Shown: piece after piece, positions 1 through 31,718 of the stretch
Numbering within the stretch: position 1 is the stretch's first letter
Layout: each line of letters opens with the position of its first letter
Source: a virus
Virus record (IMG/VR): IMGVR_UViG_3300048079_000214
Coordinates: 1 to 31,718 of that record
Strand: one strand, 5' to 3'
DNA length: 31,718 nt
Position numbers and translations under genes: made by a program
Notes under the pieces: generated by a model
What the model saw: the letters and a program-made list of their open reading frames with translations, nothing else
Database searches by the model: none
What the model was told of the DNA's origin: nothing

Positions 1-384
1 ATGGGCAACGAAATTTACGACGACCTTGATGAGCTGCCGACGGCGCCGCAGATCGACATTCCGGGAGCCGACCTGGTGATACTGGAACAGGCGGCGCGCG
101 CGATCGGTGCCGTGCGCGTCGAGGTGGTTGATGGCGAGGGCTACGTCAACCTGCACTTCGCCGACGGCTCTGTCGTGCACTGCTGGAACCCGCTACACTT
201 CCGCGGCGATGCTCTGGACCTGGTCGTGGCGTTGAAGCTCGAGGTCTATGTGCATGAGCAGGATACGCGCGTGATAAGCGGCAATCTGCACTCAGCAACC
301 GAACAACACGGCGCTGACGCCACTGCAGCCACCTGCCGCGCAATCGTCCGGACTGCAGCGAAAATGAACATGCGGGCCTCATAA
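1..384 (+). CDS. Small phage protein resembling NinX/DUF2591
   Basis: This encodes 127 residues starting with the ATG at the first base of the window, so a longer upstream start cannot be excluded. The middle has a W-N-P-L motif (residues 61-64) followed by G-D-A-L-D-L and a stretch ending in a valine-rich helix. The C-terminal part reads T-C-R-A-I-V-R-T-A-A. This W-N-P...D-A...A-x-x-R-A-I-V-R-A-A layout is that of short phage proteins of the NinX/DUF2591 type, whose role is unknown. The gene is on the opposite strand to the late operon and 48 bp upstream of the next plus-strand gene. The family call rests on remembered motif layout only. Confidence 0.5.
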   Translation: MGNEIYDDLDELPTAPQIDIPGADLVILEQAARAIGAVRVEVVDGEGYVNLHFADGSVVHCWNPLHFRGDALDLVVALKLEVYVHEQDTRVISGNLHSATEQHGADATAATCRAIVRTAAKMNMRAS

Positions 385-432
385 CTGCCGGCATACTGCC
401 TCATCGACAAGATTATAAAGGCGCCCATTACC

Positions 433-1203
433 ATGCTTATATTCGAGCTTAACTACCCCGGCACTTGGTTAAAACATGAGGATCCGAAGTTGAGCTTTGA
501 GATCCAAAACTTGTTACAGCACCTAGAGAGCCAATTCTATGAGGCTAATATCGCATTAAATCTTTTCTTGCAAAGCCAGAGGGAGCGGCAACAGGAGCTG
601 AGATTGGAAAATACGGTAGCCGATTTCCAAAAAAGAACAGAGTCGAGACAAAGAATTGCCACGGCCCTTGGGATTGATGCGGAAGATTGGCAGACGCGCG
701 ACCATGAAGTTGATGTTCATATGAAACGTGAAAAGTGGTTATCCGGCGCACCTCCCCGAGAACACGAGCATCTGAAGGTATTTATTTACGCGAAAGCTTT
801 TTTGTATGCATTGGATGGCTTCGACAAGTTCCTGGGGGTAATATCAAAAGAGCCAGGAATCCCGGCAGGAGTAGTTGAAGCGGCAGGTCGGGTCACTGAA
901 TTCTTCCCTCACCTCCGAGGTGTCCGAAATACTGCTCAGCACCTTGAAGATCGAACACGTGGACTAGATCAGCGAAAGAAAAAGATCGACCTCATGCCCG
1001 TCGAAAATGGAGCCTTTTCAGCGCCATCAGGTGGTCTGTTTCTAAACTGTTTAAATGGCTCCCAATACGGCTCAACAATGAGTAATGGGCATTATGGGGA
1101 AGTAGATGTTTCCCCCGACTCAATGCAAAAGTTACAGAATTTAATGCAGGACGTCATCAATGCATTCAATTGGACTGGGCCGAGAAGCCATAAGCCGTCT
1201 TGA
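433..1203 (+). CDS. HEPN-motif protein, probable accessory gene
   Basis: This is a 256-residue soluble protein with no signal peptide or membrane segment, and I recognise no named family for its full length. Most of it looks alpha-helical. A long charged helix covers about residues 28-75, and a C-terminal helical block holds R165-N-T-A-Q-H170. R-x4-6-H preceded by a helix is the signature of HEPN domains, many of which are RNases or toxin and defence effectors. A polar residue after the Arg, as here, is typical of the active form. The gene is visibly AT-richer than the phage structural genes and lies on the opposite strand beyond the lysis cassette, the usual place for late-acquired cargo. 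Translation may begin from a weak AAAGG at 418-422. HEPN assignment is inference; that the gene is real is fairly secure. Confidence 0.6.
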   Translation: MLIFELNYPGTWLKHEDPKLSFEIQNLLQHLESQFYEANIALNLFLQSQRERQQELRLENTVADFQKRTESRQRIATALGIDAEDWQTRDHEVDVHMKREKWLSGAPPREHEHLKVFIYAKAFLYALDGFDKFLGVISKEPGIPAGVVEAAGRVTEFFPHLRGVRNTAQHLEDRTRGLDQRKKKIDLMPVENGAFSAPSGGLFLNCLNGSQYGSTMSNGHYGEVDVSPDSMQKLQNLMQDVINAFNWTGPRSHKPS

Positions 1204-1237
1204 AAAAGTGTTGGCAAGCATTAATTTCGAGAGCGTA

Positions 1238-1320
1238 CTATTTCGGCCAGGCCTGAACCGTCTTCGCATGGCGCGCCGCGCACGTAGCGTGCTGGTCCAA
1301 TAGGCAATCGCCCAAGCCTC
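1238..1320 (-). pseudogene. Decayed copy of the o-spanin (Rz1) 3' end
   Basis: Bases 1238-1270 are identical to 1616-1648, the 3' end of the intact Rz1-like gene, including its TAG stop. Upstream on the minus strand the similarity continues, diverged: the last residues read C-A-A-R-H-A-K-T-V-Q-A-W-P-K in both copies, and GCCCAAGCCT recurs at 1310-1319 and 1689-1698. The spacing differs by one base between the copies, so the remnant is frameshifted, and a stop closes the frame just upstream. It has no start, lipobox or ribosome binding site. I read it as the leftover 3' end of a related phage's spanin gene. The rest of 1204-1375 contains only the upstream region of the next plus-strand gene. 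Confidence 0.75.
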
Positions 1321-1375
1321 ACTCAGTCAGCAAGGCGCGCTACAATCAGCTGGACCTGAAACTACTGGAGCGCAC

Positions 1376-1609
1376 ATGAGCGACGCAAGTAGCACGGAAA
1401 TTAGCAATTGGTCGGAAGAAAGACGAACAGCTGCGTGGGCAAAAGCCAGCGCCGACCGGTCAAACTATGCGCGCGCTGAGGGCCGGATCAAATACATCGG
1501 GCCAGTGCCACGCGCCTGCCTTTGCGGTGAGTATCACGCACCAGGCGAGACCTGCGCGATCGGCGGCACGGCATTCACCCCGCAACTCCGTGGGCCGGCG
1601 CGCGGGTAG
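1376..1609 (+). CDS. Small protein with CxC-H-C putative metal site
   Basis: This encodes 77 residues of unknown function. The N-terminal half is polar and Trp-containing. The C-terminal half has the cluster A-C-L-C-G-E-Y-H-A-P-G-E-T-C (residues about 47-60), whose three Cys and one His could bind zinc. GGAG at 1367-1370 lies five bases before the ATG. TACAAT at 1341-1346 is a possible -10, but I see no convincing -35. The gene faces the spanin genes convergently and stops six bases before the Rz1 stop. It sits between the intact and decayed spanin 3' ends, so it appears to have been brought in by recombination at this point. Confidence 0.55.
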   Translation: MSDASSTEISNWSEERRTAAWAKASADRSNYARAEGRIKYIGPVPRACLCGEYHAPGETCAIGGTAFTPQLRGPARG

Positions 1610-1615
1610 CCATAC

Positions 1616-1648
1616 CTATTTCGGCCAGGCCTGAACCGTCTTCGCATG
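1616..1648. repeat. 33-bp direct repeat, intact copy
   Basis: This is identical to 1238-1270. It forms the last ten codons and the stop of the Rz1-like gene. The two copies bracket the 345 bp that hold the 77-residue plus-strand gene. Confidence 0.9.
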
Positions 1649-1858
1649 ACGAGCAGCGCACTCCGCATACTGGCGCAGCAACTCGATAGCCCAAGCCTGC
1701 CACGCATCGTAGTCGTCGGCGCCGGGCCGCTCGACTGCCGGGCACGGCGCCGCCAATGCGCTATCGAGGGATGCTTTTGTTGGCGGCGTCGATTGCGGCG
1801 TCGAGGTTGCGCACGCGGTCAGCGCCAGGCACGCAACCAGCAGGCAGAGGTTTCGCAT
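1616..1858 (-). CDS. Outer-membrane spanin subunit (Rz1-like lipoprotein)
   Basis: This 80-residue protein has a lipoprotein signal peptide: short N-terminus, hydrophobic core, and lipobox L13-T-A-C16. C16 would be lipidated and the protein sorted to the outer membrane. The mature N-terminus is Pro/Thr/Ser-rich, as in Rz1 proteins. The start lies inside the Rz gene in another frame and the two overlap over 1761-1858, but unlike lambda Rz1 it continues 145 bp past the Rz stop. The known role of o-spanins is to bridge to the inner-membrane spanin and fuse the two membranes at the last step of lysis. The 3' end is duplicated in decayed form at 1238-1320. Confidence 0.85.
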   Translation of the reverse strand: MRNLCLLVACLALTACATSTPQSTPPTKASLDSALAAPCPAVERPGADDYDAWQAWAIELLRQYAECAARHAKTVQAWPK

Positions 1859-2138
1859 TGCGCAACTCCTTGGTGAGCGCCGACATGCGCGGCGCGAGGG
1901 TGGATTGAATGGTGGCGAACTCGGTGGCCGCCGTGGTGATGCGCGCGGCGTCGGTCTGCAGCGTGGTCAGCGCCAGCTCGGACTGGCTGCGCATGGTTTC
2001 CGCGTGCGCGCGCTGCAGCTCGGCGATCTCGGCGTCGTGCCGCCAGCCGTTCGTGAACCAGCCGGCGGCGCCTGCCAGCGCCATCGCCAGCAGCAGGCCC
2101 AGGCCGGCCGCCAGCGCGCGGTACTGGAGCGGGATCAT
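1761..2138 (-). CDS. Inner-membrane spanin subunit (Rz-like)
   Basis: This 125-residue protein has one N-terminal transmembrane helix (about residues 8-28) followed by a long periplasmic helix with heptad-like spacing (about 33-95) and a short C-terminal region. That is the i-spanin layout. The chosen ATG overlaps the stop of the upstream gene as ATGA and is preceded by AGGGGA, so the longer in-frame extension further upstream is not the true start. It would pair with the Rz1-like lipoprotein encoded in its 3' half to disrupt the outer membrane at lysis. Confidence 0.85.
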   Translation of the reverse strand: MIPLQYRALAAGLGLLLAMALAGAAGWFTNGWRHDAEIAELQRAHAETMRSQSELALTTLQTDAARITTAATEFATIQSTLAPRMSALTKELRNAKPLPAGCVPGADRVRNLDAAIDAANKSIPR

Positions 2139-2389
2139 GGAAGTCCCCTGCCGACTGCGACCCCAAGCGCCGCCGCGATGCCAGCCAGCACCACGTACCC
2201 GAGCGCGAGCGCCGCGCCGGGCGTGAGGTTCTGCCTCGAGAACATTGATGTCGACCGCCGCGCAGGCGGCAGCGAGCCGTTGTGCATGTCTACGAAAGCT
2301 TTGACCACCAGCAGCGCGCCTGACAGGAAGCCGAGGACGCCGAACAGCGTGCACGCCAACGCGACCAGGGGATAGTCGAACCAGTTCAT
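2135..2389 (-). CDS. Two-helix membrane protein of the lysis cassette
   Basis: This 84-residue protein has two strongly hydrophobic segments, about residues 7-33 and 57-79, separated by a basic, polar loop. I do not recognise the family. It is joined to both neighbours by four-base ATGA overlaps: its ATG overlaps the endolysin stop and its TGA overlaps the Rz start. It is therefore a real, translationally coupled member of the cassette. A membrane protein between endolysin and spanin could be an additional holin or a regulator of holin timing (inference). Confidence 0.75.
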   Translation of the reverse strand: MNWFDYPLVALACTLFGVLGFLSGALLVVKAFVDMHNGSLPPARRSTSMFSRQNLTPGAALALGYVVLAGIAAALGVAVGRGLP

Positions 2390-2874
2390 GGGATCCCTTT
2401 CAAGCACAGGTCGCGCTCGGCCTGGCGCCGGCGCGTGAGGCCGCGCACTTCCTTGCCGCCGACCTTGTTCCACATGAGCAGGGCATTGCAGGCGCCGACC
2501 ATGTCGCCAGCGTTCGTGCGCCGCGCCATGCTCGAGCCGCAGAAGCCGCTCACGCCGATGTTGTAGGCGACGTCGACGAAGGCCACCTTCTGCCCATCGG
2601 TCAGGCGCGCCAACGGGATGCACATGGCAATGCCGGCGGCGTGCCGCTCGAGGTCGCGGTCGAGCTGGGCGCGGCACTGCGCGGGCGTATACGTCTTGCC
2701 CCAGGCCGCGTTTTCGGTGGCGCCGGTGCAGTACGTGAGCACGCCGCCCATGTCGCGGTAGGTGGACAGTTCAGTGCCCTCGAACGCGGGCGTGAAGCTG
2801 AGCAGCGCCGCCGCGGCCATGGCGCCGACCAGCGCGACCAGGCCGCGCCGCTGTGTAGGTGCGCTCTTAACCAT
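2386..2874 (-). CDS. SAR endolysin, GH24 lysozyme (R21-like muramidase)
   Basis: This 162-residue protein has the family-24 lysozyme catalytic layout E32-x8-D41-x5-T47, followed by the usual G-x-x-T-x-G-type region and a helical C-lobe. GH24 enzymes cleave the N-acetylmuramic acid to N-acetylglucosamine bond of peptidoglycan. An N-terminal hydrophobic segment at about residues 11-27, rich in Ala/Gly/Leu and without a clear cleavage site, looks like a signal-anchor-release segment. It would send the enzyme to the periplasm through Sec in an inactive, membrane-tethered form. Cysteines at 49, 67, 85 and 112 could form disulphides that control activation. The start overlaps the holin stop by eight bases. 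Confidence 0.9.
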   Translation of the reverse strand: MVKSAPTQRRGLVALVGAMAAAALLSFTPAFEGTELSTYRDMGGVLTYCTGATENAAWGKTYTPAQCRAQLDRDLERHAAGIAMCIPLARLTDGQKVAFVDVAYNIGVSGFCGSSMARRTNAGDMVGACNALLMWNKVGGKEVRGLTRRRQAERDLCLKGIP

Positions 2875-3079
2875 TGCCGGTCAGCGCCGGTTGGGCCACG
2901 ACACGCGCGATCGCGGCGCCGAGCGAGGTCAGGCCGGCGGCCACGACTAGGATGGGCGCGGTGCCGCTGGCGTACAGGTTCATGCCGGCCTCAATGGCAG
3001 ATGCGATGGCAGCCAGCAGCGCGAAGCGTACCGACCACAATCTCGGGAATTGCTTGCTTGCGTCGTCAATGAATTTCAT
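2867..3079 (-). CDS. Holin-like membrane protein (DUF7940 type)
   Basis: This 70-residue protein opens with M-K-F-I-D-D-A, then W-S-V-R-F-A-L-L-A-A, and ends near A-R-V-V-A-Q-P. That is a pattern I associate with a family of short phage holins (DUF7940-type, recalled rather than searched). It has two hydrophobic stretches, about residues 17-35 and 41-60, with a basic C-terminus. The chosen ATG overlaps the upstream stop as ATGA and has GGAG seven bases ahead, so the in-frame ATG 21 bases further upstream is less likely. It would form inner-membrane lesions that set lysis timing, here probably releasing or depolarising the SAR endolysin. Confidence 0.75.
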   Translation of the reverse strand: MKFIDDASKQFPRLWSVRFALLAAIASAIEAGMNLYASGTAPILVVAAGLTSLGAAIARVVAQPALTGNG

Positions 3080-3360
3080 GGTTTCTCCAGTGGTGGGCAA
3101 AATGGCTTTACTTCAGGCGCCTGCAGCTGGGCGAGGAATTGCGCCAGGCGCACTTCCCGTTCGTGGCACTCGAGCTCGGCCAGCCGGTTCTCGCGCGAGT
3201 TGCGCTGATGCGTGTACCAGGCGTTCAGCAGGAACGTCAGCAGCGCGGTGAGGATGCCGACGATGACGCCGACCTGCGTCAGGGTCAGGGAGGTGGCGAC
3301 CGTTACTGCGGCACCGGCGTAGCTGCCGACTTCCGGCGGGGTGGTCTTGCTGATGCTCAT
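3076..3360 (-). CDS. Holin, HP1-like family
   Basis: This 94-residue protein has a short polar N-terminus, hydrophobic stretches over about residues 13-46 (G-x-A-V-T-V then V-G-V-I-V-G-I-L-T-A-L-L-T-F), the motif N-A-W-Y, and a charged Arg/Glu-rich C-terminal tail. This is the arrangement of the HP1-family phage holins. AAAGG lies five bases upstream of the ATG. It is the first gene of the lysis cassette and overlaps the next holin-like gene by four bases. With two holin-like genes in series, one may be the pore former and the other an antiholin or pinholin partner (inference). Confidence 0.75.
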   Translation of the reverse strand: MSISKTTPPEVGSYAGAAVTVATSLTLTQVGVIVGILTALLTFLLNAWYTHQRNSRENRLAELECHEREVRLAQFLAQLQAPEVKPFCPPLEKP

Positions 3361-3380
3361 TGCTGCCTTTCGATGGGCGT

Positions 3381-3403
3381 AAAAAAAGCCCGCCGAAGCG
3401 AGC
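3381..3403 (-). terminator. Rho-independent terminator between tail and lysis genes
   Basis: On the minus strand this is GCTCGC, a TTCG tetraloop, GCGGGC (six pairs, one G-U) and then seven T. It ends the tail transcript 20 bp before the first holin gene, so lysis genes need either read-through by modified polymerase or their own promoter. I see none in 3361-3453. Confidence 0.9.
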
Positions 3404-3453
3404 TGGTCTGCGAGGTCGGCGCGCCAGTGAGCGCGCCGTGGCCGTTCAATCGC

Positions 3454-4104
3454 TCACCATACGATCGCCGCAATTTCTTCCGGCGTGGTGGCGAGATCCA
3501 GCTGCGCTTTCAGGCGCTGCGAATAGTTGAAGTTCTCGGTGCCCTGCGCTGCCATGCCGGCGAACAACGTGCGGAAGGCGTCGACATCGGGCAGCAGGTG
3601 CATCGAGTTATCCACCGCGCGCCAAGCGCCGGGAAAGCCGTCAGGGAATGTGCCAAACAACCCGATGTGGTTGGCCACGCCGTCGATATCCGATCGTGAC
3701 ACCGTGTCGCATGAGAACAGCTTGCCGGCGTAAGGGAACGTCGACAGGTTCGCGCTCGCGCGCCAGGCGTTGATCTCGGCGTTCTTTGCAGCGCGCAGCT
3801 CATCGAGCGTGGGCTCGACCAGCGGCGCTGTGCCGTCGATCACCTGCCCGATCGCCACCAGAGGCATTGGCGTCGGCGTGCTCGGATCGCGCACGCGGTG
3901 CATAGTCTCGAACCAGTCAACCGGGCAGTAGCTCATGATGAACGCGCGCAGGTCATCGCCCTCCGGAGCCGGCACCGGCAGTGAGATCGCATACTGCGCA
4001 CGATTGCCGAGTTCGGATTCAGTCAGCACGTCGCTAAAGAACCTGACGATGATCTGTCGTTCGCCCGGTACCGTATCTACGATACGGAATTTGATAGTTG
4101 CCAT
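3454..4104 (-). CDS. Tail-fibre-associated protein with C-terminal DUF4376
   Basis: This 216-residue protein has a beta-rich N-terminus (residues 1-85). Its C-terminal half, from L-R-A-A-K-N-A-E-I-N-A-W-R to the end, matches the DUF4376 pattern common at the ends of phage tail-fibre operons: repeated short helices, D-V-D-A-F-R-T-L-F and T-P-E-E-I-A-A-I. Such proteins are thought to be fibre-tip components or fibre assembly helpers; none is visible here beyond that. It is the last gene before the tail terminator and its start abuts the stop of the Gly-rich fibre gene. Confidence 0.75.
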   Translation of the reverse strand: MATIKFRIVDTVPGERQIIVRFFSDVLTESELGNRAQYAISLPVPAPEGDDLRAFIMSYCPVDWFETMHRVRDPSTPTPMPLVAIGQVIDGTAPLVEPTLDELRAAKNAEINAWRASANLSTFPYAGKLFSCDTVSRSDIDGVANHIGLFGTFPDGFPGAWRAVDNSMHLLPDVDAFRTLFAGMAAQGTENFNYSQRLKAQLDLATTPEEIAAIVW

Positions 4105-5000
4105 CAGCTCATGTTCCCTGAAATGATCCCTTGTTCAGCGACAGTTACCGACGTCGCCCCCTCGATGGCCACGCCTTGTACGCCTGGCGCGCCATCACTG
4201 CCGCGAGCGGTGGTGCCGCGTGAGCCTGCTGCGCCGCCCGCCCCGCCGCTGTAGTTGCTGCGCGTGTAGCCTGTTGGTGAAGTCGACCCCGTGCTCGTGC
4301 TGCCCGCGCTGCCGCTAGTTTGCGTCGCACCGCCCGCGCCGCCGCGACCTGCGCCGACTGACCCTTCGCCAGCGCTACCCGAACCGGCGACGCCGCTGGC
4401 GCCTTCGCCGCGCCCGCCCGTGCCGCCCGCATACCGCACCACGTCGGAATTGGTCGTTGAGGTGAGGCGCACACCGCCGCCAGCACCGCCGCCGCCGCCA
4501 CCGCCAGCGCCACCCGTGCCAACGCCAGCCACACCGCCAGCGCCGCCAGCGCCGCCAGCGATAGTGCCGAGATTGCGTACGATAATCGAACGCGTGGCTT
4601 TCAGGCCTGCGCCGCCGGCTTTACCAGTGCCGCCGTTGGAGGCGAAACCGTTGCCACCACGCCCCCCGGTGCCACCGGAATTACCTGCGCTGCCGCCATT
4701 AGGTACGCCGCCCGATCCGCTGGCGCCGACGCTTCCCCGGTCACCGCCGCCGTTCGTACCTTGTGCACCTTGCGCCCCGGTGATCGTGCCTGTATTGACC
4801 AGCAGCAGCACGCTACCGGCGCCCCAGCCATCGCCCGTCGTGAGCGCCGGTAGCGTGCTGTTCGCCGACGTGATGGCGCCCTCGGCCAGACAGATGGCCA
4901 CGACCGGGCCGGCCGGGTTGCCGGCAGCGGTGCGCATGTTGTAGTTGACCGCATTGCCGGGTTTAAGCACGACGGTGCGCGGTAGTAGAAGCGCCATCAT
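4104..5000 (-). CDS. Glycine-rich tail fibre or receptor-binding protein
   Basis: This 298-residue protein has a short N-terminal beta region (residues 1-75) followed by about 200 residues very rich in Gly, Ala, Ser and Thr. That part holds runs such as G-G-A-G-G-A-G-G and an uninterrupted Gly tract, with non-Gly inserts (I-I-V-R-N-L-G-T-I and V-V-R-Y-A) between. It resembles the Gly_rich_2-type domain of phage fibre proteins. By analogy with the T4-like S16 gp38 adhesin it may fold as packed polyglycine-II helices with variable loops that contact the host receptor (inference). The ATG at 5000 overlaps the upstream stop as ATGA. A second ATG follows immediately, so the start is uncertain by one codon. 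The longer in-frame extension inside the previous gene is unlikely. Confidence 0.75.
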   Translation of the reverse strand: MMALLLPRTVVLKPGNAVNYNMRTAAGNPAGPVVAICLAEGAITSANSTLPALTTGDGWGAGSVLLLVNTGTITGAQGAQGTNGGGDRGSVGASGSGGVPNGGSAGNSGGTGGRGGNGFASNGGTGKAGGAGLKATRSIIVRNLGTIAGGAGGAGGVAGVGTGGAGGGGGGGAGGGVRLTSTTNSDVVRYAGGTGGRGEGASGVAGSGSAGEGSVGAGRGGAGGATQTSGSAGSTSTGSTSPTGYTRSNYSGGAGGAAGSRGTTARGSDGAPGVQGVAIEGATSVTVAEQGIISGNMS

Positions 5001-5698
5001 CCCCGGAACCCCGGCAAGTACGAACCGAACATGCTTACGCCGTCGCACACAAAGGAGAATATTGTGCGGCGGTTCGGGCCGGTGTCAATCTGCGGCGGGA
5101 TGTTCTCGATAAATTTATACACCGGGTCGAACGTGAGCGCCCAGCCACCCGTCGCATTCTGCGTAACATGCAAAATGTATGTCCCTGCGGCCATATTAGT
5201 CGGCGCCTGGAGTGACAAGTCAGCCGCCAAAACCCTATCCGCGATCTGAATAGCCGACAAGTCCCAGGCAAGGATGCCGCTGTTGCTAACCAATCCGCCC
5301 GTGGCCGGCGGGATAACCGATATATTTTTCCAGTTCGTCGGGTCAAGGCGCGGTGGGGTCGTGCTTGAACTGGCCCCGGTGCGTTTGCGGTACAGGAACA
5401 ACGACACCGGGTCGACCACAGCGGCGGGCGTCGTGTACGACTGGCCCGACACCCACAGGGCGGCGCCAGCAGCGACTGCACCCTGCGCCGCCTGCGCTGC
5501 GCTGGTGGCGGCAGCCTGCGCCAAGCTATTAACGTCGTTGGCCAACGCATTAGCTTCGCCGCCGAACGCATCGATCGCCTGCTGCAGCGGTGGGAGCTTG
5601 CGCATCATCTCGTCCGCTTCGTCGTCAAACTCGCCCGGCCGGTCAGGATCCGGGGCATTGCCCAGCTGCGGAAGCTTCGTTGTAATTTTTGCGACCAT
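4997..5698 (-). CDS. Tail fibre protein
   Basis: This 233-residue protein begins with M-V-A-K-I-T-T-K-L-P. Residues about 50-80 form an Ala-rich helical segment (A-Q-A-A-A-T-S-A-A-Q-A-A-Q) typical of trimeric fibre shafts. Then comes W-V-S-G-Q-S-Y...V-S-L-F-L-Y-R and P-P-R-L-D-P-T-N-W, the W-x-x-G...L-D-P-x-x-W motif common in phage side-tail fibres. A beta-rich C-terminal domain follows. The start is the ATG within TGATG at the stop of the upstream gene; an in-frame ATG 120 bases further upstream lies inside that gene and is not used in this reading. Confidence 0.75.
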   Translation of the reverse strand: MVAKITTKLPQLGNAPDPDRPGEFDDEADEMMRKLPPLQQAIDAFGGEANALANDVNSLAQAAATSAAQAAQGAVAAGAALWVSGQSYTTPAAVVDPVSLFLYRKRTGASSSTTPPRLDPTNWKNISVIPPATGGLVSNSGILAWDLSAIQIADRVLAADLSLQAPTNMAAGTYILHVTQNATGGWALTFDPVYKFIENIPPQIDTGPNRRTIFSFVCDGVSMFGSYLPGFRG

Positions 5699-6615
5699 CA
5701 GGTCAACTCCTGAATTTGAAGGTTGAGGAACGATCCGGACGGACGCTTCAAGACGATCTGGAAGTCTTGAACGAACCCGAACAAATTGAGAAAGCCGAAC
5801 ACCGGGCTGCCGAGCCACGCGCGCGGCGCCGACTTCGCCAGCGTCAGCAGGCGCAGCACTTCTTCAATGCTCGCATTGTCGATGAACAGGTCGTATTCGA
5901 CGACTCGCACAGCGCGCCGCGGCGTGAACTTGGTATTGCCCCAGATGTCGGTTTCGACCTTGGAATAATCGACCGTGCGTACACTCGGCTCCCACTGCAC
6001 GCGACCGAGGAAATCGAACCTGCCCAGCTGGCACTCGCCTACTTCTGGCCGATTGCCTGGCCAGGTGACGACGATCTCGATCACCGCGCTCCGGTACATC
6101 GGCAAGTCTGTGAACGAGACGTCGCGCCGGAACGACCTGGTCTTGGTGAACCACTCCGACCACGTGCGGCAGTTGCGCAGCCGCAGGTTCTGGATTTTTT
6201 CGTACTTGACCACTCCGTCGACGGTCACCCGAACGCGCACGCTCGAGGCGCGCACCGCGAACAATGCGACGGAGTTGATGCGCACCCCAGGCGTCAACGT
6301 CCACGAAAGCACCTCGTCTTCCGCGATGCTTGCGGTGTTCATCACCGAGTCGAAGGCTGCGTAAAGATTGGTGGGCCGGACGAAGATCCATTTCGCGGCT
6401 GTCCCCGCCAGGTTGTTTTCTGGATAATCCACCGCGTTCGCCGTGGCGGTGTGCGCCACGACGCATTCGTAGATCCGGTGATCGGGCCGACGAACTCGCT
6501 GCTTCACCGTCTTTGCCCCCGCCGCCCACAGTGGCGCGTCGCCGGCATCACTTTCCGAAAGCGTCGACGCGGCCAAGACATCGGCCGTGATTGGAATCGG
6601 AGCGATCAGTTTCAT
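5698..6615 (-). CDS. Distal tail protein of unknown family
   Basis: This 305-residue, mostly beta protein begins M-K-L-I-A-P-I-P-I-T. It has the aromatic-rich early region (Y-E-C-V-V-A-H) often seen in carbohydrate-binding folds of phage baseplate or fibre proteins. I do not recognise a named family. The gene starts inside the stop of the tape measure (ATGA) and ends in a TGATG overlap with the fibre gene. That places it where distal tail or tip proteins are encoded and suggests a structural role linking tail tip and fibres. Confidence 0.65.
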   Translation of the reverse strand: MKLIAPIPITADVLAASTLSESDAGDAPLWAAGAKTVKQRVRRPDHRIYECVVAHTATANAVDYPENNLAGTAAKWIFVRPTNLYAAFDSVMNTASIAEDEVLSWTLTPGVRINSVALFAVRASSVRVRVTVDGVVKYEKIQNLRLRNCRTWSEWFTKTRSFRRDVSFTDLPMYRSAVIEIVVTWPGNRPEVGECQLGRFDFLGRVQWEPSVRTVDYSKVETDIWGNTKFTPRRAVRVVEYDLFIDNASIEEVLRLLTLAKSAPRAWLGSPVFGFLNLFGFVQDFQIVLKRPSGSFLNLQIQELT

Positions 6616-9600
6616 ACGGTCCCTTCCTCTTTAATTTCGACGCCCACTCGGTCGATGTGCTCCAGGCTATTGGCGCTCCGTCCGGTGTTCTTCGCCGTCT
6701 GGTACATGACTTCGAACATTTCGGTGCGCATGCCCTCGACCTCGCGCGTCAGCCGCTCAACCGCAGCAGCCAGAACTTCGCCGTTTTCCGATGGACTGGC
6801 CAGGCGGCGCATCAGCTCGCGGTTGTCAGCCGCAGGGATGATGCGTTCGCCCTGGTGAATCTGCGCCGGCATGTCGGCGGGCACATAGTTCGTGCCGACG
6901 GCAAACCCGCGCAGCTTCTTCTCGGCGCTTTCCTCGAACGTGTCGCGGATCGAGCCCAGGCTGATGCCGCCCTTGAGCCGGTCAATCCAGTAGCTCAGCC
7001 CGGCCGAGTCAGCCGGGCGGCCGAACACGTCCTTGTAGAGCGCCTGGATCTGCGCCTCGGGCGAACCCTTGATAGAGCCGATGATGGCCTCGGTCGAGAT
7101 TCCGCCGGCGGCCCGGTCCTGCCAATAGCTCAGCCCTGCCGCATCCGGCGCACGGCCGAGACTGGATTTGTAGGCATCACTGATCTGGCTGGTGGCCGAG
7201 TTGTACGGGTTTGCACCCGCAGCACCCATCGCACCGTGCAGCGCCTGGATGGCCTGCTCGATCGACAGCCCAATCGTGCTGATGCCCTTGAGCACGTCGA
7301 TCTGTTCCTGCTCGCGCTCGAGCATCTGGTCGTGCTGCTTGACCTGCCCTTCCAGCGCTTTCAGGCTTCGCTCTTCTGCCGACAGTGTTTTGTCGGTGAT
7401 CGTGGCGAGGTCGGTGATGCCGTTCTTGGTCGCGTAGAAGTCGCGCAGGTAATCCGCCTGGGTGGCGAACTGACCTGAGGAATCCTTGCCCAGCGCCGAG
7501 AGAGCCGCCTTCAGGTCGTCAGCCTTGGGCAAGATGCCACTCGCTTTAGCGATGGCCAGGGCCGCCTGGATTTGCGACTGAGCTGCCAGCCGATCCTCCT
7601 TCTCTGCACCAGCCACCGTCAGCCCGTCCAGCGTGCTGCGCAGCGCCTCGGAAAGCGACCGGGTCTTCTCGACGGCCTTGGTGCGCACGTCGATCTCTTC
7701 CTGCGTCGCCTTCTTCTGACGCTCGACTACCTTCTGCAGCGCCGAAAACGCGCCGTCAACGCCGGACATCAGCGCGGCAGCAGCCGTCTTGACCTGCTCG
7801 GTTGCCTTGGCGGCGGCCTGCAAGTCCCACAGGTTCTGTGTCGCACCGCGCAGCGTCGGGTCCAGTTCAGCCAAGGCATTGACATGCTGCATTGCCAGCA
7901 CCGCAGCAGCGCCGGCCTTGTCGCCGCTCAGTTCATAAATCTGAGCCTGAATGGACAGCAGCGAGTTCGCAGTTTGAAGTGCTGCTGCTTCGTCTTCCAG
8001 AGCATAGGCACGCTCCTGCAAAGGCCGCAGGGACGCGTCCATCTCGACCAGCTCCAGCGCGCGAGTGGCAGCCAGCGCCCCCACCTTGTCACCCAGCAGG
8101 TCCATGATCTGGATTTCCAGCTCACGCTTGCCGTTCGACAGGTCGGTTGCCTTCTCCAGTGCTGCCTTGTCAACGTCAGCAATCTGCTTAAACGCCGGCG
8201 CGATCTGCATCAGTGCAGCGTATGCCCGCGCGCCGGCCTCGGTCGTCAGGTCCAGCCCGGTGACCACACTACGAAACTGCTTGAGCGAATCCTCGGCACC
8301 GGTCTTGATGCCGAACTGGTCGAGCGTCGGCGTGATGCGCGCGCGGAGGGAATCGGCCCGCTCCTTGTCGCTGTAGAAGTCAGCGAGGAACTGGTCAGCG
8401 CTCGAGGTGAATTCGTCCAGACCACCGACCAGCCCGATCAGCCGCTCGCGCGCGCCGACCGACGCCAGCCCGACGGCGTTGAACGTCATCCCCATCGAAT
8501 CCGTGACCACGGTGACGGCCTGGTAATTGGTCGCCACCCGGGTCAGCGTTTCGAGATAGCCTTCGCCCACCTTCTGGAACGATGCCAGCCCGTCGACGCC
8601 GAACGCGGCCAGGTCGTCGCCGACCTTGGAAAACACAGCCGACAGCTCTTTCTCGATCTCGTCGTCGGACAGGCCTTTTAAGCTGACCTTGCCGATGTCG
8701 ACCACAAAGCGGTTCAGCTGGGCCTCGAAGCCTTCCGCGCCGATTCCCAGCATGGTCCCGGCTTGGAGCACAGTGTCGTACAGCGAGGTCAGGATGCTGG
8801 CGATCTGACGGTTGCCCTCGGCCCCAAGACCTTCGATTTCGGGCTTGGTCTTATCCTTTCCGAACCAGCCGCCGCTCGTCTTGATATCAGCATACTGGGC
8901 TGCATCGGTACCGCCGGCACGGATGCTGGCATAGCTCGCTGGGGTGAGCATGAAGCCCGTGTCTTCGACCGACTTCTTGCCCCCGAATACAGTGCCCATT
9001 GCCCGACCAAAGGATTTGCCAAGCACGGCGCCCAGGACAGCGCCGACAGCCATGCCAATGGGCCCGGCCACGGCGCCCACTGCCGTCAAGGTCGTGGCGC
9101 CAGTGACACCCATTGTCATAGCGCCAGCAACGGCTCCACCGGCCAGGCCACCAGCAAGTCCGCCACCAATCGCGCCAATTGCGTTGATGCCCTTCGAGTC
9201 GAACTTATTGCCACCCAGGCCAGCGCCGAACTCGCCCGTCACACCAGTGGTTCGCACCAGCAGCGACGAGAATTGCCCGATGCCCACCTCAATATTGCGC
9301 AACGAAGCGAGCATGCCGTTGCTGATGGCCAGGCCCTGAACCGTCGCACCCTCAATGCCGTCGAGCGCGCGCGCGATGGATTCGGATTTAGCATCCGAAC
9401 CCAGCACCGAGCCGGTACCCTGTTTCTTCTGGCGCGACTCGGAGATCGGCACGCTGCCGCCGCCAGACACGCCGCCAATGGCAACGCCCAGACCTGCCAC
9501 GACTGCTGCCATGGCTGCCATGCGGCCGAATGCCGAATACGGATCGCCAGTGCCTTGGCTCAGGACCGCCGAGATACCCTTCGGCACCAGTTCGGCCAGG

Positions 9601-12600
9601 GTCATTGCCAACTCGGCTGCGTGAAACACCTGCGACACAGCCTGAAGCGCCCGATAGCCCTTGCTCTGCTCATCGAAGAATCCAGCAGCAGCGCCGGCCA
9701 TGGCGCCATAGCCCGACAGACGGTTTTTGGTGTCCCGCTCGTTCAGCTCCAGAACCGTCTTCTGGTACTTGATCTCGTCAAAATCCTTCGTGCCGCGCTG
9801 AGCTTCAGCCGTTGCTCGTGCTTTCGCGATCTGCTCTTGGCGACGAGCGAACCCGTCGAGCGATGCCGTCATCTTCGAGATTGCATCACCGGCACCGCCG
9901 AACGCTTCGCGCAGGGCTTCGCCAAACGTTTCCGCTCGACCCGGGTCAAGGAACTGGTTCAGCTCGTCAAGCGCCTTTTTGCTCGATTCTGCAGCATCCG
10001 ACTTGACGGCGCCTTCGCGCTTCGCAGCGGCAAGGTTGCGCAGTTCATCCGCCTGACGCCGATAACGCTCAGCCAGCGCACTGCCCGGCTCGATTGCTTC
10101 CAGCATGGCGGCCGTCTGATCTTTGAGGGCGGCGGTATCATTGAGGCGTTCAAACTGCAGATCAGCAAGCGCAGCTTTGCTCAGCCCGATCTCGCTATTG
10201 GCCATGCGCTGGGCTTCGACCTGAGTCCGGATAGTTCCAAGTTCCGCGCTGGCCGTCTCTATGCCTTTCAGGTGCAGATCGCTGCTCTCCTTCGCGCGTG
10301 CACGCTGGGCCGCGGCCAAATCGTTTTCCAGCTGCATCGCCCGGCTGGTACGCTGGGCGCCCAACATGGCAATCTGACCTTCCAGGTCGAGCTGCTCTCG
10401 CTGGCTGCCGATCTTGGATCGAACCATGCCGAGCTGCGCGCGCATGCTGCTTTCCTGGCGATTGAGTTGCGCGACCTGCTCGGCGGCTGTTTGGCGCAGC
10501 GCCTCATCTTCCGAGATGCTGCCCGCGTTGCGCTGTGCTTCGATTTGCGCCAGCGCGCGCTGGCTGATCAAACCTTCCAATTCGCCGCGCTTGCGGAGCG
10601 CCGTGATGCTGCGATCGATGCCGTCGACGTATACATCGTTGTACTTACGGCGCACGACCGACAAGCGCTCTTGGATTTCCGCGTCGCCCAAACCATTCTC
10701 GCGCCCGGCAGTCTCAGCGGCCGACAGGTCGCGGGCCAGCAGCTGCTGGCGCGTCAGGAGGACATTCTTCTCGTCCAGCCATTTGATACGAAGCTCATCG
10801 GCCCGCACTGTCGCGGCCTCGGCCGCCGCTGCATCCTTCGCAGCCTTGCCCTTATCGCGGATCGCGTCGATTTCGCGCTGGTTCAGCTGCAGCGCGGACT
10901 GGGCACCCGCCAAGTCTCGATCCTTCGAAGGATCGTACTTGTCACCATCGCGACGTTTTCCCGCCTCTTGGAGACGATTGACGCGCGCCTGCGTTGCTTC
11001 ACGCTGAGCCAGCAACGCATTAATCCGCTCTTGCGGCCCAACTTCCCGGCCGCCAGCGAAGTCAATGGCCGCATCGATAGCACCCGAGATGCCCTTCTTG
11101 ATGCGCAGCCAGCCGCGCTCCCAATCGGTCAGGCTGTCGAGGACCTTCTGACGCTGACCCGTAATTCCGTCGGCGTACGCGCGCTGCGAAATGCTAGCTG
11201 CCTCGATTGTCCGGCCCTGCTCTTGTGCTGCCTTGACCTGTTCGTAAGTGGCTGCGGTGATGAAATGGTACTTTTCGTTGATGGACTGCAGCGCGCTGAG
11301 CGGTGATTTGCCCAAGTCTGCGAATTCCTTGGCGGTATCTTCAATACTTTTCTTGAGCACATGCTGAGCGTCAACCGCCACGGTGCCGAAACGCTCAAGG
11401 TCGCCAACAGCGATGGAGCCGGTGCTGGCTAACAGGGTCAACGCGGCGGCGGCATCGCGTTGCGAGCCGCTGACCGCGCCGATATTGTTCGCCATATCCG
11501 CCATCTGCAGCGAAGTCGTGCCGGTGATATTGCCGGTCAAGGCGAGCGCGCGCGAGTAGCGGATGCTTTCCTCGTGGCCAGCCTTCAGCGCCGCTGCGCC
11601 AAGCGCCAGGGTTGCGATCGCGATGGTGTAAGGATTGATCAGGCCGAGGACTGCGCCGCCGAGCGCTTTTGCTGCTCCGCCCACGCTGCCAAACATGTCA
11701 CGTAACTGGCCACCCTGCTGCAAGAGCACGGTGAGCGGCGCCTGGCCGCCTTGCAGGCTGACAATGATGTCAGTCATCTGCGCTGGAACGTTGCGCAGCG
11801 CGGCGTTCATAGCAGCAGCGGACATGCCTCCACCATGCAGCGACTGCTCAGCGGCCTTCAGCTGATCAATAAATGGCTTGGCCTGGGTCGAGACGCCCAG
11901 TTGAGCCGCCTGCAACTCAAGCAGTTCAATTCTGGTCTTCCCAATCGCGGCCGCCTGTTGCTCAAGACCTTTCACGAACGAGTCTTGGCCGGTGCGGGCC
12001 TGTGCGGCCTCTCGCTGTGCCTGCGCGAACATGCGCTCACCGTACGTGGCCTGCTCTTGAGCAAGGCGCAGGTCACGTAGCTTGGCAATCAGCGGATCAG
12101 CAGCGCTCGCAGCGCCGGTTTGCGCGGCGCGGTAGCGGAGCACCTCATCGGTGGAGAGTCCGAACAGCGCGATCTGCTCGCGCAATCCCTGAATGAACGT
12201 TGCTTTAGATGCGTCGGCCTGGGCAGCCTCACGCTGAGCGGTCGCAGCGGCGCGTGCGGCCGTCGTCACCTGCTCTTGTGCCGCACGCATATTTTGCAGT
12301 TGCAGGATCAGCTGGGCCGATTCCTGCGTCGCGCCAGCTTGGGCGGCGCGGTACCGCAAGACCTCGTCAGCCGATTTGCCGAACAACGTCACCTGCTCAC
12401 GCAGTCCAACCAGGAACGAATCCTTGTTTGCCTGAAGCTGCGCGACCTCCCGCTGTGCTGCAGCCGCCGCGCGAGCGGCAACCTCAACTTGCTCTTGAGC
12501 GGCGCGCATGTTTTGCAGTTGAAGGATCAGCTGGGCAGATTCCTGCGCCGCGCCGGCCTGAGCCGCGCGAAAGCGCAGGACCTCATCAGCAGATTTTCCG

Positions 12601-13475
12601 AACAGGGTGACCTGCTCGCGCAGCGCCGCCAAAAACGATTCTTTATTGGCCTGAGTTTGCGCAGCCTCGCGCTGTGCCGCCGCGGTCGCGCGCGCTGCCG
12701 CCTCAACCTGCTCCTGTGCCAAGCGCATACTGTGCAACTGCGCGATCAGCTGGCCAGCCTCCTGCGAGGCGCCAGCCTGAGCGGCGCGGTAGCGGAGAAC
12801 TTCATCTGCCGACTTCCCGAACAGCGCAACCTGCTCGCGCAAGCCCGACAAGAACGATTCCTTGTTTGCCTGGGCTTGCGCCGCCTCACGCTCTGCGGTC
12901 GCTTGGGCGCGCGTGGCCGACGCAACTTGGTCGTGGGCCGCACGCATGTTGTTCAGTTGAAAAATCAGCATCGCCGACTCTTGCGACGCGCCGGCCTGGG
13001 CAGCGCGGTAACGCAGCACCTCATCTGCCGATTTGCCAAACAGAGCGATCTGCTCACGCAACCCGGCCAAGAACGAATCTTTGTTGGTTTGTGCCTGCGC
13101 CAGGTCACGTGCGGCGATGGCGTGAGCACGCGTCGATTCGGTCGCCTTCGCCTGGGCCGCCTCGATGGCGCGCAGCTGATTCAGGTACGGCGTCAATGCC
13201 GCTGGATCGACGTCCTTCTGGCGCGCGCTCGCCTCGTAGTAGGCCGCCGTGGTGCGCCCACCAGCCTCCATGGCCATGGTCGTGCGCTGAATCGAGGCGA
13301 TGATGTTGCGTTGCGCCGACTCAACAGCACGTGCAGCGCCTGCCGCACGTTCACCCGATTGGGTGATCGCTGCGCCAGCGCGCTGCGCTGCATCGACCGC
13401 CGGACGCAGGCCCGCCTCGACGCCGGAGGCATCAGCTACCACCCGAATTGTTGCGTTGTTCACGATATCGGTCAT
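6612..13475 (-). CDS. Tail tape measure protein, TMP_2 type
   Basis: This 2287-residue protein sets tail length and is threaded inside the tail tube. The N-terminus (1-125) is Ala-rich helical. Residues 128 to about 545 are tandem 73-residue helical repeats. Residues about 553-640 match the TMP_2 region (V-P-A-Q-M-T-D-I-I-V-S-L-Q-G-G-Q...L-L-Q-Q-G-G-Q-L-R-D). Long coiled coils follow to about 1180, then hydrophobic Gly/Ala-rich segments that could enter the host membrane on DNA ejection. Near the C-terminus two DUF4214-like units (about 2098-2190) carry G-R-x-x-D-x-x-G-L-S-Y-W, followed by P-A-D-M-P-A-Q-I-H-Q-G-E, a common tape-measure ending. At typical helical rise the length implies a tail of a few hundred nanometres. 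The stop overlaps the next gene by four bases. Confidence 0.95.
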   Translation of the reverse strand: MTDIVNNATIRVVADASGVEAGLRPAVDAAQRAGAAITQSGERAAGAARAVESAQRNIIASIQRTTMAMEAGGRTTAAYYEASARQKDVDPAALTPYLNQLRAIEAAQAKATESTRAHAIAARDLAQAQTNKDSFLAGLREQIALFGKSADEVLRYRAAQAGASQESAMLIFQLNNMRAAHDQVASATRAQATAEREAAQAQANKESFLSGLREQVALFGKSADEVLRYRAAQAGASQEAGQLIAQLHSMRLAQEQVEAAARATAAAQREAAQTQANKESFLAALREQVTLFGKSADEVLRFRAAQAGAAQESAQLILQLQNMRAAQEQVEVAARAAAAAQREVAQLQANKDSFLVGLREQVTLFGKSADEVLRYRAAQAGATQESAQLILQLQNMRAAQEQVTTAARAAATAQREAAQADASKATFIQGLREQIALFGLSTDEVLRYRAAQTGAASAADPLIAKLRDLRLAQEQATYGERMFAQAQREAAQARTGQDSFVKGLEQQAAAIGKTRIELLELQAAQLGVSTQAKPFIDQLKAAEQSLHGGGMSAAAMNAALRNVPAQMTDIIVSLQGGQAPLTVLLQQGGQLRDMFGSVGGAAKALGGAVLGLINPYTIAIATLALGAAALKAGHEESIRYSRALALTGNITGTTSLQMADMANNIGAVSGSQRDAAAALTLLASTGSIAVGDLERFGTVAVDAQHVLKKSIEDTAKEFADLGKSPLSALQSINEKYHFITAATYEQVKAAQEQGRTIEAASISQRAYADGITGQRQKVLDSLTDWERGWLRIKKGISGAIDAAIDFAGGREVGPQERINALLAQREATQARVNRLQEAGKRRDGDKYDPSKDRDLAGAQSALQLNQREIDAIRDKGKAAKDAAAAEAATVRADELRIKWLDEKNVLLTRQQLLARDLSAAETAGRENGLGDAEIQERLSVVRRKYNDVYVDGIDRSITALRKRGELEGLISQRALAQIEAQRNAGSISEDEALRQTAAEQVAQLNRQESSMRAQLGMVRSKIGSQREQLDLEGQIAMLGAQRTSRAMQLENDLAAAQRARAKESSDLHLKGIETASAELGTIRTQVEAQRMANSEIGLSKAALADLQFERLNDTAALKDQTAAMLEAIEPGSALAERYRRQADELRNLAAAKREGAVKSDAAESSKKALDELNQFLDPGRAETFGEALREAFGGAGDAISKMTASLDGFARRQEQIAKARATAEAQRGTKDFDEIKYQKTVLELNERDTKNRLSGYGAMAGAAAGFFDEQSKGYRALQAVSQVFHAAELAMTLAELVPKGISAVLSQGTGDPYSAFGRMAAMAAVVAGLGVAIGGVSGGGSVPISESRQKKQGTGSVLGSDAKSESIARALDGIEGATVQGLAISNGMLASLRNIEVGIGQFSSLLVRTTGVTGEFGAGLGGNKFDSKGINAIGAIGGGLAGGLAGGAVAGAMTMGVTGATTLTAVGAVAGPIGMAVGAVLGAVLGKSFGRAMGTVFGGKKSVEDTGFMLTPASYASIRAGGTDAAQYADIKTSGGWFGKDKTKPEIEGLGAEGNRQIASILTSLYDTVLQAGTMLGIGAEGFEAQLNRFVVDIGKVSLKGLSDDEIEKELSAVFSKVGDDLAAFGVDGLASFQKVGEGYLETLTRVATNYQAVTVVTDSMGMTFNAVGLASVGARERLIGLVGGLDEFTSSADQFLADFYSDKERADSLRARITPTLDQFGIKTGAEDSLKQFRSVVTGLDLTTEAGARAYAALMQIAPAFKQIADVDKAALEKATDLSNGKRELEIQIMDLLGDKVGALAATRALELVEMDASLRPLQERAYALEDEAAALQTANSLLSIQAQIYELSGDKAGAAAVLAMQHVNALAELDPTLRGATQNLWDLQAAAKATEQVKTAAAALMSGVDGAFSALQKVVERQKKATQEEIDVRTKAVEKTRSLSEALRSTLDGLTVAGAEKEDRLAAQSQIQAALAIAKASGILPKADDLKAALSALGKDSSGQFATQADYLRDFYATKNGITDLATITDKTLSAEERSLKALEGQVKQHDQMLEREQEQIDVLKGISTIGLSIEQAIQALHGAMGAAGANPYNSATSQISDAYKSSLGRAPDAAGLSYWQDRAAGGISTEAIIGSIKGSPEAQIQALYKDVFGRPADSAGLSYWIDRLKGGISLGSIRDTFEESAEKKLRGFAVGTNYVPADMPAQIHQGERIIPAADNRELMRRLASPSENGEVLAAAVERLTREVEGMRTEMFEVMYQTAKNTGRSANSLEHIDRVGVEIKEEGTV
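11841..13094 (-). repeat. Tandem 219-bp repeats inside the tape measure gene
   Basis: Five well-conserved 73-codon units cover 12000-13094 (protein residues 128-492), followed by a diverged partial sixth to about 11841. The conserved core is L-R-E-Q-(V/I)-x-L-F-G-K-S-A-D-E-V-L-R-Y-R, then A-A-Q-x-G-A and an A-Q-R-E-A-A-Q linker. All units keep frame, so gaining or losing one changes tape length by 73 residues. Confidence 0.9.
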
Positions 13476-13492
13476 GGCAGCCCTGAAATAGT

Positions 13493-13523
13493 GAAGCCCT
13501 GACGCGTGAGCGAACAGGGCTTC
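13493..13523. other. Perfect 9-bp stem-loop before the tape measure gene
   Basis: GAAGCCCTG (13493-13501) and CAGGGCTTC (13515-13523) are exact complements separated by 13 bases. The element lies between the tail chaperone stop and the tape measure start. No T-run follows on either strand, so it is not a standard intrinsic terminator. It could be a transcript stabiliser or influence tape measure translation. Confidence 0.6.
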
Positions 13524-13534
13524 GTTGGTACTTC

Positions 13535-13840
13535 TTAGTCGTCCCGGTCGTTCATAGCACCGAGCGCAGCAAACTCCATCGCCTGGATATCCGACTCAAG
13601 GTCGTCATACGCGTCTGGAGTTAGATCCATCCGATCCATCTTCCGGTGAAGAGGACCGTAGTCGAGGCCGATGATGCCCATCCCGCCGGCGCGCCACTGC
13701 GTGCGCATGAACGAGAATAGTGCGTAAGCTGGCCAGTTCTCCGGCCACACCTCCACTTGCTCGTCTGGGTAGTCGTCGACCGTGAAGCCGCCCGCCTCCA
13801 TCTCGGCCAAGTCCTTTTTGCTCAGACCTGGCTCGAACAT
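13535..13840 (-). CDS. Tail assembly chaperone T-like region (DUF1799)
   Basis: This stretch (101 residues counted from its first ATG) is a DUF1799-type protein: V-W-P-E-N-W-P-A in the first half, then Q-W-R-A-G-x-M-G-I-I-G-L-D-Y and a C-terminal acidic helix with M-E-F-A-A-L. DUF1799 proteins sit between the G-like gene and the tape measure, in the position of lambda T. I doubt that it is translated alone. There is no Shine-Dalgarno sequence ahead of its first ATG, and the frame is open back to the slippery site at 13861-13867. It is most likely made only as the C-terminal half of the G-T fusion. Confidence 0.75.
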   Translation of the reverse strand: MFEPGLSKKDLAEMEAGGFTVDDYPDEQVEVWPENWPAYALFSFMRTQWRAGGMGIIGLDYGPLHRKMDRMDLTPDAYDDLESDIQAMEFAALGAMNDRDD

Positions 13841-14310
13841 GGCAGTGGCGATCGCCTTTAGTTTCCCAGGCGGCCTTCGTTGATCGCCGAGCGATAGTCG
13901 TCCTTGATCGCCTCGGCCATGGCTGGCAGGGTATCGACCAGTTCGGCCACGCCTTCCTTGTCGAAGTCGGCGTCGAGGTTCCAGCCCTTGACGATTTTCA
14001 GGATGTACTCGCCAGAGATGGCCGATTGGCGTTTCACGATCTCGGTCTGCGTGGTCGTGAATTCAGGGATCGGCTCGCCCGATTCCTTCGACTTCTCGAC
14101 AGCGGCCTTGAAGCGCTCGATCTCGACGTTCGCTTCGTCTTTCAGCTTTGCCTGCATCGTATCGATCAGCTCGGCCAGCTCCGTGCGGCTGCGGTAGACG
14201 TAATCGACTTCCATGCAGCCGGTCGAGCCGTCCAGCATGGTGCACTTCACTTCTTTCTTGAATGCCGATGGACGTTTGCCGAGGACGATTTTGGTAGCTT
14301 TGGTTGCCAT
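13535..14310 (-). CDS. Tail assembly chaperone G-T fusion by -1 frameshift
   Basis: Reading the 150-residue G-like frame and slipping back one base at GGGAAAC (13867-13861) continues in the DUF1799 frame with L-K-A-I-A-T-A-M-F-E-P. The result is a 258-residue product: all 150 residues of G plus 108 more. The -1 frame is open from the slip site to the stop at 13535. In lambda the equivalent gpG/gpGT pair, made by slippage at GGGAAAG at a few per cent efficiency, recruits the tape measure and chaperones its packing into the tail tube. The heptamer is in the correct X-XXY-YYZ phase. The ratio of products cannot be judged from sequence. Confidence 0.8.
13858..14310 (-). CDS. Tail assembly chaperone, G-like
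   Basis: This 150-residue protein has a Lys-rich N-terminus. An early beta portion reads V-K-C-T-M-L-D-G-S-T-G-C-M-E-V-D, then a long charged helix (about 65-96), and a C-terminal helical half with I-V-K-G-W-N-L-D-A-D-F-D and L-V-D-T-L-P-A-M. W-x-L-D near the middle of the C-terminal half is typical of siphophage tail assembly chaperones encoded between tail tube and tape measure. It is expected to coat the tape measure before tube assembly and not to remain in the virion. Its last codons carry the slippery heptamer directly ahead of the TAA stop. Confidence 0.8.
   Translation of the reverse strand: MATKATKIVLGKRPSAFKKEVKCTMLDGSTGCMEVDYVYRSRTELAELIDTMQAKLKDEANVEIERFKAAVEKSKESGEPIPEFTTTQTEIVKRQSAISGEYILKIVKGWNLDADFDKEGVAELVDTLPAMAEAIKDDYRSAINEGRLGN
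13861..13867 (-). promoter_or_regulatory. Programmed -1 frameshift site GGGAAAC
   Basis: On the minus strand the G-like frame reads CTG GGA AAC TAA. The heptamer G-GGA-AAC therefore has the phase in which P- and A-site tRNAs can re-pair one base back, immediately before the stop. It differs from the lambda G-T site only in the last base. No clear pseudoknot is visible downstream; GGCGATCGCC, four bases on, is palindromic but too tight to fold well. Confidence 0.85.
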
Positions 14311-14414
14311 GATTTTTATCTTTCAGAGGTGTAACGGGGAAAAAGACCGCGAGGTGCGACCACGCGGCTGGAAAAGCAGGCACCGACAATTCGGCGCCGG
14401 CTGGCAAAAACGGA

Positions 14415-15050
14415 TTAGTAGCGGACGACCTTGTTCTGCAGCGAGAAGGTGGCCTTCACCGCCATGACGTTGCCCTTGCCCAGGCTTGGCGACTCGTTGA
14501 ACGAGCAGTAGCCGGCGTAGAGCATCAGGCCGCCGTTGTTTGGCAGCTGTGCGCGCAGGCAGGTCAGCTTCACGCCGTCCGAGACACCCTTGAGCGCAGC
14601 ATGGTGAGGGGCGCCTTTCTCGTCGGCGATCGTCAGCGCGACGGTGGTGGCAGTGAAGCCGTCCGGCAGCGACACTGGCATGTCGGTGTCGAGCAGCGGC
14701 ACCTCGACGAACTTGCCGTCGCCGCCAGAGACTTCGGCTGCCGTCACCTGGATGATCGGCACCCAGGTCGTGACCTTGCGCACCGTGCCGGTACCGGCGC
14801 CGGCCGGGAACAGGCTGGTATCAGTCGTGTCCAGGCCTTCGAGCGTGAACGAGGTACCGGATGCCGCTTTCAGGCGGAACACGCGGCCGTTTGCTGCGCT
14901 CCAGCCGCCGGAATATTCCACGAAGTCGCCCAGGGCGAAGGTATTCGTCGCGGTGCACACGGCTTCGGTTGCGTTCGTGGCAGCGGTGATGCTGACCGAA
15001 GCAGCGAATGCGGTCGCTACTGCGAACGCGATGTTATTTGGCAGTTTCAT
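14415..15050 (-). CDS. Major tail tube protein
   Basis: This 211-residue protein is built mostly of beta strands. Residues about 34-85 (F-A-L-G-D-F-V-E-Y-S-G-G-W...F-R-L-K-A-A-S-G-T-S-F-T-L-E-G) form a small beta module often embedded in tail tube proteins. The C-terminus F-S-L-Q-N-K-V-V-R-Y would be the last tube strand. Position between the tail terminator and the tail chaperones is the canonical slot for the tube subunit, which polymerises as stacked hexameric rings around the tape measure. AAAGG lies six bases before the ATG. A terminator and a GCCCGG-CTA-CCGGGC hairpin (15071-15085) precede it on the transcript. Confidence 0.85.
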   Translation of the reverse strand: MKLPNNIAFAVATAFAASVSITAATNATEAVCTATNTFALGDFVEYSGGWSAANGRVFRLKAASGTSFTLEGLDTTDTSLFPAGAGTGTVRKVTTWVPIIQVTAAEVSGGDGKFVEVPLLDTDMPVSLPDGFTATTVALTIADEKGAPHHAALKGVSDGVKLTCLRAQLPNNGGLMLYAGYCSFNESPSLGKGNVMAVKATFSLQNKVVRY

Positions 15051-15088
15051 GAGGGCCTTTCAGGGGTAGAGCCCGGTAGCCGGGCATG

Positions 15089-15119
15089 AAAAAGCCGCCC
15101 GGTGTGCACGGGGCGGCTT
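15089..15119 (-). terminator. Rho-independent terminator upstream of the tail tube gene
   Basis: On the minus strand GCCGCCC and GGGCGGC form a seven-pair stem around a ten-base loop, followed by TTTTT. It lies between the tail terminator gene and the tail tube gene, inside the late region. Confidence 0.85.
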
Positions 15120-15139
15120 GGAGGGGAAAACTTGCATGG

Positions 15140-15502
15140 TCAGCAGAACAAGTAGAAGTCCTGCAGGGTTCCGCGATAGTTGGTGTGTTCGTCGTACGTA
15201 GCGGCGCGGCCGTTTATGACTTCAGTCTGCAGGTCGGTAGCTGAGCGGAGCGAATCCTCAACCTGCTTGCCGAGCTCGGAAACTGCCACGCGGCCGTCTT
15301 GTTCGCTTGCCCAGACATTCACCTGCATCCGGACCTTCTGCTTCGCCGGCGTCTCACCGGTCAGGAAATTGATCGGCACGCCGCCCACCGCTTGGTACGT
15401 GATGTACGGGGTCTCGCTGTTTTGCGGCGCGATATCGGGAAATACCCGCCCTCCAGCGAGGTGGACGAGCGCTTCATAGACGAGGTCTTCGGCAGTATTC
15501 AT
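15140..15502 (-). CDS. Tail completion/terminator protein (DUF3168)
   Basis: This 120-residue protein has the DUF3168 layout. An N-terminal helix (E-D-L-V-Y-E-A-L-V-H-L-A) is followed by V-F-P-D-I-A-P, P-Y-I-T-Y-Q-A-V-G-G, then a beta strand Q-V-N-V-W-A and a helix, ending in F-Y-L-F-C. DUF3168 proteins occupy the lambda gpU position and cap the tail tube after it reaches the tape measure length, forming the interface with the head. The start overlaps the upstream gene by four bases. Confidence 0.85.
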   Translation of the reverse strand: MNTAEDLVYEALVHLAGGRVFPDIAPQNSETPYITYQAVGGVPINFLTGETPAKQKVRMQVNVWASEQDGRVAVSELGKQVEDSLRSATDLQTEVINGRAATYDEHTNYRGTLQDFYLFC

Positions 15503-16014
15503 CGGGCGGGGTTCCTTGCGAGTTGCTCAGCCAGGGTGTTGGTCATCAGATCAATCGCGCCAACGTGTTGCGAGTCAAACGCTGGCCGCATGAATGGATA
15601 AGCCGGCACCCGGGAGTTGCCGTATTCGAGATCGGCCGCGCTTCGGTGAGCAGCCCATCCGATCGTGCGCCCAGTCTTCTTGCTAATCGTTTTGTTTTTC
15701 GGGACAAACTTGTGGCCCGCTTCCACCCATCGCCAATAAAATGCGTCGCTTCCCCCGTACTTGCCAGCGCGAACGGTGACCAAATAGACCTGCCGGTTGG
15801 CGCCGTCCGACTCTTCTTCGAGCCGCTTGACGATGATGTTGTTGTGAATCGTGTAGGTCTGGGCCCGGGTCTGAGCGTTTCGCTTAGCTTCTTCGCGGAA
15901 TAGCTCGGCACCTGAAAACCCAACTGCGCGCAGCGTGTCCTCGTCGACCAAGCCTATGATTTCTTCTGCGGTCTGGCGCACGGCATCGAGCAAATCTGAC
16001 GGATCGAAGTTCAT
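15499..16014 (-). CDS. HK97 gp10-like tail completion protein
   Basis: This 171-residue basic protein has an early helix (A-E-L-F-R-E-E-A-K-R-N-A), a central strand region Y-W-R-W-V-E-A-G-H-K, and the C-terminal P-A-Y-P-F-M-R-P-A-F. That last motif is a hallmark of the HK97-gp10-like family, which acts at the head-tail junction. It sits in the expected position between head closure and tail terminator genes, with a one-base TAATG overlap upstream and a four-base overlap downstream. Confidence 0.85.
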   Translation of the reverse strand: MNFDPSDLLDAVRQTAEEIIGLVDEDTLRAVGFSGAELFREEAKRNAQTRAQTYTIHNNIIVKRLEEESDGANRQVYLVTVRAGKYGGSDAFYWRWVEAGHKFVPKNKTISKKTGRTIGWAAHRSAADLEYGNSRVPAYPFMRPAFDSQHVGAIDLMTNTLAEQLARNPAR

Positions 16015-16322
16015 TACTTTGCACTTTCGCAGACGAGAAACACGAAACCTCGATCGCTCGAGTCGGGCAGCACTGCCTTGATCTCGTATGTGACGCCTAG
16101 GTAACGGGCGCGCATTGCTGCATCAACATCGCGGCGTGCGCGGATCCTGATGGAGCACTTCACAATCGAAACGTCGGCATTGGCGCGCATCACCTCGGCG
16201 CCGCTTTGAAACTTGACGTTGCCCCATACTTCTTGGAGCAGCAGCCAGTCGCCCGCGGGCTGACCGCCTCTGCCGCGCCCGGTCGGTGGCTTCAGCAGTG
16301 CGATTCGGTCGTTCATGTTCAT
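16014..16322 (-). CDS. Head closure protein (head-tail adaptor)
   Basis: This 102-residue protein begins M-N-M-N-D-R-I. It contains W-G-N-V-K-F-Q-S-G-A-E, then alternating strands with I-R-I-R-A-R-R-D-V-D and Y-E-I-K-A-V-L-P-D-S-S-D-R-G-F-V-F-L-V-C. This is the small beta-barrel pattern of the SPP1 gp16/HK97 gp7-type head closure proteins, which plug the connector after packaging. The ATG at 16322 overlaps the upstream stop as ATGA. A start seven codons earlier is possible but would overlap the upstream gene further. Confidence 0.8.
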   Translation of the reverse strand: MNMNDRIALLKPPTGRGRGGQPAGDWLLLQEVWGNVKFQSGAEVMRANADVSIVKCSIRIRARRDVDAAMRARYLGVTYEIKAVLPDSSDRGFVFLVCESAK

Positions 16323-16879
16323 GCGATCACCACCTCTGGCCACAACAGCCGCTTGACGTGCTCATTCTTCGGCTGACCACCGGTCTGAAAGTGCTCGCTC
16401 AGGCGCGCCAGGATGAAGCCCGAGATGGCGTCCGGGACGGTCGTATGGTCGGGCCCGTAGCCGCACCGGATCTGCACCTCGACCGAATTGACCGAACGTC
16501 CTGTTGCTGGCCAAGCGCGGCCCGGCGCGGCAACGATGAAGCCCGGCTCGCTTTCGCCGTCTACCTGATAGTCCTCAGGGTGGAGCGTCTGCAAGACCAA
16601 GTCAGCGTCGTAGAACTTCAAGTGCACCACTTCAAGCAGCGGCGGCCGGCGAAGCGCGATTGCACCCTTGAAGCCATCCAGCGTCAGGCGCCAGGTCTGT
16701 TCCATCACAGCGCGGTTCGTTTCGCCTTCGGCTTCGGTGGTGTAGGTCCGAATAGCTCGCTGGATTTCGCCATCGAGGGGCGACGTGCCATCTTCACCAA
16801 CGTCCACGCGCGCGGCGGTGCGCGCCTCGGCCATCGAAACCGCCAGGCCGACAGGGGGAGTGATTAGCTTCCAGCTCAT
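16319..16879 (-). CDS. Head-tail connector protein, gp6/phiE125 gp8-like
   Basis: This 186-residue protein starts M-S-W-K-L-I-T-P-P. The N-terminal helix A-E-A-R-T-A-A-R-V-D is followed by a helical pair containing Q-R-A-I-R-T-Y-T, then the beta segment T-W-R-L-T-L-D-G-F and P-P-L-L-E-V-V-H-L-K-F-Y-D. It ends with Q-I-R-C-G-Y-G and V-P-D-A-I-S-G-F-I-L-A-R-L-S-E-H-F. This is the layout of gp6-like adaptors such as phiE125 gp8, which form a ring under the portal. The start chosen is the ATG overlapping the stop of a 50-residue gene; the longer in-frame extension upstream is Arg/Ala-rich shadow sequence. Confidence 0.85.
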   Translation of the reverse strand: MSWKLITPPVGLAVSMAEARTAARVDVGEDGTSPLDGEIQRAIRTYTTEAEGETNRAVMEQTWRLTLDGFKGAIALRRPPLLEVVHLKFYDADLVLQTLHPEDYQVDGESEPGFIVAAPGRAWPATGRSVNSVEVQIRCGYGPDHTTVPDAISGFILARLSEHFQTGGQPKNEHVKRLLWPEVVIA

Positions 16880-17028
16880 CGGGTCGTCCCCTGCACTGCT
16901 GGCGGGCGGCCGGCGCCGTGCGGCGCGCCAGGCGCTGCCGGCGCGCGCGCGTATTCGACGGCGGCCGCTTCCTGCTGCTTGAGCAGCTCGGTGTTCGGCA
17001 CGCTCGGCAGTTGCGATGCATCGATCAT
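16876..17028 (-). CDS. 50-residue Ala/Pro-rich protein
   Basis: This small gene encodes M-I-D-A-S-Q-L-P-S-V-P-N-T-E-L-L followed by a Gln/Ala-rich helix and a Pro/Gly/Ala-rich tail. I recognise no family. It fits exactly between its neighbours: its ATG overlaps the stop of the SGNH gene as TGATG and its TGA overlaps the connector start as ATGA. That coupling is the main reason to believe it is translated. It could be a short virion or assembly peptide. Confidence 0.6.
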   Translation of the reverse strand: MIDASQLPSVPNTELLKQQEAAAVEYARAPAAPGAPHGAGRPPAVQGTTR

Positions 17029-20000
17029 CAGTTGTCCACCCTGTTAAATTGAATGGTCCGATAGAAGCGCTCGCTGTTCGCACAGTCGATGCGCAGGTCG
17101 CAGTAATTGACGCCGGCCGGCAAGGTGTCCATGCCGCCCAGCTTCACCAGGATCAAGGACCCTTGGATCACTGCCGGCACAAGCACCTCCACGCCCACCG
17201 GCAGGGCTAATACTGCGCTCGCCGTCGTGTTGCTGTCGACAAGATCGTTTCCGATGTCGCCGACGTAGTAGCTTTGGTCATCAGCATCCTTGCTGAGCGA
17301 GTACAACCCTGCCTGCTGCTTGAACCAGATCGTGCGGTCGAATCTCTCTCCGTTCGCGCACGTGACGCGGAACGTGCAGAAGTTGGCCGCATTGGTGGTG
17401 GCGTTGAAACCGCCTAGCTTCACCGGGATCAGCTTGCCCTGAATGACTGGCTGCTGAAGGACGGTCACGCCCGCGACGATTGGCTCGACAGACATTGCTG
17501 TCGTGCCGCGCTCGGCCAGGTCGATCGTTATGTCCGCAACCCAATAGCGCTCGTCAAGCGGATGCTTGGTCGCCCACCACTTCCCTGCCTGCAGGTACGG
17601 TGCGTTTGGTGTGACCGAGCTGGGCTGAGTCCCGAACCGGACGACCCGCGTGCCACCGGGGAATGCAATCCTGCGGGACTCGGCTACCGTCGAGGCGAGA
17701 ACACCACCCTGTGCAGGAGGCGTGACGACAGGCGGTGTGACTGCTGTGGTGAAAGTTGCCGACAGCGGCGTGGCGCGGTTACCTGCGGCATCCAGGGCGC
17801 GCATCCGGACCTGGTGCTCTGTACCTTCAGGACGGCCGGTGATCACAACCGATCGTGCACCATTGGCGATCAAGGTGTAGCTCGTGCCGCCGTTGATGCT
17901 GTACTCATAGCCGACGATACCAACACCGTCGGTCGCAGCCGAGCACGAGATCGTTGCGCCGGACGTAGTGACAGACGCCACAGTAATTGAGCCGGTCATG
18001 ACCGGCGCGGTGGTATCCGGTGCTGGCGCAGACCCAAGGTCGCCTGCTACGGCGACGCGATCCATCTCCGGGAACATTGGCAGCGCCGTTGTGCCGTTAT
18101 CGTAAATAGTGCGCGTGTTATCCGGGTTGCGACCTGCCATGTAGGTGGCGCGGGCGACGTTGCCACTGCAGACCAGGTCAATTGCGGTTGATCTGAATTT
18201 CTCGACGGCGAACGTCAACGCGCTGCCGTCGGCTGCGTAGGCGGCAAATCCGGTCGGATCGACGAACGGCGTCAGGTCGGAGCCGTTACCGTGGACGAAG
18301 CCGACACGGATGCGGTTACCCTGATATGTGAGCGACGTGATGCGCGGCCCGCGTGGCGTACGCCCCGCTACGAACTCATTCCACACATACGGCATCAGGT
18401 CCGTTTGCTTGTCGTAGTCCGCATCGGTTAGATGCACGCCATCGACAATTTGGAATTGCAGACTCGGAGACACGACGAAATTTGGGTCCGTCAGCATCAT
18501 GTCCAGCTCGGCCATGCGAATGTAATCGCAATTCTTGTCGAACGCGTCGGGGTTTGTCGCCATAGCCCCAGTAGTGCGCAGGTTCAAGCCCGACCACAGG
18601 ATGCGCAGGTTAGGCACGCCCGATAGATCGCGCAGGTTCTGCACGAACGTTTCAATCTGCGTTTTCCACAGCGCTTTTGATTCGACAGTGATGCCGCCAG
18701 CGTCGTTCGAGCCGATCGCAACAGCCGCCCCCGCAATTTTGTTTCCAATCGCGTTCAGCCCGTCGGTAAGGCGCGTCCAATGAAGATAAGTTTTATTTAA
18801 CCATCCTTGCGAGCCGGTCAGCGACGTACCTGATGCGCCGTACGTGACCATGCCCACCACGACGCCCGACGCTGCGGTAATCCGCGCTGCCATTTTGGAT
18901 GCGAGCGTCTGTTCTGGTCGGATGCCCCAGCCATCAGTATTGAAGCTGCTATAGATATCATTGTCAGCGTTGCCGGTGCTCTTGCGCGCCCACGTCTGCG
19001 CCGTTGATGAGCCGACGAGTAGGATCAGGTCGCCCACGCCGAAGCGGTCAGTGTGCACTGCCGACGTGGCAATCACGGCGCCGCCCGCCGTCTTGGTACG
19101 CACGGCGATACGGTATTTCTTGGCGCCCTGCGGAATACCTGGTGCAGCAGTAGCCGATCCGCCGGCAGCAATCGTAGCACCCATGCTGGACCATGCTTTA
19201 CGCACGGTCACGCCGTCCGGGTCATAGAGCTGGTACTCAATGCTTGCTGGTTGGTCGCCGGTGTAGGTCAGCGCAAACGGGACCGCAGCAACGCCGTTGA
19301 TACGCTGGAAAATGCGTTCAGCAACAGGTGGCGCGACATAGATCGCATTGGCCGATGCTGCGACAGAAACTGGGTCGCTCGTTGCATTCGCCATACCTTG
19401 CCCGCTGGTCACGACTTGACGAACGGAGAGTGTTCCGGTGCCGACGTCAGCCGCTACGGGAACGTACTCGGGCGTGGAGGTCGTGGTAATCAGCGCCCCG
19501 TTGCGCAGCCATTCCCAGGTGCTGACCGGGTTCGGGTAGCCGCCCACGGTGCCGGATAGTGCCGTCACCAGCGTGCCAACCTGCGGCGATCCCTGAATAC
19601 TAGGTTTGGTGACAGTAGGCGGCGAATTAACCGACACGTAGCCGAACGGAATCGGCGTGCCCGTTTCCAAAATACCGGTTTTGCTTGTAACGAGGCTGTT
19701 CGGCCCGAAGTCGGCGGTGTCGTTGCCGTTGTTCATGCGGACATACCATTTCGGCGTTTTGCCGATTTCGTAGATGTCCATGCCGTAAGCCAACTTGGCG
19801 ATTTCCAAGTCGGTCAGTACGCCATGCATAAAGAATGCGCGAGCGCTCGAGTTATCCCAGCGACGATCGCCAGGCGGGCGCGCACCGATACGCATATCCC
19901 CCCCTCCGGGGAGCTCTACGGTCAGCGCATATGTGTTCGGGCTGGTGAGGACTGCCGATCCGTCGTTTGGGTTCAGCGACAGGATCGGGCACTGCTTGGT

Positions 20001-20327
20001 GCGCAAAACACCATTGCGACGCTCTGCGATCAGCAGGTACGCATTGCCCGGAACCATTGCGCTTTCGTTCGCCTGTGCCGCCCGTCCTGTCGTTCCGCCG
20101 TTAATAAAGCAGTGCAAGATGCGGCCGGTAGGACGCGCAACCATCGAAAAGCAACCTGTTGTCTGTCCGTTCGAAAGCGGCTGTGAATTGTCGGACGAAG
20201 TTGTGTTGCCATCCCAGACAATAGCAATGCCGAGCGTCCAATCGGCATTTGGCAGAACCGTATGCTCCGACCCGGGAAGAATGATCTGTGTCGGGTCTGC
20301 AGACGTGCTGGAAAGTTTAATCGACAT
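17028..20327 (-). CDS. Multidomain SGNH-esterase protein in the head module
   Basis: This 1099-residue protein is unlike any ordinary neighbour of a capsid gene. Residues 1-230 look like a concanavalin-type (LamG) jelly roll, with F-F-M-H-G-V-L-T-D-L-E-I-A near the end. Residues 235-325 are an Ig-like domain and 330-430 a further beta domain. Residues 432-655 form an SGNH hydrolase: block I L-V-G-S-S441-T, Gly near 497-500, block III G-S-N541-D, block V D629-G-V-H632. About 770-862 is a fibronectin-III-like domain. Two copies of an 80-residue beta domain follow at about 925-1003 and 1015-1097. SGNH enzymes remove acyl groups, commonly O-acetyl from polysaccharides. The gene lies in the decoration-protein slot, with GGAG six bases ahead of its ATG. 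I infer a head fibre or virion esterase acting on host surface glycans. A displaced tail-spike role cannot be excluded. Confidence 0.8.
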   Translation of the reverse strand: MSIKLSSTSADPTQIILPGSEHTVLPNADWTLGIAIVWDGNTTSSDNSQPLSNGQTTGCFSMVARPTGRILHCFINGGTTGRAAQANESAMVPGNAYLLIAERRNGVLRTKQCPILSLNPNDGSAVLTSPNTYALTVELPGGGDMRIGARPPGDRRWDNSSARAFFMHGVLTDLEIAKLAYGMDIYEIGKTPKWYVRMNNGNDTADFGPNSLVTSKTGILETGTPIPFGYVSVNSPPTVTKPSIQGSPQVGTLVTALSGTVGGYPNPVSTWEWLRNGALITTTSTPEYVPVAADVGTGTLSVRQVVTSGQGMANATSDPVSVAASANAIYVAPPVAERIFQRINGVAAVPFALTYTGDQPASIEYQLYDPDGVTVRKAWSSMGATIAAGGSATAAPGIPQGAKKYRIAVRTKTAGGAVIATSAVHTDRFGVGDLILLVGSSTAQTWARKSTGNADNDIYSSFNTDGWGIRPEQTLASKMAARITAASGVVVGMVTYGASGTSLTGSQGWLNKTYLHWTRLTDGLNAIGNKIAGAAVAIGSNDAGGITVESKALWKTQIETFVQNLRDLSGVPNLRILWSGLNLRTTGAMATNPDAFDKNCDYIRMAELDMMLTDPNFVVSPSLQFQIVDGVHLTDADYDKQTDLMPYVWNEFVAGRTPRGPRITSLTYQGNRIRVGFVHGNGSDLTPFVDPTGFAAYAADGSALTFAVEKFRSTAIDLVCSGNVARATYMAGRNPDNTRTIYDNGTTALPMFPEMDRVAVAGDLGSAPAPDTTAPVMTGSITVASVTTSGATISCSAATDGVGIVGYEYSINGGTSYTLIANGARSVVITGRPEGTEHQVRMRALDAAGNRATPLSATFTTAVTPPVVTPPAQGGVLASTVAESRRIAFPGGTRVVRFGTQPSSVTPNAPYLQAGKWWATKHPLDERYWVADITIDLAERGTTAMSVEPIVAGVTVLQQPVIQGKLIPVKLGGFNATTNAANFCTFRVTCANGERFDRTIWFKQQAGLYSLSKDADDQSYYVGDIGNDLVDSNTTASAVLALPVGVEVLVPAVIQGSLILVKLGGMDTLPAGVNYCDLRIDCANSERFYRTIQFNRVDN

Positions 20328-20329
20328 TC

Positions 20330-20587
20330 TTACTCCAGCTTGATGGTTTTCATTCGCCCGCGCCGCTCGTACATCACCGTTGTGACGCCTAGATCGCGGA
20401 GCATGTTCATTGCCGCTGCATGCGCGGCTCGATCAATCTCGCCGACCGCGCCATGCAGGTAGGCAAACGAGTCGGACAGGTGCGTGACCTGGAGGATTGC
20501 CCTGTACGGCCGGCGCGCCTCGTAGCCACCGGGCTCGTCGTACAGTCGGATGGTCGAGACCTCGCGGGCCATGTGCAGGTGGGTCAT
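20330..20587 (-). CDS. Small head-module protein of unknown function
   Basis: This 85-residue soluble protein is predicted as mixed alpha/beta: an N-terminal strand (T-I-R-L-Y-D-E), a central Y-R-A-I-L-Q-V, a helix A-A-H-A-A-A-M-N-M-L-R, and a final V-M-Y-E-R-R-G-R-M-K. I do not recognise the family. The ribosome binding site for the large SGNH gene lies in its last codons, so the two are probably co-translated. A GAGAAAG lies about ten bases before its ATG. Confidence 0.6.
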   Translation of the reverse strand: MTHLHMAREVSTIRLYDEPGGYEARRPYRAILQVTHLSDSFAYLHGAVGEIDRAAHAAAMNMLRDLGVTTVMYERRGRMKTIKLE

Positions 20588-20665
20588 CGCTAGAGCTTTC
20601 TCTTGGCGCGGCAGCAGGTCTAGCGAGCATGTAGCCCCTTAGACCTACGCCGGAGATGCGGCAGG

Positions 20666-20815
20666 TTATTTCGCTGGTTTAGCAGCTTTGGCGTCTGCCT
20701 CGTATGGCTTTGCCACCTTGCCGTCGGTCAGGATCTTGGCCTGGTCGGCCTCGAAGCCGGCGACGTCGCCTGGACTGTAGATCTTCCAGGGCTTGATGAA
20801 TTCGACAGTTTCCAC
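20666..20815 (-). CDS. 49-residue protein with GTG start downstream of capsid
   Basis: The gene starts with GTG at 20815, preceded by AAGGAAC at good spacing. It encodes V-E-T-V-E-F-I-K-P-W-K-I-Y-S-P-G-D-V-A-G-F, then A-D-Q-A-K-I-L and a Lys/Ala-rich tail. The F-I-K-P-W...Y-x-x-G-(D/E)-x-A-x-F pattern is that of short proteins commonly found just after the major capsid gene in siphophages, function unknown. A GTG start and small size make it easy to overlook. Confidence 0.7.
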   Translation of the reverse strand: METVEFIKPWKIYSPGDVAGFEADQAKILTDGKVAKPYEADAKAAKPAK

Positions 20816-20876
20816 GATGGAGTTCCTTAATGAATGGTTGGCCGACCTGCGGTAGCAGGCCGGCAGTCAGGTCGCT

Positions 20877-22202
20877 TTAGGCGCCCCAGGTAACCGCGGT
20901 CAGAATCGCGATCGATTCGACGTGGCGCGGGCCGAAGTCGTGCTTCGCGATGACGCGCACCAGCGTTTGATCACGCTGGAAGGCGCTGACGAGATTGCCG
21001 CCTTCGTCCTTGTACGTCGCTTCCTTCGAGTAATCGATCAGCAGCGTTTCGTCTTCGCCGATGAAGCAGTCATTGAAGTCCACGAAGTAGATTTCCGACT
21101 GATTCGAGCCGGTACCCAGATTGTTTGGAATCTGGGTGGTTTTGCCGACTGGATAGCCCTTCAGATTCCCATCCCTCATCTCCGGATAGACCTTGTTGCC
21201 GTTGCCGTCGCGCAGGCCTTCCAAGAAGCGGAACGAACGTGGCGACATGATCCAGCCGGGCGCGCCCATGTTGGCGTTCACGTTTTCCAGGGCCAGGATC
21301 AGCTTGTTCAGATCGTTTTCGATCTTTTGCAGCGTGTCACCCGCAGATGCTGCGAACTTGAAGCCAGCCAGCGCCCAGGCCAGCAGGCCTTTCGGGGTTT
21401 CCAGGGTGCCGTCGTCGCGGATGAATGCCTTGTCTTCACGCGAGCTCATTGCCCCGGTCAGGTCGTCGACCACGAGCTTGTCGACGTTCGGGCTGGTACC
21501 GGCATAGGCCAGCAGGTCGTTCGAAATCGGGACCAGGCCGGTCAGCTTCTTCGCCGACAGCTTCAGGTTGTCGAAGGTCTGGCCGGTCACGCCGATATCC
21601 GAATCGCTGCCGGTGTAGCCAACGACTGCACCACCCTTCAGGCGCGGCAGGGTGATGTTGCCGTTCGTGAGCGGCAGCGTGCGCGCGCCGAGGCGGCGGA
21701 CAACCGACTGAGGACGCCACAGCTCGATCACTTCACGGGCCATGTTTTGCGGGACCAGCACGCCGCCAGCGCCAGGCGTCAGGGTGTTCAGTGCCATCGC
21801 GACGTCTTCACCGAAGTGATTGTCCATCGCAAACTTGGCGGCCACCTGCTGGTTGCCTTGAGCGACAACCAGTGCGCGCACCATGCGCGACATGCCGGTA
21901 CCGGGCACGCTTGGCATGCGTGGCGTCGCCGGCATGCTTGCAGCGGCCGCAGGCGGTGCTGCGGGTTGGTGGATCGCCGACAGAGCGCGGTCGACAGGCA
22001 CGGCGGCCGCGGCGGCCATGCTCTCAGATGCTTCCATGCGGGTGATCTGCGCGGTCAGTTCGCCGAATTTGGTTTGCAGACCGGTGAACTCGACCAGCTG
22101 CTCGGCGGTCAGTTGACCGCCGCCGGCTTCGATCAGGGCCAGGGCTTGCACGCTGGCGTTGACCTTGGCGCGTTCGCTGCGGAGTTCGTTAATGGTTGGC
22201 AT
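20877..22202 (-). CDS. Major capsid protein, HK97 fold
   Basis: This 441-residue protein opens with a helical delta-type scaffolding region (residues 1-65) and an Ala/Pro-rich linker to about 105. The HK97-fold shell domain runs from about 110 to 441. Typical landmarks are G-A-G-G-V-L-V-P, a P-loop-side stretch F-D-N-L-K-L-S-A-K-K-L-T-G-L-V-P-I-S-N-D-L-L (E-loop and spine helix), and W-I-M-S-P-R-S-F-R-F-L near the A-domain. The delta region would be removed by the S49 protease encoded just upstream. AGGAGAGG before the ATG is a strong ribosome binding site, as expected for the most abundant virion protein. The terminator at 22222-22243 separates it from the protease gene. Confidence 0.95.
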   Translation of the reverse strand: MPTINELRSERAKVNASVQALALIEAGGGQLTAEQLVEFTGLQTKFGELTAQITRMEASESMAAAAAVPVDRALSAIHQPAAPPAAAASMPATPRMPSVPGTGMSRMVRALVVAQGNQQVAAKFAMDNHFGEDVAMALNTLTPGAGGVLVPQNMAREVIELWRPQSVVRRLGARTLPLTNGNITLPRLKGGAVVGYTGSDSDIGVTGQTFDNLKLSAKKLTGLVPISNDLLAYAGTSPNVDKLVVDDLTGAMSSREDKAFIRDDGTLETPKGLLAWALAGFKFAASAGDTLQKIENDLNKLILALENVNANMGAPGWIMSPRSFRFLEGLRDGNGNKVYPEMRDGNLKGYPVGKTTQIPNNLGTGSNQSEIYFVDFNDCFIGEDETLLIDYSKEATYKDEGGNLVSAFQRDQTLVRVIAKHDFGPRHVESIAILTAVTWGA

Positions 22203-22221
22203 ATTGCCTCTCCTAGAATTG

Positions 22222-22243
22222 AAAAAGCCGCCTCGAGGGCGGC
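22222..22243 (-). terminator. Rho-independent terminator between protease and capsid genes
   Basis: On the minus strand GCCGCC and GGCGGC pair around a five-base loop, followed by TTTTT. It lies 20 bp upstream of the capsid start, within the late region. Confidence 0.8.
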
Positions 22244-22268
22244 TTGGTTGCTTGTCCCGCGAACGCGG

Positions 22269-23228
22269 TCAAATTTGGGATTGGATGGCCATCGCTTGCG
22301 CGCGGGCTCCGATGGAAGGCTTGGTGCTGCGCGCAGCGCGCGAATCGCGCGCCTGCAGGGCAATACGATCGATTGCCGCCTGGGGCGTCTCGATGCGATC
22401 GGCAAATCCGATATCCACACCTTTCTGCCCGAAGAACACGCCAGCCTCGGTAGCGCGCACTGCGTCGGCGCTGATGCCGCGGTACTTTGCAACGGCATCC
22501 ACGAACTGGGTGTAATAGCTCTGCACCATGTCGACCAGGAATTTCATCGACTGCTCGGTGATGGGCTCGTGCGGGCTCAAGTCATTCTTGTGCGCGCCGG
22601 CGGCGACGGTCGTCACCTTGACGCCCATCTGCTCGTTTCGTGCAGAGGTGTCCAAGTGCTTGGCAATCACGCCGACCGAACCGACGCCGGACGTACGGGA
22701 CATCGAAATGTTGCCGACGGCCGCAGCGATGAGATACGCCGCCGAGAAGCCGTTGTAGTGCACGATCGCAGTCATCGGCTTGACGGCGCGCGCTTCGAAA
22801 AGGAACTCGGCCAGCTCGTAACAGCCGGTGGTACTGCCACCGGGGCTGTCAATATCGAAGGCGATCTGCTCCACCGATGGATCGGCCAGCGCGGCGCTCA
22901 CTTGTGCGCGGACCTGTTCATAACTGGTCATCGTCTCGCAGGGATTCATCTGCATGCTTCGGCTAACGAGAACGCCGTGGACCGGGATGATTGCCACGCC
23001 GGTGTCAGCGATGGACTGGCGCCGCGCCGACTCGGCGCGCATCGCTGCCGTCTCGTACAGGCCGTCGTTGTCTTCCATCATCTGCGGCTGGGCGCCGTTG
23101 ACGCTCAGGTTGACGATGTTCAGACTCATTTGCTGGTTCGCCCAGGCAGCAGCCTGGTCGAGCATTGCCTCACTGACCATGAGCGGCTGATTGAAAATCA
23201 TGCCGGCGATGCGGAAACGGTTCTTCAT
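22269..23228 (-). CDS. Head maturation protease, S49/SppA family
   Basis: This 319-residue serine protease has the ClpP/crotonase-type fold pattern: F-D-I-D-S-P-G-G-S at about 124-132, nucleophile S162 in G-F-S-A-A-Y-L-I-A, and the general-base lysine K214 in A-G-A-H-K-N-D. S49 phage proteases cleave the capsid delta domain after procapsid assembly. The first 70 residues are a phage-specific helical extension. The gene overlaps the portal stop by four bases, and the order portal-protease-capsid is standard for HK97-like heads. Confidence 0.92.
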   Translation of the reverse strand: MKNRFRIAGMIFNQPLMVSEAMLDQAAAWANQQMSLNIVNLSVNGAQPQMMEDNDGLYETAAMRAESARRQSIADTGVAIIPVHGVLVSRSMQMNPCETMTSYEQVRAQVSAALADPSVEQIAFDIDSPGGSTTGCYELAEFLFEARAVKPMTAIVHYNGFSAAYLIAAAVGNISMSRTSGVGSVGVIAKHLDTSARNEQMGVKVTTVAAGAHKNDLSPHEPITEQSMKFLVDMVQSYYTQFVDAVAKYRGISADAVRATEAGVFFGQKGVDIGFADRIETPQAAIDRIALQARDSRAARSTKPSIGARAQAMAIQSQI

Positions 23229-24469
23229 GCAAGGATTCCTTCAATTTCGGCGACTTGCTCGGCGCTCGCCTTGACGGGCGTAACCGGCAGCGGCTTGGCC
23301 GCGTCGACCATGTTGAGCGGCTGCAGGTAGGTGTTGCCACCCACGATAGGGGGCAGGTTCTCCAGGCGGCGGATGTCGTTCACGGACAGCCATCCCCACT
23401 GGCGGGCGACCGCGTATGCGGCATATCGCGACCCCTGATCGCCGCGCAACAGGCCGGAGACGTTGAACTCGATGTAGTACTCATCCCGCTCGCTCGGGAG
23501 CAGCAGGTCGCGCATCATCGCCTGCTCGTGCCGCTTGATCCAAGGCAGCAGCGTGTAAATCACGAACTGGATCGCCTGGTGCTCGATGTTGGAGAAAGTG
23601 GCCTTGTCCAGCTCGCCGATCATGTGCGGCGGCACCTTGTAGATGCGCGCGATATCGAGGGACGTCAGCTTCAGGGCCGGGATCAACTCCGCGTCGACGT
23701 TGGTCATCGACAGAGGCTTGAACGTCATCCCCTCCTGCAGCATCGCCACGCGCTTGGCGTTGGTGCTGCCGCCGTACATCTGCTGCCAGCGGTCGGTGAT
23801 TCGATCGATGACGCTCTGGTCCTTGATCGGCGACGACTCTCGCGGCCGCTCGATCACACCCGACAGCGCGGTCCCGTTTAGGAACGACTTGCCGGCATAC
23901 TGTTGGATCGCCTGGGCATGGCCGATGGCGTTCGCGTGCAGCATAATCGGCGACATGCCGACGTAGTTGTTCAGGCTCCACCACCGGACATGGTGCACCA
24001 TGCGCTGCGGGATCGGCTCTTGACCGTCGATGCGGTAGTACGGCAGCAGGTCAGGCCCCTTGAGCACCTGAACGCTTTCCGTATCGACCGGGTACAGTCC
24101 GGTGACCGTACCATCGCCGTCTCGGCAGATGAGGCTGATCGAGTTGCCCCGGGTACCGGCCTTCAGCTGGCTGTTCTCGCGATATTCGAACGGCGTCTGC
24201 CACTCATTCGGGGCATACGCCAGGATCCGGTAAAGCGGGTGACCCTTGGCCGGCTCGCGGCCACCGTCCTTTGTGCGGCGGAACAGCTCGAGCGGCAGTT
24301 GCGCAATGCTTTCGGCGATCAAAGTCACACACGCCTGCAGCGAAGTCAGCGTGAGGGCCGACTCGACAGTCACCAGTGGCCCCGCATCGGAGCGCGCCCC
24401 ACCCAAGGCGGATAGCCAGCTGCCGCCGCCGGCGCTAACCTGCGGGCTAAAAAACTGTTTGGCGAACAT
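23225..24469 (-). CDS. Portal protein, HK97 family
   Basis: This 414-residue protein forms the dodecameric DNA portal at one capsid vertex. Family features include the N-terminal helix with A-C-V-T-L-I-A-E-S-I-A-Q-L-P-L, G-N-S-I-S-L-I, R-W-W-S-L-N-N-Y-V-G-M-S-P-I, and F-L-N-G. Further on are L-D-I-A-R-I-Y-K-V-P-P-H-M-I-G and the C-terminal Y-A-V-A-R-Q-W-G-W-L-S-V-N-D-I-R-R-L-E-N-L-P. Length is normal for the family. It overlaps the protease gene by four bases and follows a 57-residue membrane protein. Confidence 0.95.
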   Translation of the reverse strand: MFAKQFFSPQVSAGGGSWLSALGGARSDAGPLVTVESALTLTSLQACVTLIAESIAQLPLELFRRTKDGGREPAKGHPLYRILAYAPNEWQTPFEYRENSQLKAGTRGNSISLICRDGDGTVTGLYPVDTESVQVLKGPDLLPYYRIDGQEPIPQRMVHHVRWWSLNNYVGMSPIMLHANAIGHAQAIQQYAGKSFLNGTALSGVIERPRESSPIKDQSVIDRITDRWQQMYGGSTNAKRVAMLQEGMTFKPLSMTNVDAELIPALKLTSLDIARIYKVPPHMIGELDKATFSNIEHQAIQFVIYTLLPWIKRHEQAMMRDLLLPSERDEYYIEFNVSGLLRGDQGSRYAAYAVARQWGWLSVNDIRRLENLPPIVGGNTYLQPLNMVDAAKPLPVTPVKASAEQVAEIEGILA

Positions 24470-24472
24470 CCG

Positions 24473-24646
24473 TTATTCCTTGATGCCACCGCGCGCCATG
24501 GCGCGGGCAACGGTGTACGACCAGAACAGCAGGCCAGCGCCAGCGACGATGAAGCCCGCTGGGAGGAAGATCATCCCGGCGCCGACGGTAATCGAAAGCA
24601 GGCCGATGATGCCGGCGACGAGGGTCGCCCAGTCGATGAAGCTCAT
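24473..24646 (-). CDS. 57-residue membrane protein between terminase and portal
   Basis: This small protein begins M-S-F-I-D-W-A and has two hydrophobic helices (about residues 7-26 and 28-46) with a positively charged C-terminus (R-A-M-A-R-G-G-I-K). I know of similarly placed short membrane proteins in HK97-like phages but no function for them. Its ATG overlaps the terminase stop (ATGA) and its stop lies three bases before the portal start, so it is a genuine member of the operon. Confidence 0.7.
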   Translation of the reverse strand: MSFIDWATLVAGIIGLLSITVGAGMIFLPAGFIVAGAGLLFWSYTVARAMARGGIKE

Positions 24647-26316
24647 ATGCAAACGCCCTCGTCGTAAATTGATGTGGCCTGGTTTGGTACCGGGTCCAGT
24701 GCCATAAGTGAGACGGCATTGAAAAGCGCCATCAGCGGGTCAATCTTCGCGATTCCCGATGCCTGCTTGGTGATAATGAGCGCGTTTCCGCGGGGCTCGA
24801 CCTTTGCATTACCGACGCACCAGTTCATCAGAGGCTGGCCACCGTGCACCAGCACACCTTCTGCCAGCTTTCGCTCAGTAACGCTGATAGGGCCAACGAG
24901 CTTCCAGCCTTGAGGGACGCCGAAGCACATGGCTTCGTCAATGCCAGCATCGATCAGGGCCTGGAACATCACCTTGTGCGTCTTTTCCGGATCCAGGCCG
25001 ACCGATGCAAGCAAACCCGACTCGTTGATCTGCTTGACGACAGCGGCCACTGCGGCCACGTCGCCGGGCAGCTGCTCGATGATGATCAGATCACCCTGCT
25101 CCTTGAAATCTTCGTACCGGCTCTCTTCGCTTTTACGCCGGTCGAGTGCAATTGGGTGCGCCCATGCCCGCGTCCATCCCAGCCACTTTCGAGTTGACCG
25201 CTCGCGGCCGACCACAGCCAGGCCCAATAAGTCATCCAGGCCGCCGCCGTCGATACCAACGGTGACCACTTCACACCGCTCGAGCAGCTGCTCAAGCGTC
25301 AAACCGGGCACCTTCGCTTGCTGCTCCCAGAAATCCGCGCCTGCCCAGCGGTCAGAGCGCAGATTCAACCCGATTTCGACGTTCAGGTGCTTTGCGAGGA
25401 ACTGCTGGAACTTGCCGTCCGTCCGGTGCTGCATTTTGCGCAGCTGGTCTTCAAGCCATTCGGCGCTGACAGAGCGACCGATGTTCGGGTTGGTGATGTA
25501 GTAGGTCGAGGAGTCGAGGTAGGCCTTGGCCTTTACCATGGCTGCCGGGTACTCATAGAGCACGCCGAGCGACTTCTGATCGTGGATCTTTCCGTCTCGT
25601 ACATCGCGGAAATAGTTCAGCTTGTCTTTGTAGACGCCGGCCGGCGGCTCGTCGCTCTGGGTGGTCAGGTAGATGACCCACCCCTCATCGCGTGAAACTT
25701 GACCACCCAGCGCTTCCATGAACATCGCCTCGGCGTTGCCACGCTTGCCGAACAGCCAATGCTCGTCAACCAGCACCTTTCCGGACTTTTTGCCGGACAC
25801 GGTATCAGTGTCAGCTGCTACGACCTTCAAAGAGGCGCGCGAAACGCGATGCGTGATCGTCCGAACATGGTCCTGGACGTGAAACAGCGCCAGCAGCTCG
25901 TCGTCGGCGCGGACCATCGCGGCGGCCGGCTTGAAGCTGTTGTCGGCCACTTCCTTGGTTGGCGCCAGAATGAGGTGCTCTTCTTCGTCGCGCCAGCACA
26001 GGATCACTGCAGTCAGCATGATGCCGGCGGCGATCGTCGATTTCGTGTTTTTCTTACTGATCAGCAGGTAGTACTCGCGGATCATCTGCTTGCCAGTTTC
26101 GGCGTCGTAGCCACCGAAGATCGCAGCGACGAAGTCAAACACCCATTGTTCACTGCACTCGCCGAACGTCGGCTTGCCAGGCAAGTCAGTCACCTTCAAT
26201 TCTTTGAAGATGGCCAGCGCCTGCTCAGCCTGTTGCGGGAAGATCGGCGGAGGAATGATCGACAGCTTGGCCCTTATCCTGTCTTCCCAATCCGGACAGG
26301 CGGTAGACCATTCCAT
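24643..26316 (-). CDS. Terminase large subunit
   Basis: This 557-residue protein is the packaging ATPase and nuclease, Terminase_1 type. The N-terminal ATPase has a Walker A-like loop I-S-K-K-N-T-K92-S93-T and Walker B V-L-V-D184-E185-H. L-T-T-Q-S-D after it may be the coupling motif. The C-terminal RNase H-like nuclease begins at about 350 with V-G-I-D356-G-G-G-L-D361-D. The P-loop has Thr where many family members have Gly. Length is normal. It lies ten bases after the small subunit and overlaps the next small membrane gene by four bases. Confidence 0.95.
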   Translation of the reverse strand: MEWSTACPDWEDRIRAKLSIIPPPIFPQQAEQALAIFKELKVTDLPGKPTFGECSEQWVFDFVAAIFGGYDAETGKQMIREYYLLISKKNTKSTIAAGIMLTAVILCWRDEEEHLILAPTKEVADNSFKPAAAMVRADDELLALFHVQDHVRTITHRVSRASLKVVAADTDTVSGKKSGKVLVDEHWLFGKRGNAEAMFMEALGGQVSRDEGWVIYLTTQSDEPPAGVYKDKLNYFRDVRDGKIHDQKSLGVLYEYPAAMVKAKAYLDSSTYYITNPNIGRSVSAEWLEDQLRKMQHRTDGKFQQFLAKHLNVEIGLNLRSDRWAGADFWEQQAKVPGLTLEQLLERCEVVTVGIDGGGLDDLLGLAVVGRERSTRKWLGWTRAWAHPIALDRRKSEESRYEDFKEQGDLIIIEQLPGDVAAVAAVVKQINESGLLASVGLDPEKTHKVMFQALIDAGIDEAMCFGVPQGWKLVGPISVTERKLAEGVLVHGGQPLMNWCVGNAKVEPRGNALIITKQASGIAKIDPLMALFNAVSLMALDPVPNQATSIYDEGVCI

Positions 26317-26326
26317 ATCGTCGTCC

Positions 26327-26776
26327 TTACTTCACTGCCTTGAGCTGCGGCGGGGCCGCCGCCGCGAAGCGGCTGGCCACCTTCTTGGCGTCTTCGTTTT
26401 TCTGATCTTTTTTCCCGCCCTCACCCAGCTTCTGGTGCTTGAACGGCATCAGTGCTTTGGCGACATCAGCACGGATGCGGATATCAGCAGCCGGCTCGTT
26501 CATCAGATTCGTGAGGAATTCCATCGGGTCTGTGGTCGACGGGATGTCGACCACCTCGTCAGCCTGCGGTGGTGGTTTGGGGACGTTCGCGCCGCCAGTG
26601 GCGCCAGTGCCACGCCGCTGATCAAGGTAGGCTTTAACATCCGGGTCTTTAACATTTCTGGACCCGGCTGCTGATGCCGTTTTTTCACTAAAACCGGCAC
26701 GAATCGCCGCTTCCTTATTCGAGAACCCGGCCAAAACGGCATCGGCGAAGGCTCGCTTTTTGCCTGTTAAAGCCAT
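26327..26776 (-). CDS. Terminase small subunit
   Basis: This 149-residue protein has an N-terminal DNA-binding helical domain with the pattern T-G-K-K-R-A-F-A-D-A-V-L-A-G-F-S-N-K-E-A-A-I-R-A-G-F-S. That is the helix-turn-helix of Terminase_2-type small subunits, which recognise the packaging site. A Pro-rich linker and a C-terminal helical, basic tail follow. The ATG at 26776 sits eight bases after GGAGGA (26785-26790). A TTG two codons further upstream is too close to that sequence. The gene follows the HNH gene across a 106-bp gap. Confidence 0.9.
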   Translation of the reverse strand: MALTGKKRAFADAVLAGFSNKEAAIRAGFSEKTASAAGSRNVKDPDVKAYLDQRRGTGATGGANVPKPPPQADEVVDIPSTTDPMEFLTNLMNEPAADIRIRADVAKALMPFKHQKLGEGGKKDQKNEDAKKVASRFAAAAPPQLKAVK

Positions 26777-26842
26777 TAACAATTTCCTCCAAGGGGACTT
26801 TTTTCTGCGCGTGAGTTGCTAGTCGGTGTCCGGGTCCCAGGC

Positions 26843-26858
26843 GTTGTAGACTTACAAC
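26843..26858. promoter_or_regulatory. Palindrome in the HNH-terminase gap, possible packaging signal
   Basis: GTTGTA-GACT-TACAAC is a perfect 6+6 inverted repeat in the 106-bp gap between the HNH gene and the small terminase gene. A C-rich tract (CCCCTCCCCTTG) follows on the plus strand. In HK97-like phages the HNH gene borders the cohesive end site, so this gap is the natural candidate for cos. The cut site cannot be read from sequence alone. Confidence 0.4.
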
Positions 26859-26882
26859 AGCCCCTCCCCTTGCCACCCGTCG

Positions 26883-27200
26883 TCAGCCGCGCGACCGCTC
26901 CGCAGCCTCACGAGCCGTCTTGGCGTCATGGCACGGAACGCACAACACTTCCTTGTTCGATTCGTCGTCACTGCCGCCCTTCCAGAGCGGAATGATGTGG
27001 TCGACCGGGCCACCGATGGTGGCGCGACCTTTGCGCTTGCACTGCTGGCACAAGCCGAAGTCACGCGCTCGGATGCGATCGCGATCACGCACACCGGCCG
27101 ACCCGCGCTTGCGCTCGACCGTCTCAGGTCGCTGCGTCGGCAGCATGGTGACTCTGCTTGCCGCAGGACGCAGTTGGGTTCGTAGCTGCTGCAGCTTCAC
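26883..27200 (-). CDS. HNH endonuclease
   Basis: This 105-residue protein has a GTG start at 27200, overlapping the previous stop as GTGA. The HNH core contains C-Q-Q-C (about residues 51-54), then V-D-H-I-I-P-L-W-K-G-G, a conserved Asn (S-N-K-E-V) and C-V-P-C-H. The DH pair, Asn and final His would bind the catalytic metal and the two CxxC pairs a structural zinc. HNH proteins next to terminase genes are known partners in cutting at cos sites in phages such as HK97. The N-terminus is basic and probably DNA-contacting. Confidence 0.92.
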   Translation of the reverse strand: MKLQQLRTQLRPAASRVTMLPTQRPETVERKRGSAGVRDRDRIRARDFGLCQQCKRKGRATIGGPVDHIIPLWKGGSDDESNKEVLCVPCHDAKTAREAAERSRG

Positions 27201-27340
27201 GACGACTCAAACTTGATTCCGCGATCCACGATCCAGTCGATCATGCGGTTAGCGATCCACGAAAGCATGAGCGCACCAGTTAGTGCCGGGCGAGTCCACC
27301 AAGCCACTTGGGCGCGCAAAGTAAGGGTGACGGTCGCCAT
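27197..27340 (-). CDS. 47-residue single-helix protein before HNH
   Basis: This small protein contains V-A-W-W-T-R-P-A-L-T-G-A-L-M-L-S-W-I and ends R-G-I-K-F-E-S-S, giving one hydrophobic or amphipathic helix. Similar short proteins with an A-W-W core occur upstream of phage HNH genes, with no known function. It is locked between neighbours by a TGATG overlap at its start and a GTGA overlap at its end. Confidence 0.6.
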   Translation of the reverse strand: MATVTLTLRAQVAWWTRPALTGALMLSWIANRMIDWIVDRGIKFESS

Positions 27341-27645
27341 CAGGTGGCCTTCCATGGCTCATGCGCATGCTCGATGCCCGGCTCACGCGGCGCCGCTGGC
27401 CCCGAGAACAGCGCTCGAATAACCTGCTTCACGTTGGCAGGGACTTGACGCGCAGCCTCGACAATGCTGGTGCTTGGACCACCGTGGCCTTTCGCGCGCA
27501 GAATCGTCTGGGCTTCTTCGCACGCAGCCAGGTGCTCAGCGAACTGGTTCAGGCGATAAAGGTCAGCCGCCTTGGCCGCATGGGCGCCAGGGCCGAGCAC
27601 GGCTCGCAGGATCTCGGCGCGATAGATACGTGCGATGTCGTTCAT
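27340..27645 (-). CDS. Small soluble phage protein of unknown function
   Basis: This 101-residue protein has an N-terminal helix (D-I-A-R-I-Y-R-A-E-I-L-R-A-V-L-G), a second with E-H-L-A-A-C-E-E-A-Q-T-I-L-R-A-K-G, then G-H-G-G-P-S-T-S-I-V-E-A-A-R-Q-V-P. The C-A-x-A-x-x-x-L-R-A-K-G-x-G-x-x-x-x-S-I motif recurs in short proteins of phage packaging regions, without a function. GAGG lies seven bases ahead of the ATG, within a 16-bp stretch repeated before the 70-residue gene. Confidence 0.65.
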   Translation of the reverse strand: MNDIARIYRAEILRAVLGPGAHAAKAADLYRLNQFAEHLAACEEAQTILRAKGHGGPSTSIVEAARQVPANVKQVIRALFSGPAAPREPGIEHAHEPWKAT

Positions 27646-27734
27646 GCGATACCTCGAATCCGATTGAATGTTGCTTGCTCATGCAGCTTGAGCAAGCGAT
27701 GGCGCAGCCAGTCCAACTCCTGCGCGACCGTCAT
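27642..27734 (-). CDS. 30-residue peptide gene
   Basis: This encodes M-T-V-A-Q-E-L-D-W-L-R-H-R-L-L-K-L-H-E-Q and ten more residues, a likely amphipathic helix. It begins one base after the upstream stop and its TGA overlaps the next ATG as ATGA. The upstream gene's end (GGGGAGAAA) could supply a ribosome binding site. It may work only as a translational coupler; position is the main evidence. Confidence 0.45.
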   Translation of the reverse strand: MTVAQELDWLRHRLLKLHEQATFNRIRGIA

Positions 27735-27735
27735 G

Positions 27736-27948
27736 CTATTTCTCCCCGAAGCCCGGCACGTCGTGTGCGGACTCGGTCTTGAACGAGATGATCCAGATCA
27801 GCACGAGCAATCCGACCAGCGTCCACAGCACGCCGAACGCCCACCCCGGCGCACCAAGGCGATCGAGCAGCAGCCAGAACAGGATGGCGAAGCCGAGCGG
27901 TGAACGCGTCGGCAGGGACGACGACTTGATAACGGTGCTGCGCTTCAT
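27736..27948 (-). CDS. 70-residue membrane protein
   Basis: This small protein has a basic N-terminus and two hydrophobic helices (about residues 17-32 and 36-55, the latter L-W-T-L-V-G-L-L-V-L-I-W-I-I), with an acidic C-terminal tail. That suggests an inner-membrane protein with two passes. I recognise no family. It is the first gene of a block of five overlapping genes ending in HNH. CGAGGTATCGC precedes its ATG, the same initiation sequence used for the gene at 27645. Confidence 0.65.
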   Translation of the reverse strand: MKRSTVIKSSSLPTRSPLGFAILFWLLLDRLGAPGWAFGVLWTLVGLLVLIWIISFKTESAHDVPGFGEK

Positions 27949-28132
27949 GCGATACCTCGGAAAAGAAAAGCCGCCCGGCGCATGGATGCGAGAGGCAGCG
28001 AAGTCCAGCGAACTGGAGGAGACAAGTTGTGGTGGCAGGTGCTGTCAATCCTGCAACGTCGCCCATCACTGGGCGCGAACCCTTGGGCGCAAACGTCTGA
28101 TAAGTTGCTTGCGCATCAGCTAATGCGCCTCA

Positions 28133-28242
28133 CCACACGGCTGCCGGCAGGAGTCGAACCTGCATCCTCTCCTTTCCATCGGACTATTGTTCAATCCGGA
28201 CTGCGGGAGCGCTCTATCCAATGAGCTTCGGCATGCGTGTGG
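28133..28242 (-). tRNA. tRNA-like element, probable pseudo-tRNA with extended stem
   Basis: On the minus strand a T arm (GCAGG-TTCGACT-CCTGC), a D arm (GCTC-ATTGGATA-GAGC) and part of an acceptor stem (TGCCG/CGGCA) occur in tRNA order; the arms resemble tRNA-Arg. Three things are wrong for a working tRNA. Only five acceptor pairs form. The anticodon stem is CTCC/GGAG with about 31 loop bases instead of seven, including an internal hairpin CGGATT/AGTCCG. No CCA is encoded. Beyond a 2x2 mismatch the acceptor is prolonged by seven further pairs (CCACACG/CGTGTGG). I call it a tRNA mimic or decayed tRNA and assign no anticodon. Confidence 0.55.
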
Positions 28243-28574
28243 CGGCTCGTTTCGTGAACCATGCGGCATGTACGTCTACATGCACCTACTACGGATGAAT
28301 GTGGCTTATTCCACACCATTACCGAAATCTTGCGGCGGGCGGCGCTAATCCCCGCACTCTGGGGATGCGCTGCTGGTGCAGGACCGGAGATACGGGAGCG
28401 GACGGCGGGGCTCTCACCCGCGGCAGGGTAGCTGCGGCCGCATTGATCGGGTAGCCCTAACGTGGGCCAGGCGACCAGCCCCAAGGCTATCTGCCAGGTG
28501 GGCGGTGCAACTGGTGCTGGTTACAGCGTCCAGCGTCGAGGAGCGCACATGGGTGCTCGACTGGCCCGGCCGAT

Positions 28575-28639
28575 GCCGGAGCGTACTGCTCTATATGTAT
28601 GGCGCCGTCTTCTGAGACTGGCCGGGCGGGCGCTCCGGC
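28575..28639. repeat. Long-loop inverted repeat
   Basis: GCCGGAGCG (28575-28583) and CGCTCCGGC (28631-28639) are exact complements. GATG and CATC beyond them also pair across a three-base bulge. The 47-base loop is AT-richer at its centre. Confidence 0.65.
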
Positions 28640-28707
28640 ACTCATCGGGCAACTGTGATCCCGTGCGCAGTTTCTTCGCGCTTTAACGTGATGACCAGGT
28701 GGGCGGC

Positions 28708-28827
28708 TTAAGCGCCGCCAATACCCTCGCGCTTGTAGAAGGGGCGAACCGCCTTGGCGATGCCAATCTTGCCAGCAGCCTGGCGCTTGGCTTGAATACG
28801 TTCTGCTTGCATGCGGGTGGTGACCAT
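28708..28827 (-). CDS. 39-residue basic protein
   Basis: This encodes M-V-T-T-R-M-Q-A-E-R-I-Q-A-K-R and a further Lys/Arg-rich stretch ending K-R-E-G-I-G-G-A. AGGAGAG lies four bases before the ATG at 28827, a strong initiation site. That is why I prefer this start to an in-frame ATG 132 bases upstream, which lies beyond the terminator. The charge suggests nucleic acid binding, but no family is recognised. It is the first gene after the terminator at 28852-28874. Confidence 0.55.
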   Translation of the reverse strand: MVTTRMQAERIQAKRQAAGKIGIAKAVRPFYKREGIGGA

Positions 28828-28851
28828 GATCTCTCCTATAGGGCGGACAAC

Positions 28852-28874
28852 AAAAAAGCCCGCAACCTCTCGGT
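28852..28874. terminator. Bidirectional intrinsic terminator
   Basis: AAAAGC-C-CGCA, a nine-base loop, then TGCG-A-GCTTTT forms a stem whose A and T flanks give a U-run on either transcript. On the minus strand six T follow. It closes the transcript of the lipoyl-domain gene 172 bp downstream of that gene's stop. The stretch 28875-29045 holds no gene I can support. Confidence 0.75.
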
Positions 28875-29045
28875 GCGAGCTTTTGTATGGGCGAGCGCCG
28901 GCTGTATTGCGGGCCGGGTACTCGACTGCCTCGGGTGACGTTGGCGCCGAAGCGCGCATTACGTGGATCGAGGGATATGTGAAGGCTTTAGTTTACGCCC
29001 TGTTCTTTCAAATCGCAATCGGAAACGCCATTTACCGATGAAAAT

Positions 29046-30026
29046 TTATGGTCGGCTGGACGTTGGGAAGGGCCAGCCCGTCGGCGCTATAACACTCTGT
29101 GCCACCGGTACTTCCCTTCGGACTGACGCGACCAAATCACCCGGTTTGACCGCTTCACCAACTTTTACATGAACACGGGTAACGGTACCAGCATGGGGGG
29201 AAGGGACTTCAAAAACCGCTTTCCCCATCTGACAATCGACTACAGTCTGATCAGCGCGTAATTTGTCTCCAACGTTCACGTGTACGCAGACTACCTTTGC
29301 ATCAGAGCCGGTCTCAGGTATGAAAACGTGTGCTTCGTCTGCGTGCTCTGGGACGTTGGCGTCATAACCCTGCTCGTTCCGGTGAGATTTGGGAGAGGAT
29401 CCTTGAGGCATCGAAGATTCAAACAGCTCTTTTACTTGCGGTCCGCCCTGCAAAAACGCGTACACTCGATCCCAAGGAATTGGCTGCCGGTTTTCGAAAC
29501 TCTGCTGTGCTAGTTGATCCAAGAGTTCATGACGAGCTCTCTTGCAAAGCTCTGCGAGGGCCGCCGTCTCAGAAGCAGAATCAATTTGAAGATGAGTCAA
29601 AGCCGCGACAACGGTTGTCTTCCCGATAATCACAGCACTTAGCCAGTCCTCCTTACCTTCTCGCAGTCTGTTCTCGGCGTAGTCAACCGACTCTTTCACC
29701 GTCAACAGGTATCCAAAAGCCTCCTTGACCATATTCAAGCGAATAACGAAACCAAGATTTTGTACGCGAGAGTGCAACTCCTCAAGCTTGTCAGCTTCGA
29801 TCTTTCCGATTACGGCATCACGTGCAGCCTTGGTTATTTCGGCCAACTGGTCGGTGGACTGACGCACTACATCGTCAACAGTCCAAGTAGGCTGAGCGGC
29901 TTCGCGCGGGGCGTATTTATCAACTGCGCTGTCAATTACACGGTCAGCTACTGTTAGCGCTTTATTGAGGAGGAAGGAGAAGATTGTCGGAAAAAGCATC
30001 GCTTTGGCAGGTAAGTGAGCGCGCAT
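29046..30026 (-). CDS. Protein with C-terminal lipoyl domain, inserted cargo gene
   Basis: This encodes 326 residues from the ATG at 30026, which has AGAGAGG six bases ahead; an earlier in-frame ATG lacks such a site. Residues 1-205 are helical and soluble, of no family I recognise, with a hydrophobic patch at about 11-20. Residues 205-230 are a polar linker. Residues about 232-303 are a biotinyl/lipoyl domain: V-x-V-x-V-G-D-x-L, then Q-M-G-K269-A-V-F-E-V-P-S-P-H-A-G, then V-K-V-G-E-x-V-x-x-G-D-L. K269 aligns with the lysine that carries lipoate in E2 subunits (normally D-K-A). G replaces D, and the biotin motif A-M-K-M is absent. The gene is AT-richer than its neighbours and lies between the Q-like gene and a terminator, the usual layout of a moron. 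Function unknown. Confidence 0.75.
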   Translation of the reverse strand: MRAHLPAKAMLFPTIFSFLLNKALTVADRVIDSAVDKYAPREAAQPTWTVDDVVRQSTDQLAEITKAARDAVIGKIEADKLEELHSRVQNLGFVIRLNMVKEAFGYLLTVKESVDYAENRLREGKEDWLSAVIIGKTTVVAALTHLQIDSASETAALAELCKRARHELLDQLAQQSFENRQPIPWDRVYAFLQGGPQVKELFESSMPQGSSPKSHRNEQGYDANVPEHADEAHVFIPETGSDAKVVCVHVNVGDKLRADQTVVDCQMGKAVFEVPSPHAGTVTRVHVKVGEAVKPGDLVASVRREVPVAQSVIAPTGWPFPTSSRP

Positions 30027-30038
30027 CAAGGACCTCTC

Positions 30039-30067
30039 TTGACACCTTGCAAAGCAGAAATTATAAG
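30039..30067 (+). promoter_or_regulatory. Near-consensus sigma70 promoter, plus strand
   Basis: TTGACA (30039-30044), 17 bases, TATAAG (30062-30067): eleven of twelve consensus positions. It points toward the 3' end of the Q-like gene and would give an antisense transcript. No plus-strand gene follows closely. Confidence 0.45.
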
Positions 30068-30088
30068 CTATCTCGTACGCCCGAAACC
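30060..30088 (-). promoter_or_regulatory. Possible minus-strand promoter upstream of the lipoyl-domain gene
   Basis: TATAAT on the minus strand (30065-30060) is a perfect -10, placed 34 bases upstream of the gene's ATG. The best -35 at 17-base spacing is only GGTTTC (30088-30083). Position just after the Q-like gene recalls the lambda late promoter. It overlaps the plus-strand promoter. Confidence 0.4.
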
Positions 30089-30154
30089 TTCCCGCAGAGC
30101 AATTTCTAAAAACATACAACAGAACAGGCTCTGCTACAAGATGGCCGTGCCGAC

Positions 30155-30697
30155 CTATGCCACTTTTCGCAGTCTAGCTCGAGCCCGAGCACTGTGCGCC
30201 TGATGCATCCCCTGCAGTTCCGACACCATGTCCTTGACATGCTCGACCTCAAGCGCACCACCTTTGATCGGCTCACGGCCAGTGCCGGCGCAGTGGGCGC
30301 AGACCCGGCTGGCCACGACCTTTGTCCCGTTGCATGCCGAGCACTCGCCGCCTAACCAGTGCGCCAGGCTGACGCGCGCGATCTTCGCGTACATGGCATA
30401 CGCGGCTTTGATATCCCACTCGGCCTTGATGTTCATCCATTTGCGTTCGAAGCCCTTACGCGCCACCTCGCCCGTCCACACGCGCAGCAGCACGCCCAGG
30501 TCACGGGCGCTGCTCTCGACTGCCTGACGCGGCACGCCAGCGATGCTGGCTCGCAGCAGCATAGTGCCGAACAACGCGCCCGCTCCGCCTGACAAGTCTG
30601 CAAGCGCCGCAGCGACGAGGGGTTCAGTCTGATGATGCTGGTCGTCGTCTTGCAGATTTGAAGTGCTCAAGGCTTGCAGATATCGTTCAGCGAACAT
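30155..30697 (-). CDS. Probable Q-like late antiterminator with DnaJ-type zinc finger
   Basis: This encodes 180 residues from the ATG at 30697, preceded by GGAGAAAACC; the 186-base in-frame extension upstream is a hydrophobic shadow lacking a ribosome binding site. The N-terminal two-thirds is helical. Residues 119-140 hold C-S-A-C-N-G...V-C-A-H-C-A-G-T-G, two CxxCxG knuckles as in DnaJ and several phage Q proteins. The C-terminus is basic (R-A-R-A-R-L-R-K). Position immediately before the late genes, and four terminators within them, support a Q role in which the protein joins RNA polymerase at the late promoter and suppresses termination. A different zinc-binding regulator is possible. Confidence 0.65.
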   Translation of the reverse strand: MFAERYLQALSTSNLQDDDQHHQTEPLVAAALADLSGGAGALFGTMLLRASIAGVPRQAVESSARDLGVLLRVWTGEVARKGFERKWMNIKAEWDIKAAYAMYAKIARVSLAHWLGGECSACNGTKVVASRVCAHCAGTGREPIKGGALEVEHVKDMVSELQGMHQAHSARARARLRKVA

Positions 30698-30709
30698 GGT
30701 TTTCTCCGT

Positions 30710-30730
30710 GGTAACTTCGCACAGGTTACC
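30710..30730. promoter_or_regulatory. Operator-like inverted repeat before the Q-like gene
   Basis: GGTAAC (30710-30715) and GTTACC (30725-30730) are perfect complements nine bases apart, in the leader 13 bases upstream of the ATG at 30697. The 15-base centre spacing could suit a dimeric repressor or an RNA hairpin near the ribosome binding site. No clear promoter is visible on either strand in 30698-30833. Confidence 0.45.
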
Positions 30731-30833
30731 ATTGGGAATTAAAACACCACTAGTCCCGAGATTTTCCAAATTGCAAGTCTTTGGATGCGTAACGGGCGCC
30801 ACCCTGCGTTCAGCAAATAGGAACAAGAACACG

Positions 30834-31718
30834 ATGAATGCCATAGAAATTAGAAACGCGCTGCACCAACGCATGACTGCCATTGCATCGTATCAGCAAG
30901 ATGCCAAACAACTTGCGGCTATGCGCCGTAGCCATTTAAAACGACTTCTAGTGAAAGAAGCGCAGGCAGACATTCAGGAGTCGGAGACCCTTACTCGAAT
31001 TAACATGATCTATCGAGACCCGTTATCTGGTGAATATACTAGCTACGGAAGAGTGCGTAGAAACGTTAAAGATGAAATCCTCAATCTCGACCTACACGAG
31101 AACAAGCAGTATCAATGGTTACTTGCGGAAGCCTATGAAGAATTCGAAGATTTCCTTGAGATGATGTACGCGAATGCTGGACTGCACGACAGGTCATTTT
31201 GGCCTCTAGCCCACTACGGAAATATTTCTTTAGATGAGCTTGAGCACAAAGATTGGAATTGGCATCTTTACCAAGTAAGGCGGCCTGAATCACGCATCTC
31301 AGCTGAAATTATACTTCGACAATTTCGCCGCAAGCTCCCGGCCTTCGCTAACGCTGAACAGGATAACGCCCTTGAACTTAACCTACGATTCGACGTTGCT
31401 CTAATTGCTCAGCTTCGTCACCACATAGTACACACTGCTGGAAAGGTTTCAGAGCGTGAGGATTTCTCTAAAAAGATCTTGGATGGCATAGGCCGGTGGA
31501 ATAATGGAAAGCCATCCGACTATCGCGATGAAATCGATAGCCTGTTTTTCGAACCTCCGCATGAAAAGATAATTGCGCTTCTAGATATTCAGATGGGCGA
31601 CAAAGCAACGTGGCCGTCCTTTATGGACGTGATGCAAAATCTCTGCCGTCGACTGTTGTGCAGCGCTCATCTACTGACCCACTTTTTGGTCAAGCACCAA
31701 AACGGCTTAGACACTGGG
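30834..31718 (+). CDS. HEPN-motif protein, 3' end outside window
   Basis: The reading frame is open for 295 codons from the ATG at 30834 to the window edge, so the gene is incomplete. AGGAAC at 30819-30824 could be its ribosome binding site. The product is soluble, helical and charged. Near the C-terminal part it has R195-H-H-I-V-H200-T-A-G-K-V, the R-x4-H...G form typical of HEPN domains in RNases, abortive-infection proteins and toxins. It is AT-rich and diverges from the Q-like gene, a sign of cargo. No other domain is recognised. The HEPN call is inference; coding is supported by the long open frame and biased codon use. Confidence 0.6.
   Translation, partial: MNAIEIRNALHQRMTAIASYQQDAKQLAAMRRSHLKRLLVKEAQADIQESETLTRINMIYRDPLSGEYTSYGRVRRNVKDEILNLDLHENKQYQWLLAEAYEEFEDFLEMMYANAGLHDRSFWPLAHYGNISLDELEHKDWNWHLYQVRRPESRISAEIILRQFRRKLPAFANAEQDNALELNLRFDVALIAQLRHHIVHTAGKVSEREDFSKKILDGIGRWNNGKPSDYRDEIDSLFFEPPHEKIIALLDIQMGDKATWPSFMDVMQNLCRRLLCSAHLLTHFLVKHQNGLDTG

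Follow-up and report, generated by a model that had tools for sequence, protein, structure and literature searches.

A predicted SGNH carbohydrate esterase with a C-terminal Gp77-like domain pair as possible payload of an exchangeable neck appendage in a siphophage

The literature already describes carbohydrate modules on neck appendages, esterases borne on collars, and a Hoc-like protein with an SGNH domain. The Ralstonia podophage GP4 reportedly possesses a 15-fold adaptor and fibres at the tail vertex. The neck passage structures (NPS) of the lactococcal 936/P335 siphophages form collars on which CBM, beta-helix, and esterase-type modules can be swapped (PMC6669499), and the NPS is a known hot spot of domain shuffling (PMC10684548). 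In the Pseudomonas podophage DEV, gp53 forms a 15-fold collar with esterase-like domains round the head-tail adaptor, and the 15:12 mismatch was stated to be “like in the podophage GP4” (PMC10925440). The virus record analyzed here, with a total length of 31.7 kb and termed the “window,” probably originates from a siphophage of an Oxalobacteraceae host and encodes a modular protein of 1099 aa. With a probability of roughly 60%, this protein forms the payload of an exchangeable appendage at the neck (portal vertex) that removes acetyl groups from host polysaccharide, with a C-terminal domain pair as the anchor.

The appendage proposed here resembles the NPS, for which a site at the connector of tail and capsid in siphophages has been proposed and which joins swapped carbohydrate modules to a conserved attachment domain. 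In the NPS, however, attachment is mediated by a BppU-like domain at the N terminus and a trimeric coiled coil, whereas the conserved domain of the window cassette is of the Gp77-like type, lies at the C terminus, and is in most cases duplicated, and the window protein contains a complete catalytic SGNH set. A BppU-like N-terminal collar domain with a coiled coil gave no match in the window protein, the N terminus of which is LamG-like, and no sequence homology was seen between the anchors of the NPS and the window type. DEV gp53 resembles the window protein as a fibre of about 1090 aa with a carbohydrate-esterase-like domain and a beta-barrel collar domain of about 91 aa at the head-tail adaptor but differs as a myovirus-like fibre of a podophage with an N-terminal anchor and a coiled coil, and it did not match the window protein in the searches made. 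A trimeric coiled coil like that of DEV gp53 or the NPS was not evident in the window protein, which counts against a position at the neck. GP4 is related to this locus by its fiber-tail adaptor gp77 (PF23148), which is matched by the family of the C-terminal domain, and by its fiber I gp80, the family of which (Gp80, PF23140) occurs in alternative cassettes at the same genomic slot. In contrast to GP4, the window phage is a siphophage, and its Gp77-like domain is duplicated and fused to an enzyme payload.

The ORF of 1099 residues that the earlier note had claimed at positions 17028 to 20327 is real and located on the minus strand: translation of both strands yielded one unbroken 1099-aa ORF (P0001) on the minus strand and many stops on the plus strand. 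It sits in a head-tail operon, with its start 2 nt past the stop of the preceding gene. Upstream are the genes for the portal, an S49-type protease, and the HK97-type major capsid protein (20877 to 22202, minus strand; Pfam Phage_capsid, E = 7e-48), and downstream follow those for the head-tail adaptor or “connector” (16319 to 17083, minus strand; phrog_442, E = 3e-15; likely ATG start at 16879), the tail tube, and a tape-measure-type protein. A large protein is thus encoded between capsid and connector as had been reported, but it is not alone there, because it is preceded by two small ORFs on the same strand, one of about 49 aa with a GTG start directly after the capsid gene (20666 to 20815, read from the sequence) and one of 85 aa (20330 to 20587). 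The 85-aa ORF has no assigned family, with no match in Pfam or PHROG and none in a tblastn search of the phage collection, and travels with the cassette.

The SGNH carbohydrate-esterase domain extends from about aa 431 to 655 (18363 to 19037, minus strand), as indicated by Pfam, fold, and profile matches. Pfam SASA (PF03629) matched aa 455 to 635 with E = 1.1e-5 and 25.6 bits, which passes the cutoff of 24.8. The AlphaFold model of the full esterase (mean pLDDT of 77, pTM of 0.47) showed a multidomain protein, with low confidence for the loop 441 to 454 directly after S441. Its top match in the PDB was the carbohydrate acetylesterase XAC1771 from Xanthomonas (7kmm; E = 1e-15, TM of 0.63 on the target), the deacetylase FI8 was among the top fold matches, and a profile of seven relatives matched the plant esterase 2apj and the sialate O-acetylesterase 9ega. 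The conserved SGNH blocks are shared with XAC1771 and the SASA/SIAE-type esterases, from which the window enzyme, with its predicted activity, differs by its phage structural context and the extra adhesion and adaptor domains.

Conservation of single residues was counted in 30 nonredundant homologues, using the sequences that covered the respective position (20 to 24). The predicted nucleophile S441 in the GSS of block I (19005 to 19007) was a serine in 24 of 24 homologues, N541 in the GSN(D) of block III (18705 to 18707) an asparagine in 19 of 20, and both the aspartate and the histidine of D629-x-x-H632 in block V (18432 to 18443; all on the minus strand) were found in 21 of 21, while G500 of block II was kept in all 20 sequences covering it. 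These four catalytic residues were also invariant across a seven-sequence alignment, so that their earlier numbering was correct. The assignment as an SGNH esterase likewise held, as a carbohydrate-esterase type with a conserved catalytic set, adhesion-type beta domains, and a location in a structural operon. Sequence and model support a predicted carbohydrate O-acetylesterase that also contains domains resembling LamG, Ig, and FN3. It is probably virion associated, and its substrate may be acetylated host polysaccharide.

The three types of beta domain named in the earlier note could be traced by different routes. A LamG/concanavalin-like domain at the N terminus (aa ~1 to 230; 19638 to 20327, minus strand) was indicated by the secondary structure of the model, a neurexin fold match, and Laminin_G_3 matches in proteins from the same slot of other phages. 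The Ig-like domain (aa ~235 to 332; 19332 to 19625, minus strand) gave a weak Pfam match (Ig_3, E = 0.008) and a match to the titin Ig in a profile search, and it shares 37 to 39% identity with the Ig domains in proteins of Stenotrophomonas and Xanthomonas phages; some of these proteins are annotated as capsid decoration or whisker proteins. The FN3 domain (aa ~772 to 862; 17742 to 18014, minus strand) matched the FN3 of chitinase A1 (E = 2e-4) and, by profile, that of the chitinase 6bt9 (E = 2e-9).

Absent from the earlier note were two beta domains of about 90 aa related to Pfam Gp77 at the C terminus, copy 1 at aa 915 to 1004 (17316 to 17585, minus strand) and copy 2 at aa 1009 to 1098 (17034 to 17303, minus strand), with a pLDDT of 88 for the two-domain model. 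The Gp77 matches of the window's own copies remained below the Pfam cutoff (E = 0.66, copy 1), which counts against a neck position, as does the result of a HMMER search of the PDB with the C-terminal domain, which returned nothing relevant and did not find GP4 gp77. A stand-alone relative with about 60% identity (L065, 13180 to 13488), on the other hand, scored above the cutoff of 27 with 31.7 bits (E = 2.3e-7). Weaker Gp77 matches, mostly near full length, occurred in 22 of 36 other phage records searched, and none of 14 control genomes contained a match over the cutoff, although two of them gave weak ones under the more permissive limit of the initial search. Also unfavorable to the neck, a fold search with the pair returned only generic Ig-like matches, among them a phage N4 capsid entry at rank 17. 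The Gp77-like domain is common to phages of the same hosts and could alternatively act as a receptor-binding tip.

No relatives were obtained when viral and genome contigs were scanned with the window esterase as single query; they were found by scanning with the capsid and subsequently with the C-terminal domain. When the capsid was at least 76% identical and the region complete, an insertion of about 3 to 4 kb was present between capsid and connector; named hosts of such phages were Oxalobacteraceae sp. CFBP 13730 and Massilia brevitalea. At a capsid identity of about 58 to 70% (Burkholderia, Cupriavidus, Alcaligenes, and others), there was mostly a short gap without a cassette. The slot suggested earlier for related phages is therefore occupied, by a mosaic cassette, in the close capsid relatives but mostly not in the more distant ones. 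Payloads were SGNH, GDSL, GH28-like, and lectin or GP4-fibre-like modules, often with the Gp77-like domain in the last position. At E ≤ 0.01, the 66 slot ORFs contained SASA (9), Lipase_GDSL_2 (3), Laminin_G_3 (3), fn3 (6), Gp77 (6), Gp80 (2), GH28 (1), and BNR_4 (1). The two matches to the GP4 fiber-I family Gp80 were strong (E = 9e-27 and 5.5e-28), and the protein of one of these two cassettes also matched chain 8jou_a (E = 2e-7). A Gp80 protein opens the alternative cassettes in L012 (9732 to 10202) and L015 (7735 to 8232).

By profile, the C-terminal domain was present, single or in tandem, in the window and in 16 loci of capsid relatives. It closes the cassette, before the connector where a connector is present, and is a separate gene of 102 to 111 aa in five loci. 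One payload (L013) matched the neck-passage-structure PHROG phrog_7918 with E = 1.5e-21, a further point of likeness to the NPS. Comparison of the slots thus revealed a variable carbohydrate-active payload together with a conserved attachment domain beside connector genes, which is the combination that characterizes an NPS.

A scan with the C-terminal domain gave 182 stretches, from which 79 new loci were analyzed and classed by their head genes. The window-type capsid (class 1) was found in 8 of the 79 loci and an L112-like capsid (class 2), with 20 to 31 bits or no detectable similarity to the window capsid, in 35; class 3 (18 loci) possessed a lambda-type portal and/or a capsid-protease fusion. 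The remaining loci displayed a connector only (17 of 79, many of them short contigs) or were different (1 of 79). In class 3, portal and capsid flank the cassette, and the domain ends some 240 bp short of the capsid gene. Despite these different surroundings, the window and examples from the L112-like and lambda-type classes shared the Gp77-like pair at 81 to 88% identity, and the 85-aa ORF, where present in the domain loci, was mostly 67 to 80% identical. The cassette does not track the capsid, because the same pair occurs beside at least three types of head genes. No significant correlation emerged from Mantel tests that compared the pairwise identity of the C-terminal domain with that of capsid, connector, or tail genes.

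These data bear on the proposal of the earlier note that the gene occupies a capsid decoration slot and makes the capsid itself an enzyme. Many copies would then be bound in a Hoc-like manner to the capsid hexamers and the head would be an esterase, for which speak the capsid gene adjoining in two classes, the Ig domain resembling those of annotated capsid decoration proteins, the N4 entry among the fold matches of the pair, and the GDSL domain described on a Hoc-like protein of phage PG7 (PMC10385173), in which beta domains and an SGNH/GDSL-type enzyme are likewise combined in one structural protein. The window protein differs from the PG7 protein in that no Hoc capsid-binding domain was detected at the sequence level, neither by Pfam nor by PHROG, and in that its module does not follow the capsid. 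No capsid-binding domain was recognized in it, the conserved terminal domain matches a family named after a fiber-tail adaptor, and the likeness to decoration proteins is limited to the promiscuous Ig domain. The main argument is that an anchor fitted to the surface of a capsid would be expected to differ more between such different capsids, whereas the Gp77-like domains are the most conserved ones across capsids of barely or undetectably similar sequence. With the cassette between portal and capsid in one class and mostly missing from phages with 58 to 70% identical capsids, decoration of the whole capsid is disfavored and considered unlikely.

A neck appendage is favored instead because almost every classified locus has the module next to portal or connector genes, and the exchange of its relatives as a cassette between different shells suggests an arm of the neck and not a coat of the head. 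Two further observations count against the neck: a window-type connector was not detected in the lambda-type class either, and in two of the three head classes the gene does fall between capsid and connector. A collar with enzyme arms is proposed after the examples of the DEV collar fibre, GP4, and the NPS; the analogy is one of architecture, and homology is indicated only through the Gp77 and Gp80 profile matches. The C-terminal pair would anchor the protein within or upon a collar that surrounds the head-tail connector and may carry several copies of the arm, and the LamG-, Ig-, SGNH-, and FN3-like domains would point outward. While the beta domains may bind the surface polysaccharide, the SGNH domain would strip acetyl (ester) groups off it, so that the particle could adhere and reach the membrane. 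Presence in the virion, position at the collar, and oligomeric state of the window protein are presumed in this model.

Alternatively, although its gene lies close to those of the head, the protein may be mounted on the distal tail as a tail-tip or side-fibre spike with a generic Ig-like anchor. Spikes typically carry esterase and lectin payloads, one slot protein weakly matched a tail-fibre PHROG, and the distal tail genes of the window phage are short (5698 to 6615, 4997 to 5818, and 4104 to 5048). This is nevertheless quite improbable, because 78 of the 79 classified domain loci adjoin portal, capsid, or connector genes outside the distal tail module, which has its own tail-fibre-like and glycine-rich proteins. 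Equally doubtful is a nonvirion enzyme, produced in lysogeny or in the course of lysis, that modifies the surface of the host for release from debris or superinfection exclusion, which would agree with payloads interchangeable between related phages but not with the start 2 nt after the preceding stop in a head-tail operon, an N terminus without a signal sequence obvious by eye, an adaptor-type domain, and module relatives (GP4, DEV, NPS) that are virion proteins.

To the extent searched, the C-terminally anchored version of a neck appendage with a complete catalytic set in siphophages, exchanged between head types, is new. Tentatively, the 85-aa ORF, the exchangeable carbohydrate-active payload, and the Gp77-like pair could form a self-contained enzymatic-collar cassette that moves as a unit and docks by a generic collar at the necks of siphophages with different capsids, portals, and connectors. 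If the neck reading is true, sugar-active neck appendages, previously described for lactococcal siphophages and a small number of podophages, would be common in siphophages of Oxalobacteraceae, and their exchange between different heads would provide a natural set of interchangeable enzyme arms. It would also be a warning against annotating large genes between capsid and connector as capsid decoration from their position alone.

Some further observations concern the surroundings of the module. The 85-aa ORF (20330 to 20587), kept beside the cassette across head types, may encode an assembly factor or docking partner. An 88.6-kb viral contig (L166) contains a Gp77-like pair without detectable window-type head genes, and this pair adjoins an SGNH protein 33% identical to the window esterase. 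The glycine-rich stretch in the window's distal tail module belongs to a 314-aa protein (4104 to 5048) with no match in Pfam or PHROG, possibly a tail-tip adhesin. The tape-measure gene contains a tandem repeat at 12223 to 13087, in which a 219-bp (73-aa) unit is present about four times. In EBPR siphovirus 1 (L082), a gene annotated “glycoyl hydrolase” (10882 to 12972) is located between the terminase and head protein genes, and its FN3 domain is 48% identical to that of the window protein, perhaps indicating a similar module.

Follow-up and report, generated by a model that had tools for sequence, protein, structure and literature searches.

A gene-free stretch ahead of phage terminase genes very probably encodes exchangeable RNA modules, the last with two overlapping tRNA-like folds

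Introduction

What does a phage keep in a gene-poor stretch that lies, in the direction of transcription, directly upstream of a 70-aa ORF, a 101-aa ORF and the genes for an HNH endonuclease and the small and large terminase subunits? The question is raised by the window, that is, the whole 31,718-base record of a soil virus analysed here. An original prediction, made from the DNA letters of this locus, had described the stretch as free of genes, dense in exact stem-loops and furnished with one tRNA-like structure, and had proposed a selected RNA or DNA function, namely an RNA antiterminator, a small RNA or a packaging control site. From the comparison with relatives, we conclude that the stretch very probably represents the 5' non-coding part of the late transcript on the minus strand and consists of exchangeable structured RNA modules, the last of which contains two overlapping tRNA-like folds sharing one strand. 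A possible function, which we put forward tentatively, is that of a late-operon non-coding RNA working as a non-decoding tRNA mimic or scaffold.

Results

The stretch lacks recognizable genes and has a mild excess of hairpins

The terminase has its nearest named-phage counterparts in Burkholderia phage Bcep176 (70% identity) and Bordetella phage PHB09 (69%), which makes a betaproteobacterial host probable. The late genes lie on the minus strand and comprise the terminase large and small subunits, the HNH endonuclease (26883-27200), the 101-aa ORF and a 70-aa membrane-like ORF, an order that bears out the predicted position of the stretch ahead of the HNH/terminase block. Of note, a 357-aa ORF just upstream of the late-promoter-like site (29046-30119, minus strand) carries a biotin/lipoyl attachment domain (PF00364, E 1.9e-12), an unexpected neighbour for a phage late operon.

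We considered ORFs of at least 60 aa touching the stretch, leaving 27982-28224 (plus strand) out of the domain searches. Five ORFs, 27731-28069 and 28191-28484 on the minus strand and 27779-28123, 28376-28615 and 28462-28686 on the plus strand, gave no Pfam match, and the two minus-strand frames had no PHROGs match either. The claim that the stretch holds no supportable gene was thus upheld for every ORF tested. Regarding the stem-loops, we counted 15 perfect hairpins with stems of at least 5 bp, compared to a mean of 7.4 in shuffled sequences (3 of 200 shuffles reached 15), a number also reached by 8 of 124 other segments of equal length. For stems of at least 6 bp the count was 4 versus 1.9 (27/200), and for at least 7 bp it was 1 versus 0.6, while an inverted-repeat search of the stretch (seed 9, length 12) returned no inverted pair. 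The predicted folding energy was below that of shuffles on both strands (z of -2.4 for minus and -3.1 for plus, 20 shuffles each). The reported density of exact stem-loops therefore stands as a mild excess over chance but is weak as a statistic. Local inverted-repeat statistics being too weak, the deciding evidence is the comparison with relatives.

The late-transcript leader is built from swappable modules

Of 80 terminase relatives that were fetched, 16 were matched by blastn of the region, in separate blocks. The relatives share a leader layout consisting of a TTG-N16/17-TAAACT site, a conserved block, a terminator-like hairpin, swappable modules, a second terminator-like hairpin and the 70-aa gene (Table 1). 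Similar TTG...-N16/17-TAAACT or TATAGT sites occupy the same place in five relatives (L005, L011, L023, L087 and L108). The leader block is 80-97% identical over 69-121 nt in nine relatives (L002, L003, L006-L011 and L013) and is also matched in L016 (86%) and L020 (85%), and the site of hairpin 1 is taken by different but equivalent hairpins. Consensus scans for promoters (at least 9/12 matches needed) and, under strict settings, for terminators reported none, including at both terminator-like hairpins, and no PHROGs match for a Q-like antiterminator turned up ahead of the promoter in L005 or L108.

Table 1. Features of the late-transcript leader and tag-like peptides in named phages
Feature	Record	Position	Strand	Basis or remark
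Late-promoter-like site TTGCGA-N17-TAAACT	window	28990..29018	-	by eye
Conserved transcript leader block	window	28892..28960	-	blast matches in relatives
Terminator-like hairpin 1, followed by T run	window	28852..28884	-	by eye
Possible 39-aa ORF with ribosome-site-like GGAGAG	window	28708..28827	-	part of an 83-aa ORF; no Pfam/PHROGs match
Structured RNA module A	window	28505..28705	-	aligned in 7 phages
Conserved module B, including box CACCTGGCAGATAGCCTTGGGGC	window	28370..28503	-	aligned in 4 phages, mean column identity 77%
Module C	window	27961-28260	-	H1 + TLS1 + core + 3' tail
H1, 5' hairpin GGTTC-ACGAAAC-GAGCC	window	28244..28260	-	covaries in alignment A3, 3 of 4 pairs changed on both sides
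TLS1, tRNA-like domain in 16-bp extended acceptor stem	window	28131..28243	-	Rfam tRNA hit, covariation
Core (TLS2): H2 and H3 hairpins whose loops are complementary, closed by stem TGTGGTG/CACCACA	window	28028..28137	-	model R1, 56 bits (window belongs to the R1 training set)
3' tail TGTCTCCTCC and terminator-like hairpin 2 (GCYGCC...GGCGGC-TTTTC)	window	27961..28027	-	by eye; both seen in relatives
Tag-like peptide ANEEMYLAVA	HK620, L248	689-721		
Tag-like peptide ANDDLMMVAA	P1, L252	167-199		
Tag-like peptide ANDDVVLMAA	IME11, L254	616-648		
Tag-like peptide ANDNTFLAVA	UPM2146, L255	822-854		

Module A was analysed in an alignment of seven sequences (A4), from which the partial copies in L023 and L109 were left out. 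Its RNAalifold consensus has 39 pairs, 7 of them with compensatory changes, and 14 alignment cells were changed on both sides compared to 4.7 in shuffles (0 of 500 as high); further pair types, one of five measures, were not above shuffles (372/500). Judged by its alignment, module B appears conserved in sequence only. A short box resembling CACTTGGCAGATAGCCCTGGGGC lies at about 28476-28500 on the minus strand of the window; further examples, located past the first terminator or ahead of module C, are present in L002, L003, L005-L009, L011 (twice), L013, L014, L016, L020 and L023. Just upstream of module A, minimal start-stop frames (for example ATG-AAG-CGC-TAA or ATG-AAG-TAA) preceded by a ribosome-site-like sequence were seen by eye in L008, L011, L013, L087 and L108.

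The site also accommodates genes. True tRNA-Gly or tRNA-Thr genes occupy it in four sister phages (L007, L008, L009 and L016). Short ORFs in opposite orientations, toxin-antitoxin- or antitoxin-like by eye, share this tRNA/module hot spot in L007, L008, L009, L013 and L076, where they follow module C or lie in the interval from terminator 1 to the 70-aa gene.

TLS1 is a covarying tRNA-like domain

The predicted tRNA-like structure proved to be real: the Rfam tRNA model (RF00005) matched 28142-28233 on the minus strand with 32.6 bits, above the gathering score of 29, while ARAGORN called no tRNA in the window. Like tRNA, TLS1 has a T-arm with GGTTCRANTCC, a D-arm and 7-bp acceptor geometry. Unlike tRNA, it has no CCA, its acceptor continues as a longer helix, whose 16-bp stem contains two mismatched positions in the window, and its anticodon arm is enlarged. 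Instead of a 17-nt arm with a 7-nt loop, 33 nt of the window fill what are 9 positions in the model. The anticodon arms of the window, L011, L085, L087, L095 and L096 consist of a 4-bp stem, an internal loop, a 5-bp stem and a loop of 12 nt, the latter being AUUGAACAAUAG in the window. Likewise, the acceptor strand does not end freely but runs into GTGTGGTG, paired with the 5' flank, whereas the tRNAs of sister phages L007 and L009 possess CCA. TLS1 thus imitates a tRNA but probably cannot decode.

A search with the pattern GGTTCRANTCC-N11-GTGTGG, in which the absence of CCA after the acceptor is built in, matched 35 viral stretches. By reading these, we identified 16 distinct loci besides the window in which the acceptor strand of the T-arm continues into GTGTGG; L104, L098 and L116 are repeats of three of them. 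A CCACAC-like complementary strand lies upstream in 15 of the 16, L110 being cut before this point, and acceptor sequences differ between types with pairing kept. Alignment A3 combines the window with the eight loci alignable over the anticodon arm. Across these nine sequences, 93% of cells were paired over the 38 pairs of cloverleaf and stem, and 15 of the 38 pairs had compensatory changes, compared to 7.3 in shuffles (0/500). Over TLS1 and its outer stem, 33 cells were changed on both sides versus 9.8 (0/500), and on none of five measures did any of 500 shuffles score as high. In a 15-row set containing one false (chance) row, L083, the inner 8 bp had a mean of 7.07 paired positions, compared to 3.91 with reshuffled partners (maximum 5.4 in 2000), and the T-stem was paired 5/5 in all rows; the window and L095 had been set aside from this set, as another upstream strand scored equal or better ungapped.

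ARAGORN called 5 of the 16 loci, most with odd anticodon positions, such as "tRNA-SeC (tca)" in L108. Moreover, in ten further loci (L006, L013, L020, L076, L129, L231, L232 and L236-L238) this outer stem surrounds domains that lack a T-arm, and tRNA likeness of the enclosed domain is therefore not essential to module C. In bacterial genome contigs, the exact pattern occurred at seven places, none of which was accepted as TLS1; five (L241, L242, L243, L244 and L246) were without a matching outer stem.

The core shares a strand with TLS1 and has a tRNA-like layout

TLS1 and the core overlap in one strand, as GTGTGGTG can pair either upstream, within TLS1, or downstream with CACCACA, within the core, and the two folds would therefore exclude each other. 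A nearest-neighbour model of the window preferred TLS1 by 5.1 kcal/mol (-91.9 vs -86.8), which suggests that the core fold may need help to form. In the core, the 7-bp closing stem is followed after 3 nt by H2, then by a variable middle and by H3, which abuts CACCACA. In this order, the core has the layout of a tRNA, with acceptor, short link, D-arm, middle, T-arm and acceptor. In L092, H3 is a true T-arm (loop TTCAAAT), which supports equating H3 with the T-arm. Furthermore, a run of 34 nt in the variable arm of the HK620 core is found unchanged in the anticodon-arm region of a tRNA-Pro annotated for phage SW16-7, placing this arm at the anticodon position. Of note, the tRNA-Pro annotated in this Salmonella phage (L253 1178-1263) itself has an enlarged anticodon arm.

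We assessed the core in alignment A2, comprising 38 rows: 35 from a list of 127 (false rows included), the window (L001 in that list) and L023 and L204, both from outside that list, which were kept although poorly aligned in H2; two ranges are longer and one is shorter than in the list. In A2, 95% of cells pair and 8 cells were changed on both sides, compared to 1.0 in shuffles (0/500). When the structure was slid by +1, 7 pairs were changed on both sides, more than the 5 in the true structure, but only 28% of cells paired. The loops of H2 (GCTGA) and H3 (TCAGC) complement each other, with 91% of cells paired; these loop pairs are conserved and show a G-C to G-U exchange, with no compensatory change. 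To judge the closing stem, we used 84 distinct H2-H3 places chosen without regard to it. It was fully paired (7/7) at 74 and paired 6/7 at 8 of these, whereas at six slid offsets it was fully paired at 0 or 1 of 84. Five pairings occur, TGTGGTG/CACCACA, TGTGATG/CATCACA, TTGGATG/CATCCAA, TGATCTG/CAGATCA and GCAGATG/CATCTGC, so that the sequence varies between families and the pairing stays.

Covariation in homologues, proposed at the outset as a check, is accordingly present in the tRNA-like module, in module A and in the core. The alignments thus argue for at least two structured minus-strand RNA modules, A and C, backed by compensatory changes, and both sit between the late-promoter-like site and the HNH/terminase genes. 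Of the predicted selected RNA or DNA function, covariation supports the RNA part.

The core recurs in much-studied phages

Searched directly against named phages and plasmids, the stretch had no match, and neither had L100, L092 or the L020 module A when used as queries against named phages; the link was made through relative L102. The core recurs in HK620, P1 and in Klebsiella, Aeromonas and Pseudomonas phage or prophage DNA. A 121-nt HK620 query matched 133 of 50,697 phage records at E 1e-3 and 146 of 5,426 E. coli genomes at E 1e-5, and among the matches listed the core was almost always unannotated or "hypothetical". Its surroundings vary widely. It lies between the annotated pR'/qut and terminator tQ, ahead of the lysis genes, in HK620; between antiterminator and holin genes, with a tRNA-Gly, in Klebsiella phage 6 LV-2017; between early genes in Aeromonas phage 2_D05; after head genes in Pantoea phage PA-1; beside tRNA-Phe in Erwinia phiEt88; and, in several units, after tRNA-Asn and tRNA-Thr in P1. 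In IME11 and UPM2146, it lies in stretches (1.6 and 2.1 kb) for which no feature is annotated, and in the latter (Klebsiella phage UPM2146, L255 about 1-2104) several tRNA-like pieces can be made out by eye. Pseudomonas trivialis DNA holds a copy with another closing stem, and the L244 genome a different core copy.

Among the terminase relatives, model R1 found the core in only 7 of 80, marking it as accessory. With a lossy first look, R1 found it in 1 of 369 class genomes, and the exact core pattern occurred in 0 of 369 and 0 of 199 genomes, these bacterial searches being too strict or lossy to give a frequency.

The core resembles the prophage sRNA STnc100

Neither in HK620 nor in the window is the core covered by an Rfam family. 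Comparing the STnc100 (RF02076) consensus with alignment A2, we found the same closing stem (UGGUG/CACCA), a hairpin right after the 5' strand (AAU) and a 3' hairpin that directly adjoins the 3' strand; further traits shared with STnc100/PasD are the variability of the middle and a prophage home. In its architecture, the core is thus related to STnc100. In P1, the STnc100 model (33.9 bits, below the cut-off) and R1 (26.9 bits, the locus not being in the training set) match the same place, L252 1499-1619, and elsewhere in the core-bearing UPM2146 the STnc100 model reaches 47 bits, equal to its cut-off. At E 10, the model had no match in the window nor in 15 of 17 other records. Unlike STnc100, the core has different loop sequences, and module C adds H1, the extended stem and a true tRNA-like domain. 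PasD and STnc100, prophage sRNAs of Enterobacteriaceae, are described as related in PMC13192938, and PMC12711010 places STnc100 downstream of stx2, overlapping the Hfq-binding EcOnc27; the overlap indicates that a prophage RNA related to the core is made in cells. STnc100 was detected in vesicles (PMC12370729), a P22 small RNA lies 48 bp upstream of holin gene 13 (PMC13397905), and in phages L and Sf6 the late operon carries tRNA genes at its 5' end (PMC8022706).

Other families were compared as well. GOLLD and ROOL, as portrayed in PMC12286853, are likewise phage-borne, structured and adjoin tRNA genes; unlike them, the modules described here are smaller and exchangeable, and neither family matched the window or 22 relatives at the Rfam gathering score. 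Betaproteobacteria_toxic_sRNA (RF02278) scored 22.6 bits at the 3' tail of module C against a gathering score of 50 and was rejected, as was a sub-threshold Thr_leader match in the window. Our literature search, with subscription journals largely outside its reach, found no description of the core as a tRNA-like phage RNA.

Discussion

Conservation, compensatory changes and the overlap of two pairings are observed here. From these, we infer transcription from the late promoter, processing or release, a partner and a benefit for the phage. In the mechanism that we tentatively propose, cleavage or termination of the late transcript would set free stable RNAs retaining the outline of a tRNA, with stacked acceptor and T-like arms and an elbow formed by D-like and T-like loops. 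Given the lack of a CCA end, the prolongation of the acceptor strand as a paired helix and the replacement of the decoding arm, such RNAs would be neither chargeable nor decoding. They would act in trans, as mimics or scaffolds showing a variable domain at the anticodon position. Their partner may be a host or rival factor acting on tRNA, be it in processing, in modification or as a tRNA-cutting toxin or defence, or else an mRNA, bound in the manner of an STnc100-like sRNA. In favour of the mimic, we count the niche shared with phage tRNAs, as seen in the tRNA-Gly/Thr genes of sister phages, the tRNA-Asn/Thr of P1 and, according to PMC8022706, the late operons of phages L and Sf6. Against it, we count the by-eye nature of promoter and terminators, kissing loops without compensation, the energetic preference for TLS1, the domains without a T-arm, the ARAGORN calls at 5 of 16 loci and the presence of the core in 7 of 80 relatives.

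Somewhat unlikely, in our estimation, is a base-pairing sRNA of the STnc100/PasD type, in which the tRNA-like frame only stabilises the molecule, while mRNAs of host or phage are bound, perhaps with Hfq, by single-stranded seeds lying between H2 and H3. The coincidence of the two independent models in P1, the STnc100 score in UPM2146 and the kinship of PasD and STnc100 stated in PMC13192938 argue for such an RNA, and the architecture of the core keeps the earlier small-RNA idea plausible; yet it would not account for TLS1 having a genuine T-loop and acceptor, and the STnc100 model misses the window and most other records. The put-type RNA antiterminator of phage HK022 mediates RNA polymerase anti-termination in cis. 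That the stretch is likewise a cis element of the late operon, allowing put-like read-through of terminators 1 and 2 or acting on terminator 2 as a switch between TLS1 and core, would agree with its place between late-promoter-like site and late genes, with the mutually exclusive pairings and with the position of the HK620 core, but we regard it as improbable given that the core also lies between early genes in 2_D05, after head genes in PA-1 and, in P1, IME11 and UPM2146, within tRNA islands or extended regions lacking annotation. The antiterminator foreseen by the original prediction is likewise not supported, since unrelated phages have the core in their early regions and within tRNA islands, with no adjoining late promoter.

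The swapping of tRNAs, short ORFs and RNA modules between sister phages might also reflect degenerating tRNA genes and debris of mobile elements that collect at a hot spot of insertion and serve no function today. This is largely contradicted by the compensatory changes, and the T-arm and the spacing (3-nt spacer, H3 abutting the closing strand) stay constant across distant phages, making debris very unlikely. Still further from probable is a DNA packaging or recombination site that holds inverted repeats by chance: terminase genes are indeed nearby, but G-U exchanges and compensation fit RNA, and the core is found in quite different places in other phages, so that the postulated packaging control is left without evidence.

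Returning to the non-decoding mimic, a broader version would posit a phage-wide class extending from betaproteobacterial soil phages to P1 and HK620, whose paired overlapping folds share an acceptor strand and present changeable anticodon-position domains as decoys for host tRNA-cutting defences or as a two-state switch. We consider this extension unlikely. The core is there to be seen in intensively studied phages: in HK620, it lies between pR' and the lysis genes, and in P1, beside the tRNA genes. If a tRNA-like design is common to them, unexplained late-operon gaps, phage tRNA islands and prophage sRNAs of the STnc100 kind would all be connected, and deletions in P1 or HK620 would make the role of these regions testable. 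Such a design would also offer an alternative reading for the "tRNA-like sequences" near Pas sRNAs, which PMC13192938 regards as integration-site remnants.

A tmRNA reading of the window was rejected, as a tag-pattern search found none and no tmRNA family was reported. In some phages, a tag-like peptide does occur upstream of the core, in contrast to the window, from which the pattern is absent. Peptides of this kind, each followed by a stop, precede the core in HK620, P1, IME11 and UPM2146 (Table 1) and were the only four matches to the pattern in 2.47 Mb. Permuted tmRNA models match there below threshold (20-33 bits vs 47), and P1 may carry an unrecognised tmRNA-like RNA.
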